DNA of 64,000 nt from Mesobacillus jeotgali (lineage in GTDB: Bacteria; Bacillota; Bacilli; Bacillales; Cytobacillaceae). The notes beneath the pieces are model-generated. The model did no database searches. It worked only from the letters and a program-made list of their open reading frames with translations, and was not told where the DNA came from. Positions 1 to 64,000 of this stretch are shown here, in pieces (the stretch's first letter is position 1; every line of letters begins with the position of its first letter). The position numbers were made by a program, and so were the translations under genes. Location of the stretch: the NCBI RefSeq assembly GCF_900166585.1, contig NZ_FVZC01000009.1, positions 1,313,444-1,377,443 on the forward strand. The letters run 5' to 3'.

Positions 1-34
1 CATTATAATCGAAAGCTTGCTGATTTCTTGCCAC
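1..34 (-). CDS. partial CDS at left edge, only the N-terminus present
   Basis: A GTG codon at 34-32 opens a frame reading M-A-R-N-Q-Q-A-F-D-Y-N before the window ends. An AAAGGGG ribosome binding site lies about 7 nt upstream on the minus strand (forward bases around 42-48). Eleven codons are too few to name a family. The start is inferred from the binding site; the gene could be a chance frame. Confidence 0.3.
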   Translation of the reverse strand, partial: MARNQQAFDYN

Positions 35-617
35 GAACATACCCCTTTCATTTCTTGCAAACAACATTGACGGTTTTTATGTATAGTGTCAATGAATTCC
101 TTAACTATTCCTCTTTTTAAGATCGTTTTTTTTTCGCAATATTTTATTGTTTCAACTTGAATACCCTTTTTTGGGTGTTTACGATCCTTTTCACGCGGGA
201 ATCGGACATATTTACGAAAAAATTCCGGATGCTTTTTAGCTGTGTTTCCACACACTCAACATAGCAACAATGGATGGAAACGCATAGCACATAAAAAAGG
301 ATATTGAATAAAATGCCCTTTTTTCCTTAACAGAACAATTGTTCTCTTGTTTATTTTACCATAAGTTTGGCGTCTATGCTTAATTGTAGCGATTAATTGG
401 GATTTGGCAAACGGATTTAAAGAATTAATTCGGAAATTTGTCATAAAAAACAGGATTTTTGGTTACTTGTGCACACGATAAAGCAAACTTTAGCCATGTC
501 TTTATCGTTTTTTCACTTCCTGTTTCCCATACACGAAACTGCCAGTGATTACCGCCATTAATTTTATAAAATGTTCTGCAATATAAGAACAAATTCATTT
601 TTTGGAGGGCTTTTATA
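35..617. other. intergenic region with one dyad
   Basis: No convincing gene is seen. Reverse-strand frames of 62 and 97 codons lack ribosome binding sites and the second runs into the protease gene. CATTGAC at 65-71 and GTCAATG at 88-94 form a perfect 7-bp inverted repeat with a 16-nt spacer, placed 31-60 nt upstream of the left-edge gene, so it could be an operator. The rest is AT-rich. Confidence 0.5.
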
Positions 618-2015
618 ATGAAAAGCACGAAGGTTTTCATCTTAGTTGCATCGATAAGCCTCGTTCTTGCCCTTACTGCGGCCGGCGTGTTCAGAAATGA
701 ACCTGGGAATAGCAGCAACTATGGAGCAAAAACTAATTCGTCTGGACAGCAAGTCATGAAGATTAAGGCAATGGCAAATGTAAATAATGTGACGATAGGA
801 GAGAGTATCAAGAAGCAACTAGATACCCAAGAAGAGGTCACACTTATTTTTCATAATAAGAAAGATACAAGCCATTATTATGACCATGAAGCAACGGTAG
901 ATTTCGCAATCGAACCAAGCGCTGAAGAAATCGATGAAATCACCCGTGACATTAACGGCTGGGTGATTAAACATTTAAATTCGATCTATATTTTCAGGTC
1001 CACAGTGATGGAAACACCAGAAATGATTGAGTATTTTAACCAAAGAGAAAATATTGAGTATGCAGAGCCTAATTTTATTTTAATGCAAAATGATGTTAAT
1101 GGACCAAATGATCTACTTTACCAGGAGAAATATCAGTGGAATCTGCCGGTAATCGGAACGGAACAAGGCTGGAATATTACCCGCGGAAAGGAAGACATAA
1201 AAATAGCGGTTGTTGACACCGGAGTTGATCTGAACCACCCTGAATTAAGGAACCGCCTCGTGGCAGGCTACAATGTGATTGATGAAGAAGCTGAGCCTGA
1301 TGATGACAATGGCCACGGAACCCATGTTGCCGGGATCATTGCATCAGAAACGAATAACAATGAAGGTGTTGCAGGTATGACTTGGTTCAGCAAAATCATG
1401 CCTGTTAAAGCCATGGGAGCTAAAGGATATGGAACAACATTTGATATTGCAAAAGGAATCGTATGGGCAGTTGACCATGGAGCAGATGTCATTAACATGA
1501 GCCTGGGTAATTACCAGCCATCAAAGGTTTTGGAAGAGGCTGTCCAATATGCGTTTGAAAAGGATGTTGTTTTGGTATCTGCAGCCGGTAATGACAGCTC
1601 CAATCAGCCAACCTATCCATCGGCATACCCAGAAGTGTTAAGTGTTGCGGCCGTTGATTATAATGGTAACAGAGCAAGCTTTTCCAATTACGGTGACTAT
1701 ATTGACATTGCTGCTCCAGGCGTTTATATACCCAGCACTTATTTCAACGAGCAATACGCTGCCCTTTCAGGAACTTCCATGGCCGCCCCTCATGTCGCAG
1801 GACTGGCCGCATTGATAAAATCAGCAAATCCAGATTTGAAAAGTTCCCAGATTATCGACATCATAAAGAAGTCCGCCATTGACCTTGGCGAACAGGGAAA
1901 GGACACTGATTATGGCAGCGGCTTAATTGATGTTAACTCAGCATTGCAGGAAGCGGACGTAGCAAAACCCGCACGAAAAGCGCCGCAAAAATCGTTATTT
2001 AACCTTTTAAGATAA
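618..2015 (+). CDS. secreted subtilisin-like serine protease (S8 family)
   Basis: Extracellular endopeptidase of the subtilase family, 465 aa. Residues 1-25 are a signal peptide (basic start, then VFILVASISLVLALTAAG). Residues of about 75-155 match an inhibitor I9-type propeptide, ending near EYAEPNF. The catalytic triad is visible: Asp in AVVDTGVDLNHPEL (about 200), His in NGHGTHVAGI (about 233) and Ser in GTSMAAPHVAGLAAL (about 386). The oxyanion Asn is probably in SAAGND. The start is set by GGAGGG 9 nt upstream. It is a single transcription unit closed by the hairpin at 2014-2050. Substrate specificity cannot be read from the sequence. Confidence 0.92.
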   Translation: MKSTKVFILVASISLVLALTAAGVFRNEPGNSSNYGAKTNSSGQQVMKIKAMANVNNVTIGESIKKQLDTQEEVTLIFHNKKDTSHYYDHEATVDFAIEPSAEEIDEITRDINGWVIKHLNSIYIFRSTVMETPEMIEYFNQRENIEYAEPNFILMQNDVNGPNDLLYQEKYQWNLPVIGTEQGWNITRGKEDIKIAVVDTGVDLNHPELRNRLVAGYNVIDEEAEPDDDNGHGTHVAGIIASETNNNEGVAGMTWFSKIMPVKAMGAKGYGTTFDIAKGIVWAVDHGADVINMSLGNYQPSKVLEEAVQYAFEKDVVLVSAAGNDSSNQPTYPSAYPEVLSVAAVDYNGNRASFSNYGDYIDIAAPGVYIPSTYFNEQYAALSGTSMAAPHVAGLAALIKSANPDLKSSQIIDIIKKSAIDLGEQGKDTDYGSGLIDVNSALQEADVAKPARKAPQKSLFNLLR

Positions 2016-2050
2016 AAACAAGCCGCCTGAAATTTTGGCGGCTTGTTTTT
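2014..2050. terminator. bidirectional terminator between protease and helD
   Basis: AAACAAGCCGCC and GGCGGCTTGTTTTT pair around a 9-nt loop. The arms carry A and T tracts on both sides, so it can end both convergent genes. Confidence 0.9.
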
Positions 2051-2052
2051 GT

Positions 2053-4383
2053 TTATGATATGACATCATATAGTTGCTCATCTACATGATCCAGAAGCGG
2101 ACTCTGTCCACCCATGGAAAGAATGTACAGCTCATGCATCGCTCTGGTACATGCAGTATATAGTAATTTTCTCTCCTCATCTCTTGTATAGGATGAAGAA
2201 TCGAAAATAATAACTGCATCGAATTCAATTCCTTTTGCAAGGTAAGTTGGTATCACATTCACTCCATTTTCAAACGTCATCGTTCCTTTTTCAATCAGCC
2301 TCGCATCATGTTCCATCTTAATCATCTCGAAAGCGGTTTTGCTCTCTGCGGCAGTTTTGCATATAATAGCAATGTTTTTGTGTCCATCAGCCTTCAAGTC
2401 TGATATTAGCTCAATCGTCTTTTGGCTGTGGGCTTTACTATCGCCACTATGGAGTAGTATAGGTTTTGGCCCTTTCCGATTGAAAGGTTCTATCAATTCT
2501 CCTCCTTCAATCAGCTGCCGGGTGAATTCGACTATTTGTTTTGTTGACCTGTAGGTTTTTGTAAGCTTATAAACTTCCTTTTTGCCAAAGTCGAGCGCTG
2601 CCTCTGAAAGGATCGTCTGAGCCCCAGTCGGTCCCGAGTAAATCGCCTGGTTCATATCACCGAGCAGGGTCATTTTACTGTATGGGAAAAGCATCTTAAT
2701 ATAAGCAAACTGGAAAGGAGTATAATCCTGAGCTTCATCTATAAAAACATGGCGAATGGATGTATTTGATTTCCTGCCCTCGATCAAATCCTGAAGATAG
2801 AGAAATGGAGTTGCATCCTCATAATGTATCGTTCTCTTTTCCAGTGCATTAATTGTCTCGCGGCAAATTTCGTCCCAAGTAATAGATCCAACTTCTTCCT
2901 GAATATTGGAATCCTTAAAGAAATTGATGAATAACGCCCTATTATTAATAAATTTCAGCTTCTTAACTGCATTGAAAAGAGGCTTGAAACGTTTTTTGAC
3001 AACCATCTCAGAAAGCCATCTTTCTTCCCGGTCGTAATCATGGAATGTATTATCCTTTTCGCCTTGCTTTTTCTGGCTTTGTTTGAACGACTCAAGGTAA
3101 TCTTCTTTATCAAGGAATTGTATTTCTTGTTCCACCCATTCCTGTGACTGTTCTGCTTTCGCCTTTTTCTTCAGCTCCTTTATGAGCCACTCTTTGACCA
3201 GCTGGATCCTGTTGGGTATTGAAATGGCATTGTCGAGTGAATCATAGTATTGAGCTATTTCTTGCTTAGAAATTATTGTCCTTTTCATTATTTTTAAGTT
3301 CCTGAAGACAAGTGTCTCCTTTGATAGCTTTTCTGCGTAACGATCCAGCAATTCTTTAAACTCCAGACTGGTCTTGAATCGGATACCTTCAACTCTTTTC
3401 TGGTAACTTGCATTTTTTTCAGCTGCAAGGAGATATTCCATCTGCTCGAATGGATCTTCCAAATTATAATCACCGCCAAAGCGCGATAAAAGATATTCCT
3501 GGAATGTAGCCTGCTGCATGTTTTCTTCGCCTAGTTCAGGCAGCACAGTTGCCACATAACTATTGAAAAGCGGGTTAGGAGAGAAAAGCATTATATTTTC
3601 AGAGGTAATGATATTCCTGTATCTGTAAAGCAAATAAGCAACGCGCTGCATTGCAGCAGAAGTTTTGCCGCTTCCAGCTACACCCTGCACGACAACCAGG
3701 CTGCTTGAATCATTTCGGATAATTTGATTTTGCTCTTTTTGTATAGTTGCTACAATGGTCTTCATTTGAGTGTCGGCATTATTCCCGAGAACTTCCTGAA
3801 GCATTTCATCCCCAATTGTTACCCCGGTTTCAAACATAGCCTTGATTTTTCCCGCTTTGATGACAAATTGGCGTTTAAGCTTCATCTCGCCCTTAATAGT
3901 CTCTGTTTCTGTATCATATTGGGCTGGACCCGGCGAGTAGTCGTAATAAAGGCCTGAAATAGGGGCTCTCCAGTCATAGATGAGGAAATTTTCTTCCCGT
4001 TCGTCCATCAGTGAAGCAATGCCAAGATAAATGCTTTCCGTTTTGTTTTCACCATCTTCTTTAAAATCCACTCTGCCAAAATATGGAGAGAATCTCAGTT
4101 GGGATAAAGTCTTTAGCTGTTTCACCATTTGTGACTGTGTACGTTCTCGCTCAGATAAAAGGGCAGCCTGCTGCTTGATACTTGTAAAGGTTTCCGCTAC
4201 ATCATCTGCTTCATCAAAGTTGACGGTAACATCCTCCCAAAATGTCTTCCTAATCTGTAGAGCATCCGAGCCGACATCACTTGTACTAGCTTTCCATTTA
4301 TCGGCCTTACTATCAATTACTTCGATGATGGATTGAACACGCTTCTCTTCGATTTTTAAGTCTTTTAGCTGGTTTTCTTCCAT
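2053..4383 (-). CDS. helD: HelD-like RNA polymerase recycling motor / UvrD-type helicase
   Basis: UvrD/Rep-superfamily ATPase matching HelD, which removes stalled RNA polymerase from DNA in Bacillus (family knowledge). It is 776 aa, close to the 774 aa of the B. subtilis protein. The N-terminal 80 residues are a charged coiled coil (KDLKIEEKRVQSIIEV). Walker A is GVAGSGKTSAAMQR at about 233, the DEAQD Walker B is at about 546, GDMNQAIYSG and TYRSTKQIVEFTRQ follow, and the end has YTACTRAMHELYIL. The frame also opens at 4404, but GGGGAGTG is correctly spaced only from the ATG at 4383. It is monocistronic, convergent with the protease gene. Confidence 0.9.
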   Translation of the reverse strand: MEENQLKDLKIEEKRVQSIIEVIDSKADKWKASTSDVGSDALQIRKTFWEDVTVNFDEADDVAETFTSIKQQAALLSERERTQSQMVKQLKTLSQLRFSPYFGRVDFKEDGENKTESIYLGIASLMDEREENFLIYDWRAPISGLYYDYSPGPAQYDTETETIKGEMKLKRQFVIKAGKIKAMFETGVTIGDEMLQEVLGNNADTQMKTIVATIQKEQNQIIRNDSSSLVVVQGVAGSGKTSAAMQRVAYLLYRYRNIITSENIMLFSPNPLFNSYVATVLPELGEENMQQATFQEYLLSRFGGDYNLEDPFEQMEYLLAAEKNASYQKRVEGIRFKTSLEFKELLDRYAEKLSKETLVFRNLKIMKRTIISKQEIAQYYDSLDNAISIPNRIQLVKEWLIKELKKKAKAEQSQEWVEQEIQFLDKEDYLESFKQSQKKQGEKDNTFHDYDREERWLSEMVVKKRFKPLFNAVKKLKFINNRALFINFFKDSNIQEEVGSITWDEICRETINALEKRTIHYEDATPFLYLQDLIEGRKSNTSIRHVFIDEAQDYTPFQFAYIKMLFPYSKMTLLGDMNQAIYSGPTGAQTILSEAALDFGKKEVYKLTKTYRSTKQIVEFTRQLIEGGELIEPFNRKGPKPILLHSGDSKAHSQKTIELISDLKADGHKNIAIICKTAAESKTAFEMIKMEHDARLIEKGTMTFENGVNVIPTYLAKGIEFDAVIIFDSSSYTRDEERKLLYTACTRAMHELYILSMGGQSPLLDHVDEQLYDVIS

Positions 4384-4415
4384 GAAATTCACTCCCCAAC
4401 TCATGCTCTTTTTAC

Positions 4416-4444
4416 TTGACAGATCTTTTGCTTTATGTTATTGT
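4416..4444 (+). promoter_or_regulatory. sigma-A type promoter facing right
   Basis: TTGACA (4416-4421), a 17-nt spacer and TATTGT (4439-4444). The -35 box is perfect and the -10 matches four of six. No coding gene starts close downstream; the next feature on this strand is the terminator at 4544-4564. Confidence 0.55.
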
Positions 4445-4450
4445 TAAAAT

Positions 4451-4564
4451 AGATTTATTGTGCCCATTAACAATCACAAATACTGTACCAACTTCCATTT
4501 TACTATGTACATATTTTGAATACAAATACATTTACAGTGAGACCACCTTTTAAGGTGTTTTTTT
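4451..4564 (+). ncRNA. candidate small RNA between helD and dedA
   Basis: Inferred transcript of about 110 nt, bounded by the promoter at 4416-4444 and a hairpin CACCTTTTAAGGTG (4544-4557) followed by seven T. No open frame with a ribosome binding site lies inside. The alternative is that the hairpin is the remnant of a lost gene and that the promoter reads through to dedA. No RNA family is recognised. Confidence 0.35.
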
Positions 4565-4827
4565 ATTTTTAGCTGATCTTCTTAATATATTTATTCGAAT
4601 TCTGTCCATCTTAAACATACAAAATCCATCCAAGCAGCAACTCAACCCAACCCGTTTTTTAGGTTTATAACTTTAAATCAACAATAAAATAGCCTACAAA
4701 TTGACTTAGGCCAATTTAATTAATATTCTATACACAGACTGTCATCTTAAAATAACATTGTAAATGCATATATAGATTAATTGGTGAATTAAAATACCTT
4801 ATTAAATTAGAAATTATGGAGTGAAAT

Positions 4828-5430
4828 ATGGAGAACTGGCTAACTGATATAATGAGTGAGTATGGATATATGGGAATACTGTTTCTAATTGCATTAGAAA
4901 ATATTTTCCCCCCTATACCTTCTGAAGTGATATTGACGTTCGGTGGTTTTATGACAACTACAACAAATCTAAGTATTTTAGGTGTGGTGGTTTCTGCAAC
5001 TGCCGGTTCCGTCTTGGGAGCAATAATTCTTTATATAATTGGTTTGCAACTTGATGTAAACAGGTTAGAGAAAATAGTAAAAAGATGGGGGCATATTCTC
5101 CGCATAAAAATAAGCGATATTCATAAAGCAGATGCCTGGTTTGATAAATACGGACCCTGGACGGTATTCTTTTGCCGATTCGTTCCTTTGATCCGCAGTT
5201 TAATTTCCATCCCTGCTGGTATGTCCAATATGAATATAGGTTTGTTTCTTGTATTCACAACAGTAGGTACTTTAATTTGGAATATTGTCCTTGTGTATTT
5301 GGGTGCATCGGTAGGAGGCTCCTGGGACGTAATAGTAGAATATATGGATATATACTCAAAGATTATTTATGCTATATTGTTTATCCTCTTTATCGTACTG
5401 TTATTTATATTTGTGAAGAGAAGGAGATAA
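4828..5430 (+). CDS. DedA/SNARE-associated family membrane protein
   Basis: 200-aa integral membrane protein of the DedA family, members of which act in lipid carrier flipping and envelope homeostasis (family knowledge). The family signature is visible: LIALENIFPPIPSEVIL near residue 20 and FCRFVPLIRSLISIPAGM near residue 117, with four to five hydrophobic segments and a basic tail FVKRRR. GGAGTG stands 5 nt before the ATG. The gene stands alone after a long AT-rich leader of about 260 nt. The substrate is not predictable. Confidence 0.88.
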   Translation: MENWLTDIMSEYGYMGILFLIALENIFPPIPSEVILTFGGFMTTTTNLSILGVVVSATAGSVLGAIILYIIGLQLDVNRLEKIVKRWGHILRIKISDIHKADAWFDKYGPWTVFFCRFVPLIRSLISIPAGMSNMNIGLFLVFTTVGTLIWNIVLVYLGASVGGSWDVIVEYMDIYSKIIYAILFILFIVLLFIFVKRRR

Positions 5431-5508
5431 TCTTCTGAGATAACCGTTTCTAATGTTGCATCAGCCTCTTCTAATTTTAGATTCGTAAACACAATAAAAC
5501 AGAAAAAT

Positions 5509-5544
5509 GGCGTGTAAAACTGTTATCAGTTTTCACGCCGTTTT
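5509..5544 (+). terminator. terminator after dedA
   Basis: GGCGTGTAAAACTG and CAGTTTTCACGCC form a stem of about 13 bp around a short loop, followed by GTTTTCATTTT. It lies 80 nt past the dedA stop. Confidence 0.8.
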
Positions 5545-5655
5545 CATTTTCACTCAAGCCGTATGAATCCTAAAAATGTCTATTAAAATTTCATCAGTAA
5601 ATGTAATACTCCATAAAGATGAGTACTTATTTTTTAGGCCGAGTGTGTATTGTAT

Positions 5656-6789
5656 TTAGATACTGAACTTTATTACAGACGCGATATTCTCAGAAGTGCT
5701 TCTTACATACGCACCAGCATTTTCAAAAGCATCTTCAAGTGAAATGACACCTGGAACAATGCTGAAAAGGGCGTCAATCCCATGCTCATGGACAATCTTA
5801 CTATCCTGCGCCACATGACCTGCAATGGCAATGACAGGTATTTTGTGAAGTTTTGCCGTCTTGGCTACCCCGATTGGTGTTTTGCCAAATATGGTTTGAC
5901 CGTCGATCTTTCCTTCACCGGTAATGACAAAATCAGCATTCACAAGCTGCTCCTCAAGATTAGTCGCCTTAATGACAATATCTACTCCACGTTTTAAATC
6001 CGCCGACAGAAAAGCCAACAAACCGCCACCTAGACCTCCAGCCGCGCCTGCACCTGAAATGTTTTCGATATCTTTGCCCAGATCTTTTCGTATAATCTCT
6101 GCAAAATGGTGTAGATTCGTGTCCAGCACTTCAATCATATCTGCTGTTGCACCCTTTTGCGGCCCGAAAATATGGGAAGCGCCGCGAAGACCAGTCAATG
6201 GATTATCCACATCACAAGCCACTTCAATATTCACTGCAGATAATCTTTCGTCTGCATGCGTTACATCTATCGAGGCCAACGAACCTAGTGATCCACCGCC
6301 CTCTCCGATTTCCTTGCCATCCTTATCGAGGAACTGAACACCAAGAGCCCTTGCCATCCCGGCACCACCGTCATTTGTGGCACTTCCCCCTATACCAATG
6401 ATGATATGCTTAACACCAACGTCAAGAGCAGTAGCAATTAATTCACCAGTCCCGCGCGTTGTTGTGACTAGCGGATTGCGCTTCTCCCTGGGTACTAGAT
6501 GGAGTCCTGAAGCGGCAGCCATTTCAATAATCGCTGTCTTTTCATCCCCGGATATACCAAAGAATGCCTCAACTGGTTCACCAAGAGGCCCAGTTACAGT
6601 TTGTGAGATTATTTTCCCCTGAGTTGCATCAACTAGAGACTGCACGGTACCTTCGCCGCCATCAGCCATTGGAACTTTTATAAAAGTTGCGCCTGGCAGG
6701 ATTTTTTTCATGCCAGCCTCAATTGCATCTGCAGCTTCAAGTGCTGTCAGACTTTCTTTAAATGAATCTGGTGCTATTACGATTTTCAT
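5656..6789 (-). CDS. glxK: glycerate kinase (GlxK/GarK family)
   Basis: Phosphorylates D-glycerate with ATP, feeding glycerate into lower glycolysis. It is 377 aa, typical of the class I family. Conserved segments are KIVIAPDSFKESLTA at the start, PMADGGEGTV near 46, GIGGSATNDGGAGMARALG near 130 and ITGEGKIDGQT near 285. The frame opens seven codons earlier, but GAGAGGAG is correctly spaced from the ATG at 6789. It is the last gene of cdaR, gntP, glxK, all on this strand, which points to uptake and use of glycerate, gluconate or a sugar diacid. A hairpin sits between it and gntP. Confidence 0.93.
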   Translation of the reverse strand: MKIVIAPDSFKESLTALEAADAIEAGMKKILPGATFIKVPMADGGEGTVQSLVDATQGKIISQTVTGPLGEPVEAFFGISGDEKTAIIEMAAASGLHLVPREKRNPLVTTTRGTGELIATALDVGVKHIIIGIGGSATNDGGAGMARALGVQFLDKDGKEIGEGGGSLGSLASIDVTHADERLSAVNIEVACDVDNPLTGLRGASHIFGPQKGATADMIEVLDTNLHHFAEIIRKDLGKDIENISGAGAAGGLGGGLLAFLSADLKRGVDIVIKATNLEEQLVNADFVITGEGKIDGQTIFGKTPIGVAKTAKLHKIPVIAIAGHVAQDSKIVHEHGIDALFSIVPGVISLEDAFENAGAYVRSTSENIASVIKFSI

Positions 6790-6832
6790 ACTCAGCTTCT
6801 CCTCTCTCATAGAACGGAGTAATTTTAGGAAA

Positions 6833-6867
6833 GGTCTGGATTTTTCAGCAATCCAGACCGTTTTTTA
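6833..6867. promoter_or_regulatory. intercistronic hairpin between gntP and glxK
   Basis: GGTCTGGAT and ATCCAGACC pair perfectly over 9 bp around a 9-nt loop. The T tract follows on the plus strand (GTTTTTT), while on the transcribed minus strand only CTTTCCT follows. It may therefore be a partial terminator or an RNA-processing hairpin that lowers glxK relative to gntP. Confidence 0.6.
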
Positions 6868-6878
6868 TAACATAAATC

Positions 6879-8147
6879 CTATCCAAAAAATTTAAAAATC
6901 CCAAAGATCAATGTAGATACTATTGCAAGAGTTAAACCAACAGCTGTTTCGTATGGGATTAACTTCAGCCGTTCTTTAATTTCCATATTCACACTTCCTC
7001 CTGTTGCGTGGAAGAAGCTGCCGTGCGGAAGGTGATCAAGCACAGTCGCTCCGGCATGGACCATCGCGGCACCTGCCAAAGCAGTTACGCCCATTTCCAT
7101 AATGGTTGTTCCGAAGACCTGTGAGGCAACCGCAGTCCCAGCCGTAGTCGATGCAGTAGCAGCGGACATGAAGATACCTGATACAGGGGCCAGGACGAAA
7201 GCTGGCAGTCCAAGCGCATCCAGACTGTTTATTAGAATATCCTTCAGACCAGAATTAGCAATGATCCCTGCAAGTGTACCAGTCCCTAAAAGCATGATGG
7301 CAACACCGGACATTTTCCCTAAACCTGATACAGCGTACTCATTAATATGCCTGATCCGGCCCATTGCAAGTGCACCTGCAATCCCGCCTGCTGGCAGTGC
7401 GATCATCGGATCAATGTTAATATCAAACAATGGACGAAGGGCGAGCAAAAGGATTGTTACCAATGGAGCGATAACCGCAGGCAGAATACGCGGCAGCTTG
7501 CCATTAACTTTTGTTTCACTCTCTTCTATTGAAACGTTTGAACCTTTTTTAACCAATCTTTTTGCCAGGATATAAGTAATTGCAAGTCCGAATACTGCCG
7601 GGATAATTCCAGCCGCCATAATCGACGTTAAAGGAACTTCGAAGGCATCTGCTGCTGCAATCGCGTTCGGATTGGGTGACATCAGATTACCTGCTTTACC
7701 TCCACCAATCATCGCAAGCAAAATGGCCATTTTCGAAATACCGGCTCTTCCAGCAATCGCTAATGCAATGGGAGCAACGGTGATGACAGCGACATCGATG
7801 AAGACACCAACAGTAGTCAGGATCATCGTAGCAATTGCCAATGCAAGCAGGGCACGAGTTTCCCCGACTTTCTTAACAATTGTTTCGGCAATGACAGCCG
7901 CAGCACCTGATTCAATCAAGACACCCGCCAGGACACCTGCAGCCAGGATGCGCAATACTGCTGGAATAATTCCCTTGGCACCTTCCATCATCAAAGCTAC
8001 TGTATTTGTTACATCAACGCCGCCTACTAGACCGCCAATCAGTGCTCCAGCAATCATTCCATAAGCAGGTGAAACTTTCTTTAAAATTAAGAAAATAGCT
8101 ACTATAAGGGCTACTAATGCGCCAAAAGCGCTTACTTGAACGTCCAC
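6879..8147 (-). CDS. GntP family gluconate/glycerate-type permease
   Basis: Proton-coupled sugar-acid importer of the GntP family in the cell membrane, 422 aa with about 12 to 14 hydrophobic segments. Characteristic stretches are MIAGALIGGLVGG near 34, AGRAGISKMAILLAMIGGGK, LMSPNPNAIAAADAF near 155 and HLPHGSFFHATGGSVNM near the end. The frame extends to a TTG at 8165, but the GGAGG is correctly placed for the GTG at 8147. Its neighbours cdaR and glxK make glycerate, gluconate or an aldarate breakdown product the likely cargo; the sequence alone does not choose between them. Confidence 0.88.
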   Translation of the reverse strand: MDVQVSAFGALVALIVAIFLILKKVSPAYGMIAGALIGGLVGGVDVTNTVALMMEGAKGIIPAVLRILAAGVLAGVLIESGAAAVIAETIVKKVGETRALLALAIATMILTTVGVFIDVAVITVAPIALAIAGRAGISKMAILLAMIGGGKAGNLMSPNPNAIAAADAFEVPLTSIMAAGIIPAVFGLAITYILAKRLVKKGSNVSIEESETKVNGKLPRILPAVIAPLVTILLLALRPLFDINIDPMIALPAGGIAGALAMGRIRHINEYAVSGLGKMSGVAIMLLGTGTLAGIIANSGLKDILINSLDALGLPAFVLAPVSGIFMSAATASTTAGTAVASQVFGTTIMEMGVTALAGAAMVHAGATVLDHLPHGSFFHATGGSVNMEIKERLKLIPYETAVGLTLAIVSTLIFGIFKFFG

Positions 8148-8226
8148 CTTGTATTCCTCCTTCAATCTTTAATTACTCCAATTGTAAGCGCTATCTTAAT
8201 GGTTTTCATTGGTCAAACCATCAAAA

Positions 8227-8252
8227 AAAGACCTGTATTAATACAGATCTTT
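8227..8252 (-). terminator. terminator after cdaR
   Basis: AAAGATCTGTAT and ATACAGGTCTTT pair on the minus strand around TA, followed by a T run. It lies just past the cdaR stop, so gntP may have its own promoter. Confidence 0.75.
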
Positions 8253-8267
8253 CGTGCATTTGCACAA

Positions 8268-9380
8268 TCATTCCAGTTCATTATTTAGAAAGGACAAGTA
8301 AATATGAAGTAAATCCGTTGTTTTGCGAGGGTCCTTACCTGTTATTTCTGTAATTTTGTCCAGCCTATACCTGAGAGTGTTCCTATGTATAAACAGCTTT
8401 TGCGCAGCGCTATTCATGTCACCATTCGTTTCAATTAATGCTTTAAATGACTCCGTCAATTCCCCTTTTGAATCTTTAGCCTTCAACATCAAAAAATAAG
8501 GCTGCAACTCTTCCGTCAATCCAAACTTGGATGCGGTTAGGAGGAACACAGGAAGATAATAATCCTCATACAGAAAAATATCTTTGTCAGGGGCTAATTT
8601 CAAGCCTGCTTTCAATGTATGGTCCGCCTGGTCATAAGACTTAGCCAGCCCAGATAGGCCCGGATGGTATTGTCCAATACTGATTTTTATGTATGCCTTT
8701 TTTGTGGATTTATAACCATTGATCCATCCATCTGCAAGCTTCCTGAGCTGTGAGGCGCTTCTTGAAGGTTGGATTGTTTTTAAGACAACGATCCTGTCAT
8801 GCTGCATCAGTAATAGGTCTTCTTTTTCCAGGCGACTCTTAAGATAGGCAAATGTTTTTTTCCTGTCCTGAGTCAATATAACAAGAGCCGCCCGAGGCAA
8901 ATCCAGATCAATCCCTAAACGCATGGCCCTTTCCATGAAAAGTGGATCCATCTTCCCTTCATAATGGATAATTTGGCTGACTAGCTCTTCCTTTAGCCTC
9001 TCGTCCCACTGGATTTCATTAATCAATATCGCCTGCTGCAAACTCAGCTCCGCTGCCATTCGGACGAGTTCCCCAAAACTTCTGATTTCCTCCGGTGCAC
9101 CTGTTATTCCAATTACACCGATAATTTTTTCGTCAAAGTAAATAGGAAGATTGACGCCTGCCTTTACACCATGGAGCCTTTTTGCCTCTTCTTCACTAAT
9201 TTCATAACCCGAACCCTGTTTGATGACATTGACAGCACCTTCATGGACATCATCAATACGATTTTTGTCCCCTGACCCAATGATTACCCCACGGTTATCC
9301 ATCACATTGATATTTTTCCCGATGATTCCCATCGTCCGGTCAACAATCTCCTGGGCCAGCTGCTTGTTTAAAAAATCCAT
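8268..9380 (-). CDS. cdaR: CdaR family transcriptional activator (sugar diacid recognition)
   Basis: 370-aa regulator. Residues 1-135 match the sugar-diacid recognition domain (LAQEIVDRTMGIIGKNINVMD, then GVKAGVNLPIYFDEKIIGVIGI). The middle part is the usual low-complexity linker region. The PucR/CdaR C-terminal helix-turn-helix occupies about 318-366 (MNSAAQKLFIHRNTLRYRLD). The family activates aldarate, glycerate and glucarate genes when a diacid or glycerate is bound. Position upstream of gntP and glxK on the same strand makes these the likely targets. The ribosome binding site GGCGGGG is weak. Confidence 0.9.
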   Translation of the reverse strand: MDFLNKQLAQEIVDRTMGIIGKNINVMDNRGVIIGSGDKNRIDDVHEGAVNVIKQGSGYEISEEEAKRLHGVKAGVNLPIYFDEKIIGVIGITGAPEEIRSFGELVRMAAELSLQQAILINEIQWDERLKEELVSQIIHYEGKMDPLFMERAMRLGIDLDLPRAALVILTQDRKKTFAYLKSRLEKEDLLLMQHDRIVVLKTIQPSRSASQLRKLADGWINGYKSTKKAYIKISIGQYHPGLSGLAKSYDQADHTLKAGLKLAPDKDIFLYEDYYLPVFLLTASKFGLTEELQPYFLMLKAKDSKGELTESFKALIETNGDMNSAAQKLFIHRNTLRYRLDKITEITGKDPRKTTDLLHIYLSFLNNELE

Positions 9381-9499
9381 TCAAAAACCCCGCCTTGCAA
9401 AACAGATGTATTTCTATTATTGCCTATTTAACCTTAAAGGAACATATAAACCGTTTCAGAAGAAATATTGCTGTACATATGGCGGCCGTCCTCTAGCTA

Positions 9500-9670
9500 A
9501 ATTGTCCATTAAATTACTTTTCTGAAACATTTGCCGTCCTTATCCCTTTGAAATGTCTATTAAATCTCGTTTCTTGGACATTTTTCGTACCACATGCTCT
9601 TGAAATGTCTATTAAATCTCGTTCTTAGACATGCTTAAATCTCTATTAAACCTCGCTTCTAGACATTTTA
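9500..9670. repeat. tandem cluster of a roughly 30-bp hairpin-like repeat
   Basis: Four related units: about 9501-9531 (divergent), 9551-9583, 9603-9632 and 9637-9669. The two best units share TGTCTATTAAATCTCGTT followed by CTT(G/A)GACAT, so the ends TGTC and GACA are inverted. Spacing is irregular (about 33-50 bp), which excludes a CRISPR array. More copies are at 28035-28065 and 28086-28116 (opposite orientation) and a partial one at 5574-5604. The remaining intergenic sequence from 9381 holds nothing else recognisable. Confidence 0.8.
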
Positions 9671-9730
9671 CATCCTATTAAGAAAAAAATCACATCAAAA
9701 TATTAGTCATTCCCTATAAATATAAAAGAA

Positions 9731-9754
9731 GCGTGAGGCACTTTTGCCTCACGC
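9731..9754 (-). terminator. terminator after yneT-like gene
   Basis: GCGTGAGGCA and TGCCTCACGC form a perfect 10-bp stem with a 4-nt loop. TTCTTTTA follows on the minus strand, 9 nt past the stop of the CoA-binding gene. Confidence 0.9.
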
Positions 9755-9762
9755 AAACAATT

Positions 9763-10176
9763 TTATTTAGTTAGTGCATGCTCTACCTTGATGCATCGGT
9801 CCATGATGACGGTGTAATTTTTTTCCTTCAAGAAGCGGTAAGCTTCCTCGTTTTCGAGGCCGAGCTGTGCCCAGAAAATATCTGAATCGATTTCTGCGAA
9901 TTCCTCTGCTACTTCCATTAAGTATTCTGATCTGCGGAAGACATTAACAATATCGACATGACCATCAATCTCCTTTAGTGACTTAACAGCTTTGACTCCA
10001 AGCACCTCTTCAACTGTTGGATTTACAGGGATGATTTCATAGCCAGCATCCTGCATGGCCTTAGATACCATATATGATGTTCTCTGTGGATTGGCACTTA
10101 AGCCAACTACGGCAATCCTCTTTGACTTTTTTAAGATCTTGCCGATTTCCTCACGGCTCGGGTATTTCATTTCCAT
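9763..10176 (-). CDS. yneT: CoA-binding domain protein, YneT-like
   Basis: 137-aa cytosolic protein made of one Rossmann-type CoA-binding domain. The nucleotide-binding start is RIAVVGLSANPQRTSYMVSK (about 20-39); YEIIPVNPTVEEVLGVKAV and DIFWAQLGLENEEAY follow as in the family. The biochemical role is not established. GGAGGG stands 7 nt before the ATG. In B. subtilis the homologue follows plsY; here plsY is 3.5 kb away on the other strand, so the locus has been rearranged. It may be cotranscribed with the NCS2 permease 90 bp upstream, since no terminator separates them. Confidence 0.85.
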   Translation of the reverse strand: MEMKYPSREEIGKILKKSKRIAVVGLSANPQRTSYMVSKAMQDAGYEIIPVNPTVEEVLGVKAVKSLKEIDGHVDIVNVFRRSEYLMEVAEEFAEIDSDIFWAQLGLENEEAYRFLKEKNYTVIMDRCIKVEHALTK

Positions 10177-10266
10177 ATTCTATCCCTCCAAGTTTGTTTT
10201 CTTTATTTTATCGTACCCTCACTAAGACTTATATTAACTTGCCTCAGATTCTGTTTCGTCATAGTT

Positions 10267-11574
10267 TTAGGAAGTTGTTTTATCAATCTGCTTCTTTCTC
10301 TTTTTGGCGAGGGTGAACTGGTCAGCGATGACAGCCAATAAGGTGCCAAGGATCAAGCCATTATTCAAGATGGAAACTAGAACAGGCGGAACATTTCGGA
10401 AGGCATCGGCTGGGACGAACATGGCACCCACTCCTGCAAGGAGGGAAGTCCCTATGACCAAACGGATCCTGGACTGGTCCTCGTCACGATCGATTTCTGA
10501 AAAAGCAATGCCAATCATATTTGCAAAAATAACAAAGGTGACGGAATAACCGACAGGTGCTGGCAGTGCGGCAAATATAGACATAACATGCGGCAGCATG
10601 CTTGCTCCAATAATTAGCAGTGAATTTAATATAAAGGGCAGCAGCTTAGTGATTCCCGTCGTAGCTATGAAACCGGCGGCTCCTGAAATCGGAACAGAAC
10701 CAATCGCAGAAAAAATTCCCCCAAGTATCTGGTTGATTCCTGCAGTATATCCGCTGGCACTATAACGTAAATCGCCATGCTTAGCACCGAGGTTTTTTAA
10801 GACTTGCCTTGTGACCCTTATACTGGCAAGCATATTGGTGATCAACAAGAACGTTATAAATACGGCAGTTACCATAAGGCCTGAATCAAAAACAGGCATG
10901 CCAATAGCGAGAATATCGGGAAATGCAAAGACTGGTCCCTCGTAATGTTTGAAGGCTGCTCCCAGGTCCAATATCTCAAAAATCAGCCAGCCTGCACCCA
11001 GACTGATCAATATTGCATACTGGCTGATCATCTTTATATGATGACGTGTTAAATAAAAAGTACAAGAAACCATAACCAAACTGAACAGGGTGACATGCAG
11101 ATTCACTTCACTCTTGCCGCTACCTATTCCCATCATACCGTTAAGAAACGAACCGCTTAATTGAAGGACCAGTAACAGCAGATAGATTCCGCTGACGACT
11201 GGTGTGAACAATTTGGCCAGTTTTTCAATCAGTTTAAAGAAGCTTAAAATAAAAAAGACAATCCCGCTGATAATCATTGCCCCCTCTAGTGCCTGAAGGG
11301 TTTCAATGTTTGAAGTAAACAATGCAGTACTTAAACCAGCATAAATAGTGAAAACGCCCCACCATAAGCCAGCAGGACCTTCGTTAATTGGCAGGCGGTG
11401 GCCGATTACTGCCTGCAAAAGGCTGGATATACCTAATACGAACATTGTCCTTTGTACCAGTCCTGTCGTCTGTAATTCATTTAGCTGAAATAAATCTCCT
11501 ATTGCAATCGGTGCCACAATTGAACCGGCAATAATAAAAGCCATCCACTGTATGGCCGAAAAAATTGTTTTCAT
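10267..11574 (-). CDS. NCS2 family uracil/xanthine permease
   Basis: 435-aa nucleobase importer in the membrane, with about 12 to 14 hydrophobic segments. The motif INEGPAGLWWGVFTIYAG near residue 65 and GSVPISGAAGFIATTGIT near 295 are typical of the nucleobase-ascorbate transporter family. The C-terminus is basic (AKKRKKQ). TTGGGGAT precedes the ATG. No purine riboswitch was recognised in the leader. Whether uracil, xanthine or urate is carried cannot be told by eye. Confidence 0.85.
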   Translation of the reverse strand: MKTIFSAIQWMAFIIAGSIVAPIAIGDLFQLNELQTTGLVQRTMFVLGISSLLQAVIGHRLPINEGPAGLWWGVFTIYAGLSTALFTSNIETLQALEGAMIISGIVFFILSFFKLIEKLAKLFTPVVSGIYLLLLVLQLSGSFLNGMMGIGSGKSEVNLHVTLFSLVMVSCTFYLTRHHIKMISQYAILISLGAGWLIFEILDLGAAFKHYEGPVFAFPDILAIGMPVFDSGLMVTAVFITFLLITNMLASIRVTRQVLKNLGAKHGDLRYSASGYTAGINQILGGIFSAIGSVPISGAAGFIATTGITKLLPFILNSLLIIGASMLPHVMSIFAALPAPVGYSVTFVIFANMIGIAFSEIDRDEDQSRIRLVIGTSLLAGVGAMFVPADAFRNVPPVLVSILNNGLILGTLLAVIADQFTLAKKRKKQIDKTTS

Positions 11575-11732
11575 ATAAAGATCCCCAATCCCAATCTGTA
11601 AGTCTTTCTGTTCACTGTTTGGTTATGTATTCAGTCTATAATAATATAGTATTTAAAGATATACGAAATGAGGATGAGTTTTTACATCAAGGGCATTTTT
11701 ACTACCCATTCCTATTTCTCGTGAAAAATGAT

Positions 11733-11760
11733 AAAAGGACACCTATAAAGGTGCCCTTTT
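11733..11760 (-). terminator. terminator after the phospholipase D-like gene
   Basis: AAAAGGGCACCT and AGGTGTCCTTTT pair on the minus strand around a 4-nt loop, directly past the stop at 11763. Confidence 0.88.
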
Positions 11761-11762
11761 GG

Positions 11763-13199
11763 TTAATAGCTCGTAAACCATAAAATTCTTTGAATCCAGT
11801 AGATAATATATTTAAACGGTGTCATCTTGTCCTTATTTTTTTCATAGTCATGAGTGTAGATAGCAGATTCGTTATTCCAAATCCTTTTAAAATACTGGTC
11901 AACATCCTTGGTGACTTTGCTATCAGAGGGGGCATTTACTTTAATGTTGGTTTCCAGGTTCAAATCGTCCAGGTTCCTCCTGGTGAAGTTGGCTGAACCT
12001 CCAAGTATGACATCCTTTTTCTCCCGATCAAAATATATCATTTTAGTATGATATTGCTCTTCTCCTGTGTTATACCATTTGACTTCAATATTTTCACTGC
12101 CAAGGTTTTTGATCTCTGCAGAAACTGGTATATTTGGAAGCCCGGTTTTCTGATTTCCAAAGGCATTTTTATTAGGATCCAGAATGATATTGATTTTTGC
12201 CCCCCTGTCAGCAGCCTTATCTATCTCATCAATCACTGTTCTTTCGGCAAGATAGAACATCCCAATCCAAACATGATCACCTTTACCGCTTTTTTTCAAC
12301 TCCGATAACACATGTTTGAGAATTTTACCTTCTGTCAGAACTTGCACCTCAATAGCACCCTTTTCTTTAACCGGTTTAAACTCTGGAAGCTGGCTTCCTC
12401 CGGAAAAATTGGCTATTGCTTGTTCTGACTTAAGAATATCTCCGATGATATTACCTTTGGTTTCAAATGCGATATTGGAGTGGAAACCACTGGCATCATG
12501 AGGATTTGCGGATGCAATAATGGCTGTTTTTTCAGTAACAAACACTTTCCGATGATTCGCCTTAAGGTTCAGCAATTCCAAATATGAACGAAGCGTCACA
12601 TCAGGAGCATTCTTGGCCATTGGATTTGGCACCCAGCCTTCTCCGGATTCACCAAACCACTGAAAGAACAATCTCCAAACTGCTGAATAAAGAGGATTGG
12701 AATCGCGAAGTGGATCTAACTCCGTAAAGACGACCTCGATGTCATTCTCCCTCAGGTCTTTTAAAAGCTTTGATTTATGGGAACCATAGGTGAGGTTAAT
12801 TTCATCCGTGATGAAGACAATCTTGAGATTCTCGTGTTTCTTTTTTTGGGCAATCAATTTATCGCTAATGTTCTGACTTATTTCTGGATACCCAAGATCA
12901 TCGTTATAGTATCCATTGAACAGAAACATATCGAGTACTATAAATTCTTCCGCTTCACCTATCCTATTTAAAACTGTATCAAAAATCTGATGTTCTATCT
13001 TTTTTTCGCCATCATCATCTTCATAGGTCAGGTCATAAAAAAAGCGGATATCCTTGACCCTATGAACATCACCTTCATAAGAAAGTCCAGGCGGCAGGTC
13101 TTTATGCGTATGATAATAAGCGGTCGACAGTACCATTAAGCCTAAGATTAGCAAAATCATCAATCTTTTTCTTTTTAACATACTTTTAACCTTCCCCAT
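11763..13199 (-). CDS. membrane-anchored phospholipase D-like protein
   Basis: 478 aa. Residues 10-27 form an N-terminal membrane anchor after a basic start (MLKRKRLMILLILGLMVLS), so the catalytic part should face outside. Two phospholipase D half-sites are seen: NHRKVFVTEK near 214, with Glu in place of the usual Asp of HxKx4D, then the canonical YHTKMIYFD near 384 followed by GGSANFTRRNLDDLNLE. The spacing fits the cardiolipin synthase/PLD superfamily, but two synthase-type membrane helices are lacking. The function could be phospholipid hydrolysis or transfer. GGAG lies 8 nt before the ATG. Confidence 0.82.
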   Translation of the reverse strand: MGKVKSMLKRKRLMILLILGLMVLSTAYYHTHKDLPPGLSYEGDVHRVKDIRFFYDLTYEDDDGEKKIEHQIFDTVLNRIGEAEEFIVLDMFLFNGYYNDDLGYPEISQNISDKLIAQKKKHENLKIVFITDEINLTYGSHKSKLLKDLRENDIEVVFTELDPLRDSNPLYSAVWRLFFQWFGESGEGWVPNPMAKNAPDVTLRSYLELLNLKANHRKVFVTEKTAIIASANPHDASGFHSNIAFETKGNIIGDILKSEQAIANFSGGSQLPEFKPVKEKGAIEVQVLTEGKILKHVLSELKKSGKGDHVWIGMFYLAERTVIDEIDKAADRGAKINIILDPNKNAFGNQKTGLPNIPVSAEIKNLGSENIEVKWYNTGEEQYHTKMIYFDREKKDVILGGSANFTRRNLDDLNLETNIKVNAPSDSKVTKDVDQYFKRIWNNESAIYTHDYEKNKDKMTPFKYIIYWIQRILWFTSY

Positions 13200-13353
13200 C
13201 GTCCAGGACTCCTTAAAATTTGATATTATACTTATTCACTTAATGAGCAAGTTATAAACTTAGCAAGCAAGGAGTAATGAAGAAGTCTAAATTAACAAAC
13301 TCGAAGGTCTGGGTCTGCAGGAAATTCACCTCATTCGCTTATTGGTTTTTTAT

Positions 13354-13543
13354 AAAGGCTCTTTTCTGAAACTTTGTTGCTAATGACTACGAAATCTTAT
13401 TGAATGACCTATGTTTGTACACAAAAAATCAGCTTATTATGAGTAAAGAGCTTGCACACTTAATGCCGAACAATAAAAAGACATTCTATCACCTTAAAAT
13501 CGGCTCTGGGATTTTAATAACATTCTTTACGAAAACAGCCTTT
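13354..13543 (+). repeat. MITE-like element, copy A
   Basis: About 190 bp between AAAGGCTCTTTTC and GAAAACAGCCTTT. The ends form an imperfect inverted repeat of about 30 bp. A second copy in opposite orientation lies at 58107-58292. The two share the ends plus an inner block around GAGCTTGCA and CTTTACGAAAAC. It contains no open frame. The remainder of the 13200-13701 gap holds only a 30-codon frame judged not real. Confidence 0.8.
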
Positions 13544-13701
13544 AGAAAAGAAGTACCACAAAGGGACTCTTAGATACAGCAATTATTAAATTTAATCAAA
13601 GGTTTGAACCATCACTCTCCTTTGTTTCAAGAATTGAATGGAGTTTTTAGAAGAACGTGGTAAAATAAAAGAACCGTAAAATCACTAAAGGAGAATATTT
13701 C

Positions 13702-14286
13702 ATGGCATTAAACGCAATTATTATTATTCTAGCTTATTTGCTTGGATCGATTCCTTCTGGATTGATTGTGGGGAAGGTATTCTATGGCAAAGATATTCGT
13801 GAACATGGAAGCGGGAATTTAGGAGGCACCAACACATTTCGTACTCTTGGTGTGAAAGCAGGCATGGCTGTGAGTATCGCTGATGTACTGAAAGGAACCC
13901 TTGCTGCCAGCCTTCCCCTGTTGCTGGATGCTGATATTCACAGCCTGCTGGTTGGAATCTTTGCAGTAATCGGGCATATGTATCCTATTTTTGCTGGATT
14001 CCGCGGTGGAAAAGCCGTGGCTACTTCAGGCGGTGTGTTGCTGGCCTATGTACCAGTTTTATTTTTGTTCATGCTTATCTTCTTTTTCATAAGCTTGTAC
14101 ACTACCAAATATGTTTCTCTTTCTTCAATATTGACAGGTATCGCCGCATTCATTTATTCGCTTTTCACACAGGATCTTCCTCTTATCATAGTCGTAGCTG
14201 TCCTGGCAACCTTCGTCATTTACAGGCATAGGGAGAATATTAAGAGAATCCGTAATAAAACAGAACCAAAAATTAAATGGTTATAA
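13702..14286 (+). CDS. plsY: acyl-phosphate:glycerol-3-phosphate acyltransferase PlsY
   Basis: Transfers an acyl group from acyl-phosphate to glycerol-3-phosphate, the first step of phospholipid synthesis, in the cell membrane. It is 194 aa with about five membrane spans. All three conserved loops are present: [11 protein letters not shown] near 14, [15 protein letters not shown] near 38 and [18 protein letters not shown] near 91. AAAGGAG precedes the ATG by 10 nt. In B. subtilis plsY lies between yneR and yneT; here it is isolated, preceded by a repeat element and followed by a terminator. Confidence 0.97.
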
Positions 14287-14307
14287 AAATCATCACAAAA
14301 ATATATA

Positions 14308-14342
14308 TCGGCAAACCATTAATTTGGTTTGCCGATTTTTTA
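14308..14342. terminator. bidirectional terminator between plsY and rsbR-like gene
   Basis: TCGGCAAACCA and TGGTTTGCCGA pair around a 6-nt loop, followed by TTTTTT. It ends plsY and overlaps the 3' end of the convergent RsbR-like gene. Confidence 0.9.
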
Positions 14343-15170
14343 TTTACGGACAATCCCGAATGCCTTTAATGCCTGGCCTAAATTATTGTACATTTTTACA
14401 TTATCAAAATTAATCCCTAGAGTAACAACCGAGTGGGCTAGTTCTGGGCGCATTCCAGTGAGGTTGACATCTACTCCAGTAAGCCTCAGACTGTCTATTA
14501 TCTTAAAAAGCTCCTGTGCGACCATGGTATCGACGATAAATACACCTGAAAGGTCCATGATCAGGCACTCAACTTCTTGTCGAATCGTTTCCTTCAAGGT
14601 GTGTTCCATCAATATTCTTGCCCTATGGGTATCGATATCACCAATGATTGGAAGAACTGCCACCCCATCCACTATCGAAATAACAGGAGTGCTTAATTCA
14701 TCAATGACTTCTTGTTGTGCTTTAAGCCGTTTATTTGCCATTCCTGTAAATGAAGCAGAAAATATTAGGATTATATCGTCAATGAATTCGTTGATGACTT
14801 TCCCCAACATGAGATTTTCTGCAACGCTCTGTTTGGCATCACCCTCTACGATTGAAATTAACTCATCACAAAGTACACTGCGGACAATATGAAAATGACT
14901 GATCGACTGGGTAAGTGAAAGGCCTTGCCTGACTTTATCTTCACTGATGCTTCTTCCCCAACCAAGAATCTCCTCTTCAGCTGACTCACCCATAACCGCC
15001 TTTTCTAACAGATGAAACAGCTTCCTCATCTGTTCTATATATTTTTCCCTTTTGGTTTCTAGCGCAAGTTTAAGGAATGTTTCCGGCTGGTTTTTATGGA
15101 TTTTGTCAATAATCTTTTTTATTAGATGTTCTTCTCTTTCCATCAGCAATTGTTTAAATATAATCTCCAT
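14340..15170 (-). CDS. RsbR-type stressosome protein with STAS domain
   Basis: 276 aa, the length of RsbR paralogues that form the stressosome controlling sigma-B (family knowledge). Residues 1-150 are an all-helical globin-like sensor domain, and 155-270 a STAS domain (CLIMDLSGVFIVDTMVAQEL). The Thr of VDTM aligns with the RsbT phosphorylation site T171 of RsbRA, while the T205 position appears to be Ser (HSVVTLG). The frame opens 23 codons earlier, but AAAGGGG is correctly spaced from the ATG at 15170. No rsbS or rsbT gene is adjacent, so it is an orphan paralogue. Confidence 0.88.
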   Translation of the reverse strand: MEIIFKQLLMEREEHLIKKIIDKIHKNQPETFLKLALETKREKYIEQMRKLFHLLEKAVMGESAEEEILGWGRSISEDKVRQGLSLTQSISHFHIVRSVLCDELISIVEGDAKQSVAENLMLGKVINEFIDDIILIFSASFTGMANKRLKAQQEVIDELSTPVISIVDGVAVLPIIGDIDTHRARILMEHTLKETIRQEVECLIMDLSGVFIVDTMVAQELFKIIDSLRLTGVDVNLTGMRPELAHSVVTLGINFDNVKMYNNLGQALKAFGIVRK

Positions 15171-15406
15171 GCTTATAACCCCTTTTAAGTATTCCTGGTT
15201 GTTCTTCACAGAAAAAATATTGTTCTTTATGATGAACACCTTGTTATTATTGGTATATTTTAAATGATAATGTCATATAAATTCGAAAGTAATCGAAAAT
15301 ACGCACTCTTATCCTATCATTCAATCCCTGATGAAATTACCCAACTCTTTATTATTTCAAACAAGGCTGGTAAAAGAACTTTTAGAAGGAAGGGATATTT
15401 TTAAAT

Positions 15407-16363
15407 ATGAGCCATCCCCATATCTTTCATCCTGACTGTGATATCCGGGAGAATTCTTCATCTGTCCCTGATAACATTCCAAAGGAACTTGTGTATGGAC
15501 AATCTGATGACCTTTTAAAATCACGAGAAAATAGGTCAATAACTCACTGTTGCCTGGCACCCACAAAGGATGAACCAGGATTTATGCATTTAGAGAAAAT
15601 GAAGGAAGACTTAGAAGGCCAACTTAAAAAGTTGGATCAGGAAATACTTGAAAAACAGCAAACTTTAAAAATGATAAAAGAAGGAATAAGCAAAGCATCC
15701 GGTGGTTTTCGTTATGGATCTTCAAGCCAACTCGCTGCTGGTTTAGCGCACGAAATAAGAAATCCATTAACAACCATAAAAGGCTTTATCCAGTTATTGA
15801 AACCTGAGCTTCATACCATTGGAAAACAAGAAATAGCAGATGTGGCTTTAGAGGAAATCAACCGGGTAAACTCCTTACTTTCCGAATTTCTATCAGTATT
15901 GAAACCAAAGTCCCCAGCGAAGAAAAAGGTATCAATAAATCTTCTGGCAATTAACATCCATAAACTCTTCGCAAGCCAAGCAATCCTGAAGGGATTTGAT
16001 TTCGAAATTGACCTTCCGAATGAGGAATTTTTTATTAATGCAGATGAAAATGCAATAAAGCAGGTTCTTGTCAATTTATTAAAAAATGCGATGGAAGCTG
16101 TAGAGGGAACTGAAAAGGGAGCCATTAAAATGAGGGTCCAAAAATATGGAGATTTGATTGTTATAAGTGTTATTGATAATGGCATCGGAATAGATGAATT
16201 ATCGCTTAAAAAGATCTTCACACCTTTTTATACAACAAAGACAGAGGGAACAGGTATCGGATTGGCAATCAGCAAACAGATAATAGAAGATCATGAGGGA
16301 CGAATGAGCATCACTACTGAGACGTCAAGAACCATTTTCCAAATCCAACTTCCATCTCTATAA
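15407..16363 (+). CDS. soluble sensor histidine kinase
   Basis: 318 aa, no membrane segment. Residues of about 62-100 are a coiled coil (LEKMKEDLEGQLKKLDQEIL). The HisKA box is LAHEIRNPLTTIKGFIQLL with His at about 115. ATP-binding motifs are NLLKNAMEAVEG, VIDNGIGID and GTGIGLAISKQI. The C-terminal half resembles the sporulation kinases of Bacillus and the kinase at 33488-35338. No response regulator is adjacent, consistent with feeding a phosphorelay, which is inference. The first 60 residues contain a His/Cys-rich patch (HPHIFHPDC, HCC) of unknown role. Confidence 0.85.
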   Translation: MSHPHIFHPDCDIRENSSSVPDNIPKELVYGQSDDLLKSRENRSITHCCLAPTKDEPGFMHLEKMKEDLEGQLKKLDQEILEKQQTLKMIKEGISKASGGFRYGSSSQLAAGLAHEIRNPLTTIKGFIQLLKPELHTIGKQEIADVALEEINRVNSLLSEFLSVLKPKSPAKKKVSINLLAINIHKLFASQAILKGFDFEIDLPNEEFFINADENAIKQVLVNLLKNAMEAVEGTEKGAIKMRVQKYGDLIVISVIDNGIGIDELSLKKIFTPFYTTKTEGTGIGLAISKQIIEDHEGRMSITTETSRTIFQIQLPSL

Positions 16364-16470
16364 ATAGTTAACCTATGGATAAGTCAATAAGTTGTCATAT
16401 AGGATTCATTCCTATATCAAGAAACCTTGGTAAAATAAAAATAAGAACACGGGAAAGAAGGCGGACTGGA

Positions 16471-16656
16471 ATGGAAGAAGTTATAAAGCTGACTGACCAT
16501 TTTGTTTATACAACCTCAACAGCTGAAGTCACGCTGCCAGATGATTTTATTGTTGAATTCCTAGCAGATTTTCAAGATTATAATAATCCAAAGATAGTTA
16601 AGATAAAGAATTTGGATGAACTAATGGACTTTATAGAAACTATCGATAACGAATAA
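16471..16656 (+). CDS. small hypothetical protein
   Basis: 61 aa, acidic, MEEVIKLTDHFVYTTSTAEV at the start, no membrane segment. The frame opens at 16375, but the ATG at 16471 is preceded by GAAGGCGGA, a plausible ribosome binding site. It ends at a strong terminator. I do not recognise a family. It may be cotranscribed with the upstream kinase 107 nt away. Confidence 0.6.
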   Translation: MEEVIKLTDHFVYTTSTAEVTLPDDFIVEFLADFQDYNNPKIVKIKNLDELMDFIETIDNE

Positions 16657-16685
16657 AATGCGGTCCTCAAAGGACCGCATTTTTT
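16655..16685. terminator. bidirectional terminator
   Basis: AAAATGCGGTCCT and AGGACCGCATTTTTT pair around CAA. It ends the small gene on the plus strand and touches the stop codon of the HesB-like gene on the minus strand. Confidence 0.92.
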
Positions 16686-16971
16686 ATACTTTCAGTAATT
16701 TGAAATTCCCGACCCCAAAAACATCCTTAATATAATCGAGCTTGGTATCTTTAAAATAAACCCAGTCTCGTTCATGGATCAGGATTGAAACCTGGTCAAA
16801 TGTGTAAATTTTATCTTGATCTAAAGGTCGCTCTTCCAGAGCAACTCTGAGCTGTGGTCCTCCTCAGCCAATTCCCATGGTCAGGCGGATATAAAGCTTT
16901 TCTCCATCCTTGCTTTCTTTTTGAATCGCATTCAAAAGTATATTATGGGCACTCCCTGTTATCTTGAACAA
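16684..16971 (-). CDS. HesB-like selenoprotein with in-frame UGA
   Basis: 95-aa HesB/IscA-fold protein whose frame is interrupted by one TGA at 16866-16864 (codon 36). Around it the translation is LTMGIGUGGPQLRVALEE, the exact place where HesB-like selenoproteins carry selenocysteine and other members carry Cys. The frame then continues to VGNFKLLKV and a TAA, followed by a terminator. The start is a TTG at 16971, just behind GGAGGGAGGAAG. A hairpin (16837-16849) lies 14 nt past the UGA. The selA and selD genes elsewhere in the window support recoding. The molecular role, perhaps redox or Fe-S related, is unknown. Confidence 0.88.
16837..16849 (-). promoter_or_regulatory. candidate bacterial SECIS hairpin of the HesB-like gene
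   Basis: On the minus strand CAGAG and CTCTG pair around TTG, and GCTC with GAGC could extend the stem with a bulge. The loop lies 20-22 nt past the UGA, the distance expected for a SelB-binding bSECIS element. Confidence 0.6.
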
Positions 16972-17135
16972 CTTCCTCCCTCCTCTCTTCATTATTTTTT
17001 CAGGCCGGATGTTTCAAATTATGACAAATCCTTGAATTTAATATTGAAACATATATATTTAACACCAATCTTATACTATATTAATTTCAGGGGCAAAAAA
17101 ATAAATAAGCCTCATCATTCACTGGGGAGATTTAT

Positions 17136-18302
17136 ATGAGAAAAAAGAAAAAAACTATTTTCAGTTTAACTGTTGCTGCCGGTTTGAGTATTATAGCAGG
17201 TACACTTTCGTTCCAAATGTACCATGAAGCCGAGGCAAAAGCATCAAACGTAGTGGTAAAAGCACAAAATTCACATTCAGAAAGAACCCTGGATGTCTCA
17301 GGCAAGAATCTTGTGGAAACAGTCAAATTAGGTGCAATCGGTGACATCCTGATTCACGACACTGTTTATGAAGACGCCTTCAAAAATCCTGGATATGATT
17401 TTAAGCCTATGTTAACCCATGTAAAAGAGCATTTAGTTGAGCCAGACCTTTTGCTTGCGAACCAGGAAACACTTTTAGGCGGAGTCGAAATTGGTTTATC
17501 CAGCTACCCAATGTTCAATAGCCCTGTAGAAATTAGGGACGCATTGATGGATTCAGGAGTCGATATCGTTTCCAATGCAAATAACCATTCACTTGATAAG
17601 TCAGAAAAAGGTGCTCTTGCCTCAATCAGAAATATGGAAGCTGCCGGCCTCCCTTATGTTGGTTCTTTCAAAGATGATGCAGACAAAAATAAATTACGGA
17701 TTTTAAATAAAAACGGGGTTAAAGTTTCCTATTTGGCTTACACTTATGGAACAAACGGTATTCCAGTTCCTTCAGGCAAGGACCATCTGGTCAATTTGAT
17801 TGACCGCGAAGCAATGAAGGCGGAAATCCGCCGTGCCAGGGCAGAATCAGATGTGGTTGTTATGAGTATCCACTGGGGAAATGAATATCAGCGCTTTCCT
17901 GCCGAAAATCAAAAGGAGCTTGCCCAGTTCCTGATCAATGAAGGTGTCGATATTATCTTTGGACATCACCCGCATGTTCTCCAGCCAATGGAATGGTTGA
18001 CTGCTGCTGACGGAAGGAAGGCACTTGTTGTTTATTCCTTGGGCAACTTCCTATCCGGTCAAATGTGGGATTATAAGGATATTGGCGGGCTGGCGACTGT
18101 GCAGGTTACAAAAAGGGTCACTCCTGGTGGGACTGAAATCACTTTAGATCATCCAGAATTTTTACCTACTTTTGTATCCAGTAGCAGACAGAGCAATTAT
18201 AAGGTTGTTCCCCTGCAAGAAGCGGGTAAATTTGGACTCGCTGGGGCAGAAAATAAATATAACGAAATCATGCATCATATGACGCAATACATTAAAGAAT
18301 AA
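17136..18302 (+). CDS. CapA family secreted metallophosphatase-like protein
   Basis: 388 aa, resembling poly-gamma-glutamate synthesis protein CapA/PgsA, a metallophosphatase-fold family. Residues 1-33 are a signal peptide or anchor (KKKKTIFSLTVAAGLSIIAG). Conserved motifs are GDILIHDTVY near 70, ANQETLLGG near 108, SNANNHSLD near 146, SIHWGNEYQRF near 245 and IIFGHHPHVLQPME near 275. capB and capC are not adjacent, so capsule synthesis cannot be claimed; stand-alone copies are common in Bacilli. GGGGAG precedes the ATG. Confidence 0.85.
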   Translation: MRKKKKTIFSLTVAAGLSIIAGTLSFQMYHEAEAKASNVVVKAQNSHSERTLDVSGKNLVETVKLGAIGDILIHDTVYEDAFKNPGYDFKPMLTHVKEHLVEPDLLLANQETLLGGVEIGLSSYPMFNSPVEIRDALMDSGVDIVSNANNHSLDKSEKGALASIRNMEAAGLPYVGSFKDDADKNKLRILNKNGVKVSYLAYTYGTNGIPVPSGKDHLVNLIDREAMKAEIRRARAESDVVVMSIHWGNEYQRFPAENQKELAQFLINEGVDIIFGHHPHVLQPMEWLTAADGRKALVVYSLGNFLSGQMWDYKDIGGLATVQVTKRVTPGGTEITLDHPEFLPTFVSSSRQSNYKVVPLQEAGKFGLAGAENKYNEIMHHMTQYIKE

Positions 18303-18308
18303 TTCTGT

Positions 18309-18337
18309 GAGTGCCCGGCAAATGAAGTCGGGCACTC
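18309..18337 (+). terminator. hairpin after capA-like gene
   Basis: GAGTGCCCG and CGGGCACTC pair over 9 bp around an 11-nt loop. The T tract is poor (CTTATG), so termination may be partial. Confidence 0.65.
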
Positions 18338-18379
18338 CTTATGCTATAATCGTTACATCTGGTATGGAAGGAGAACAAT

Positions 18380-18673
18380 ATGAAAATTACTATCAATGAT
18401 GATGCGGCAGCCTGGTATGAGAATGAAATGGACCTTTCAACCGGAAGTTATTTACGCTTTTTTGTCCGGTATGGAGGGTTTAGTTCCATCCAGAAAGGTT
18501 TTTCACTAGGTGTCTCTAAAGAAACACCAGACCATATCGGCGTGAAAACAGAAAAGAACGGGGTCACATATTATATTGAAGAAAAGGATATCTGGTATTT
18601 TGACAACCATGATTTAATCGTGGAGCTTCACCCAGTCGGGCAGGAGCCCGAATTCAAATTTGACCAGAAATAA
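18380..18673 (+). CDS. yneR: HesB/YneR-like protein
   Basis: 97 aa, the length and sequence type of B. subtilis YneR, a HesB-fold protein of unknown role. It starts MKITINDDAAAWYENEMDL and contains LRFFVRYGGFSS, so the Cys/Sec position of the HesB fold is replaced and no metal-binding Cys remains. This contrasts with the selenocysteine paralogue 1.4 kb upstream. GAAGGAG lies 9 nt before the ATG. It is convergent with yneQ, with a shared terminator. Confidence 0.85.
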   Translation: MKITINDDAAAWYENEMDLSTGSYLRFFVRYGGFSSIQKGFSLGVSKETPDHIGVKTEKNGVTYYIEEKDIWYFDNHDLIVELHPVGQEPEFKFDQK

Positions 18674-18704
18674 GGCAGACGCATAAGCGCCTGCCTTATT
18701 TTTT
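18672..18704. terminator. terminator between yneR and yneQ
   Basis: AAGGCAG(A)CGC and GCGCCTGCCTT pair around ATAA, followed by ATTTTTT on the plus strand. It overlaps the 3' end of the convergent yneQ. Confidence 0.85.
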
Positions 18705-18998
18705 CGTGATCACAAGCGGATTAATAATGCCTTCCTTTTCAAGGATTTCAGCTTGTTTCAATCCGAAAAGATCAAAATGTGGATAATCTATTTTTCTTTT
18801 ATCGATCCATTCAGGTTTTAAATCATATTTCCTTCCCCACTCTGCCAACTTTTCAAGATCCCTGCACCCGGCCTTTGTAACTGTCGTGCAGCCCGGGAAG
18901 CGATCATCAATCCAGTAATGAGTCAGGAAAGCGATCTCCCCTCTCTCGATTTTCGCTTTCCATTCTGCAAGTTCATGACGTTTTATCCCAAAAGCCAA
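18696..18998 (-). CDS. yneQ: YneQ-like hypothetical protein
   Basis: 100 aa, matching YneQ of the B. subtilis yne locus; function unknown. Notable segments are THYWIDDRFPGCTTVTKAGC near 26 and WGRKYDLKPEWIDKRKIDYP. The start is a TTG at 18998 that directly follows the stop codon of yneP with no gap; AAAGGAG inside the end of yneP serves it. Tight coupling suggests co-regulation with the thioesterase. Confidence 0.82.
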   Translation of the reverse strand: MAFGIKRHELAEWKAKIERGEIAFLTHYWIDDRFPGCTTVTKAGCRDLEKLAEWGRKYDLKPEWIDKRKIDYPHFDLFGLKQAEILEKEGIINPLVITKK

Positions 18999-19442
18999 TC
19001 AGACATTCTCCTTTTCTTCTTCAGGCTTTTTCACTGCCTGTAAATACGCTTCATGCCATTCCGGGTAGGTCCTTTTTAAAGATATTGGCCTAAAACTATC
19101 CTTTTTAACACATACGTGCTTTGAACTGCCGGTTAGAGCAAGCTCACCTGTGCCATTAAAAATTTCATATTTATAGACTGAGCGAATACCATCATACTCT
19201 TCCACCCAGGTCTTGATTGTCGCTGTATCCCCATATCTTAATGGTTTTTTATAGGAAGCCTGGATATCAAGGACTGGAGAAATAATTCCGTCCTTTTCCA
19301 TTTCTGCATAATTAAATCCGAGCTCTTTGATCAATTGCGTTCTGCCAAGCTCCATCCAAACCAGATAGTTAGCATGGTATACAACACCCATCTGGTCTGT
19401 TTCTGCATATCTGACTTCTATTTCCCTTGATGATATTTTCAT
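18999..19442 (-). CDS. yneP: acyl-CoA thioesterase, YbgC/YneP type hotdog fold
   Basis: 147-aa hotdog thioesterase. The YbgC-type active site is visible as VRYAETDQMGVVYHANYLVWMEL, split here as VRYAETDQMGVVYHANY near residue 9 (catalytic Asp in TDQMG). It probably hydrolyses acyl-CoA or acyl-ACP; the substrate is unknown. The ATG at 19442 has GGGG 8 nt upstream, whereas the ATG at 19448 is too close to it. It forms a two-gene unit with yneQ and follows the AAA ATPase gene by about 70 nt. Confidence 0.88.
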   Translation of the reverse strand: MKISSREIEVRYAETDQMGVVYHANYLVWMELGRTQLIKELGFNYAEMEKDGIISPVLDIQASYKKPLRYGDTATIKTWVEEYDGIRSVYKYEIFNGTGELALTGSSKHVCVKKDSFRPISLKRTYPEWHEAYLQAVKKPEEEKENV

Positions 19443-19513
19443 CCTCATTCCCCTTCTGCTGCTTATTGGTTATGTTCTATAAAAAATCACTTTTTTAAAA
19501 ATGGATTCCATGG

Positions 19514-21835
19514 TTATGATAATATCTTGGTTAACGCTGCTTCAAAATCCTGTTTCTCCAGGTTTATTACTTCTTGATCAAGGTTCCCTGCAGGCTCGCC
19601 GCTCATCAATCGATAGGCTTGAGACTGGATCGCTTCGTCCACTAAATTTGTCGCAAATCTTCCGTTTCCATTTATTTCTGTTTCCGATAGTCTGGCCGAT
19701 AAAAACTCAATGGCCTGACCGCTTATTTTATATTGGTATTTTCCGGCATAATTCCTGATGATGAGCAGTAATTCGCCTGCACTATAATCAGGGAAGTGGA
19801 AAAACTTCTTAAATCGTGAACGAAGCCCCGGATTGCTTTCCAACAGCGTGTCTATTTCCGAAGGATAGCCTGCAAGGATCACAACAAGATTCTCATTATG
19901 CCTTGTCATCTCGTCTACCAGGGTATCGATCACTTCTTTGCCAAAATCACCAGAGGTTTGCCCCAGGAGCGAATAGGCCTCATCTATAAATAGTACTCCT
20001 CCAAGTGCCTCCCGGATTTTTTTCTTTGTTTTAATCGCCGTCTGCCCAACATATCCAGCGACAAAATCTGCACGGCTGCTGGTGATAAGATGCCCTCTCT
20101 TCAACATCCCGCATTCCTTTAAAAGTTCAGCATAAATTTTTGCAACAGTTGTCTTCCCTGTGCCTGGATTACCTGTGAACACGGAATGAAGCTGTATAGG
20201 TACAGCAGGCAGCCCTTTTTCCTTCCGCAGCTGTTGCATTCTCACAAAAGATATAAGAGAAGTAACTTCAGATTTCACAGTATCCAACCCAACTAGAGCA
20301 TTCAGACGATCAACTGGTTTTTCTGCAGATGATTCTATCGTTGATTCAAAATCTTCTTTTTCCAATAAGGTGTACGTGGAAAAATCAGCATCCTCATTCT
20401 GTCTTGACCCCTTTTTAAATATAGCTTCCAGCACAAGGTTACGCACTGTCCGGGCGTTCCCAAAGGTATCGTCGACTCTTTCCTTTTCAATTCGTTCTCT
20501 CAGTTCAAGCTTTGCAGATTCGGTCATTGCGTAATCATTATCCTGTGCTGCCTGCTCGGCAATCTGCATAAGTTCTTCATCTGTATAATCGGGCAAATGG
20601 ATAAAATTTGATTGAGGGAAACGTGACCGCAATCCTGGATTGGCATCCAAAAACTGACGCATTTCTTCAGGATATCCAGCGAGGATTACCGCGAATTTTC
20701 CTCCGTATTCATTTCCAGTCATCAAAGAAACAAGTGTATCAATTGCAGTTTGGCCATAGTCATTTCCAGTCTGTCCTTCACGCTTAAGACTATATGCCTC
20801 ATCGATGAACAACACGCCTCCGAGTGCCTGTTCGGCAATTTTCCTGACATTCTCCTCTGTTTGACCTACATAAGCACCGACTAACTGTGAGCGGTCAGCC
20901 TCGATTATATCTTCCCTCGGCAAGACTCCGAGCTGGTGATAGATTTTTGCAAGCAATCGCGCCAAGGAAGTTTTCCCTGTTCCCGGATTCCCTGTCAGTA
21001 CCATATTCAGGCTTTGGTCATCCTTCGATTGCAGACCAAGCTCTTTTCGTTTTTGCTGGTATTTCAGGAAGCGATAAAAATCATTCACTCTTCCTTTAAC
21101 GGATTCGAGCCCAACCATCTGGTTAAGTTCGGCCAGGGGATCGATTTGAGACTGACCCTGACTATCCATCTCCTCTGCAAATTCTTCTTCCCATCTAAAC
21201 TTGATATCTTCCAGTGTTTGCATTCTTTTCTTCATTTCTTCAAAATGGACAGCTGTATGAAAAACACCGGTTACTGACTCTTCATACAGCTCAGTTGCTT
21301 TCAGCAGCGCTGCCGTTTCATCAATTGCCCTCTCAACTAATCCTGCCAGCCTGACAAATTTAATGCCTGCATCTGAATTCTCATCATGCTGTGGATTCTT
21401 TAGATCCTCCAGAACTTCTTCGGCAAGTCCCAGGAAATGCCGGGAAATATCGATATATTGTTCAGCCGTTTTCTTTTTAAGAGCCCGATTGTCTGTTTCC
21501 CTGATTCGCGGGAATGCCAAGGTATCAAACAGATTCCTTTTATTTTTCCATTGATTCGACCCCAGCAAAAATTTTGCCTTTTTGTTTTCAGCATCTTGCC
21601 CAACAGCTGATTTAAGCCACTCAAGGACAATCGAGTCAAATCCGTTCCGGCTTGATCTTGATTGTGCTGCCAAAGTTAATGCCAGAGACAGTCTTTTGGG
21701 ATCATCATTATTCGTCAGTACCTTAATAGCCGTGATCAACCCCGCTTCATCTCGTACAAATCCCTTCTCATCAATTTCTTCTTGCCATAACAATAACTGT
21801 TCCTCTAATGGAATTTGCTTTTTATGTTGGTCCAC
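19514..21835 (-). CDS. tandem AAA ATPase, SpoVK/CbxX-CfxQ type
   Basis: About 773 aa with two AAA modules of the CbxX/CfxQ-SpoVK family. The first has Walker A GNPGTGKTSLARLLAK near 280 and VLFIDEAYSLKREGQ; the second has GNPGTGKTTVAKIYAE near 552 and VLFIDEAYSLLGQTSGDFG. Both have Arg-finger segments (NPGLRSRFPQ, NPGLRSRFKK). The N-terminal 240 residues are helical and TPR-like. B. subtilis SpoVK has a single module of about 320 aa, so this is a doubled form. A role in spore formation is suggested only by the flanking tlp and sspN. The GTG at 21835 is the preferred start, with a weak site; an upstream ATG lacks one. Confidence 0.82.
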   Translation of the reverse strand: MDQHKKQIPLEEQLLLWQEEIDEKGFVRDEAGLITAIKVLTNNDDPKRLSLALTLAAQSRSSRNGFDSIVLEWLKSAVGQDAENKKAKFLLGSNQWKNKRNLFDTLAFPRIRETDNRALKKKTAEQYIDISRHFLGLAEEVLEDLKNPQHDENSDAGIKFVRLAGLVERAIDETAALLKATELYEESVTGVFHTAVHFEEMKKRMQTLEDIKFRWEEEFAEEMDSQGQSQIDPLAELNQMVGLESVKGRVNDFYRFLKYQQKRKELGLQSKDDQSLNMVLTGNPGTGKTSLARLLAKIYHQLGVLPREDIIEADRSQLVGAYVGQTEENVRKIAEQALGGVLFIDEAYSLKREGQTGNDYGQTAIDTLVSLMTGNEYGGKFAVILAGYPEEMRQFLDANPGLRSRFPQSNFIHLPDYTDEELMQIAEQAAQDNDYAMTESAKLELRERIEKERVDDTFGNARTVRNLVLEAIFKKGSRQNEDADFSTYTLLEKEDFESTIESSAEKPVDRLNALVGLDTVKSEVTSLISFVRMQQLRKEKGLPAVPIQLHSVFTGNPGTGKTTVAKIYAELLKECGMLKRGHLITSSRADFVAGYVGQTAIKTKKKIREALGGVLFIDEAYSLLGQTSGDFGKEVIDTLVDEMTRHNENLVVILAGYPSEIDTLLESNPGLRSRFKKFFHFPDYSAGELLLIIRNYAGKYQYKISGQAIEFLSARLSETEINGNGRFATNLVDEAIQSQAYRLMSGEPAGNLDQEVINLEKQDFEAALTKILS

Positions 21836-21915
21836 ACGTATCACTTCTTTATTTATATTTGAACAAGTCTTTTTTGTATACATTCCGTATATTATCACAT
21901 TTTCATCCAAACGAA

Positions 21916-21946
21916 AAAAGACCCGCCTTTTCAGGACGGGTCTTTT
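21916..21946 (-). terminator. terminator after tlp
   Basis: AAAAGACCCG and CGGGTCTTTT pair over 10 bp around an 11-nt loop, with a T run on the minus strand, just past the tlp stop. Confidence 0.88.
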
Positions 21947-21949
21947 CGA

Positions 21950-22177
21950 TTATTGCTGTCTGTGGGCTTCATCTTTGATTTCAGCCCTAAATGCATCAAT
22001 ACTTTCTCGGCGGCGCTCATTTTTATCTTTAATTCTTTGCTGGTCTTCTGGACTTGAATTGTCCATTGCCGCTTCAGCATCTTCCATATTTGCAATGGTA
22101 TGATGAATCATGGACTGAAGCTTTTCAACATTGTCGCTGCGGTCGTCAGGCTTTGGTGTATTGTTTGCCATTGTCAT
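21950..22177 (-). CDS. tlp: small acid-soluble spore protein Tlp
   Basis: 75 aa, hydrophilic, thioredoxin-like in name only. The family pattern is clear: DDRSDNVEKLQSMIHHTIAN, then AEAAMDNSSPEDQQRIKDKN and RRRESIDAFRAEIKDEA. It is made in the forespore in B. subtilis (family knowledge). GGAGG lies 5 nt before the ATG at 22177. It is preceded by sspN as in B. subtilis, but a terminator separates them. Confidence 0.93.
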   Translation of the reverse strand: MTMANNTPKPDDRSDNVEKLQSMIHHTIANMEDAEAAMDNSSPEDQQRIKDKNERRRESIDAFRAEIKDEAHRQQ

Positions 22178-22267
22178 TTGTACCTCCTTTTAAAAAGTAC
22201 AACAATAGTATGCGATTATTGAAATGGAATATGAGCGGAAATCAGTGGATACTTTTTATTAAAAATA

Positions 22268-22296
22268 AATGCCCGCCACTCAAGCTGGCAGGCATT
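22268..22296 (-). terminator. terminator after sspN
   Basis: AATGCC(T)GCCA and TGGCGGGCATT pair around a 7-nt loop on the minus strand, followed by TATTTTT. Confidence 0.82.
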
Positions 22297-22307
22297 CTGT
22301 CCTTTAT

Positions 22308-22451
22308 CTATTCACCTTTTGTCTGGATTACCTGCGCATGTTCACCGGATTTATCATTCATCTTCTTGCCCTTATTGCCGCTGAAACCACGGGGTTGGGT
22401 TCCAAGGTGACTGGGAACATAGTGCTTGCTGTCCTTTTTAGGATTACTCAT
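22308..22451 (-). CDS. sspN: small acid-soluble spore protein N
   Basis: 47-aa spore protein: MSNPKKDSKHYVPSHLGTQP, then RGFSGNKGKKMNDKSGEHAQ and VIQTKGE, the conserved SspN pattern. The frame extends further upstream to 22499, but GAGGAGGG lies 6 nt before the ATG at 22451, and the extra 16 residues have no family match. It should be expressed in the forespore under sigma-G, as known for the family; the promoter was not resolved by eye. Confidence 0.92.
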   Translation of the reverse strand: MSNPKKDSKHYVPSHLGTQPRGFSGNKGKKMNDKSGEHAQVIQTKGE

Positions 22452-22518
22452 GAACATCCCTCCTCTAGATAAAGTTTTACCTAAAGAAGACATATTCATT
22501 AATGGTAAAGTATGATAG

Positions 22519-22650
22519 TTACTCAGCTTTTTCTAAGTGTTTTTGTTCTAATTTAGCCTCAATTTTTTCTAGTGCATCCCGGTCATTCAGAAGTTGACGT
22601 TTATTTTCCATAACAAGTTCTTGAAAAGAACGTTTTCTTGGCTTTCTCAT
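22519..22650 (-). CDS. FbpB-like small basic protein
   Basis: 43 aa: MRKPRKRSFQELVMENKRQL, then LNDRDALEKIEAKLEQKHLE and KAE. The basic N-terminus followed by F-x-E-L-V-x-x-N-K-x-x-L-L matches the FbpB family, small Fur-controlled basic proteins that help an iron-sparing sRNA in B. subtilis (family knowledge). AAGGATGGTG precedes the ATG by about 7 nt. The upstream stretch TTAGAATGATGATAA resembles a degenerate Fur box, but the match is weak. Many Bacillaceae carry paralogues without an iron link. Confidence 0.72.
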   Translation of the reverse strand: MRKPRKRSFQELVMENKRQLLNDRDALEKIEAKLEQKHLEKAE

Positions 22651-22815
22651 TGTGTTCACCATCCTTTATCATCATTCTAACAGTTATTATGTCCGGAAAC
22701 GGTTTCAATTATTACAACTTTTTGAAAATTTAATCGTATTTTATTCATACCCGTATATTTAGTGATTTCTTCATGCAATTTTTACCAAAGAAAAACAGCA
22801 GGTCCAGAACTGGTG

Positions 22816-23337
22816 TCATTTTAATAATTCCTTCATTTGCTCATAAGTCATCGAACCAATATGCTTTTTTAATATCTGACCCTTCTCGTCAATTATAAAA
22901 GTAGTGGGAATGGATACGACTTGGTATGTTTGCTGTGTAGACGCTAGTTCATCAAGTAAGATTGGAAAAGTAAGGTTATTCTCCTTAACAAAGGTCTTAA
23001 CATCATTAGCAGGGTCAAGATTGATAGCAAGAATTTCTACTTCTTGTGAGTAATTTTTGTAAAGCTCCTCCATCGCAGGCATTTCCTTTTTGCAAGGAGG
23101 ACACCAGGTCGCCCAGAAATTGATCATAACCTTCTTTCCTCTGTAATTTTTAAGGTCAACCTCTTCTCCTCGAAGATTTTTTAATGTAAAAGAAGGAGCC
23201 ATCATACCAGCGTCAATACCTGTTGAAATGTTTGAAGCCTCGATAGCTTCAGGATCATCAATTTTATAAAAATGCTGAAAAATAGCAAAAAGCAATAATC
23301 CAGCAAGTATCCCCGCTGCAATCGCTTTTTTAACCAT
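22816..23337 (-). CDS. yneN: TlpA/ResA-like membrane-anchored thiol-disulfide protein, YneN-like
   Basis: 173 aa. Residues 4-22 are an N-terminal anchor (AIAAGILAGLLLFAIFQ), followed by a thioredoxin fold outside the membrane. The active site is INFWATWCPPCKKEM (Cys about 79 and 82), and the cis-Pro is in VSIPTTFIIDEKG. It is likely to reduce or exchange disulfides on cytochrome c or spore-envelope proteins, as ResA and StoA do; the partner is not indicated. AAAGGAGG precedes the ATG. The homologue lies next to citB in B. subtilis; here it is about 5 kb from citB. Confidence 0.88.
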   Translation of the reverse strand: MVKKAIAAGILAGLLLFAIFQHFYKIDDPEAIEASNISTGIDAGMMAPSFTLKNLRGEEVDLKNYRGKKVMINFWATWCPPCKKEMPAMEELYKNYSQEVEILAINLDPANDVKTFVKENNLTFPILLDELASTQQTYQVVSIPTTFIIDEKGQILKKHIGSMTYEQMKELLK

Positions 23338-23454
23338 AGAAAAGCCTCCTTTTAAAATTTTACAAGTTGTCCTAAGTATACTAAGATAATCAAAGTGGAT
23401 AAGTCAGAATATTTGAGGATTATGTGAATTTTCTTGGATGGGCTTTATAGTGTG

Positions 23455-23650
23455 TTCTTAGTTCTTCGGACAGAACCTTCTTATGGCTGCTCCCTTTTGC
23501 CTGAACTTGTACCTTCTTCAGACAAAACTCTCCAATGGCAGCTCCCGTTTTTGTCTGAACTCGTACCTTCTTCGGACAAAACTCTCTTATGCCAGCTCCC
23601 TTTTGTCTGAACGCATACTCTTTTCGTACAAAAGTATCATATTGTAGCTC
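23455..23650. repeat. tandem repeat cluster with TTGTCTGAA / TTCGGACAA arms
   Basis: About four degenerate units of 55-60 bp. Each has a GTCTGAAC-type arm, a spacer such as TCGTACC, then CTTCGGACAAAAC, then a linker ending GGCAGCTCCC. The two arms are complementary apart from a G:U pair, so each unit can form a hairpin. A related cluster is at 44935-45195. The rest of the gap between 23338 and 23758 shows nothing else except the mtnA terminator. Confidence 0.75.
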
Positions 23651-23720
23651 AATTTTTTCCTAGCCCAGACTCTCTGCTCAACAACGACTCTGATAAGGAA
23701 TGATCTTACCCAAAATTAAA

Positions 23721-23750
23721 AAAATGCCGGAGAATCAATCTCCGGCATTC
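23721..23750 (-). terminator. terminator after mtnA
   Basis: AATGCCGGAGA and TCTCCGGCATT pair around a 5-nt loop on the minus strand, followed by TTTTTT. Confidence 0.92.
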
Positions 23751-23758
23751 TGTCTCGT

Positions 23759-24808
23759 TTATTTTTCAAAAAGTCGTGGTAGTTCTTCACTGTAATTTCC
23801 GTGCATGATTCCTTTTTCCGTGATGATGGCGGTAATTAAATGATGTGGTGTTACATCAAAGGCAGGATTGAAAACCTTTATTCCTTCTGGAGCAGTTGAT
23901 TTACCAAAGCCTGCAGTTATTTCTTCTGCTGCACGCTCTTCAATGGGAATATCTTCACCAGTTTTTGTTTCAAGGTCAATGGTCGATAAAGGTGCTGCTA
24001 CATAAAATGGAATGTTGTGAGCTTTTGCCAGCAATGCAACCCCGTAGGTGCCTATTTTATTTGCGACATCGCCATTGGCAGCAACGCGGTCACAGCCGAC
24101 TATTACCGCCTGTACCTTTCCCTGTTGCATGACCATTGCTGCCATGCTGTCTGTAATAAGGGTTACATCAATGCCTGCTTGCTTCAATTCCCATGCAGTC
24201 AGTCGTGCCCCCTGCAGCAATGGACGAGTCTCATCAGCGTATACCTTAATATCCATGCCTCTTTCCTTAGCCAAGTATATTGGAGCAAGCGCAGTCCCAT
24301 ATTTCGCTGTAGCGATTCCTCCAGCGTTACAATGAGTCAGTATGGTCATTCCATCTTTAAATAAACTTAACGCATTTTCGCCAATGGAGCTGCAGACATT
24401 CTCGTCTTCCTGACGAATTAAATGCGCTTCATCGACAAGTAACTTTTTAATTTCGTTTACAGGCTTTCCTCTTTCCGCATTCGCGCGCGCATCCATTCTG
24501 TTAAGCGCCCAGAATAGGTTGACTGCAGTTGGTCTTGAAGTGGCAAGATAATCAGCCTTATCCCTAAAATAGTCATAAAATGTGTCAAAGTCCGACTCTG
24601 GAGCATTTTTTATACCCAATGCAAGCCCGTACGCAGCTGCAATCCCAATGGCTGGAGCTCCTCTAACTTTAAGTTGCTTTATCGCGTCCCAAACATCTTC
24701 AATATTTGTGATTTCGAGGAATTCTGTCACCTTAGGAAGTTTTGTTTGGTCAAGAATATGAAGCCTTTCACCATCAAATCTTACTGACTGTAAAAATGTC
24801 TCTTCCAT
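23759..24808 (-). CDS. mtnA: methylthioribose-1-phosphate isomerase
   Basis: Converts 5-methylthioribose-1-phosphate to the ribulose form in the methionine salvage pathway. It is 349 aa. Family motifs are [17 protein letters not shown] near 48, [15 protein letters not shown] near 91, the catalytic Cys in [17 protein letters not shown] near 159 and the catalytic Asp in [19 protein letters not shown] near 239. The frame opens 16 codons earlier, but AAGGAGGAG is placed for the ATG at 24808. In B. subtilis mtnA is with mtnK; here mtnK and the rest of the pathway are not adjacent, and no SAM riboswitch was recognised. Confidence 0.95.
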
Positions 24809-24915
24809 GCTGCTCCTCCTTCTGCCTTTCACGACAATTCTGAAACTAAATATCATTTTACCAATTTAAAGTTTTAGAGCAAGTAAAATTTATTGAAAAA
24901 GGCTAAAAGGAATAG

Positions 24916-25806
24916 TTATTTAACCGTATTCTCAGTAATGCCCAGCTGCCTTTTCACCAGTTCGATAAAGTTCCTTGCAGGCCTTGATAAATGGTGTTGA
25001 TTTAACCAGATTAAGCCAACAGAAGATGTGAGTTGCGAATCAGTAATTTGCCTGGCAAAGAGATCTATCTGTCCATATGATTGGAATACCGATTCAGGAA
25101 CTATAGTGGTACCAATTCCCGAGGAAACTAGCTGCATCAGTACATTCATATCTGAGCATTCGCAAACAACCTGCAATGGCAGCTGTGCCTTTGTAAAGGC
25201 CTCGTTTATGATATTAAAGCTTCCAAGTCCCTCTGTTGAAGGTAATATGAGTGGGTATTCGCTGATCTCCTCTATCGAAATACTTTCCTGGTTATTACTT
25301 CTGCAAACAAAGAAAAATGGCTCATTATACAAATGAAGATAATTTAAATCCTTATTGGACAGAGGCAGCCTGACCAATCCCAACTCAATAGATCTGTTTT
25401 TAACAAGTTCTGCAAGGTAAGAGGAATCATTTTGAACGATTCGTAAATAAACCAGAGGAAATGAAGAGTGAAACTCGTTGAGCCATTTTGGAAACTGTGG
25501 AACGGAAAGTGTATTGATGCCAACGGATAAATTCCCTTTCCTTCCTTCGTCCGTTTCTTGAAGCTCATTTTTCACTTCTTCAAAAGAATGGACAATATTC
25601 AGGGCATGCCTGTAAAGCAGCTCCCCCTTATCAGTCAACTCCAGTTTTTTTCCATGCCGTTCTACGAGCATGACACCCAATTCTTCCTCCATTTGTTTTA
25701 ATTGAAGGCTTAATGGCGGCTGTGACATATGTAGTTTATTCGCAGCAGCCGTAATATTTTTTTCCTCTGCAATCGCAATGAAATAACGCATTTGTCTAAT
25801 ATCCAT
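24916..25806 (-). CDS. LysR family transcriptional regulator
   Basis: 296 aa. The N-terminal winged helix-turn-helix is clear (MDIRQMRYFIAIAEEKNITA, then AANKLHMSQPPLSLQLKQME), and the effector domain runs from about 90 (GNLSVGINTLSVPQFP) to the end. This sequence type resembles CidR/BenM-like members. It is divergent from the purine permease gene with a 133-bp space, so that gene is the likely target. AGAGGGG precedes the ATG. Confidence 0.9.
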   Translation of the reverse strand: MDIRQMRYFIAIAEEKNITAAANKLHMSQPPLSLQLKQMEEELGVMLVERHGKKLELTDKGELLYRHALNIVHSFEEVKNELQETDEGRKGNLSVGINTLSVPQFPKWLNEFHSSFPLVYLRIVQNDSSYLAELVKNRSIELGLVRLPLSNKDLNYLHLYNEPFFFVCRSNNQESISIEEISEYPLILPSTEGLGSFNIINEAFTKAQLPLQVVCECSDMNVLMQLVSSGIGTTIVPESVFQSYGQIDLFARQITDSQLTSSVGLIWLNQHHLSRPARNFIELVKRQLGITENTVK

Positions 25807-25939
25807 AGAACCCCTCTATTTAAAAAAGATATGATTATTATACAAATTATATATTTTCAATATACCAATTGTCTATGTTACGATATTTTCATTCGTTTCT
25901 AAACAGAAAATTTATCTATAAAAAGAGAGAGGAGAAACA

Positions 25940-27226
25940 ATGGATAAATTATTTAAACTAAAAGCGCATGATACAACATTAGGTAGAGAGTTTTCAGCAG
26001 GCCTGATTTCCTATATAACTGTTGTATATATTATTATCGTCAATGCCACAATATTGTCGGCGGCAGGTATCCCGCTTGAAGCGGGAATCATTGCTACGAT
26101 TCTAACAGTTTTTGCAGGCTGCTTGGTTATGGGTTTCTGGAGCAATACCCCAATTTTGGTCATTCCGGGAATGGGACTGAACGCGATGTTCACTTATACG
26201 ATCGTTCAGTCTGGCGGCTTTGCATGGCAGGAAGCACTTGCAATGGTGTTTGTGTCGGGGATTATTTTCATGGTACTGGCCTTCACTCCGCTGGCAAAGA
26301 CGATTATTTCATCCATTCCAGATTCTTTGAAGGAAGCTATTACAGTGGGAATTGGTATCCTTCTGATACTGATTGGTTTTGATAACAGCGGAATCATTAC
26401 CAGCTCAGAGCATACATTGCTTGCAATCGGTGACCTTAGCAGTTCGACAGCACTTATTACATTGATTGGGTTAATCGTTACCGTCGTGTTATTCATTAAA
26501 AACGTACCGGGTAACCTGCTGCTTAGCATTGTTTTTACATCCGTCCTTTCGCTGATTTTCGGTGATTTTAAAAGTGGCGGAATGACTTGGGGCTTGCCTT
26601 CATTTGGGGGTTATATGTCAGTGTTTGGGCAAATGTCCTTTGCCCAGGCTGGAAATTTTGTTTTCTGGCTGACAGCATTCTCGTTGGCAATGGTTGTCAT
26701 TTTCGAAAATATTGGACTGATTCATGGACATACAAAAATGCTGAATCAGCCGCAAAAATATAAGAAATCGCTGCAGGCGAATGCAATATCGGTTGCAACT
26801 GCTGGTATTTTTGGTACAAGTCCTACCGTGTCGTCCGTAGAGAGTGCAGCAGGAATTGCTGCTGGAGGGCGTACCGGATTAACAAGCATCGTCACAGGAC
26901 TATTATTCCTGGCATCCATCGTCTTGATTCCTGTTATTAAAATGGTGCCAGAGAGCGCAGTTTCCCCTGTTTTAATCTTAATAGGCGTACTAATGCTGCA
27001 AAACATCGCCAATATCAAGCTAGATGATTTATTGGAAAGCTTCCCTGCTCTTCTGATCATCGTGTTGATTCCATTGACATACAGCATTGCAGACGGAATG
27101 GCGATTGGTTTCATCCTTTATCCATTAATAAAGCTTTTAATGGGAAAAGGCAGAGAAATTCAGCCTGCACTCTATATGATTGCTTTGCTTTTCCTTGGTA
27201 ACTTTGTACTTCAATATGCTCTATAA
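25940..27226 (+). CDS. NCS2/AzgA-type guanine-hypoxanthine permease
   Basis: 428-aa purine base importer of the AzgA/PbuG group. It starts MDKLFKLKAHDTTLGREFSA, the family hallmark, continues with GLISYITVVYIIIVNATILS, GMGLNAMFTYTIV near 78 and FGTSPTVSSVESAAGIAAG near 290, and has about 12 membrane spans. GAGAGGAG lies 7 nt before the ATG. No guanine riboswitch was recognised in the leader. The divergent LysR regulator is unusual for this family and suggests specific control. Confidence 0.9.
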   Translation: MDKLFKLKAHDTTLGREFSAGLISYITVVYIIIVNATILSAAGIPLEAGIIATILTVFAGCLVMGFWSNTPILVIPGMGLNAMFTYTIVQSGGFAWQEALAMVFVSGIIFMVLAFTPLAKTIISSIPDSLKEAITVGIGILLILIGFDNSGIITSSEHTLLAIGDLSSSTALITLIGLIVTVVLFIKNVPGNLLLSIVFTSVLSLIFGDFKSGGMTWGLPSFGGYMSVFGQMSFAQAGNFVFWLTAFSLAMVVIFENIGLIHGHTKMLNQPQKYKKSLQANAISVATAGIFGTSPTVSSVESAAGIAAGGRTGLTSIVTGLLFLASIVLIPVIKMVPESAVSPVLILIGVLMLQNIANIKLDDLLESFPALLIIVLIPLTYSIADGMAIGFILYPLIKLLMGKGREIQPALYMIALLFLGNFVLQYAL

Positions 27227-27235
27227 CTATAAAAT

Positions 27236-27264
27236 ACAGCCTTGGAATCCCAAGGCTGTTTTAA
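27236..27264. terminator. bidirectional terminator after purine permease
   Basis: ACAGCCTTGG and CCAAGGCTGT pair around a 4-nt loop, followed by TTTAATTT. It lies between two convergent genes and touches the 3' end of the minus-strand one. Confidence 0.88.
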
Positions 27265-27809
27265 TTTGCTCTTTTAAGAACAAAGGAGGACGCAGTTGTA
27301 TGAATGTTTGGTATGATTTTTGAAGCTTCCTTTAGTAGATGGATTTGAGCCGCCTGAGCCTGGCCAACTGTACCCATGCCATACATCTTCAATGACTTCT
27401 CAAGGACAAGCATCGGTTCAATACCATTTACATAATAGAGGCTCTCCCCAGGACGGGGATAATAAGATTCAAGAGGCTTGGAATTGGATACGACATGATA
27501 CTGAGCTTCACCTTTTTGAGAGTAGCCTGCCACCACTGCTTCTATTGATCGTCCAAACACAGTAAACATGGGATCATTGATAGATGACTGGATCGTTTCC
27601 GCCAATTCTTTAAGGCTAAATCCTTGTTTAACAAGAGTTTCCGCAGCATTAGCTGCCATTAAGGAAAATTCTTCATCGCCTGAAAAAGCAATGAACGCTG
27701 TATCTGGTATTAATACTTTAAAGTTAGAGTCGTCGGCAATCTGATGATTTCCCAAATCAGTAACTAATGAAATAAAATCTTCTCTTGCAACAATCGATAC
27801 AAGGCCCAT
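27261..27809 (-). CDS. hypothetical protein, about 182 aa
   Basis: Cytosolic protein without signal or membrane segments: MGLVSIVAREDFISLVTDLG near the start, TAFIAFSGDEEFSLMAANAA near 38. The alternation of strands and helices and the SFVLKR end give a weak impression of an Ntn-hydrolase or proteasome-like fold, but no catalytic residue can be named. AAGGAGTG is correctly spaced from the ATG at 27809; the frame opens three codons earlier. I do not recognise the family. Confidence 0.75.
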   Translation of the reverse strand: MGLVSIVAREDFISLVTDLGNHQIADDSNFKVLIPDTAFIAFSGDEEFSLMAANAAETLVKQGFSLKELAETIQSSINDPMFTVFGRSIEAVVAGYSQKGEAQYHVVSNSKPLESYYPRPGESLYYVNGIEPMLVLEKSLKMYGMGTVGQAQAAQIHLLKEASKIIPNIHTTASSFVLKRAN

Positions 27810-28034
27810 AGAAACCACTCCTTATATTCCATCTATCTTAAACATACCTCTTTGGCCACAAATATCAATAGGAGAAGTTGTCGATTCATTAGAAGTTTTC
27901 GCAAGTTTTGTCAATTTTGTTGAAAAAGATTAATGTCGGGGTCTAAATGGTATAAGAAATGATATTTTAAAAAATAATTCCGTAATTTCAGGGTATCTAT
28001 TTGATAGACACTTCACTCTTATACCAGCTTCAAT

Positions 28035-28116
28035 ATGTCCAAGAATCCACTTTTAATAGCATTTCATTTTTATGCAACCCCCACAATGTCTAAGAAACCC
28101 GAAATCATAAACATTT
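28035..28116 (-). repeat. two reverse copies of the TGTCTATTAAAT repeat
   Basis: 28035-28065 and 28086-28116, read on the minus strand, match the units at 9551-9632: both keep the (A)AATG start, the T-rich CTATTAAA or TTATGATT middle and the end TTCTT(G/A)GACAT. They sit in the 375-bp gap downstream of citB, which holds no gene. Confidence 0.7.
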
Positions 28117-28145
28117 TACGCTTATTAAGCACAAAAACATAAAAA

Positions 28146-28177
28146 AACCCCCTGTTCCAATGTAGGATCAGGGGGTT
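28146..28177 (-). terminator. terminator after citB
   Basis: AACCCCCTG and CAGGGGGTT pair perfectly over 9 bp around a 14-nt loop, with a run of T on the minus strand. Confidence 0.92.
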
Positions 28178-28184
28178 GATTACA

Positions 28185-30893
28185 TTACGCTTTTAATTTA
28201 TCACGAAGAACCATTTGCAGGATGCCGCCGTGACGGTAATAATCGATTTCAACTTCTGAATCAAAGCGCACAAGAGCTTCGAAAGTCTTCTTGTTGCCAT
28301 CTTCGTCAGTAGCTGTCACAGTGATGATGTCGCGTGGGCGAACCTTTTCATCAATCTGGACGTCGAATGATTCTCTTCCTGTAAGGCCAAGAGTTTCTGC
28401 ATTTTCACCTGCTTTGAATTGAAGTGGCAGAACGCCCATCAATACAAGGTTTGAACGATGAATACGCTCGAAGCTTTCAGCGATAACAGTCTTGATTCCC
28501 AGTAGGTTAGTACCCTTTGCAGCCCAGTCACGGGATGAACCCATTCCGTAATCTTTTCCTGCAACAACCATAAGGCCAGTGCCCTGCTCTTTGTACTTCA
28601 TGCAAGCATCAAAGATGGACATGACTTCGTTCGTTGGCCAGTAAGTTGTGAAGCCGCCTTCTGTGCCAGGAGCGATCTGGTTGCGGATACGGATGTTCGC
28701 GAATGTTCCGCGCATCATGACTTCGTGGTTACCACGGCGTGAACCATAAGAGTTGAAATCACGTGGCTCTACACCCTTTTCACGCAGGTATTTTCCAGCT
28801 GGTGTATCTTTGCCGATCGCACCTGCAGGAGAAATATGGTCAGTTGTGACTGAATCACCGAACTTGCCGACAACACGAAGGCTGTTCAATGGAGCAACTT
28901 CTCCAGCTTCTGGAGTCAAACCTTCAAAGAATGGAGGGTTTGCGATATAAGTTGAATCCTCATCGAAAGTGTATAGTGGATCGCTATTTGTCTGAATCTC
29001 GTTCCACTTTTCGTTGTCAGTGAATACAGTTTCGTACTCTCTGCGGAATAGTTCAGGTGTTACAACGCGGTGAACGACTTCGTTCACTTCTGCAGTTGTT
29101 GGCCAGATATCCTTGAAGAATACATCATTGCCATCTTTATCTTTTCCGATAGGGTCATTCTGAAGGTCGATGTCCACTGTACCAGCAAGTGCGTAAGCAA
29201 CAACCAATGGCGGTGAAGCCAGGTAATTTGCTTTTACAAGCGGGTGGATACGTCCTTCGAAGTTACGGTTGCCTGAAAGTACTGAAGTTACTAGAAGATC
29301 GCTTTCAGCAACAGACTTTTCGATTTCTGGCTTTAATGGACCAGAGTTACCGATACATGTTGTACATCCATAACCAACAAGGTTGAAACCAAGAGTTTCA
29401 AGGTAAGGAAGCAATTCTGAATCGCGAAGGTATCCAGTTACAACCTTTGAACCAGGTGCCAATGAAGTCTTAACGAACTTAGGAACTTCCATTCCTAGCT
29501 CAACAGCTTTCTTGGCAACAAGACCAGCACCTACAAGTACGTATGGATTAGATGTATTTGTACAGCTAGTGATCGCAGCAATCGCGATAGCACCTGTTTT
29601 CATAGTAGTGGTGTCGCCATTTGCGAATTCAACAACAGCTTGTTTTTGAATTTCCTTTTTGCCAAGTCCGAATCCCTGGTTTCCTGCAGGAGCAGTCAAT
29701 GCTTCCTGGAAGGATTTCTGCATTGCAGAAAGTGGAATTAAATCCTGCGGACGCTTTGGACCAGACAGGTTAGGTTCAATTTCAGAAAGATTGATTTCTA
29801 CTACATCAGTATAAACTGGCTCTAAAGCAGGATCGAAGAATAATCCATTTTCCTTGCAGTATGCCTCAACCACTTTAATGTGGTCTTCTGGACGGCCAGT
29901 TAAACGCATGTAATCCAATGCTTCTCCATCTACTGGGAAGAATCCGCAAGTAGCGCCGTATTCTGGTGCCATGTTTGCAACAGTCGCACGGTCAGCAAGT
30001 GGAAGCGTCACTACGCCAGGTCCGAAGAACTCGACGAATTTGCCAACAACGCCTTTGCTGCGAAGGACCTGAGTCACTTTAAGTGCAAGGTCTGTTGCAG
30101 TAGCGCCGTTCGGCATATCTCCTACTAATTTAACACCTACTACTTCTGGTACTGGGAAGTATGAAGGCTGGCCCAGCATTCCAGCTTCTGCTTCGATACC
30201 GCCTACGCCCCATCCAAGAACGCCAATACCATTGATCATTGTAGTATGAGAGTCTGTACCTACTAGTGAATCTGGGAACGTTTCGAATTCACCATCTGCA
30301 TTTTCTACAGCGTGGACAACGTTTGCAAGGTACTCAAGGTTCACCTGGTGAACGATACCTGTTGCCGGCGGAACAGCGCGGTAGTTGTCGAATGCTTTCT
30401 GTGCCCAGCTCAAGAACTGGTAACGTTCAGCATTACGTTCGAATTCAAGTTCCATATTCACATTAAGTGCGTCTGGAGTTCCGTATTTATCAACCTGTAC
30501 AGAGTGGTCAATAACTAGATCAACCGGCTTTTCAGGATTGATTTTGTCTGGGTCTCCCCCCATGTCAGCCATTGCTTTCCTAAGTGAAGCAAGGTCAACG
30601 ACAGCTGGTACACCAGTGAAATCCTGGAGAATGACACGTGAAGGCTTAAAAGGCACATCCACTTCTTTTACTTCGCTTGTTCCCCATTTTGCTAGATTTT
30701 CAACATGCTCTTTGGTGATTACAAAGCCATCATGCTGGCGCAGTACGGATTCAAGCAAGACCTTAACAGAGTAAGGCAATTTTGAAACATTGCCGATTCC
30801 AGCCTTTTCTAGTGCTGCCAGGCTATAGTAATGATAGCGATTCCCGTCAACTTCAAACGAACTGCGGGCGTTAAAAACATCTTGGTTTGACAT
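28185..30893 (-). CDS. citB: aconitate hydratase (AcnA/CitB)
   Basis: Tricarboxylic acid cycle enzyme interconverting citrate and isocitrate with a [4Fe-4S] cluster; in Bacillus it also binds RNA when the cluster is lost (family knowledge). It is 902 aa. The cluster Cys residues are in [14 protein letters not shown] near 441 and [14 protein letters not shown] near 507-510. [19 protein letters not shown] and [17 protein letters not shown] are present. GAAGGGGG precedes the ATG. It is monocistronic, with its own terminator and a divergent promoter region shared with sspO that holds a perfect 18-bp palindrome. Confidence 0.97.
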
Positions 30894-31056
30894 ATGTTTA
30901 CCCCCTTCTTCTACGTAAACATCATAAACTAAATGAAAGTAATTGTCGAAAAGTTTGAATTTTATTCGTCATCCTAACTTTTCTCACAATTTCATATTAA
31001 TATAATCTTGTATATAAGTAAATAACGAGAAAGTTATTGTGATTGATAAGTTTCTC

Positions 31057-31074
31057 TTATGATAATTATCATAA
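31057..31074. promoter_or_regulatory. perfect 18-bp palindrome between citB and sspO
   Basis: TTATGATAATTATCATAA, centred about 170 bp upstream of the citB start. It contains ATAA/TTAT half-sites of the sort bound by the citrate-sensing regulator CcpC, and also resembles the core of a Fur box (TGATAATTATCA). Which protein binds cannot be decided by eye. Confidence 0.55.
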
Positions 31075-31225
31075 ACAACATTAAAACAACCTTAACCCAA
31101 AAAAAACCTAACAAATAATAAATCAATAACTAGTTTTTATTGGATAGATGTTATTTTACAAAAGTTATTATATTGAATTGCAATCCGTTTTCAGGGAAAA
31201 AATATGGCTGATGGAGGTGAATCCT

Positions 31226-31375
31226 TTGGTGAAAAGAAAAGCAAATCATGTCATCCCTGGTGCCAATGCAGCAAAAGCGCAAGGAAACGGTGCTGGCTAT
31301 AATGAAGAAATGGCTAATGAACCGTTGACTGAGTTGGAAAAACAGAATAATAAGAAACGCAAGAAGAATCAATAA
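31226..31375 (+). CDS. sspO: small acid-soluble spore protein O
   Basis: 49 aa: [20 protein letters not shown], then [20 protein letters not shown] and NNKKRKKNQ, closely matching SspO. The start is a TTG at 31226, which gives MVKRK as in B. subtilis; GGAGG lies 8 nt upstream. It is divergent from citB. Forespore expression is expected from the family. Confidence 0.93.
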
Positions 31376-31415
31376 TAGAAAGTCCTTAAATATAAGAAAA
31401 TGTGGGTGGCAAAAG

Positions 31416-31446
31416 AAAAAGCGGAAGCTTCCCTTCCGCTTTAATT
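31416..31446. terminator. bidirectional terminator after sspO
   Basis: AAAGCGGAAG and CTTCCGCTTT pair around a short loop, with A/T tracts on both sides. It serves sspO and the convergent 85-aa gene. Confidence 0.85.
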
Positions 31447-31447
31447 T

Positions 31448-31705
31448 TTATTCCATATTTACTTCGTTCACTATGCTTCTAAGATCTTGTTGGAATCTCT
31501 CCAGTTGTGCACGTTGATGTTCAGATGCGTTCTCCAAAGCATTTTCAATTTGCTGGAATGCTTCATTGACTTCATTTTTAAGATGTTTTAACTGATGTCC
31601 ATAACTTGCTGAGTCCCGGACAATTTCTGAATAAAGCCCCTGTGCGTCTTCGAATCCTTGCTGAGCTGCCTGGAAGGCTTGTTGTTTATCTTTGTGATAA
31701 GGCAT
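31448..31705 (-). CDS. small coiled-coil hypothetical protein
   Basis: 85 aa, Gln-rich and fully helical: MPYHKDKQQAFQAAQQGFED, then AQGLYSEIVRDSASYGHQLK and a heptad-like tail ALENASEHQRAQLERFQQDL. The pattern resembles YtzC/DUF2524 small proteins of Bacilli, but I am not certain. Position between sspO and sspP suggests a sporulation-linked gene, by neighbourhood only. GGAGG lies upstream at the correct distance. Confidence 0.75.
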   Translation of the reverse strand: MPYHKDKQQAFQAAQQGFEDAQGLYSEIVRDSASYGHQLKHLKNEVNEAFQQIENALENASEHQRAQLERFQQDLRSIVNEVNME

Positions 31706-31819
31706 GTGTGATTTCCTCCTGATGTTTTCAATCTATACCGTTAAATTGCTCATTTACAACTTAATTATTCAGTATAAATTCCAGAGAAAATCGAATCCTA
31801 AAATCAGGAGGGATGAGCA

Positions 31820-31963
31820 ATGAACAAAAACGATTCAAAAGATATGCGCAAAAATGCTCCTAAAGGTGACCAAGACAGCCAGCCTGCTCCACTTAGCGGA
31901 TCCAAAAAGGTTAAAAACCGTAACCATACCCGCCAAAAACATAATTCTGGCCACGATATGTAA
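31820..31963 (+). CDS. sspP: small acid-soluble spore protein P
   Basis: 47 aa: [20 protein letters not shown], then [20 protein letters not shown] and HNSGHDM. This is an almost residue-for-residue match to SspP (CotL). GGAGGG stands 6 nt before the ATG. As in B. subtilis it neighbours sspO and citB. It is closed by a terminator shared with selA. Confidence 0.95.
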
Positions 31964-31968
31964 AAGGA

Positions 31969-31995
31969 ATGGCTGCCAAATAACCTGGCAGCCAT
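31969..31995. terminator. bidirectional terminator between sspP and selA
   Basis: ATGGCTGCCA and TGGCAGCCAT pair perfectly over 10 bp around AATAACC. It lies between convergent genes; the T tract is poor, so it may act with help. Confidence 0.75.
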
Positions 31996-32000
31996 GATTA

Positions 32001-33407
32001 CTATATAAGCCTTAGTGCTTTCAAAAGGTGCTCTTCCTCTTCAGGAGTAACTGTGCGGAGATCGACATGAACCTCTTCTTTGTGAATCCTGACGACAATG
32101 GCTGGCGAATATTCTGTCCTCAGCTTTCTGGCAATATGTTCAGCACTCATCTCTGGATGGCTGATAGAAGCCAAATAAGTAGGCAGCTCGACATCTGGCA
32201 TTGTTCCTCCGCCAACCTGGCTAGTCCCCGCTGTAATACTTGCCTTTATTTTTCCATTAATAGAATTAATAAGGTTTACGAACTCTTCCGTCCTGTCCTT
32301 CAGTTCTGGTAAAGAAATAAGTAAATCTCGAAGAGTTGGAATATTGTATATCCCCTTCTCTCCTTTCAGATAGTCCATCAAGGTTGCCTCAAGTGCTGCA
32401 AGCGTCATTTTATCCACTCTGACCACACGGGCCAGCTGGTGCTTCTTTAGTTTCTCGATAAGCTCTTTTTTGCCTGCAATAATCCCTGCCTGCGGTCCGC
32501 CTAATAATTTGTCTCCGCTGAAAGAAACGATGTCTGCCCCCATTTTAAGCACTTCACTGACAACAGGCTCTTCACCTATTCCATGTCTCTGGAAATCATA
32601 AAGTACACCACTGCCAAGGTCTTCGTAAAAAATCACATGGTCATGCTTATTTGTAAGCTGAGCCAAATCATTGGTCTCTACTGTTTGCGAAAAACCAACT
32701 ATTTTGAAATTGCTCGTATGGACTTTCATGATCATGGAGGTCTGATCGGACACAGCGTTCTCATAATCGAATAAATGAGTCTTATTGGTTGTCCCCACTT
32801 CAACTAAATGAGCTCCGCTTTCTTCCATAATAGAAGAAATTCTGAACGAGCCTCCAATTTCGACTAGCTGTCCTCGTGAAACGATCACTTCTTTTTCCTT
32901 GGCCAATGCACTAAGGATCATAAAAACAGCTGCAGCATTATTGTTAACGACCATCGCTGCCTCCGCTCCCGTGATTTCCTTTAAAAGAGCCTCTACATGG
33001 CTATGTCGTGAACCACGCTCTCCTTCCTCAAGCCTATACTCAAGGTTGGAGTAATTCATTGCAGTGTCTATTACATGCTTAATGGCATTTTCACTCAGCC
33101 TTGCTCTGCCAAGGTTCGTGTGCAAAATGGTTCCAGTGGCATTAATCACTCTTTTAAGTGTATAATCCAGGCGGCTGGCAACAGCAGCGTCAAGGGATAA
33201 AAAAATGCTTTCCATAAACGCTGCTGTCCCGGGCTCACTGCCCTTCCATTCACCGCTAAGTATATCTTTCCTGACCTTTTCAATTATTAATTTCATCTCA
33301 TCAGTCAAATAGAAATCATGTATATCATACCGTTCAAGTATATCGGTAAACCGTTTATCTTTCTGCAGTTCATGTACTGCAGGCAAGGCTCTTAAAAATT
33401 CCTTCAT
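32001..33407 (-). CDS. selA: L-seryl-tRNA(Sec) selenium transferase
   Basis: PLP enzyme that turns seryl-tRNA(Sec) into selenocysteinyl-tRNA(Sec) using selenophosphate from SelD. It is 468 aa, as expected. Family segments: VINATGTILHTNLGRA near 87, NNNAAAVFMILSAL near 155, VSRGQLVEIGGSFRI near 180 and the PLP Lys in FSGDKLLGGPQAGII near 297. GGAGG precedes the ATG. The selB gene, normally next to selA, is absent here: the 3' neighbour is convergent sspP. The histidine kinase gene lies 80 nt upstream on the same strand and could be cotranscribed. selW-like and selD genes are 2 kb away. Confidence 0.95.
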   Translation of the reverse strand: MKEFLRALPAVHELQKDKRFTDILERYDIHDFYLTDEMKLIIEKVRKDILSGEWKGSEPGTAAFMESIFLSLDAAVASRLDYTLKRVINATGTILHTNLGRARLSENAIKHVIDTAMNYSNLEYRLEEGERGSRHSHVEALLKEITGAEAAMVVNNNAAAVFMILSALAKEKEVIVSRGQLVEIGGSFRISSIMEESGAHLVEVGTTNKTHLFDYENAVSDQTSMIMKVHTSNFKIVGFSQTVETNDLAQLTNKHDHVIFYEDLGSGVLYDFQRHGIGEEPVVSEVLKMGADIVSFSGDKLLGGPQAGIIAGKKELIEKLKKHQLARVVRVDKMTLAALEATLMDYLKGEKGIYNIPTLRDLLISLPELKDRTEEFVNLINSINGKIKASITAGTSQVGGGTMPDVELPTYLASISHPEMSAEHIARKLRTEYSPAIVVRIHKEEVHVDLRTVTPEEEEHLLKALRLI

Positions 33408-33487
33408 GCTCGCATGCCTCCACTGATAAATCTTAATCGCTTCATTATATCATTAATATCCAGTTGAGGATTTTTCAATCCGGTGAA

Positions 33488-35338
33488 TTAGCTGGTATGT
33501 TCGTCATCACGAACTAGACATGGAAGTGTGATAAAGAAAGAAGTTCCGCTATTCAGTACACTGGCAACACGCATTTTCCCATTATGGGCTTCAATGATTT
33601 TCTGACTCATCATAAGTCCAAGTCCGTAGCCTTCCTTTTTGGTGGTCAGGAAGGGACGCCCCAGACTTTCCAAAATCTCAAGAGGAATTCCAGTACCTTC
33701 ATCCTTAATTTCCAGTGTCAATTGTGATACCTCCTCGGTAAGGATTATGTGAATCGTCCCTCCCTTTGGCATGGCCTCAAATGCATTTTTAATAAGATTT
33801 ATCAAAACTTGCTTCAATTGGTTAGAATCACATTTTATAAATAAGTTTGAAGAAGTATCCATGAAAACTATATCAATACCCTTTAAAACTGCCTGTGGAT
33901 TTAAAAAAGAAATGACTTCATCAATAATTGCACTTAAACTTGCTGGCTTAAAATGCGAAGCCTGCGGCTTAGCAATAGCCATAAAGTCGCGAGTTATTGA
34001 TTCCAGACGATCGACTTCGGATAGCATCAAATCGAAATATGTTCTATGTTTATCAACAGCATCCTTTTTCATTAATTGCATAAACCCTTTTATTGTCGTT
34101 AATGGATTCCGGATTTCATGGGCTACGCCAGCAGCCATTTCTCCGACAACCCCAAGTTTTTCAGAATTTATAAAAGCTTGTTCCATTGCCTTCAAATCGG
34201 TAACATCTGTCATCGATCCAATAACTTCAATGACTTTCCCTTCCTTTAGGACAGGCTTCAAGCTTACATACAACTGTCTGTTTTTAAAGGTAATCTCATA
34301 CGTTAATCTTCTTTTTCCGTACCAAGCCAGCTTATAGTTCTCCATAATCTCTGGAAGATTGGGCAATCGGACCGCCTCTAGGGGTTTACCGATAATCCAT
34401 TCTTTTTTGATGTTCAGCACTTCGAGCAGTTCACCCTCGCAAAGGGAATGGATAAACCGGTCTCCTTCTTTCTGGAATTTAAATATCATACCGTCCTGAA
34501 GAGAAAGAATACCGGATAGTTCGTTTTTGGCTGTGATGACTTTTTCATGGCCTTTCTTCCTTTGCTCCATGGTCGCAAAGTAAAAAGCTTCGAGAATATA
34601 GAAATACGCAACTGCTTTCAACAAATGACCGTAAAAATTATGTATATCATAGATACTGTTATAAAGAGTGAAGTTTAGTTCAGATAAAACCATCAGGCTG
34701 AGACTTATGAAAATATTGATTGAATAATAATCAGACTTGTTTTTATAGTATCGGTAAGAAAGAAAAAACAAAATCAAATAAATAAAAGAAATGAAATACT
34801 CAATCCCGTTCTTCAGCGTTGTTGGCCCTACCCCTTCAATAACCATCATTGGCAATCCTGATTCAAACCTGTAAATGATAAAAACGGTACTTGTAACAGT
34901 GAGCAAAGCTAATGGAAGCAAGAAATTTGCAATGTTTTTACTGATTCTCCTATCATCAATACTAAAGATGAGCAGAACAAGGAGCGCACAAAATAATCTT
35001 GCAATAACCCATAGCCAAATCGACTTAGTGATGGAACTATCCATGATGAAGTGTGGCATGCCTAAGTATGATAGAGTATGAAAAAAATCAATTGACCCAA
35101 CCATCAGGAAGGTGATGCTGAGCAATAAAAAACTTAAAGAGTGACTGTATAGCTTCCACCCAATAAAAAATATGGAGAAAGATATTACTATGCTCACCAT
35201 TTCCAGAATCATATGAAAGGCAACGAAATCCTGCTTATCATATAGTTGCAACTTATCAGGATACATTGATATAAGTATGAAAATAGCAATTGCTATCGAG
35301 TTAATTAATAGAATCTTCCGTTTGCCGCTCACTAACAT
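33488..35338 (-). CDS. membrane sensor histidine kinase with MASE3-like domain
   Basis: 616 aa. Residues 1-260 hold about seven membrane spans, including VGSIDFFHTLSYLGMPHFI near 83, which matches the MASE3 sensor domain. A PAS domain follows at about 275-390, then HisKA (VAHEIRNPLTTIKGFMQLM, His about 407) and HATPase (NLIKNAFEAMPKGG, IKDEGTGIP, GYGLGLMMSQKI). No response regulator is adjacent, so it may join the sporulation phosphorelay, as similar kinases do; this is inference. The ATG at 35338 is close to AAAGGA; the GTG two codons later is equally possible. It lies between selA and the SelW-like gene. Confidence 0.88.
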   Translation of the reverse strand: MLVSGKRKILLINSIAIAIFILISMYPDKLQLYDKQDFVAFHMILEMVSIVISFSIFFIGWKLYSHSLSFLLLSITFLMVGSIDFFHTLSYLGMPHFIMDSSITKSIWLWVIARLFCALLVLLIFSIDDRRISKNIANFLLPLALLTVTSTVFIIYRFESGLPMMVIEGVGPTTLKNGIEYFISFIYLILFFLSYRYYKNKSDYYSINIFISLSLMVLSELNFTLYNSIYDIHNFYGHLLKAVAYFYILEAFYFATMEQRKKGHEKVITAKNELSGILSLQDGMIFKFQKEGDRFIHSLCEGELLEVLNIKKEWIIGKPLEAVRLPNLPEIMENYKLAWYGKRRLTYEITFKNRQLYVSLKPVLKEGKVIEVIGSMTDVTDLKAMEQAFINSEKLGVVGEMAAGVAHEIRNPLTTIKGFMQLMKKDAVDKHRTYFDLMLSEVDRLESITRDFMAIAKPQASHFKPASLSAIIDEVISFLNPQAVLKGIDIVFMDTSSNLFIKCDSNQLKQVLINLIKNAFEAMPKGGTIHIILTEEVSQLTLEIKDEGTGIPLEILESLGRPFLTTKKEGYGLGLMMSQKIIEAHNGKMRVASVLNSGTSFFITLPCLVRDDEHTS

Positions 35339-35433
35339 CGTCCTTTCAAATTACAATCCGGTCCTGTATATACATTCGATTATAATAGGTAAAAAGAACT
35401 ATAAGAAGTAAAATTTTTATTTTTTGATAAAAA

Positions 35434-35457
35434 AATACCTGGCCAGCGCCAGGTATT
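35434..35457 (-). terminator. terminator after SelW-like gene
   Basis: AATACCTGG and CCAGGTATT pair around CGCTGG on the minus strand, followed by seven T. It isolates the SelW-like gene from the kinase downstream. Confidence 0.9.
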
Positions 35458-35459
35458 CG

Positions 35460-35696
35460 TTATCCTTCTATCTGCTTTATAATATCGTCAGTATCCGGAA
35501 AGACACCCGTATCCAATTTGGAATAAAGAAGTTTACCGTTTACCGTAACTTCAAAAGCGCCTTTTGAAGCCGGAATTAATTCCATTTTCTCTACCTGGTT
35601 CCGAAAATGGGTGAATAGTTCTTCCGCGAAACTCGCGGCCTTTGGAGCATAGTTTCATTGCATACAAAATTGGACAGTTACTAGAAATTTTTCCAC
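35460..35696 (-). CDS. SelW/SelT/SelH (Rdx) family selenoprotein with in-frame UGA
   Basis: 78-aa thioredoxin-like protein of the Rdx family with a CxxU redox motif. The frame begins at GTG 35696 behind AAGGGGG and reads MEKFLVTVQFCMQUNYAPKA, where U is a TGA at 35657-35655 (codon 14). It continues through EELFTHFRNQVEKMELIPAS and GAFEVTVNGKLLYSKLDTGV to FPDTDDIIKQIEG and TAA. The GAFEV..NG.L..SK...G.FP pattern is that of SelW-like proteins. Frame and family match are uninterrupted on both sides of the UGA, so Sec insertion rather than a pseudogene is favoured. It is divergent from selD, sharing a 137-bp upstream region. The redox partner is unknown. Confidence 0.9.
35624..35638 (-). promoter_or_regulatory. 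candidate bacterial SECIS hairpin of SelW-like gene
   Basis: On the minus strand CCGCGA and TCGCGG form a perfect 6-bp stem around GTT. The loop lies 23-25 nt past the UGA, as in known bSECIS elements with G and U in the apical loop. Confidence 0.7.
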
Positions 35697-35833
35697 TAAA
35701 AATCCCCCTTAAAATCCTTTTCTCTAAGTATTTAATGTCATTTTAGTGTAAAGTCTTCCACTGTGCAAATAATAATGGCTTAAGGATGATTTTAAAAACA
35801 AGAAAGAGTATACTTGCTTTTGAGGTGATTAGG

Positions 35834-36886
35834 TTGAGTGAACATGAAAAAATCCGTTTGACTTCGTTGTCAACAAAAGCTGGCTGAGGCTGTAAAATCA
35901 GTCCTGAGGACTTGACGCAGGTTCTGCGTCTATTACCAGAACAGGAACCTGTTCCTGAATTGCTTGTCGGACATGAAACATCCGATGATGCAGGTGTATA
36001 CAAACTGACAGATGATATCGCACTGATCCAGACAATTGATTACTTCACCCCAATCGTGGATGATCCATATATGTTCGGCCAGATTGCTGCAGCAAACGCT
36101 CTTAGTGATGTGTATGCAATGGGTGGGGAACCAAAGACTGTTCTTAATATTGTAGGGTATCCAGTCAAAAAGCTTGGACCGGATATTCTGGCAGAAATAT
36201 TAAGAGGTGCAAGTGACAAGGTAAAAGAAGCAGGCGCTGTTACGGTTGGCGGGCATTCAATCGATGACCAGGAACCGAAATTCGGCTTATCTGTTACTGG
36301 TTTGGCCCATCCAGAATCGATTTGGAAAAACGTCGGTGCAAAGCCGGGTGATGTTCTGGTCATTTCAAAACCGATCGGAGTCGGAATCATGACAACCGGA
36401 ATCAAACGCAGTGCGGTTACGCCGGAGCAAGAACAAGCTGTGACCGAAACAATGGCCTTATTGAACAAAACCGCAGCCGAAGCGCTCAAAAACTTCAATC
36501 CCCATGCAGTGACTGATGTAACTGGATTCGGACTGTTGGGACATGGAAGTGAAATTGCCCGCGGCAGCAATGTAAGTTTTGAAATTTCGTTATCTGAGGT
36601 GCCTGTTTTAGCGGGTACATATGATTTGGCTGCACAAGGCGTGGTGCCAGGAGGTTCTAAATCAAATCATAAGTGGCTGGAGAATGATGTCGAGTATAGT
36701 GACATTTCACTTGAAGAACAGATAGTCCTTTGTGATGCCATTACGTCGGGAGGCCTTCTAGCATCACTGCCGGAGGATGAAGCCCAGCATTATGTAGAAG
36801 CACTGAAAGACAAGGGTTTAAATTATGCGGCTGTGATTGGCAAAGTCACAGAGAAGCGAGACAAGTTAATCTATGTAAAAAGGTGA
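35834..36886 (+). CDS. selD: selenide, water dikinase (SelD) containing selenocysteine
   Basis: Makes selenophosphate from selenide and ATP, the selenium donor for SelA. It is 350 aa when read through one TGA at 35885-35887. The start is a TTG at 35834 behind GAGGTG; translation gives MSEHEKIRLTSLSTKAGUGC then KISPEDLTQVLRLLPEQE. The UGA is at the active-site Cys/Sec position of SelD (GCGCK or GUGCK). Further motifs are DDAGVYKLTDDIALIQTIDY, NALSDVYAMGGEP, VGGHSIDDQEPKFGLSVTG and TDVTGFGLLGHGSEIA. Calling the start at the TTG near 35912 would delete the catalytic residue. A terminator overlaps the stop codon region. Confidence 0.96.
35900..35930 (+). promoter_or_regulatory. candidate SECIS hairpins of selD
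   Basis: Two successive hairpins follow the UGA: AGTCC-TGA-GGACT (35900-35912, loop 18-20 nt downstream) and GACGCAG-GTT-CTGCGTC (35914-35930, loop 34-36 nt downstream). The first fits the usual distance; the second has the same GTT loop as the SelW-like gene but is farther away. Confidence 0.55.
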
Positions 36887-36910
36887 AATCATGACGATTT
36901 CACCTTTTTT
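36877..36910. terminator. bidirectional terminator between selD and tdh
   Basis: AAAAAGGTGAAATC and GATTTCACCTTTTTT pair perfectly around ATGAC. The 5' arm includes the selD stop codon; it also serves convergent tdh. Confidence 0.93.
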
Positions 36911-36915
36911 CATCC

Positions 36916-37860
36916 CTATAATTTCACTGTTAGTTTTTCAAGCATATCGGCAGTCATACTTGAAAGATCATACTTAGCCTTGAATCCCCACTCTTCTGAT
37001 GCAGCAGAGGCATCAATTGAATTAGGCCAGCTATTTGCTATGGCCTGTCTCACCGGGTCAACATCATAGGATAGTTCAAACCCAGGAATATGTTTCTTGA
37101 TTTCAGCTGCCAGCAGCTCTGGATCAAAGCTCATTGCCGTTACATTAAAAGCATTCCGATGGATGAGCTTAGAAGGATCCGCTTCCATCAAATCGATAAT
37201 TGCTCCTAGTGCATCAGGCATGTACATCATATCCATAAAAGTTCCTTTATCGATATATGAGCTGTATTTACCATTCTTGATAGCTTCATAATAAATTTCA
37301 ACCGCATAATCAGTTGTTCCTCCGCCTGGAGGGGTTACATATGAAATCAATCCTGGAAACCTTACTCCCCTTGTGTCGACACCAAACCGGTGGAAATAAT
37401 AATCAGCAAGAAGTTCACCAGCAACCTTATTCACTCCATACATAGTAGTAGGTCTCTGGATCGTGTCCTGAGGCGTATGGTCTTTCGGAGTATTAGGTCC
37501 GAACGCACCAATGGAGCTTGGCGTGAAAAATTGCAGGTTCAATTCCCGAGCTGTTTCAAGCGCGTTCATTAAACCGCCCATATTAAGGTTCCATGCAAAT
37601 ACTGGCCTCGTCTCGGCTGTGGCAGAGAGCAGAGCGGCCATGTGCATGATTGTGTCGACATTGTACTTTTTGGCCAATTCGGCCATCCTGTTTGCATCCA
37701 TAACATCCAGAATCTCAAACGGACCATTTGAAAATGCTTCCGAATCGGTTTGTCTGATATCGGTCGCAATTACATTTTCCTGGCCGTAAATTTCCCGGAG
37801 TTTAACTGTTAATTCAGAACCAATCTGGCCAAGGGCTCCAGTTATCAATATTTTCTTCAT
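36916..37860 (-). CDS. tdh: L-threonine 3-dehydrogenase (epimerase-like)
   Basis: Oxidises L-threonine with NAD+ to 2-amino-3-ketobutyrate, which Kbl then cleaves to glycine and acetyl-CoA. It is 314 aa, of the short-chain/UDP-epimerase type. The Rossmann start is [30 protein letters not shown] and [16 protein letters not shown] are seen; the catalytic Tyr/Lys are in [18 protein letters not shown] near 140-144. GAGAGGAG precedes the ATG. Downstream of kbl on the same strand, but separated from it by 378 bp with a terminator and a dispersed repeat. Confidence 0.93.
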
Positions 37861-37887
37861 TCTATGTACTCCTCTCGGTTCACCTTT

Positions 37888-38140
37888 AAGAAAAGCAGAA
37901 GCGCCTTGGTAAGCCCCCGAAAAGCGTTAATAGGCCGACCAGTGAAGTCGTCCTTTGACTTCATCCGGCGGACCGAAATCGAAATGTATAGCCGACTGCA
38001 CAGAAACGGAGAAACAGGAGACTCCGGCAAAGAAGCGCTTTTTGCTTCTCCCAGCGGAGTTGAAGTTTCTGAGTTTCTAGGAGGCGAAACTAGACAAACG
38101 TCTCGAGGGCTAGCGCTTGAGCTAGACATTTCTCCAAATA
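37888..38140. repeat. dispersed intergenic repeat element between kbl and tdh
   Basis: About 250 bp of structured, GC-richer sequence starting near GAAGCGCCTTGGTAAGCCCC and ending near GGGCTAGCGCTTGAGCTAGA. It contains several internal hairpins, for example GAAGTC/GACTTC (37946-37965 region) and GAAGCGC/GCTTCTC. The end TAGCTC..GCGC..TAGCCC..CGAG resembles a repeat often found between genes in Bacillus and Geobacillus (recalled, not searched). Open frames over it on both strands are artefacts. Confidence 0.75.
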
Positions 38141-38167
38141 AAAAAATATATTTTGTTATCCTGTAAA

Positions 38168-38195
38168 AAAGCCGGTGTGTTTGCCAAACCGGCTT
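38168..38195 (-). terminator. terminator after kbl
   Basis: AAGCCGGTTT and AACACACCGGCTT pair around GGCA on the minus strand, followed by TTTTTTAC. Confidence 0.85.
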
Positions 38196-38238
38196 ATTAT
38201 TTCTTAGATATATAGGGTTTTCATTCAATTCAATTCAA

Positions 38239-39429
38239 TTAAATGATTCCAAGTTCCTTGCCGGCTTTTTCGTAAATTGAAATAGCCTTGTCCAGCATGT
38301 CTTTTGTATGTGCAGCAGAAGGCATATTCCTTACACGGCCAGTTCCGCGTGGTACAGTTGGGAATACAATCGACTTAGCATATACTCCTTCTTCATATAA
38401 TCTCTTGCTGAATTCCTGTGTTTTCACTTCATCCCCAATGATGCAAGGAGTGATAGGCGTCTCTGAATGGCCGATATCAAAACCGAGCTTCTGCAGGCCG
38501 TCTTTCAGGTAATTTGCATTCTCCCATAAACGCTGGTTCAATTCAGTGCTGTCCATAAGGATTTCGATGGCTTTAATACTGGCCGCAACGTCAGCAGGCG
38601 TGAGTGATGTCGAGAAAAGGAATGGGCGGCTTCTTACTTTCAGCCATTCAATGAGATTTTGTTTTCCTGCAACATATCCCCCTACTACTCCAATAGCTTT
38701 TGACAACGTCCCAATTTGGAAATCAACTTTATCTGAAAGGCCAAAGTGCTTGACGGTACCAGCTCCTTCACCAAGTACTCCAGAGCCATGAGCGTCATCG
38801 ACATATGTAATAAGATCGAATTCCTCTGCGATATCTACAATTTCCGGAAGCTTGGCAATGTCACCATCCATTGAGAATACGCCATCCGTGATTACCATGA
38901 TTTTATTATATTGACCTGAATCTTTCGCTTCTTTTGCTTTTGCACGCAGATCTTCCATTTCTGAGTGATTGAAACGGATGATTTTGGCCCTGGACAGACG
39001 GCATCCATCAATTATTGAAGCGTGGTTCAATTCGTCAGAAAGAATCGCATCATTTTTATCCATTACAGCGGAAATTGCTGCCATGTTGCACATAAATCCA
39101 GATTGATACGCAATAGCAGCCTCTGTCTTCTTGAATTTTGCCAGTTTCTCCTCAAGTTCTACATGGAGTTTGAGTGTACCATTTATCGTCCTAACCGCCC
39201 CTGCTCCTACTCCATACTTGGAAATTGCTTCATCTGCCGTTTTTTTCAATCGTTCATCGGTAGCAAGTCCAAGATAGTTATTAGAGGAAAGGTTGATCAT
39301 TTCTTTCCCATTGATTGTAATCATTGGTCCGTTAGGGCTTTCAAGCGGGTCGATTACATTATATAAACCCTTCCCTTTTAAATCCTCAAGGTTTTCATTC
39401 AAAAATTGATCTAATGTTTTACTAGACAT
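38239..39429 (-). CDS. kbl: glycine C-acetyltransferase (2-amino-3-ketobutyrate CoA ligase)
   Basis: PLP enzyme of the alpha-oxoamine synthase family, 396 aa. It cleaves 2-amino-3-ketobutyrate with CoA into glycine and acetyl-CoA. Segments: [20 protein letters not shown] near 47, [17 protein letters not shown] near 71, [14 protein letters not shown] near 178, [16 protein letters not shown] near 206 and the PLP Lys in [13 protein letters not shown] near 240. Its product partner tdh lies downstream. BioF is a related alternative, but context with tdh settles the call. Confidence 0.93.
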
Positions 39430-39692
39430 CGTAAATCCCCTTTCTGCCCGGAATTGGGCATGTCATTATTATGGATACATCTGTCTTTTTGGAGAGGACA
39501 TTATTAAAGTCCATCAATCCATGTATAATCTGCTTTCATAAAATATACTTTAACATATTTTTTAATTATGTACATATATGAAGGACAGAAAACGCTTACT
39601 TTTTATTTGGTTAGTTTTCCCGTATGTTATCTCCTATTCATGTTTTTTTCGAAACCAGGTTTGAAAATGTTTTAAAGGGTAAAGAGAAGAAA

Positions 39693-39720
39693 GCCAGTCT
39701 GCTGCCAGGCAGACTTTGGC
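39693..39720. promoter_or_regulatory. strong hairpin in the arcA leader
   Basis: AGTCTGC and GCAGACT pair perfectly around TGCCAG at 39696-39715; GCC and GGC can extend the stem. It lies about 90 nt before the arcA start, with no T tract (GGCGGGGGCAG follows), so it is more likely a leader structure than a terminator. The remaining gap 39430-39807 is AT-rich with no gene. Confidence 0.5.
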
Positions 39721-39807
39721 GGGGGCAGTGAAATTCTTTTCATCTACATAGCATCACTCCCTCCTAATTCATATAGAAATAGACACTGAACACAGGAGGC
39801 TTATTAT

Positions 39808-41040
39808 ATGAAATATCCGCTTAATATTACATCAGAGATTGGTGAGTTAAAATCAGTCGTCCTGCATCGGCCTGGGAAGGAAGTCGAGAATCTCACGCCT
39901 AAACACCTGGAACGGCTTCTTTTTGACGACATCCCCTTCCTTCCTGCAGTTCAAAGAGAACACGACTATTTCGCAGATGTATTAAGAAATCGAGGGGTCG
40001 AGGTTCTTTATTTGGAAAAATTGATGGAAGAGGCTTTAAATACAGAGGAATTGCGACAGGAGTTCATTGATCAGATACTGAATGAAAGCAAACGCAATTT
40101 AAACGGTTCAAGAAATACGGTGGAAGAATATCTTACTTCATTTTCAACAGGAGATATGATTCGAAGAGTGATGTCTGGTGTTCTGAAATCAGAAATCGAG
40201 CAAGAGAAAAAGGTCCATTTACATGAACTGCTGGATGATTATTATCCTTTCTTCCTTGATCCTATGCCAAACCTCTACTTTACAAGGGATCCAGCGGCGG
40301 TAATCGGTAACGGGATTTCCTTGAACAAAATGTGTGAAGGGGCAAGGAAAAGGGAGTCGCTGTTCATGGATTTCATCATGAAGCATCATCCCAGGTTCGC
40401 AGCCCATGATATCCCTCACTGGTATGACCGGGATCAGGATTACCCTTTGGAAGGCGGCGATGAACTGGTACTGAGCCCTGAAGTCATTGCAATAGGGGTT
40501 AGCGCTCGAACTTCGGCGCAAGCAATCGAAAAATTGTCAAAACGCATTTTTTCCAAAAATAATAGGATTAAAAAAGTAGTCGCTGTTGAAATCCCTAAGT
40601 TAAGGGCCTATATGCACCTGGATACTGTTTTCACTATGGTAGATCATGAAAAGTTCACCATACATCATGGTATTGAAGGACCTAATGGGAATATGAAAAT
40701 CTATATACTTGAAAAAGGAACAGACCCTGACAAACTTGCCATTTCGGAACGTTCAAACTTAACTGAAACCTTGAAGGAAGTCCTTCATCTTCGTGATCTT
40801 GTTTTGATCCCTTGTGGAGGAGGACATGAAATTGCCGCAGCCCGCGAGCAATGGAACGATGGCTCTAATACTCTTGCAATTGCTCCAGGTGTGGTTGTTA
40901 CCTATGACCGAAATTATGTATCCAATGATTTACTTAGGAGAAATGGTGTGGAAGTAATTGAAATCCCAAGTTCAGAGCTGTCTCGAGGACGCGGGGGTCC
41001 CCGCTGCATGAGTATGCCTATTTATAGAAGAGATTTATAA
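39808..41040 (+). CDS. arcA: arginine deiminase
   Basis: Hydrolyses arginine to citrulline and ammonia, the first step of the deiminase pathway. It is 410 aa. Family motifs: [19 protein letters not shown] near 11, [20 protein letters not shown] near 154, [12 protein letters not shown] near 213, [14 protein letters not shown] near 270 and the catalytic Cys in [15 protein letters not shown] near 400. The ribosome binding site is ACAGGAGG, 8 nt before the ATG. arcB, arcC, arcD and argR are not adjacent, so this copy is alone in the window; its use for energy, acid resistance or nitrogen is open. Confidence 0.95.
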
Positions 41041-41048
41041 AACAGATT

Positions 41049-41075
41049 AAGCAGTCCTGATTTCCAGGGCTGCTT
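41049..41075. terminator. terminator between arcA and abrB-like gene
   Basis: AAGCAGTCCTG and CAGGGCTGCTT pair with one mismatch around ATTTC, followed by ATATTTG. Confidence 0.75.
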
Positions 41076-41088
41076 ATATTTGTATTGT

Positions 41089-41370
41089 CTAGTTGGTTGC
41101 AAGATAGCTTTGCAATTCTTTGACCAATTGCTCGGCTCCTTCTTTGCTTAACACAATTTTCCCATTTGCCAGCGACATGTTGTCATTGCTGATCGTGCCG
41201 GTTATGAGACAAGTAAGGTCTGGCTGGTATTTTTTCAGGATGATCATATCGTCATCGACAAATATTTCGAGCGGATCATTTTCACCGATACTCAGTTTTT
41301 TCCTGAGTTCCATCGGAATGACCACCCTTCCCAGCTGATCTGTCTTCCTCACGATTCCTGTAGCCTTCAT
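41089..41370 (-). CDS. abrB: AbrB family transition-state regulator
   Basis: 93 aa. The N-terminal swapped-hairpin DNA-binding domain is MKATGIVRKTDQLGRVVIPM, then ELRKKLSIGENDPLEIFVDD; the C-terminal multimerisation half (NMSLANGKIVLSKEGAEQLV) matches AbrB and Abh. It is a global repressor of stationary-phase genes in B. subtilis. Gene context (next to arcA, not to metS) differs from abrB of B. subtilis, so it may be Abh or a paralogue. GGGGAGGAT precedes the ATG. Confidence 0.88.
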   Translation of the reverse strand: MKATGIVRKTDQLGRVVIPMELRKKLSIGENDPLEIFVDDDMIILKKYQPDLTCLITGTISNDNMSLANGKIVLSKEGAEQLVKELQSYLATN

Positions 41371-41529
41371 ATAGCATCCTCCCCTTCCTAACTATGTGGG
41401 ATATGGATGTCTGTACTGTAAATCGATTCTAGCCCAGTACAATTATAGCAAATCAAGGCATTATTTTACATGTTTTTAGAGTCGGATTCGTTAATAAAGT
41501 CACTGATTAACCTGCAAAGGCAAAAATAA

Positions 41530-41552
41530 AAAGCACGCAAAAAGCGTGCTTT
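41530..41552 (-). terminator. terminator after LVIVD-repeat gene
   Basis: AAAGCACGC and GCGTGCTTT pair perfectly around five bases on the minus strand, followed by TTATTTTT. Confidence 0.9.
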
Positions 41553-41560
41553 CTAAATAT

Positions 41561-42961
41561 CTATTCCACTCCCTGAAATTCAGAAGAAGATCCATTGTTT
41601 TTCAGTAAGACCTTTAATCCGGATCCAATATCAGATGCCAGTATATAATTGCGGTCAACATATACTCCCCATACATCGGACTTTTCCGGTACATACTGCC
41701 CTACTTGCTTAGGATTCGCCGGATCTGTAATGTCCACAGAATAAACTCCGCCTGCATAGTGTGATAAGTATAGAGTGTTCCCGTGAACTTTAGGGTCATG
41801 AACAGTGTTAGCGAATGTTACTCCATTTTCAATATCATCTACTAAATCTGTCTTAAACTCGCTAAGCAACTTAGGGTTGGTTTTATCTTTGATATCGAAA
41901 ATCCTTGTATATCCGTATGATTGTTCATAACCTTGTTTAGTTGGATTATATACTTCCCTTGTCTCAATCAGTACATTGCCGCCTTTGGCTAATGCAGCCG
42001 AGTGCGCTGAGCCCTGCTGATTAGAGGCGAAATCCGTTCTTCCCAAATATTTCGGCTGTTTAGGATTGCTGATGTCAAAAATGACGGTTCCAAGATCCCA
42101 CATCGAAACATATGCATACTTACCGGTTTCATCTACCATTGTGCTATGGTTGAAGACTGGACGTGTTTTCCCATCAGGTGAATTCCAGTGGTATCCATTA
42201 AAATCTTCAGGAATCTCTTCAAGTGTCCTAGGATCGAATTCCCATAGTTTCTCAGGATTTGAAGGATCACTGACATCCACAATCTGGAAATCCTTTTCTT
42301 CCCCGTGACTGTAATAGTCAGCATACGGGTTAGCCGCAAGCACGATCGCCCGGTTGCCCTGCATAGTTAAATAGAGTTCATGTGTTCCACTGGTTTTCTT
42401 TGTAACTTCATAGAAACCAAGCTTCTTAGGGGTTTCTGGGTTTGTAACATCATAAAGTAAAAATCCGCCCTTTGAATCAGGGTTATTTCTATTAAGCTGC
42501 TGAACACTTACAACAGCGAGGTCTCCTTTGAATGATGGAGTATTTATACTCTTTACGATCACTTTTTCCTGCCATGTCCCAGGGATATCATTATTGGCGA
42601 ACACCGCAACTTCCTTTGGGTTGGCTGGATCCTTAAGGTCGAATACACGTACTCCGCCGTTACCGCCATTTTGAGTATGCGTGCCCAGATATGCATACCC
42701 TTTGTGGGAATACACATCTGCAAAGCTGTTCTGTTTCCCATCTGCCCTGACTGTCTTCATTTCTGGAGCAGCTGCCTCATATAAAAATTGGAGGTTTTTA
42801 CTTCCCTCCATGACAGGGACAGATATTTCGCTATAGCCAGTTCTTTCACCCTTTTCAATATTGACATCTCCAAGTTCGTCATGAGCAAGGACATTGAATG
42901 GAATTGATGATACAGTTAAAGCACCAGCAAGAATCAGGCTTGGGATCAATCGATTTTTCAC
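41561..42961 (-). CDS. secreted LVIVD-repeat beta-propeller protein
   Basis: About 466 aa, with a signal peptide (KNRLIPSLILAGALTVSSIP, then FNVLAHDE). The mature part consists of LVIVD-type blades, each ending DPANPKEVAVF, DVTNPETPKKLGF, DVSDPSNPEKLWEF, DISNPKQPKYLGR, DIKDKTNPKLLSEF or DITDPANPKQVGQY; six such blade ends are visible, consistent with a six- or seven-bladed propeller. The function of the family is unknown; surface or matrix binding is plausible. GGGAGG is best spaced from the GTG at 42961; a TTG two codons earlier is too close. Confidence 0.85.
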   Translation of the reverse strand: MKNRLIPSLILAGALTVSSIPFNVLAHDELGDVNIEKGERTGYSEISVPVMEGSKNLQFLYEAAAPEMKTVRADGKQNSFADVYSHKGYAYLGTHTQNGGNGGVRVFDLKDPANPKEVAVFANNDIPGTWQEKVIVKSINTPSFKGDLAVVSVQQLNRNNPDSKGGFLLYDVTNPETPKKLGFYEVTKKTSGTHELYLTMQGNRAIVLAANPYADYYSHGEEKDFQIVDVSDPSNPEKLWEFDPRTLEEIPEDFNGYHWNSPDGKTRPVFNHSTMVDETGKYAYVSMWDLGTVIFDISNPKQPKYLGRTDFASNQQGSAHSAALAKGGNVLIETREVYNPTKQGYEQSYGYTRIFDIKDKTNPKLLSEFKTDLVDDIENGVTFANTVHDPKVHGNTLYLSHYAGGVYSVDITDPANPKQVGQYVPEKSDVWGVYVDRNYILASDIGSGLKVLLKNNGSSSEFQGVE

Positions 42962-43258
42962 TATCAAAACCTCCCTTTATGTATTGAATAACAATATAAC
43001 AAAGGTAGAAACTCTTCAGCAATTAATAAACTGTAAATTTTGTAAATTCAGTAAAATTATCCTAATCCCGCATTTTATCCCTAAGACTATAGTATTTGTT
43101 TCGATATTCGAAGTAGGTAGATTTCCATAAAGTTCAAATAATGAGTTTCCATATCTTCCGCCAAGAAAAGTCTAGAACATAACCAGAGATTTTAGTATGA
43201 TTAAGGAATGTGATTATAAATAAATTTCCTGAAAATAGATAAAGCGAGGATATATACA

Positions 43259-44812
43259 ATGAGTTTATTGAATGTAGAAAACTTGAGCCATACATTTGGG
43301 GACCGTACCCTTTTCAAAGAGGTTTCCTTTCGTCTGCTAGCAGAGGACCATGTCGGCCTGGTAGGTGCAAACGGAGTCGGAAAGTCGACTCTAATGAACA
43401 TTATCACCGGCCAATTGATCCATGACTCTGGTAAAGTTGAATGGACACCTGGTGTAGAGTACGGATACTTGGACCAGCATACGGTATTGACACCAGGAAA
43501 AACAATTCGTGACGTATTGCGAGATGCTTTCCTTCCTCTTTTTAAAAAAGAAGAACAGCTTAATGAGGTAACTGGTAAAATGGCAGATGCCACCCCTGAG
43601 GAACTTGAAAAACTGCTGGAAGAAATGGCCGAAATCCAGGATGCTCTTGATGCTGGAGGTTTTTACTCCCTTGATATTGAAGTAGAAGAAGCAGCAAGAG
43701 GGCTTGGCCTAGATGCAATCGGTATCGACCGAGATGTTTCCGCATTGAGTGGAGGACAGCGTACGAAAGTTTTGCTCGCAAAACTATTGCTTGAGAAACC
43801 AAAAGTCCTTCTTCTTGATGAGCCTACAAACTATCTGGACGTGGAGCATATTCAATGGCTGACCAGATACTTAAAAGAGTACCCTTACGCTTTTATCCTG
43901 ATTTCCCATGATACTGAGTTCATGAACCAGGTTTCCAACGTTATTTTTCAGTTGGAATTTTCTAAATTGACACGTTACACAGCAACGTATGAAAAGTTTC
44001 TTGAATTGGCTGAAATCAACAAGAACCAGCATATCAACGCTTACGAAAAACAAAAAGAATTCATCAAAAAACAGGAAGACTTCATTGCGAAAAATAAAGC
44101 TCGATATTCAACAACCGGCCGTGCAAAAAGCCGTCAGAAGCAACTTGACCGTATGGAAAGGATTGACCGGCCGGAAACTGCGTTAAAACCTACATTTGAA
44201 TTTAAAGAATCTCGTGCAAGCAGCCGTTACGTATTTGAAGGCACTGATTTCGAAATTGGCTACACACATCCATTGCTTCCAAAATTGTCCGTGACAATTG
44301 AGCGCGGTGAAAAAATCGCCATTGTAGGTATGAACGGTGTCGGGAAATCAACATTACTTAAAACAATGCTTGGAAAAATTCCTGCACTGAGTGGCAAAAT
44401 CGAGCGTGGTGACTTCCTCTTCCCTTCATACTTTGAGCAGGAAGTAAAGGCAGCCAACATAACGCCAATTGATGATGTGTGGAGTGAATTCCCGGGTATG
44501 GACCAGCATCAGGTAAGGGCAGCCTTAGCTCGAAGCGGTCTCAAAAACGAACATATCTCACGCCCGCTCAATCAATTGAGCGGAGGCGAGCAGGCAAAGG
44601 TGCGCTTAACAAAGCTTCTTATGCACGAAAGCAACTGGCTGTTATTCGATGAACCAACCAACCACCTTGATATCACGGCTAAAGCTGAGCTTAAACGCGC
44701 CTTGAAAGCCTACAAAGGAACAATCGTCCTTGTCAGCCACGAACCAGATTTCTATGAGGATTGGGTAACTAAAGTTTGGAATGTGGAAGAATGGGCTAGC
44801 GAAGTCAATTAA
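43259..44812 (+). CDS. ABC-F family ATPase (ribosome-associated)
   Basis: 517 aa with two ABC cassettes and no membrane segment, the ABC-F layout. Cassette 1: Walker A GANGVGKSTLMNII near 41, signature LSGGQRTKVLLAKLL, Walker B VLLLDEPTNYLD. Cassette 2: GMNGVGKSTLLKTM near 360, LSGGEQAKVRLTKLL and LLFDEPTNHLD. The linker between is basic (KNKARYSTTGRAKSRQKQLD). It resembles YkpA/YbiT more than the antibiotic-resistance subgroups. ABC-F proteins act on the ribosomal E site to aid translation or remove antibiotics. The gene is isolated. Confidence 0.92.
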   Translation: MSLLNVENLSHTFGDRTLFKEVSFRLLAEDHVGLVGANGVGKSTLMNIITGQLIHDSGKVEWTPGVEYGYLDQHTVLTPGKTIRDVLRDAFLPLFKKEEQLNEVTGKMADATPEELEKLLEEMAEIQDALDAGGFYSLDIEVEEAARGLGLDAIGIDRDVSALSGGQRTKVLLAKLLLEKPKVLLLDEPTNYLDVEHIQWLTRYLKEYPYAFILISHDTEFMNQVSNVIFQLEFSKLTRYTATYEKFLELAEINKNQHINAYEKQKEFIKKQEDFIAKNKARYSTTGRAKSRQKQLDRMERIDRPETALKPTFEFKESRASSRYVFEGTDFEIGYTHPLLPKLSVTIERGEKIAIVGMNGVGKSTLLKTMLGKIPALSGKIERGDFLFPSYFEQEVKAANITPIDDVWSEFPGMDQHQVRAALARSGLKNEHISRPLNQLSGGEQAKVRLTKLLMHESNWLLFDEPTNHLDITAKAELKRALKAYKGTIVLVSHEPDFYEDWVTKVWNVEEWASEVN

Positions 44813-44824
44813 TAGATCTTCGAA

Positions 44825-44856
44825 TAACCTGCTGGTTTTATATCAGCAGGTTTTTT
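44825..44856 (+). terminator. terminator after ABC-F gene
   Basis: AACCTGCTG and CAGCAGGTT pair perfectly around a 9-nt loop, followed by TTTTTATTTTTT. Confidence 0.95.
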
Positions 44857-44934
44857 ATTTTTTCCGATTGCCTGTGGAACGAATTCCCCTTCATCCGTTG
44901 GATTGTCTAAACCGGCGGCTACTTCATATAAAAC

Positions 44935-45195
44935 CTTCTGGGATAGTTGCTGTTTTGGCTGAACCTTCTTCTACTTCGGACAAAACCTCGTGAGATAGCC
45001 GCTGGTTTGTCTGAACCTGCATCTACTTCGGACAAAAATGCGGTGGACGCCGCTGGTTTGTCTGAATCTGCATCACCTTCGAACAATACTACGAGGGATA
45101 GCAGCTGGATTTTCTGAATCTGCATCCCCTTCGGACAACTACGAGGGATAGCCGCTGGTTTGTCTGAACCTGCACCTACTTGGGATAGCTGAATA
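44935..45195. repeat. second tandem cluster of TTGTCTGAA / TTCGGACAA repeats
   Basis: About five units of 45-60 bp, each with CTGAA(C/T)CTGCA(T/C) then CTTCGGACAA and a linker of the form GAGGGATAGCCGCTGG. It is related to the cluster at 23455-23650 in arms and spacing but with a different linker. A reverse frame over it encodes the artefact repeat SDKPAA. The gap 44857-45381 otherwise holds only AT-rich leader of phnD. Confidence 0.78.
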
Positions 45196-45381
45196 GTCTG
45201 CAGTGCATCTCCAGTACCGTCAAAATCTAGGTTGCAACTCAAACAAATGATCGAGCATGGCCATTAGCTCTAGAATATCTATACTTTCCATAAAAAAGTT
45301 CACGAAATGTATTGAGTTATCCTTTAGTTATTGATAAATTTTATAAAGGTTATAAAATTATTTTATATAGGGGATAAATAT

Positions 45382-46242
45382 ATGAAAAAACTTTTAATTG
45401 TTTGCAGTTTATTATTGATGTCTGTTCTTTCTGGTTGTGCCGATGATGATAGCAAACCAACAAAAGCCGAAACAATAAAGATTGGTGCGATTCCGGATCA
45501 GAACACTGCTGACTTGAACAGAAGCATGGAGGACTTCGCGAAGGATCTAGGCGACAAAACAGGATTGAATGTTGAGTTCGTCCCTTCTGTTGATTACTCA
45601 GCTTTAGTAACAGCTTTTCAACGTGGCGAGATTCAGCTTGCGTGGTTCGGTGGCTTGACGGGTGTTCAGGCGAGAAATTCTGTTCCGGAGGCTGAAGCCT
45701 TTGCACAGAGGCCTATTGACGAAAAGTTCAAGTCTGTTTTTATTGCTCAAAAAGACATTGAGATTGATAGTCTTGAAGGTCTAAAAGGAAAATCCTTCAC
45801 TTTCGGGAGCGAGAGTTCAACTTCAGGACATTTAATGCCCCGCTACTTCATGATGGAAGCAGGCATTGATCCTGACCAGGAACTCGATGGAAAACCTAAC
45901 TACTCAGGTTCACACGATAAAACATATAAACTTGTTGAATCTGGAGCATTCGAAACAGGCGCCTTGAATGTTTCTGTCTGGGAAGCAGCTGTCAAGGAAG
46001 GCAAAGTAGATGAATCTAAGGTAAAAGTATTCTACACAACACCTGAATACTATGATTACAATTGGACTGTCAACATTGACAATGAAGAAACAAAAACAAA
46101 AATCAAAGAAGCGATTCTATCAATGACTAAAGATGACAATGAGATTATGGAACTTCTGCAAACCGATCGATTTATTGAATCCAAGAATGAAAACTATAAG
46201 GCAATTGAAGAAGTAGCCAAGCAACTAAAGATCATCAAGTAG
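45382..46242 (+). CDS. phnD: phosphonate/phosphite ABC transporter substrate-binding lipoprotein
   Basis: 286 aa. Signal peptide with lipobox LLLMSVLSGC (Cys about 19). The mature part is of the PhnD/PtxB type: KIGAIPDQNTADLNRSMEDF, RGEIQLAWFGGLTGVQAR near 94, KSFTFGSESSTSGHLMPRYF near 143, and SGSHDKTYKLVESGAFETGA near 188. The frame opens 17 codons earlier, but GGGGATAAAT is placed for the ATG at 45382. It starts the unit phnD-phnC-phnE. No C-P lyase, phosphonatase or phosphite dehydrogenase gene is near, so phosphonate, phosphite or hypophosphite remain possible. Confidence 0.9.
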   Translation: MKKLLIVCSLLLMSVLSGCADDDSKPTKAETIKIGAIPDQNTADLNRSMEDFAKDLGDKTGLNVEFVPSVDYSALVTAFQRGEIQLAWFGGLTGVQARNSVPEAEAFAQRPIDEKFKSVFIAQKDIEIDSLEGLKGKSFTFGSESSTSGHLMPRYFMMEAGIDPDQELDGKPNYSGSHDKTYKLVESGAFETGALNVSVWEAAVKEGKVDESKVKVFYTTPEYYDYNWTVNIDNEETKTKIKEAILSMTKDDNEIMELLQTDRFIESKNENYKAIEEVAKQLKIIK

Positions 46243-46251
46243 GTGGGCTTC

Positions 46252-46998
46252 ATGAGCGAATTTATTGTTATGAAAAATATAGAAAAAATTTACGAGCGGA
46301 AGATAGCCTTATCTTCCCTTTCTTTGTCTGTAAACAAAGGGGAATTAATAGCTTTGATTGGTCCAAGCGGTGCAGGTAAGACGACAATGTTGAATTTACT
46401 TGCCGCTACATTATCACCTGACCGAGGAGAAATTACTATTGACGGACAGCGGTTGGCAGAAATGACTGACCAGAAGAAAAGGGCTAAGAAAATCGGGATC
46501 ATACGACAGCAATTTGACCTCATCGGAGAATTGCCAGTGATTCAAAATGTACTTGCGGGCAAGCTGTCAGAATGGGGGATATTTAAATCACTTCTTTCAC
46601 TGTTAGTCCCTCAGGAAAAGGATGACGCCATCAAGGCACTTTCACGTGTTGGACTGAGAGAGAAATTATATGAACGTACCTCTGCCCTTTCCGGTGGTGA
46701 ACAGCAGCGCGTTGCCCTTGCCAGACTGCTTGTACAGAGTCCTGAAATTGTATTGGCCGATGAGCCTGTGGCTTCCTTAGATCCAGTACGAGCAGAGGAT
46801 ATAATGGCACTACTTGTCAAGATTGCTTCCGAGGAAAGCCAAACATTGATAGCCAGTTTGCACTCGGTAGAGTACGCTAAAAAGTACTTCGATCGACTGA
46901 TTGGGCTTAAAAACGGACAGATTTTCTTTGATTTGCCTGCATCATCCGTCTCTGACACCCATATTGATAGCTTGTACAAACTCAGGGAGCAGGCTTAG
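46252..46998 (+). CDS. phnC: phosphonate-type ABC transporter ATPase
   Basis: 248 aa. Walker A GPSGAGKTTMLNLL near 35, Q-loop IIRQQFDLIGELPVIQNVLA, signature LSGGEQQRVALARLL near 147, Walker B VLADEPVASLDP. The Q-loop segment with VIQNVLAGKL is typical of PhnC. The ATG at 46252 has AGGTGG directly upstream, 10 nt after the phnD stop; the GTG three codons earlier is less well placed. It couples ATP hydrolysis to uptake through the PhnE permease. Confidence 0.92.
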   Translation: MSEFIVMKNIEKIYERKIALSSLSLSVNKGELIALIGPSGAGKTTMLNLLAATLSPDRGEITIDGQRLAEMTDQKKRAKKIGIIRQQFDLIGELPVIQNVLAGKLSEWGIFKSLLSLLVPQEKDDAIKALSRVGLREKLYERTSALSGGEQQRVALARLLVQSPEIVLADEPVASLDPVRAEDIMALLVKIASEESQTLIASLHSVEYAKKYFDRLIGLKNGQIFFDLPASSVSDTHIDSLYKLREQA

Positions 46999-46999
46999 C

Positions 47000-48631
47000 A
47001 TGGAAAGAACCTGGTGGAACATCAACCTTCATAAAAGGAAAATACTCAGTATGCTCCTTATTCTGGCCTTTCTATGGAGTCTGTCAACTATACATTGGAG
47101 TCAGGAATTGATTCATGGAAAAGGAATTCAAACTGCCAAACAAATTGCAGCAGCATTTTTCAGACCGGATTTATCGGCTGATATCCTGATGCTCGCTTTG
47201 GAGTCAACCTGGACCACTTTAAGTTATGCAGTGGCTGGTATGAGCCTGGCCATAATCATTGCCTTTTTCTTCGGCATTCTGGCTTCCGGAATCCTTTTTA
47301 CCAATATTAAAACAAAACGATATATCAAATCATTTTTTAGAGGGCAGCTTGGTTTCATGCGAGCCATTCACGAGCTTGTCTGGGCATGGCTGTTTGTTGC
47401 TTCAATTGGCCTTTCCCCGTTTGCAGCGATATTTGCACTGGCGATACCTTATGGTGGAATTCTCGGGAAAATTTTTGCAGACATGCTTGAAGATGTACGG
47501 GACGAACCAATCAAGGCACTGGAAGCAGCAGGAGCCACAAGGGTGCAGGCACTATGGTATGGATACCTTCCTATGGTCCGGTCAAACATAGTAAGCTATG
47601 CATTTTATCGATTCGAATGTGCGGTACGATCATCAGCGATCATGAGTTTTGTTGGCATTGGCGGTCTCGGCTACCAGATTCAATTAAGCCTGGATGATTT
47701 GCAATATAATGAAGTGTGGACCTTTGTGTTTTTCCTGATTCTCCTCGTCATCCTCATTGATGCCTGGAGCAATCATCTAAGAAAAAATCTGAATTCTCCT
47801 AACATAGTTAAAAGAAATCTGAAAATGTCTTTCTATTCAATTGTTTTTCTTTCACTTTTATCCTGGTTTTCTATTTTTACGATAGAAAAGGCAAGCCTTA
47901 CATCATTATTTTCCGAACAGAATCTTTCCTATGCAAAACAGTTCTTCAACGGTCTTCTGGGAATCGGTGAAGAAGATCCAGCCTTTTTAAATAGCAAAAG
48001 CTGGGGTGATGCATTTTCCCTTACGATAGATACTTTGTTAATGAGTGTAATGGCCACTGGATTTGCAACAATTGCAGCCCTCTTAACTGTAGTTCCGGCA
48101 GCCAGGAATATAGCTGATGGTTCTATTACATCCTCAAAAAAATGGCATGGGCTGCTGGCTTTCGGAATTGTTCGAGGTGGCTATATTTTTACTAGAGCTG
48201 TACCCGAGCTTGTTTGGGCGATGATTATTATTTTTATTTTCAAACCGGGTATCCTGCCTGGTGCGATTGCCCTCGCTATTCATAATTACGGAATACTCGG
48301 CAAGCTTCTGGCAGAAGTAATCGAGGATTTAGATTCCCGTCCGGTCCGGAATCTTGCATCAAGTGGCGCAAGCAGGCTGCAGCTTTTATTCTATGGAGTC
48401 CTGCCGACTGCTCTGCCCCGCTTTCTGACCTACATCCTTTATCGTTGGGAAGTCATCATGCGGACCACTATTGTAGTCGGCTTTGTGGGAGCTGGCGGTC
48501 TTGGCCAGCAATTCAAGCTGAGCATGAGTTTTTTCCACTATACTGACATTGCTCTTTTGCTGTTTTTCTATTTGGTTCTTGTCTTTTCCGCCGATTTTAT
48601 CTCGGAAAGAGCAAGATCCTTCATAAAATAA
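47000..48631 (+). CDS. phnE: phosphonate-type ABC permease, duplicated (PhnE-PhnE fusion)
   Basis: 543 aa, twice the usual PhnE length. Two complete permease halves are joined: each has about six membrane spans and an EAA loop, EPIKALEAAGATRVQALWYG near 172 and RPVRNLASSGASRLQLLFYG near 448, each followed by a conserved SFVGIGGLGYQIQ or GFVGAGGLGQQF. The importer therefore needs only one permease polypeptide. The start ATG overlaps the end of phnC (1 nt between stop and start), with GGGAGCAGG upstream. The frame opens 33 codons earlier inside phnC, which is rejected. Confidence 0.92.
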   Translation: MERTWWNINLHKRKILSMLLILAFLWSLSTIHWSQELIHGKGIQTAKQIAAAFFRPDLSADILMLALESTWTTLSYAVAGMSLAIIIAFFFGILASGILFTNIKTKRYIKSFFRGQLGFMRAIHELVWAWLFVASIGLSPFAAIFALAIPYGGILGKIFADMLEDVRDEPIKALEAAGATRVQALWYGYLPMVRSNIVSYAFYRFECAVRSSAIMSFVGIGGLGYQIQLSLDDLQYNEVWTFVFFLILLVILIDAWSNHLRKNLNSPNIVKRNLKMSFYSIVFLSLLSWFSIFTIEKASLTSLFSEQNLSYAKQFFNGLLGIGEEDPAFLNSKSWGDAFSLTIDTLLMSVMATGFATIAALLTVVPAARNIADGSITSSKKWHGLLAFGIVRGGYIFTRAVPELVWAMIIIFIFKPGILPGAIALAIHNYGILGKLLAEVIEDLDSRPVRNLASSGASRLQLLFYGVLPTALPRFLTYILYRWEVIMRTTIVVGFVGAGGLGQQFKLSMSFFHYTDIALLLFFYLVLVFSADFISERARSFIK

Positions 48632-48660
48632 ATCCGGCCAGTAATACGGCCGGATTTTTT
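48631..48660 (+). terminator. terminator after phnE
   Basis: AATCCGGCC and GGCCGGATT pair perfectly around GTAATAC-type loop, followed by TTTTTGATTT. Confidence 0.93.
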
Positions 48661-48697
48661 GATTTATTATAGATTAAGTGTTTGAAGACTGAAATTC

Positions 48698-49120
48698 TTA
48701 GAGAATATCCATTTTGTCCAGCCCATTCTCGAGGAAGTATTTTTCGTACCTTGCCTTAAGCTGGAAAAGACGATTGATTTTTTCTTCAATGGAAGTGTTG
48801 ATGTCGACTTCACGTTTCAAATCGATTGTTGCCAGCTTATGCGTAAGCTGGTCCCAAAAGACATCCTCCTCATACTCATCGATAATTGATTCTACTGTCT
48901 CTTTCAGCCTATCTGAAAGATAGTAGTACTCTTCTTCTTTATCATAGTAAATTTCCTCTGCTGCTTCAAAGTCCCTGGCCAGGGCGAAAATATACTGTTC
49001 AAGATCTTCCGCTTTTTTTACCAATTCATTATTCACTTCTGTCAGTCCAAGAGGCCAATTACCAAGCTGTAATAGCTTAACAAGCGTCAAATATTGATCT
49101 TTTGAAAGGTCAATTTTCAT
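48698..49120 (-). CDS. hypothetical acidic protein, about 140 aa
   Basis: Cytosolic, helical and acidic: MKIDLSKDQYLTLVKLLQLG, then EDLEQYIFALARDFEAAEEI and DEYEEDVFWDQLTHKLATID. No membrane segment and no Cys. Similar proteins of unknown role occur in Bacilli, but I cannot name a family. AGGGGAGG precedes the ATG at 49120; the upstream ATG at 49138 overlaps that binding site. Confidence 0.75.
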   Translation of the reverse strand: MKIDLSKDQYLTLVKLLQLGNWPLGLTEVNNELVKKAEDLEQYIFALARDFEAAEEIYYDKEEEYYYLSDRLKETVESIIDEYEEDVFWDQLTHKLATIDLKREVDINTSIEEKINRLFQLKARYEKYFLENGLDKMDIL

Positions 49121-49249
49121 CGTACCCTCCCCTTTCATATGCTTGTTTCATATATATGATTGAAGTGCAGCTGATTTTCCTAATTAACCAGTTCATATGG
49201 GAATTTTTTTAAAATAATAAACGCTATTTCTTATGAGAAAAGTAAAAAC

Positions 49250-49276
49250 GGCAAGCCAATTACTCCATGGCTTGCC
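49250..49276 (-). terminator. terminator after the 48-aa gene
   Basis: GGCAAGCC and GGCTTGCC pair perfectly on the minus strand around ATGGAGTAATT, followed by GTTTTTAC. Confidence 0.88.
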
Positions 49277-49285
49277 AGTACTTTA

Positions 49286-49432
49286 TCAATTTGTAATATT
49301 AATTGCTTCACCTAATAACTGTATATCTTTATATATTTCAGTTTTCAGTTCATCGTCTTTGCAGTGTGCATATTCTTCAAATAATCGGCCTAATTCTTTA
49401 ATAAATAAAAGATGTTCTTCAACTGCAACCAT
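49286..49432 (-). CDS. small hypothetical protein, 48 aa
   Basis: MVAVEEHLLFIKELGRLFEE, then YAHCKDDELKTEIYKDIQLL and GEAINITN. It is helical, slightly acidic, with one Cys. AAAGGGG lies 7 nt before the ATG, and a perfect terminator follows 10 nt after the stop, which is why I regard it as a real gene despite its length. No family recognised. The gaps on either side (49139-49249 and 49433-49643) show nothing else. Confidence 0.65.
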   Translation of the reverse strand: MVAVEEHLLFIKELGRLFEEYAHCKDDELKTEIYKDIQLLGEAINITN

Positions 49433-49643
49433 ACAGAGACCCCTTTACACAGAAGATGACCAGTGGCAATTGCTGTGTTAACATTTTCTGCTGACCAGAA
49501 TATTTACCCGTAAAATAAACTATTAAACTACCAATTTTTATATTTATATGCGACTGCTGTCCACTATATGACAACCATTGTTTAATGCATGGCCCTTTAA
49601 GGGAAGTAATTATGAAGAAATATAATATTCAGGGGGTAAATAG

Positions 49644-50711
49644 ATGTGGATACAAAAACCTTTTTTTAAATATGCTACAGCGATCATACTGGTTCTTCTC
49701 ATTATTTTTCTTTTTGGAAAAATAGATTATTTCGTCTGGCCACTGCAAAATTTCATTATAGCTATATTTTTTCCTGTCCTAATCTCAGGTCTCGTTTACT
49801 ATATTTTGAGAAAGCCGGTTGAATTGCTTCACAGGTATCTCCCTAAAATAGTCAGCGTACTCATTGTTTTTATACTAGTCGCAGGAATATTCTCCAGTTT
49901 CTTTTATTTCGCGGGATCGATGTTAGGTGAGCAGGTCAGTGGCTTGACAGAAAATTTCCCTGAAAAGGTCGATGAGGTTACGAAGGAATCACAAAAGGTC
50001 ATCAATGATAACTCGATAGGTTTTATCAATGCGGACGAGCTAAAACAGAAGGGCATAAATTATTTAAGCAAGCTATCACAAAATCTCGGGGAAAATATCA
50101 TGACACTATTTTCCTTGATTACTAGCATAGCAACAGTCCTGGTGGTTGTACCTTTCCTGGCTTTCTTCTTTTTAAAGGATGATGAAAAATTAAGACCATA
50201 TATCATTAGACATATTCCTGAAGAACACGAGGAGGAAGGCAATCGAATATTGAAGGATATCGATAAAACATTGTTCACATATGTAACAGGCCAATTTATT
50301 ATCGCTCTGGTGGATGGCACCCTGATGTATATCGGTTATAAGATTATTGGACTTGACTATGCGCTTATTTTAGCAATTTTTACAATGTTTTTAACCGTTG
50401 TTCCCTTTCTGGGACCTATTATAGGGGTAATTCCAGCTCTGTTCGTAGCACTTACCAGCAGTCCATTGATGATGTTTAAGGTCTTAATTGTACTGGTGAT
50501 CGTGCAGCAGCTGGAAGGAAACCTTGTCACCCCTCAAGTTATGGGAAAGAAGCTCAACCTCCACCCCATCACAGTCATTCTGCTGTTAATCGCAGCTGGT
50601 TCATTATATGGGTTCATCGGCATTCTTATTGCCATACCGCTCTATTCAGTGATAAAAATCATCATTAGGGATGTTTGGAAGTTTTATAAGCTTCGCAGTA
50701 AAACATCATAA
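49644..50711 (+). CDS. AI-2E family (PerM/TqsA) membrane protein
   Basis: 355 aa with about eight hydrophobic segments. Family features are LVYYILRKPVELLHRYLPK near 53, FLAFFFLKDDEKLRPYII near 170, VTGQFIIALVDGTLMYIGY near 214 and LVIVQQLEGNLVTPQVMGKK near 290. Members range from putative autoinducer-2 exporters to sodium-proton antiporters, so the cargo cannot be given. GGGGGT precedes the ATG by 8 nt. Confidence 0.88.
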   Translation: MWIQKPFFKYATAIILVLLIIFLFGKIDYFVWPLQNFIIAIFFPVLISGLVYYILRKPVELLHRYLPKIVSVLIVFILVAGIFSSFFYFAGSMLGEQVSGLTENFPEKVDEVTKESQKVINDNSIGFINADELKQKGINYLSKLSQNLGENIMTLFSLITSIATVLVVVPFLAFFFLKDDEKLRPYIIRHIPEEHEEEGNRILKDIDKTLFTYVTGQFIIALVDGTLMYIGYKIIGLDYALILAIFTMFLTVVPFLGPIIGVIPALFVALTSSPLMMFKVLIVLVIVQQLEGNLVTPQVMGKKLNLHPITVILLLIAAGSLYGFIGILIAIPLYSVIKIIIRDVWKFYKLRSKTS

Positions 50712-50716
50712 TACAG

Positions 50717-50748
50717 AACGACAGCCTGGTATTGACAGGCTGTCGTTT
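50717..50748. terminator. terminator between AI-2E protein and lipase genes
   Basis: AACGACAGCCTG and CAGGCTGTCGTT pair over 12 bp around GTATTGA, followed by TTATTG. It can serve the convergent genes, though it lies 50 nt from the lipase stop. Confidence 0.88.
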
Positions 50749-50798
50749 TATTGTGTTTTTTTCATGATTTATACCGGTACGTTTATAATTGAAAAAGT

Positions 50799-51521
50799 TT
50801 AATTTGAATTTGCTCCCCCATCCTGCAGGCCTTCAAGAACGAATGGCCGGACGGTTATGTCCGTCAGCAATCCGCTATGGCTTACCCCTGTGATTTGGAC
50901 ATTATCTGCGCCATTAATTATCGAACTCGTATAAGGATTAATAACAGTATCCGCACTGCTGTAAATCGATGTGTATTGTATGATTGAAGATGTATCACTT
51001 CCATTTGGTGTCTCATCAGCACTATTCAAATCATTCAAGAAAGCACTTCCTGGAACCATTTCACGTGCCCCTTCAGTCCATAAGCCAAAATAAGATGAAT
51101 TTGTTCCATGATGAGGCGACCCCAAAGTAATCACATCATCTACTTTTTGCGCACCCTCTAGGTACTTTACGTAATAGCGAGTGCTTAAACCACCCATGCT
51201 GTGAGCGACTATGTCTACTTTCGCAGCTTTTGTCTGCCGAAGGACCTGATTCACGAATGATTGTAATTCATAAGCATTGTCAATATTGCTTCCCGTTGTA
51301 TCAGTATATTGGATGGCATACAAATAGCTTGATGGCCAGCCCTGGCTGATCAGCCATTGCTTCATATTGTCATAACCTGATGATGAACCTGTGAATCCAT
51401 GGACAAATACGACCGGATCTTTTTCAGCTTCCGCTGAAACCCTCTTAGCGGCGGTTGCTGGTGAAACAAGAGCAAGAATAAAGACAACCGAAACAACCAA
51501 ACTTATTAGGCCCCTTACCAT
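50799..51521 (-). CDS. secreted lipase, LipA/EstA-like (family I.4)
   Basis: 240 aa. Residues 1-24 are a signal peptide ([20 protein letters not shown], then AAKR). The alpha/beta-hydrolase core matches B. subtilis Lip[20 protein letters not shown] (oxyanion), the nucleophile in [19 protein letters not shown] with Ala in the first Gly position (AHSMG, Ser about 106), the acid in SSADTVINP and His in [10 protein letters not shown]. It is a small lidless esterase or lipase acting outside the cell. AGGAGG precedes the ATG. Confidence 0.92.
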
Positions 51522-51728
51522 TATTATAAAAACCTCCTAAAATTATAATCTATAAATATTATGGCAGCGTTTTCAAAAAATTCCTTAAACTAAATAAGTG
51601 AGGCAACAGATACTCTCATTCAATTTACCTTTTCACATACCTCTCCTTCGTCATTTTACAAAAGATTGAATAGAAACTGTTTTATTTGGGCAGCCTATTC
51701 CCAGTTTGATAAAAGGGAGGTTTAGCCA

Positions 51729-52235
51729 ATGATACGAATTATCATTCCGCTGATATCACTTTTAGTCCCGGCCATGTTGTTCACAGGATGCAATACTTAT
51801 ACGGATGAAGGAGCAGATTCTCCTCATGTTTATGGAGAGAATAACCCGCATGTCCTTAATTTAAATGAGGAATACCGCTCCAATTCTTATAATCAGACCT
51901 ATAGGATAAAGGGCAACGATGATCTAGAACAACAAGCAGAAATGCTCCAAAATGTCCAAAGTGCGACAGTCATCACAGTCCAGCCAAAAGCCTATGTAGC
52001 CGTGGTTCTCGAAGATGGCAATACTACTTCTGTTCCAGACGAGGTATATAACAAAATTGACCGCCAAATAAAAGCTGCAGATGATGCGATTAAAGAAGTA
52101 TTTGTCTCGTCTAATGCGGATTTTGTAGTGGAAATGACAGATTTTCGCGAGCAGCTCCAAAGCAGAAGACCAATCCCCGGTCTAACTGAAGATTTTAATA
52201 CAATGATTGAAAGGGTATTTCCTGCCCATCACTAA
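51729..52235 (+). CDS. YhcN/YlaJ family sporulation lipoprotein
   Basis: 168 aa with signal peptide and lipobox AMLFTGC (Cys about 21). The YhcN/YlaJ domain covers about 70-165 (NVQSATVITVQPKAYVAVVL near 74). Members are found in the inner spore membrane and affect germination (family knowledge). The end is RRPIPGLTEDFNTMIERVFP. GGGAGG precedes the ATG by 10 nt. It is a single gene between terminators. Confidence 0.88.
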   Translation: MIRIIIPLISLLVPAMLFTGCNTYTDEGADSPHVYGENNPHVLNLNEEYRSNSYNQTYRIKGNDDLEQQAEMLQNVQSATVITVQPKAYVAVVLEDGNTTSVPDEVYNKIDRQIKAADDAIKEVFVSSNADFVVEMTDFREQLQSRRPIPGLTEDFNTMIERVFPAHH

Positions 52236-52250
52236 AATAACCTGCTTAGA

Positions 52251-52279
52251 AAGGGCACCGGATTGCATCCGGTGCCCTT
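52251..52279. terminator. bidirectional terminator between spore lipoprotein and HD gene
   Basis: AAGGGCACCGGAT and ATCCGGTGCCCTT form a perfect 13-bp stem around TGC. Confidence 0.88.
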
Positions 52280-52289
52280 GATATTCTCC

Positions 52290-52838
52290 TTAAATAGGCA
52301 AACTTGTTTCGCCGCTATCTTTACCTTTCGATAACTCTTCATCAATCATTTTATCGAGCCTGATTATGCTTTGTTTTGCTCGTTCTTGATCAATTTTTCG
52401 ATAATGATGTTTACCGCCTTCTTCTTCGTCTTTTTCATCCGCCCATTTTACGACCTTCTGAAGCGGAGTCCGGACAATGTCGTTTGAAGGCAAAAAGGAG
52501 TCAGTATGGAAAAGGATTGCAAGTGAAGTGGCTTTCGCCTGTACGGGGTTTTCTCCAAGCCTGATGAGGAGCTTGTGCGCCCTTTCAGCACCCTTTATAG
52601 GATGTATATCGTTCTTTCGGTATAATTCGTAGTCCCACTTACCGTTCCTGTACCAGGTGAAATGGCCGATGTCGTGGAGGAACCCTGCTTTGGCAGCGAT
52701 ATCTACATCTACATTATGTTTTTTGGCAAGCTGGAATGCATGGTATGCAACAGCAATTGCATGTGCCATTCCTGAACGTTTTAAATATTTCTGGGCAATA
52801 TGATGTTCATATATATCTAAAAGTGTTACATCTCTCAC
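52290..52838 (-). CDS. HD domain protein (putative phosphohydrolase)
   Basis: 182 aa. The metal-binding HD pattern is present: His in SGMAHAIAVAYHAFQLAKKH, HD in AAKAGFLHDIGHFTWYRNGK near 52 and a later Asp in VKWADEKDEEE. The family includes nucleotidases and phosphatases; the substrate is not indicated. The start is a GTG at 52838 behind AAGGAGG. It is convergent with the spore lipoprotein gene. Confidence 0.8.
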   Translation of the reverse strand: MRDVTLLDIYEHHIAQKYLKRSGMAHAIAVAYHAFQLAKKHNVDVDIAAKAGFLHDIGHFTWYRNGKWDYELYRKNDIHPIKGAERAHKLLIRLGENPVQAKATSLAILFHTDSFLPSNDIVRTPLQKVVKWADEKDEEEGGKHHYRKIDQERAKQSIIRLDKMIDEELSKGKDSGETSLPI

Positions 52839-52941
52839 AGGCTAACCTCCTTGATAAGTGTTTTGCTTATTTTTATGAATGTTAACAGAATTCATGTAAA
52901 AATGCACATTATAAAACTCTCTGTGTCTCTATAAACTTAAA

Positions 52942-52976
52942 AAAGCTGGCAAAGAGTGACAACCTGCCAGCAGCTT
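52942..52976 (-). terminator. terminator after the large membrane protein gene
   Basis: AAGCTGCTGGCAGG and CTTTGCCAGCTT pair imperfectly on the minus strand, followed by TTTTTAAG. Confidence 0.75.
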
Positions 52977-52978
52977 CC

Positions 52979-55900
52979 TTAATTCCAGTTTTCCAACTTC
53001 ATCTTTATGTTCTCTTTTATTCTAGCTAAGAAGGTCTTCTCTCCTTTTGCTCCCTTTTGTTTGTTCCATTCATTAAAGCTAGCGACACTAATTAGAATTG
53101 AACCGGAAACAAGAAGATACCCCCACCAAGGGAGATTTCCCCAAAATGGTCTAGTCTGCATGATGACGTTAAGAAGCAAAACCCCGGCACCGATAAAAAA
53201 ATACGCTTTAACCCGCAGCCACATGCCTGCAAGCATTGAGATCAGGGAAAGAGAACCAAGGATCAGCGCATCATATACTGTGTTGCTCGCCATTCCATCC
53301 TGAATGAGGAGCAGTGAGACAATTAACAGCACTATCCACTGAATATAACCAGTGATTTTAGCATATCGCTGCTTAAAGATTAATCGCATGAAGATAACAA
53401 GGACTACAAACGGGAAGACGTACGCTTCTCTCTCTAATAAGTCTGGAATATTAATTTGTCCAATCGCAGTATAGTAAGGAACCAATAAATAAGCTCCCGC
53501 CAAGAATTGTACCGATGTTGAACCCTTACCGTGAATCCTGTTTTTCTGCAGCCATAATCCCGCAGATAAAAGCAATCCATGAAAAATCATTGCCCAGAAA
53601 GTCTCTGTGTGCAGCGGTGCGATGGAAAAGATGAACAAGAAGCCAGCTATGGAAAAGGCATCAAGGCTTTTAAGTCCATAAGAACCGCCACTCTCCCAAA
53701 AATTCTTATATAACCATCTACCAAATAACAATAGCGACACTCCAAAAAAAGCCAGAATGTCAATCTCAACAAACACATCAAGATTAGTCATAAAAAGGAT
53801 CTGAATGGTTCCGTAATAAACCATCAACAGTGGGATAATAGCAATCGGGTCCCACTTAATACGGCAGAGGAGAACTATGACTAAAGCGGCATAACTGATT
53901 GTCATTACATAAAGAAGCCATGTGTACGGATAAGCCACCAGAAAGCTGGCGATTCCTAATAGCGAAAACGGTACAAGGTAAAATAGTGTTCTGTTTTTAA
54001 AGTCCACTGATGAAAAGAACCAGAAACCTGCGATAAAAATACTTACAGCAAAAAATGCGTAGTGACTTGATTCTCCTGCTGAAAGATGGCTTATTCCCAT
54101 TTTTACCGTCATGAAGAAAGCAGTGAAAGCGCCATAGAGAAAGTATTTAATTGTCCATTCTTTTTTTGCAAACGGGACACTGGCAGCATACACAGCTGCT
54201 GCCACCAGATAACTCCATACTGCATCATCCCGATAAAAAAGGAACCCAGAAGACAGGATTGGGACCAGATAGATATTGCCTACCCATGCAAACCCATCTG
54301 CCAGATGTTTTTCCTTTTTCATCAGTAAAGCCGCCATTCCCAGCAGCAGCCAACCGCCTCCTGGCATGATAAAGGATTCTGCAGTATCACTGAAATTTAT
54401 TTCTTCATTTATCGAATTCGAGGTGATCAAATACCAGATCAAGACGACAAATCCCGGAAGGAATGCCATCACCCTCTCCCTGATCACGAAGAAAAGTAAC
54501 AGTGACATCACAATCCCGCCAAACCAAATGAATGATTCTCCATAATTATTTTTAATCGGTACTATGAATGTAAAGAACAGGCCAGCAGCATAAAAACCAT
54601 GAGCAGAGAATAAAACATTTTTGGATAAACCAATATCTTTCACTTTAAAAGCTGTACTGGCAATTAGCAGTACAATTCCTGCGAGTGCAAAGTTTCCTGC
54701 AATACCGAACAAATTCTCATATACACTTGTTTGTATCCTTACTTCCTCTCCAAATGCCGTCACAGAGAAACCGAGCGTTATAGGTACAGCCCATTGAGCC
54801 ACAAGTGGGATAAGGGGCCTAATATCGATTTTCCCCATCTCATAAAATACAAAGCTCGTGAGAAGGAACATCAATCCCAGTTCCCACCAGTCATACATCC
54901 ACAACGCAAAAAGTACCGTTAAAAGCATAATCAACAATCCAACATCACGTGAACTGTTTCTAATTCTTTGAATTGGCTTAAATTTAATCAGCCAGCCCGC
55001 AGTCATAAAAAGGATTAGACCGACAAAATATACCGGCAACGCTAAATTGTCGAACTCAAACCAGTTTTGAAACAGTAATACCGCTTCAAACATAGCGGAT
55101 GCAAGAAAAATAGGGCTTAGGTAATTAAAAATGAAATTTTTATTTGTATTTGATAGATAAATAAAATTGACTGAAATGATCAGGTAAGCTGTAAATAAAA
55201 CAAAGGATGGATTTTGAAAGCGAACCAGCAGTCCTTCAGCTGTAATGAAAAGAAACGCAAGGCCAGATACAATGGCACTGGTGACCTGGAAAACTTTTTT
55301 CAAAGGAAATTGATCACCAAACAATTTCGGCACAAACAGAAAAACAAATCCAAGAAGTGCATAACCAATATCATTGATTTCTGCAAATCGCCCATTCTCT
55401 AGAATTTGATAAGCACCATAAACGAGCATTGTACTGAATACAAAATGGTACTGCTGATGACCATTCACAAAAATCATCGAGAGATAGACAATAGAAGTTA
55501 ATATTACATTGAATCCATTAAATAAATAATTTTCGTAGAAAAAGAGCATCATTAAAGTCGATAAAACCAGGTTAGCCTGATAGTAAATTGCAAGTTCTTT
55601 TGTAAATAACGGCAGCTTGCCATTCTTTTTAAGCAGATGATAACCAGCAATCAAAAATGTATTGAAGATCACCAGTCCAAGAAAAAACCCATCCGATTCA
55701 AGGCCTATTGCCTTTAAAAAGTAAGCAGCAGAAACCGTGAATGATATAAGAGTAAACCATACAAACAATCTGGATGACAATCTTTCGGCAAGCCTGGAAT
55801 AAATCGGAATTAAAACGGAACTGCTGATCAAACCCAATAAGAACCTGCCATCACCATAGAATGACAAATTCGACCCCAGCAATTCAAACCAGCCGAGAGA

Positions 55901-56470
55901 CAGTGTAAAAATCGGCAAAAATAAGCTTGCGAGGACGACGAAAGCAAAAGCTGTTTTTTCGATTTTCAGCATGGCATAGCTTATATAGGAAATTCCATAA
56001 AACAATCCGGAGACAAGAGCAATGGAACCAGCCTTCATCCAAGGAGTCATTGTTTCCCAATTGCTTGTGGCCACGAACAACCCGCCGATTAACAGCATGA
56101 TTACGCCAATATTCAACGACCAGGAAATATTGCGTTCACGAATTTCTTCTGCACTTTTCTTTATCCTGATTTTTCCCGGATTGGATTCATGCTTTATGAC
56201 ATTTGGTTTTACAGGAGATTTATGATCCTCAATATTGTTTATGGAATTCTGATTCAGCTTTACCGCATCATTGGCCTTGTTTTCCGCTTCCTTAAGATTC
56301 TCTAATTTAAATTTTTCTTGCTGTTCAAAGGCAATCAAATCGAGGAAATATTCATTATATGCTTCCGCGAGAGTGTTATAGTCCCCAGAAGAAACATAAC
56401 CTAGCTCTTTTAGACGATAGAGCTCATCACGGAAAATCCTGCGCCTTTCCTCTTTAGGAGTAAGTTCCAT
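52979..56470 (-). CDS. very large polytopic membrane protein, about 1163 aa
   Basis: Residues 1-105 are cytosolic and charged (MELTPKEERRRIFRDELYRL), including a coiled coil and a SHOCT-like pattern RLKELGYVSSGDYNTLAEAY near 19. From about 117 (SWSLNIGVIMLLIGGLFVAT) to the end the protein is a continuous series of well over 30 hydrophobic segments with very short loops. It looks like a DUF2157/DUF2339-type protein, but I cannot assign the family with confidence. No transport or catalytic motif is visible. The frame opens 47 codons earlier, but GGGGGAT is correctly spaced from the ATG at 56470. The gene is monocistronic. Confidence 0.8.
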   Translation of the reverse strand: MELTPKEERRRIFRDELYRLKELGYVSSGDYNTLAEAYNEYFLDLIAFEQQEKFKLENLKEAENKANDAVKLNQNSINNIEDHKSPVKPNVIKHESNPGKIRIKKSAEEIRERNISWSLNIGVIMLLIGGLFVATSNWETMTPWMKAGSIALVSGLFYGISYISYAMLKIEKTAFAFVVLASLFLPIFTLSLGWFELLGSNLSFYGDGRFLLGLISSSVLIPIYSRLAERLSSRLFVWFTLISFTVSAAYFLKAIGLESDGFFLGLVIFNTFLIAGYHLLKKNGKLPLFTKELAIYYQANLVLSTLMMLFFYENYLFNGFNVILTSIVYLSMIFVNGHQQYHFVFSTMLVYGAYQILENGRFAEINDIGYALLGFVFLFVPKLFGDQFPLKKVFQVTSAIVSGLAFLFITAEGLLVRFQNPSFVLFTAYLIISVNFIYLSNTNKNFIFNYLSPIFLASAMFEAVLLFQNWFEFDNLALPVYFVGLILFMTAGWLIKFKPIQRIRNSSRDVGLLIMLLTVLFALWMYDWWELGLMFLLTSFVFYEMGKIDIRPLIPLVAQWAVPITLGFSVTAFGEEVRIQTSVYENLFGIAGNFALAGIVLLIASTAFKVKDIGLSKNVLFSAHGFYAAGLFFTFIVPIKNNYGESFIWFGGIVMSLLLFFVIRERVMAFLPGFVVLIWYLITSNSINEEINFSDTAESFIMPGGGWLLLGMAALLMKKEKHLADGFAWVGNIYLVPILSSGFLFYRDDAVWSYLVAAAVYAASVPFAKKEWTIKYFLYGAFTAFFMTVKMGISHLSAGESSHYAFFAVSIFIAGFWFFSSVDFKNRTLFYLVPFSLLGIASFLVAYPYTWLLYVMTISYAALVIVLLCRIKWDPIAIIPLLMVYYGTIQILFMTNLDVFVEIDILAFFGVSLLLFGRWLYKNFWESGGSYGLKSLDAFSIAGFLFIFSIAPLHTETFWAMIFHGLLLSAGLWLQKNRIHGKGSTSVQFLAGAYLLVPYYTAIGQINIPDLLEREAYVFPFVVLVIFMRLIFKQRYAKITGYIQWIVLLIVSLLLIQDGMASNTVYDALILGSLSLISMLAGMWLRVKAYFFIGAGVLLLNVIMQTRPFWGNLPWWGYLLVSGSILISVASFNEWNKQKGAKGEKTFLARIKENIKMKLENWN

Positions 56471-56703
56471 TTTTATCCCCCAATTCCTGTTTAATCCTAT
56501 AATAATCGATAAGTGTAATTTTACACTATTTATAAAATATTTCAATATTAAAACAAGAAATTTTAGTGGGTAAATTTCGACAAATTTTATTCCCTTCACA
56601 GGCAAATCCATATATAATATCGGAGTGCGGACACAACATTTATTATGCCTTCTCTTAGCACAATTTTTTAAAAAACTGACTGAAAGAATTAGAGGTTAAT
56701 AGT

Positions 56704-57063
56704 ATGGCTGATTTTTTATGGGTAATTTATCTAGGGTTTATGGGCGCAACAGCAGTCTGGTTTTTGATTAAGGGTAAATATAAGAACAATATAACCCGGT
56801 TAGATTTTTTGATTTCAATTATTACGTGGTTGGGTTTATTTGGTTTTGTGACCGAAACGGAAATGTTTGTACCGTCGGTTTGGAAAATGGTATTTATCAT
56901 TGGTCTTCTCTGGGATGTGCTATTCACCATATTCTTCGCTGATCGTTTTGCCGGGGATTTTGGATTCGAAGAAGAAGAGGACCCAATGCCATTGGTAGCT
57001 AGACTGATTGGGTTAATCACGATCGCTCCCCTATATTATGGAATATTTCAATATGCTTTTTAA
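56704..57063 (+). CDS. small membrane protein, 119 aa
   Basis: Four hydrophobic segments: FLWVIYLGFMGATAVWFLI, then LISIITWLGLFGFVTE, VWKMVFIIGLLWDVLFTIFF and LIGLITIAPLYYGIFQYAF, with an acidic loop GFEEEEDP between the last two. It resembles small uncharacterised Bacillus membrane proteins. GAGG lies 9 nt before the ATG. It is monocistronic, closed by a terminator. Confidence 0.8.
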   Translation: MADFLWVIYLGFMGATAVWFLIKGKYKNNITRLDFLISIITWLGLFGFVTETEMFVPSVWKMVFIIGLLWDVLFTIFFADRFAGDFGFEEEEDPMPLVARLIGLITIAPLYYGIFQYAF

Positions 57064-57083
57064 AACGGCTAAGGCCGTTTTTT
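57062..57083 (+). terminator. terminator after the 119-aa gene
   Basis: AAACGGC and GGCCGTTT pair around CTAAG-type loop and are followed by eight T; the 5' arm starts at the stop codon. Confidence 0.85.
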
Positions 57084-57268
57084 TTGTGACTTAAGTATAC
57101 TATCGTGAAATAACATTTCTTATTTTTAGTATAGTTTCAATCGTTTTTTAGTGTTTTTTCTGCTCTAACGAGGGATACCGCATTATGATTTAGTACCAGG
57201 TACTATTAGTATTTATGTGTGTGTTTCTCAGAAAGACACTGTTTCCATCATTCTAAAAAAGCCACTAA

Positions 57269-57300
57269 AAAGGGACAGAACCTATTGGTTCTATCCCTTT
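57269..57300 (-). terminator. terminator after SDR gene
   Basis: AAAGGGATAGAACC and GGTTCTGTCCCTTT pair with one mismatch around AATA on the minus strand, followed by TTAGTGG. The rest of the 57084-57307 gap shows nothing else. Confidence 0.8.
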
Positions 57301-57307
57301 GTAATCA

Positions 57308-58024
57308 TTATGGATTGGTAGACCACATTCCCGCTGTCTTGATGAAGACTCTTCGGTTCAATTTTAATTGTGCTACCATTAATTCGGCCAGATCTTCTGG
57401 CTGCATAACTTTTTCTGGATTTCCATCGGTCAGGTTCGTTTCGATGGCAAGGTCTGTAGCAACTGTGCTTGGAGTAAGCGCGCTGACACGTATATTGTGC
57501 TTACGCACTTCCAGCATTAATGATTCAGTCAATCCGAGCACTCCGAATTTGGAGGCACTGTACGCACTTGTCACTGGAGCGCCTTTTTGGCCTGCTGTTG
57601 AAGCAATATTGATGATATCCCCTGTTTGGCGCTCGATCATACCCGGCAAGACTGCTCGTGTTACATAATATGTTCCCATCAAGTTGACCTGGATAATTTG
57701 CTCCCATTCCTGCGGGTCAAGGTCCAGGAAACCGCCGAATTTTGCAATACCAGCATTGTTGATTAATATATCAATCGTTCCTAGTTCTTCTTTTATATGC
57801 TCAACAGCATGCTCTACAGACTCACGGTCAGCAATATCAGCGACTGCTCCAGATACTTCAACCCCATATTCCCCTAATTCTGTTGTAACCTTCTCCAGGT
57901 TTTCAAGTGTACGTCCAATCATACCGATATTTACGCCTTCCTTAGCCAGCGCAATGGCAGCAGCACGGCCAATGCCTCTTCCTGCACCTGTTATCAGGGC
58001 AGTTTTACCTTTTAACGATTCCAT
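57308..58024 (-). CDS. short-chain dehydrogenase, FabG/YoxD-like
   Basis: 238 aa NAD(P)-dependent oxidoreductase. The cofactor motif is [20 protein letters not shown] near 8, NNAG is in [15 protein letters not shown] near 84, and the catalytic Ser-Tyr-Lys lies in [20 protein letters not shown] with YSASKFG near 152. Similar to 3-oxoacyl-ACP reductases and to B. subtilis YoxD; the substrate is unknown. The frame opens 11 codons earlier, but GAAAGGAG is placed for the ATG at 58024. Confidence 0.88.
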
Positions 58025-58106
58025 ATGACGACTCCTTTCAAATATGTAGTCAAGCATAAATTATAAAAAAACTCACGCGAGAAAACAAATTATGTGTCTT
58101 AATATA

Positions 58107-58292
58107 AAAGTCGGTTTTCGTAAAGATTGTTGTTAAAATCCTAAAGCCTATTTTAACTTGACAAAAGCCATTTTGCATGTCGGTACTAAGTTTGCAAGCT
58201 CTTTTCTCATCATAAGGGTGGATTTCATGAAGAAAGTGAGGTAATCCGATCTTATTTAGTAGGATATAGCAACAAAGTTTGAGAAAAGAGCC
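58107..58292 (-). repeat. MITE-like element, copy B
   Basis: About 186 bp. Read on the minus strand it begins GGCTCTTTTCTCAAACTTTG and ends near CTTTACGAAAACCGACTTTT. It aligns along its whole length with copy A at 13354-13543, including the inner block GAGAAAAGAGCTTGCAAACT. The ends are imperfect inverted repeats. It lies between the SDR and GNAT genes. A 110-codon reverse frame across it is an artefact. Confidence 0.8.
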
Positions 58293-58303
58293 ATATAAAA
58301 AAA

Positions 58304-58326
58304 CCAGCAGTGTTTGAAACTGCTGG
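58304..58326 (-). terminator. terminator after GNAT gene
   Basis: CCAGCAGTTT and AAACACTGCTGG pair on the minus strand with a short loop, followed by TTTTTTTATA, which abuts MITE-like copy B. Confidence 0.88.
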
Positions 58327-58335
58327 CCTGTCAAA

Positions 58336-59007
58336 TTATAAGGGTTGTAGTGCCACTGTTTCTCTATTTTTGAGATGCTCAACCATCTTGTTCCACTTTT
58401 CTGGCTTCTTTTCTAGAACAGAATAATAAGTGGTTAAAAACTCCGAGATTAATGCAGCAGGCAATTCATGGGTGTTATCATCAGTAGGCATGAAGCAAAG
58501 GTCTAGTCCCTCGACAGCTTCACCGTCATTTTCCCAGGATGGATGAACATAATCAATATCCAGTCGCTTATACCCTAGATGCGATAGTACCTCTCGTCTG
58601 ACAAATGGATCCATAATTTTTACGCCGCCAAATTCATGATCCGTTTTACGGTATGGGTCATAAATCTCAGCAAACATACCGAATAATTCAACTCCTTGTT
58701 CAGAAGCCAGGCTTTGCAAATCTTGCATTCTTTTATTTGCAAGGAAACGTCCCAGGCTAAGGCCAGGTTTGCCGACAATCGTGAAATCTGTCATTGCGAT
58801 ATTCCAGTCTGGATAATAACGATATTCAGTTACACCAACTACTTCTCCCTCATGAACTGCAACAAAAACACGGATTCCCGGATCTTCAAGCGGTTCTTTC
58901 CAGAGGTTAAATTCAAGTACTTCCTCGGGAGGAAAAACCTCTTTCATCAAGCTGTGGAGTTTTGCAAATAAGGGATCTTCAATGCTGGTAACGCGGATGT
59001 ATTCCAT
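58336..59007 (-). CDS. GNAT family N-acetyltransferase
   Basis: 223 aa. The start MEYIRVTSIEDPLFAKLHSL and the segment VFVAVHEGEVVGVTEYRYYP near 47 fit the first strands of the GNAT fold; the CoA loop is probably LSLGRFLANKRMQDLQSLA near 77. It is 21 nt downstream of the nitrilase-type gene on the same strand, so they form an operon. B. subtilis YhcX carries related GNAT and nitrilase domains in one protein, which suggests a joint role here. AAGGAGTG is placed for the ATG at 59007. Confidence 0.8.
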   Translation of the reverse strand: MEYIRVTSIEDPLFAKLHSLMKEVFPPEEVLEFNLWKEPLEDPGIRVFVAVHEGEVVGVTEYRYYPDWNIAMTDFTIVGKPGLSLGRFLANKRMQDLQSLASEQGVELFGMFAEIYDPYRKTDHEFGGVKIMDPFVRREVLSHLGYKRLDIDYVHPSWENDGEAVEGLDLCFMPTDDNTHELPAALISEFLTTYYSVLEKKPEKWNKMVEHLKNRETVALQPL

Positions 59008-59027
59008 CAAATTCACTCCTTATCGAA

Positions 59028-59900
59028 TTAGATTTTTTCTGCCTCTTCCCAGTCTGGATATAAATCTGTACGGCGATCCCGCCACGTCGTTACCGAACCA
59101 CGTTCCCGAACCTCATACAGAAGCTCAAGATCAAGATCAGCAGTAACAATCATATCATTATTTAGTTCCCCTTCCACCTGAAGGCCCTTAGGCGGGAATG
59201 GAATGTCATTTGGCGTAATGACTGCGGCCTGACCAAAGTTGGCCCGCATGAAATCAACCGTAGGCAATGCTCCGACTGTTCCTGTTAAAACAACATAGAC
59301 TTGATTTTCAATGGCTCTTGCATGGCTTGTATAACGTACACGATGAAAACCATGTCGGTCATCGGTGCATGAAGGTACAAAGATAACATCAGCACCTTTT
59401 GCTTTAGCCATTCTCACGATTTCAGGGAACTCGATGTCATAGCAAGTCAAAAGAGCGATTCGTCCCTTGACAGTATCAAATACCCTGAAATCCTCCCCAG
59501 CACTCATATTCCATTCATTAACTTCAGTTGGAGTGATGTGCAGCTTTGCTTGTTCAACAATCCTGCCATCCGGGTAAAACATATGGGCCACGTTATAGAG
59601 TTTTCCTTCTCTTGCTATAACATGTGTACCCCCGATAATATGCATGCCTGTCTCCAAAGCAAAATTCTGGAACAGGTTTAAATATTGTTCAGTAAATCCA
59701 GGGAGTTCATTGATGGTCAGCCTTGTACCCTGTTCACTGCCTATTGATAACAATTGAGTAGTGAAAAACTCAGGAAACAACACAAACTCAGAACCATATT
59801 CCTGTGCTGTTTTAACATAATGCTCACATTGCCCGGCAAACTCTTCGAACGACCTGATCGTATGAAGATGGTATTGGACTGCGGAAACCCTCATTTTCAT
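59028..59900 (-). CDS. carbon-nitrogen hydrolase (nitrilase superfamily)
   Basis: 290 aa. The Glu-Lys-Cys triad is visible: VLFPEFFTTQL (Glu about 43), QAKLHITPTEVNEW (Lys about 118) and IALLTCYDIEFPEIV (Cys about 153). It should hydrolyse an amide or nitrile in the cytosol; the substrate is unknown. AGGGGGAA precedes the ATG. It is the first gene of a two-gene unit with the GNAT gene. Confidence 0.88.
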   Translation of the reverse strand: MKMRVSAVQYHLHTIRSFEEFAGQCEHYVKTAQEYGSEFVLFPEFFTTQLLSIGSEQGTRLTINELPGFTEQYLNLFQNFALETGMHIIGGTHVIAREGKLYNVAHMFYPDGRIVEQAKLHITPTEVNEWNMSAGEDFRVFDTVKGRIALLTCYDIEFPEIVRMAKAKGADVIFVPSCTDDRHGFHRVRYTSHARAIENQVYVVLTGTVGALPTVDFMRANFGQAAVITPNDIPFPPKGLQVEGELNNDMIVTADLDLELLYEVRERGSVTTWRDRRTDLYPDWEEAEKI

Positions 59901-60250
59901 CCATCATTCCCCCTGTATATTAAAAGAATTATCATCTTGAAATCAAAAGTTCAGAAATACGAAAATCATTATAGTACATATTATTTTTTTTGGATATAAT
60001 TTTTGAGAAAAAAAGCCCCTGGAATTTAAATATTTTTGCACCGTATAATCTTGGTTGTTTTAGATTTTTAATTATAATATGTATTTCTTTCTGGGCTGAC
60101 CATGGTCGGCTAATTAGATTCTTACAATATCCTACAAATAAGAAGGTCTTTTTAATCAGGAGGATTTACAGGTATTTTATCTTACTTAAGACAGTGCGCA
60201 TTTCTATACCATATTGCTAGCAACCACTATCGTATGAATATCAAAAGCTA
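59901..60250. other. intergenic region without a gene
   Basis: AT-rich, 350 bp. The only structure is a near-perfect palindrome GCTGACCATGGTCGGC at 60095-60110. An AGGAGG at 60161-60166 has no start codon after it at a usable distance. Short forward frames lack binding sites. It lies between two gene ends and starts on the minus strand and probably holds the nitrilase promoter. Confidence 0.5.
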
Positions 60251-61054
60251 TCAATATGTGGCTTTTCCTGTCAAAACGCAGGAAATATACTCGTTTATCC
60301 GCTTTCCAATTTGTCGGATTATTGATTTTCCTGACTCGTTATCGTCGAGTTGATCTATTAAAATTGCGGCGTACGCCCTCTTTGTTCCATATGTGATAAC
60401 CGCACAATCGTGTTCGATACCAGCCAATTCACCTGTCTTATTTCCTATTTTGTATAGAGAATGATTCATTTGAGCAGGCAGTTTTTCTTGAATTTGCTGC
60501 TGAAGAAGAAATGCATGGAACAACTGTGAGGATTGCTTGGCCAACCATTGACCTTCCATGGCTTCCTTCAGGCATAACACGATGTCCGCACAAGTAGTAA
60601 GATTATCATCACCAGTTTGAATAGCCTTGAAATCAAGCATTTTACGCTTAAAAACCGTGTTGTGCATCCCGATTTTCGAGAGGTTGGAATTGATCGTGTC
60701 CATTCCAATAAGGTCAATCACCATATTGGCAGCGGAATTATCAGAAACAATGATCATAAGGGCCAACAGGTCATGAATTGTTATTTGCTTGATATTCATT
60801 GCCTGGAGGACTCCTGTACTGCCGATTCTGTCTCCTTGGCGGACTGCCACTGGCCTGTCCAATTCCAGGATTCCTTTGTCTATCTGCCTTAATGCCTCAA
60901 ATAAGACTGGCAATTTAATCAAACTGGCTGACTGGTAAACTTCATTGCCGGTAAACTCAATAATTCGTCCTTCAATTTCCAAAAATAAACTCGCCCGGCC
61001 TTTACAGCTGGCGAGTTCTTTTGCTAATTGATCCTTTAATTCATTAATGTGCAT
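60251..61054 (-). CDS. class A beta-lactamase-like serine hydrolase without signal peptide
   Basis: 267 aa. Penicilloyl-serine enzyme motifs are present: SASLIK (Ser about 42), SDN in MIIVSDNSAANMVIDLIG (about 103) and KTG in KIGNKTGELAGIEHD (about 206). There is no signal peptide or lipobox; the N-terminus is MHINELKDQLAKELASCKGR. It is the last gene of the ykf murein-peptide operon, 13 nt after ykfD, so a role in processing cell-wall peptides in the cytosol is more likely than beta-lactam resistance; this is inference. AAAGG lies 10 nt before the ATG at 61054; an upstream GTG at 61063 is less well placed. Confidence 0.85.
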   Translation of the reverse strand: MHINELKDQLAKELASCKGRASLFLEIEGRIIEFTGNEVYQSASLIKLPVLFEALRQIDKGILELDRPVAVRQGDRIGSTGVLQAMNIKQITIHDLLALMIIVSDNSAANMVIDLIGMDTINSNLSKIGMHNTVFKRKMLDFKAIQTGDDNLTTCADIVLCLKEAMEGQWLAKQSSQLFHAFLLQQQIQEKLPAQMNHSLYKIGNKTGELAGIEHDCAVITYGTKRAYAAILIDQLDDNESGKSIIRQIGKRINEYISCVLTGKATY

Positions 61055-61067
61055 TTTAACCAAACCT

Positions 61068-62078
61068 TTATCTAATATTTACTAACATTTCCTTATTCCC
61101 ATCGCTTCCAGACTTGTCATTATACAGGTGACAAGCAACGTAATGGTCCTGGTCAATTTCATGCCATACAGGCTTAGTCTCCGCACATACTTCCATCGCA
61201 TGCTGACATCTCGTCCTGAATACACATCCGGTCGGAGGATTGATTGGACTGGGCAGTTCTCCCTCAAGGATGATGCGCTCCCTCTTGTCCTCTACATCCG
61301 GATCAGGAATCGGGATGGCCGATAACAATGCCTGGGTATATGGATGAAGCGGTTTTTTATAAAGCTGACTGCTAGCCGTAAGTTCGACTATGTGGCCAAG
61401 ATACATAACGCCAATCCTGCTGCTTATTTGTTTTACCATCGAAAGATCATGGGCGATGAATAAATATGTCAATCCTTTTTCTTCCTGTAACCGTTTCAGA
61501 AGGTTTACTACCTGTGCCTGTACTGATACATCCAGTGCCGAAATGGGTTCATCGGCAATAATGAAATCAGGATCGAGGGCAAGTGCTCTTGCAATTCCTA
61601 TTCTCTGCCGCTGGCCTCCACTGAACTCGTGCGGATAACGGTTTGCATGATCCCTATTCAGCCCTACACCCTCCAGAAGTTGATAGATGCGTTCAAGTCG
61701 CTCCTTTTTATTAGGATATAATCCGTGTACCTCCATCGGTTCAGCAATGATTTCTTTGACTGTGGATCTTGGGTTCAATGAAGCATAAGGATCCTGGAAA
61801 ATCATTTGCATTTGTTTGTGGAAGTGGAACTTCTCTTTTTCCGATAATGAATGTACATTCTTGCCGTTGAAAATGATTTCTCCATCCGTAATATCGTATA
61901 GGCCAATCATGGTACGCCCGGCCGTTGATTTCCCACAGCCTGATTCTCCTACTAGTCCAAAAGTTTCCCCTTTATAAATATCAAAAGAAATTCCGTCTAC
62001 AGCTTTCAGAATTTCATTTTTCCCCATGCTAAAATGCTTTTTTAAATCTCTGACACTTAATAAAACTTCATTTTTCAT
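61068..62078 (-). CDS. ykfD: oligopeptide ABC transporter ATPase, YkfD/OppF-like
   Basis: 336 aa. Walker A GESGCGKSTAGRTM near 44, signature FSGGQRQRIGIARAL near 153, Walker B FIIADEPISALDVS, and the C-terminal oligopeptide-transporter extension with CVFRTRCQHAMEVCAETKP (Cys cluster typical of OppF/DppF, near 287-305). It should energise uptake of murein tripeptide with permeases encoded elsewhere. GGGGGAAT, inside the end of ykfC, precedes the ATG, leaving 2 nt between genes. Confidence 0.92.
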   Translation of the reverse strand: MKNEVLLSVRDLKKHFSMGKNEILKAVDGISFDIYKGETFGLVGESGCGKSTAGRTMIGLYDITDGEIIFNGKNVHSLSEKEKFHFHKQMQMIFQDPYASLNPRSTVKEIIAEPMEVHGLYPNKKERLERIYQLLEGVGLNRDHANRYPHEFSGGQRQRIGIARALALDPDFIIADEPISALDVSVQAQVVNLLKRLQEEKGLTYLFIAHDLSMVKQISSRIGVMYLGHIVELTASSQLYKKPLHPYTQALLSAIPIPDPDVEDKRERIILEGELPSPINPPTGCVFRTRCQHAMEVCAETKPVWHEIDQDHYVACHLYNDKSGSDGNKEMLVNIR

Positions 62079-62080
62079 AT

Positions 62081-63010
62081 TTATTCCCCCGTATTCATCC
62101 AGTAGCGTCTAGCTGCACAGAGTTCTTTTTCGTAGATTGTATCAGCGAGTGGGATAATTTCTATATTTTTGCCGGTATTGGGAGAATGAAGAAGCTTGCC
62201 ATCTCCATAATATATGCCAACATGATGAATGCGCCCTTTGCCTTCTTCATAAGCGAAGAAAAGCAAGTCGCCTGGTAAAATGTCATTTAATTCGATATTC
62301 TCACCTGCAGCTGCTTGTTCATGAGCATCCCTTGGAATGATGTAACCATTTGCACGGCACATATTATAGCTGAATCCTGAACAATCATAGCCGTAACTAC
62401 TCATGCCTCCCCACAGATATGGCAGGCCAATGAATTGTTCACCAGATGCAACAATGGCTGCGCCATTATTTTTGGGGATCTCCTTTTCTGCTTGATAGAC
62501 TGCGGCATCTTCTGCTCTTATAATCCCTATCCCTGTTGGTGTCTTCACACGGATTCTATCGACTATATCTTCCACGGCCGGCAGCATGGTCTGATAACTT
62601 AATTCCATCAGTCTTTCATTACGCTCAGAATACAGCAAGGCTTTCTTGGATGTAATAACAGCCACAGGCCCCTGCTTGATATACCAATCGGACTGTTGAA
62701 TCAGCTGATCCTTCGGTATCCACCCAGGGTAACCTCGGCTATCTTTGCCTGAAGGCTGGTCGGGGATGACAACATGTGCCCAATCTCCCTTTTCATCAAT
62801 GATCATAACCTCCTGCCCAAATAAAACCTGTGACTGGACAAGGTTGTCATCACATAATTGGAGCCTTGGTTCATATGTAAGCTTTTCAAGCCACTCTTCC
62901 AATCTAACAGTCCCAGCTATTGCGTCCCTGTCGATTTCCCTTGCAGATTCATACGAAGTCCACAGAGTGGCTACCGGGACATTGACGAGCCAAATATTAT
63001 TGCTTTCCAT
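62081..63010 (-). CDS. ykfC: NlpC/P60 gamma-D-glutamyl-L-diamino acid endopeptidase, YkfC-like
   Basis: 309 aa. Cleaves the bond between D-Glu and meso-diaminopimelate in murein peptides (family knowledge). Residues 1-180 hold two SH3b-like domains (LVNVPVATLWTSYESAREID). The NlpC/P60 core follows: GLPYLWGGMSSYGYDCSGFS with Cys about 207, and HHVGIYYGDGKLLHSPNTGK with His about 262. No signal peptide, consistent with a cytosolic recycling enzyme. It overlaps the end of ykfB by 14 nt. AAGGAGG precedes the ATG. Confidence 0.93.
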   Translation of the reverse strand: MESNNIWLVNVPVATLWTSYESAREIDRDAIAGTVRLEEWLEKLTYEPRLQLCDDNLVQSQVLFGQEVMIIDEKGDWAHVVIPDQPSGKDSRGYPGWIPKDQLIQQSDWYIKQGPVAVITSKKALLYSERNERLMELSYQTMLPAVEDIVDRIRVKTPTGIGIIRAEDAAVYQAEKEIPKNNGAAIVASGEQFIGLPYLWGGMSSYGYDCSGFSYNMCRANGYIIPRDAHEQAAAGENIELNDILPGDLLFFAYEEGKGRIHHVGIYYGDGKLLHSPNTGKNIEIIPLADTIYEKELCAARRYWMNTGE

Positions 63011-64000
63011 TGATTCTTCCTCCTTCTAAAAGGATTTTTTCTATCCCAAGACCAGTTCCTTCAGGAAATGTAATTTTTCTGCCGTTATACTTTATTCCGC
63101 CTGCAATCACTTCCTTTGCATGCATTAATGGTGCATCGAAATCATACCGGGTGATGTTTTTTTTACTCGCTGCAAAATGGGCGGCAGCAGTGATTCCAAG
63201 ACCGGTTTCTATCATGCTTCCAACCATGCATTCCATCCCCACTGTCTCAGCCATTTGATTAATCATTTGCGCCTGATATATCCCGCCTGACTTCATTAAT
63301 TTAATATTAATCAAATCCGCGCTTCTCCTTCTGATCACTTCAAATGCCTGTTTAGGTGAAAATACACTTTCATCAGCCATGATTAATGTATCTACAGAAT
63401 CAGTGACCTGCTTGAGGCCATCCAGGTCTTCAGCTTTGACAGGCTGTTCCACTAATTCGATTTCCAGTCCTTCATCCTCCATGCTCCTGATTGCCCTTAC
63501 AGCATCTTTTGGTTTCCAGCCCTGATTGGCATCAAGCCTTATTTTAATCTGATTGCCAACTCTTTTGCGAATCTCCCTGATTCTCGCAATGTCGTTTGCG
63601 ATGTCACCTATGCCAACCTTTACCTTAAGTACATTAAACCCTTTGTTAACATAATCAACTGCGTCCTCACCCATCTCTTCGGGGCTGTTAACACTGACAG
63701 TAAAGTCGGTCTCAATTTCATTCCTGAAGCCGCCCAGGAATTGATAGAGCGGAAGACCGCAGTTCTGAGAGATACAGTCGTATAAAGCCATATCAACCGC
63801 TGCTTTAGCACTTGTATTATTGACAAGGAGTGTTTTTAAACCTTGAAATACAGATTCAAAGCTAAGTAGGCTTTTTTTCATTAAGAAGGGGCTTATTACT
63901 TCATTTATGGCCGCCTCTATGCCCGCAAGGCTGTCCCCAGTAATCACGAGTGTCGGCGGTGCTTCTCCCCAGCCTGTGATCCCATTATCACAAGTGACTT
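62997..64000 (-). CDS. ykfB: L-Ala-D/L-Glu epimerase, partial (cut by right edge)
   Basis: Enolase-superfamily epimerase that converts L-Ala-D-Glu from murein to L-Ala-L-Glu for reuse. At least 333 aa are in the window; the frame runs off the edge (upstream codons read DNGITGWGEAPPTL). Catalytic features: Lys pair in VLKVKVGIG, metal ligands in KIRLDANQGW, ELVEQPVKAEDL and IMADESVF, and the second Lys in DLINIKLMKSGG. It lies upstream of ykfC with a 14-nt overlap, as in the B. subtilis ykfABCD operon. Confidence 0.93.
   Translation of the reverse strand, partial: VTCDNGITGWGEAPPTLVITGDSLAGIEAAINEVISPFLMKKSLLSFESVFQGLKTLLVNNTSAKAAVDMALYDCISQNCGLPLYQFLGGFRNEIETDFTVSVNSPEEMGEDAVDYVNKGFNVLKVKVGIGDIANDIARIREIRKRVGNQIKIRLDANQGWKPKDAVRAIRSMEDEGLEIELVEQPVKAEDLDGLKQVTDSVDTLIMADESVFSPKQAFEVIRRRSADLINIKLMKSGGIYQAQMINQMAETVGMECMVGSMIETGLGITAAAHFAASKKNITRYDFDAPLMHAKEVIAGGIKYNGRKITFPEGTGLGIEKILLEGGRINGKQ

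Follow-up and report, generated by a model that had tools for sequence, protein, structure and literature searches.

The minus-strand frame that runs from a TTG at 16971 to a TAA at 16684 is interrupted by a stop codon. Is it the remnant of a gene, or an intact gene in which the stop is read as selenocysteine (Sec)? The frame lies in a window of 64,000 nucleotides (the whole stretch of DNA that was analysed) on contig C9 of a 4.63 Mb genome. As proposed in an earlier note, the frame has exact coordinates and reads LFKITGSAHN...LTMGIGUGGPQLRVALEERP...FKLLKV*. The single TGA claimed at 16866-16864 is indeed the only interruption of its 95 codons and corresponds to codon 36. The window's ORF list has no ORF of at least 60 aa in this frame, and standard gene calling probably misses the gene, as the earlier note claimed. 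We conclude that the gene, broken-looking by its stop codon, is almost certainly intact and that the stop is read as selenocysteine. Judged from its sequence, it is very probably a functional gene for a selenoprotein of the HesB-like type; we put this at about 0.93, a figure that excludes biochemical function. The features of the window are as follows.

16684..16971, minus strand: predicted HesB-like selenoprotein gene, 95 codons plus TAA, TTG start
16864..16866, minus strand: in-frame UGA, putative Sec codon, aligned with IscA Cys35
16827..16845, minus strand: candidate bSECIS hairpin, 8-bp stem, GGA loop, UGA-loop spacing of 26 nt
16979..16984, minus strand: AGGAGG ribosome site, 7 nt upstream of the TTG start, read from the sequence
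16655..16683, no strand assigned: two-way terminator-like hairpin between the HesB-like gene and a convergent plus-strand ORF (consensus match only)
18380..18673, plus strand: PF01521 paralogue, open frame with no Cys at all (Pfam match)
32001..33407, minus strand: selA, selenocysteine synthase
35460..35696, minus strand: SelW-like selenoprotein gene, CMQU motif, UGA at 35657-35655
35834..36886, plus strand: selD with its own in-frame UGA (AGUGCK), UGA at 35885-35887

The TTG start is preceded by a good ribosome site. Most homologues share this start site, as ATG or TTG; one (L031) has ATT there.

The genome holds all of selA, selB, selC and selD. An absence of selB or selC, which the earlier note had named as fatal to its reading, was not found: selB scores over its cut-off (363.6 bits), as do selA (560.3 bits) and selD (399.2 bits), and the tRNA-Sec reaches 56.1 (gathering score 47) and is called tRNA-SeC with anticodon tca by ARAGORN. 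Three of the genes concerned, selA, the Sec-type selD and the SelW-like selenoprotein gene, lie inside the window. In the proposed mechanism, SelA, SelD and tRNA-Sec would produce Sec-tRNA. SelB would bind the hairpin at 16845-16827 and insert selenocysteine at the UGA at 16866-16864, which would yield an IscA-fold protein of 95 residues. We infer this insertion from the conservation of the UGA, of the hairpin and of the protein on both sides of the UGA, and from the Sec genes and the established bacterial decoding of Sec.

In the standard code TGA means stop, and if this one were a true stop, the gene would be a pseudogene with a decaying downstream frame. We compared 61 genomes (the own genome and its relatives), in which counts are not independent events owing to kinship. 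Some homologue match at E 0.001 is present in 42 of the 61, and a TGA-bearing homologue in 38, at E 2.9e-13 or better and with 75 to 95 of the 95 residues covered. All 38 homologues were read and have U in UGGP, except for UGPP in L038 and UGRP in L055. We reject a sequencing error, since the same TGA is present in other genomes. A frame shifted or decayed in close relatives, which would have spoken for a pseudogene, is not the rule; frame and TGA are kept across genera in these 38 genomes. Three of the 38 homologues look frameshifted at one end (L026 in G015, L027 in G014 and L055 in G039), which may reflect either decay or assembly error.

The TGA also follows selA. Every TGA carrier (38/38) has a selA over the cut-off, as do 48 of the 61 genomes overall, and none of the 13 genomes without such a selA carries a TGA homologue. 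Ten of the 48 selA-bearing genomes are without the TGA homologue. The selA gene is split, cut or has stops in three of the 48 (G003, G009 and G015); in G015, which holds the shifted L026, it is split in two.

Homology had been claimed to be equally good on both sides of the UGA, and selection on the protein proves as strong after it as before. In 105 pairs from 15 genus members, the 15 codons that precede the UGA have a pN/pS ratio of 0.23, and codons 13 to 58 beyond it have one of 0.21; in a larger set of 26 rows and 325 pairs the values are 0.29 and 0.30. TGA conservation, co-occurrence with selA and pN/pS together lead us to reject the pseudogene reading of the window gene, which we consider extremely improbable.

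The codons between these two stretches behave differently at silent sites. Across codons 7 to 12, which form the hairpin, pS drops to 0.215, compared with 0.547 downstream and 0.465 upstream (105 pairs); in the larger set it is 0.252 against 0.709. The Leu and Glu codons of the hairpin are invariant, with CTG at codon +9 and GAG at codon +11 in 41 of 41 rows (42 rows less L055, a set that includes L050, L061 and L068 of another group). Wherever codon +8 encodes Ala (26 rows), it is GCT. Leu at +5 is written with five codons.

The hairpin itself was found at bSECIS distance, as the earlier note had proposed: it has an 8-bp stem and a GGA loop at 16845-16827, with 26 nt from UGA to loop. The available text of PMC13188914 gives as bSECIS constraints a loop of 3-9 nt, a stem of 4-16 bp, a UGA distance of 16-37 nt, a G among the two bases that open the loop and a minimum free energy of at most -7.5 kcal/mol. 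The corresponding values here, 3 nt, 8 bp, 26 nt, GG and -9.0 kcal/mol, all lie within these limits. Taken alone, the hairpin has a z-score of -4.26, and none of 200 shuffles was as stable; the whole 54-nt stretch is unremarkable (z -1.14, with 23 of 200 shuffles equally stable). Over 41 distinct rows, 88.4% of cells are paired, versus 81.0% in shuffles (0/500 as high), and covariation is 0.292 versus 0.186 (0/500 as high; at most 0.115 for slid versions), though related rows can beat shuffles in such statistics even without structure. Further pair types were reached in 9 of 500 shuffles. Pairs changed on both sides number 3, versus 2.7 in shuffles, 364 of 500 of which are as high. Two stem pairs are invariant. 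Among the four outer pairs, three do not form in 10 to 14 of the 41 rows, partly because some homologues have a one-base bulge. A bulged stem was rejected as the general model, as it pairs 75.3% of cells over all rows, versus 88.4% for the plain stem.

An open frame followed by a hairpin was also rejected as sufficient proof. A filter on length plus hairpin is passed by 6 of the 984 TGA-ended frames in the window, so homology has to decide. The six are the HesB-like gene, selD, the SelW-like gene and three that look like chance frames.

Homology was followed further in 398 genomes from the class, taken as a second sample, with matches at E 1e-8. Matches occur in 245 of these, mostly through ordinary Cys carriers. 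The 17 best class matches all have the TGA (4 of the 17 genomes are shared with the first sample); below them, among the matches listed, Cys carriers (GGCSGF...CGCGSSF) are mixed with further TGA matches. We read 27 class loci, which have U at the motif in 16 cases and Cys in 11. Cys in place of Sec within the UGGP motif (CGGP) occurs in none of these 27, the nearest being CGGR in L095. A protein-based search of genome contigs yielded no relative, probably since Cys codons had been used to back-translate the query. Searching instead by a DNA pattern that includes the TGA (UGA, UGGP and hairpin) drew at least 120 stretches. All 80 loci listed match the family profile (worst E 1.1e-10) and have 30 to 108 open codons before the UGA and 58 to 75 after it; since the pattern requires UGA, UGGP and hairpin, its matches are no evidence for these three features. 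Two loci from records titled Chryseobacterium sp. ISL-80 (L165) and Pseudomonas sp. ISL-84 (L172) fall among Bacillaceae rows in the tree; these records may be mislabelled or stem from mixed assemblies.

Which family does the protein belong to? It matches TIGR00049 (E 6.4e-9), NF038090 (E 9e-7), PF01521 (E 1.2e-4) and TIGR01911 (E 3.8e-4). It reaches no curated cut-off among all the family models compared, with 21.0 bits against 66.35 for TIGR01911, 29.1 against 85 for NF038090 and 22.7 against 26.3 for PF01521. The UxGP motif of HesB-like selenoproteins is present as UGGP at the in-frame UGA. The protein resembles the TIGR01911/NF038090 family in this motif (PMC13188914, in the available text), in its similar length (the profile has 92 positions) and in a bSECIS beside the UGA, but differs in scores that are far under both cut-offs. 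Low scores are the rule in this phylum, as 0 of 299 sampled genomes pass the TIGR01911 cut-off; at E 1e-10, 24 of the 299 match, and 24 of the 25 matches listed have the TGA. The TIGR01911 cut-off may be too strict for Bacillota. As that cut-off is missed, we name the protein HesB-like by motif, predicted fold and Sec, and do not call it a TIGR01911 member. Curated models may overlook genes of this kind. With the window protein under three relevant cut-offs and no phylum genome over that of TIGR01911, the selenoproteins of this group may be undercounted.

The HesB-like selenoproteins are a published family (PMC5029168 and PMC13188914, in the parts available), and the window gene is therefore a new member. 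They have been listed for about 20 years, since papers of 2005 and 2006. The available text of the 2006 survey (PMC1794560) gives 11 of them, 3 selenoprotein families of any kind in Bacillales and two Sec-to-Cys events in the wider HesB-like family; that of PMC5029168 records 90 proteins from 86 organisms. Their function is still called unclear in the accessible part of PMC11097638. The same text reports that the Methanococcus maripaludis protein was seen by 75Se labelling and that a disruption mutant is viable and, per an unpublished remark, fixes nitrogen.

What the protein does has to be approached through its fold. An AlphaFold2 model (55 rows, Cys in place of Sec) has a pLDDT of 95.1, and its best solved matches are IscA, SufA, DsrR and the Aquifex HesB-like protein; the predicted fold is the IscA fold of A-type carriers. 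The UGA had been claimed to stand at the known Sec/Cys position. It aligns with Cys35 of IscA, the first cluster cysteine, in a weak match (1s98, E 0.19), and with the equivalent Cys of the Aquifex protein 1nwb (E 1.9e-5), which bears the claim out. A-type proteins are marked by a Cys-Xn-Cys-X-Cys motif (PMC7144353, available text). IscA, SufA and ErpA have Cys at the first position and a C-terminal Cys-X-Cys, whereas the window protein has Sec at the first position and neither C-terminal Cys. It is therefore probably no classical three-cysteine Fe-S carrier.

A metal or Fe-S carrier of another kind could still be built if the selenolates of two or more subunits held the cluster without C-terminal cysteines. 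The predicted IscA fold with Sec at the Cys35 position fits this, as do the residues invariant in 35 rows (R29, U36, G37, P39, L45, E47, D53 and G86). The A-type motif is incomplete, however, and the genome encodes a SufA-like carrier whose motif is complete. It also has further PF01521 proteins. We regard such a carrier as doubtful.

Alternatively, the Sec may serve redox or chalcogen-relay chemistry, cycling via a selenol, a selenenyl sulfide or a diselenide. Its retention in 38 of 38 homologues and the lack of a Cys form of the UGGP motif among the 27 class loci read favour this, and according to a 2026 review (PMC13188914, available text) most selenoproteins that are still uncharacterised should have redox roles. 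Against it, there is no second conserved Cys as a resolving partner. We tentatively suggest, at somewhat less than even odds, that the protein performs selenol redox or relay chemistry at its Sec loop, alongside the ordinary SufA-like carrier. By analogy, we assume that it would be a dimer.

A third role, that of a protein-binding regulator, would use the fold alone, as in Cys-free relatives. DsrR of Allochromatium vinosum (2k4z) is among the best structural matches of the model; DsrR has no cluster cysteines and is connected with the control of dsr genes. The HesB paralogue without Cys that was claimed nearby is real (18380-18673, plus strand; PF01521 31.0 bits against the cut-off of 26.3). 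It has no match among PDB sequences at E 0.1, so a link to YneR is without support. The keeping of a costly Sec also argues that the residue itself matters, and a regulator seems unlikely.

The lack of C-terminal cysteines is shared across its group. There is no Cys after the Sec in 61 of the 80 listed pattern loci, mainly Bacillaceae by title, and a Cys within the last 15 residues in the other 19. Of 20 Bacillota loci drawn by TIGR01911, 11 could be parsed by a strict pattern and 9 could not; a Cys close to the end occurs in 10 of the 11, L244 being the exception. In a tree of 96 rows and 97 columns, in which 38 of the 93 inner branches are well supported, the Sec rows that lack a C-terminal Cys are clustered, with 4 changes versus a shuffled mean of 27.8, under a crude label rule by which L038 was labelled on account of an inner Cys. 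None of the three label groups forms a single clade in this tree. The window gene belongs to a large, well-conserved set in Bacillaceae genera. The genera carrying it are of the aerobic type. No Cys form of the Bacillaceae group occurs in the genomes read, and the group was not found where selA is missing; a Cys form in a genus member (L066, GCCGPQ) belongs to the other group. These data would fit a mainly Bacillaceae, selenium-dependent HesB subfamily that has shed its C-terminal cysteines and kept selenocysteine as the sole former cluster ligand. A cluster or metal would then be held between subunits by selenium alone, or the loop would be a one-selenium redox site. We consider this scenario speculative and, as a whole, improbable.

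The own genome carries a second HesB-like Sec gene, L050, on contig C8 (G000:C8:667727-667951). It has a UGGPQ motif and the same hairpin type as the window gene, but ends in GGDGGC with a C-terminal Cys, reaches 60.8 bits to TIGR01911 and shares 28% identity over 78 residues with the window protein. A paralogue with C-terminal Cys in the same genome makes the functional question testable.

The genes flanking the HesB-like locus are, we presume, capA-like and plsY-like. Among 17 compared stretches, no convincing operon or partner gene was found, and a good many of them share the placement between these two genes; this looks like general synteny. The selA and HesB-like genes are on one contig in 29 of the 38 TGA carriers and within about 35 kb in 27 of these 29, which may likewise be plain synteny.

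Other selenoprotein genes are present in the own genome. The SelW-like gene (TIGR02174, 72.7 bits against 34.2) adjoins selD and lies in a region where the window's ORF list has no ORF of at least 90 aa. selD is itself a selenoprotein gene, and the ORF list puts its start too late, at 35912. Two formate-dehydrogenase-like matches (G000:C8:149608-150660 and G000:C9:1601718-1603589) have one in-frame TGA each and are possibly further selenoproteins.
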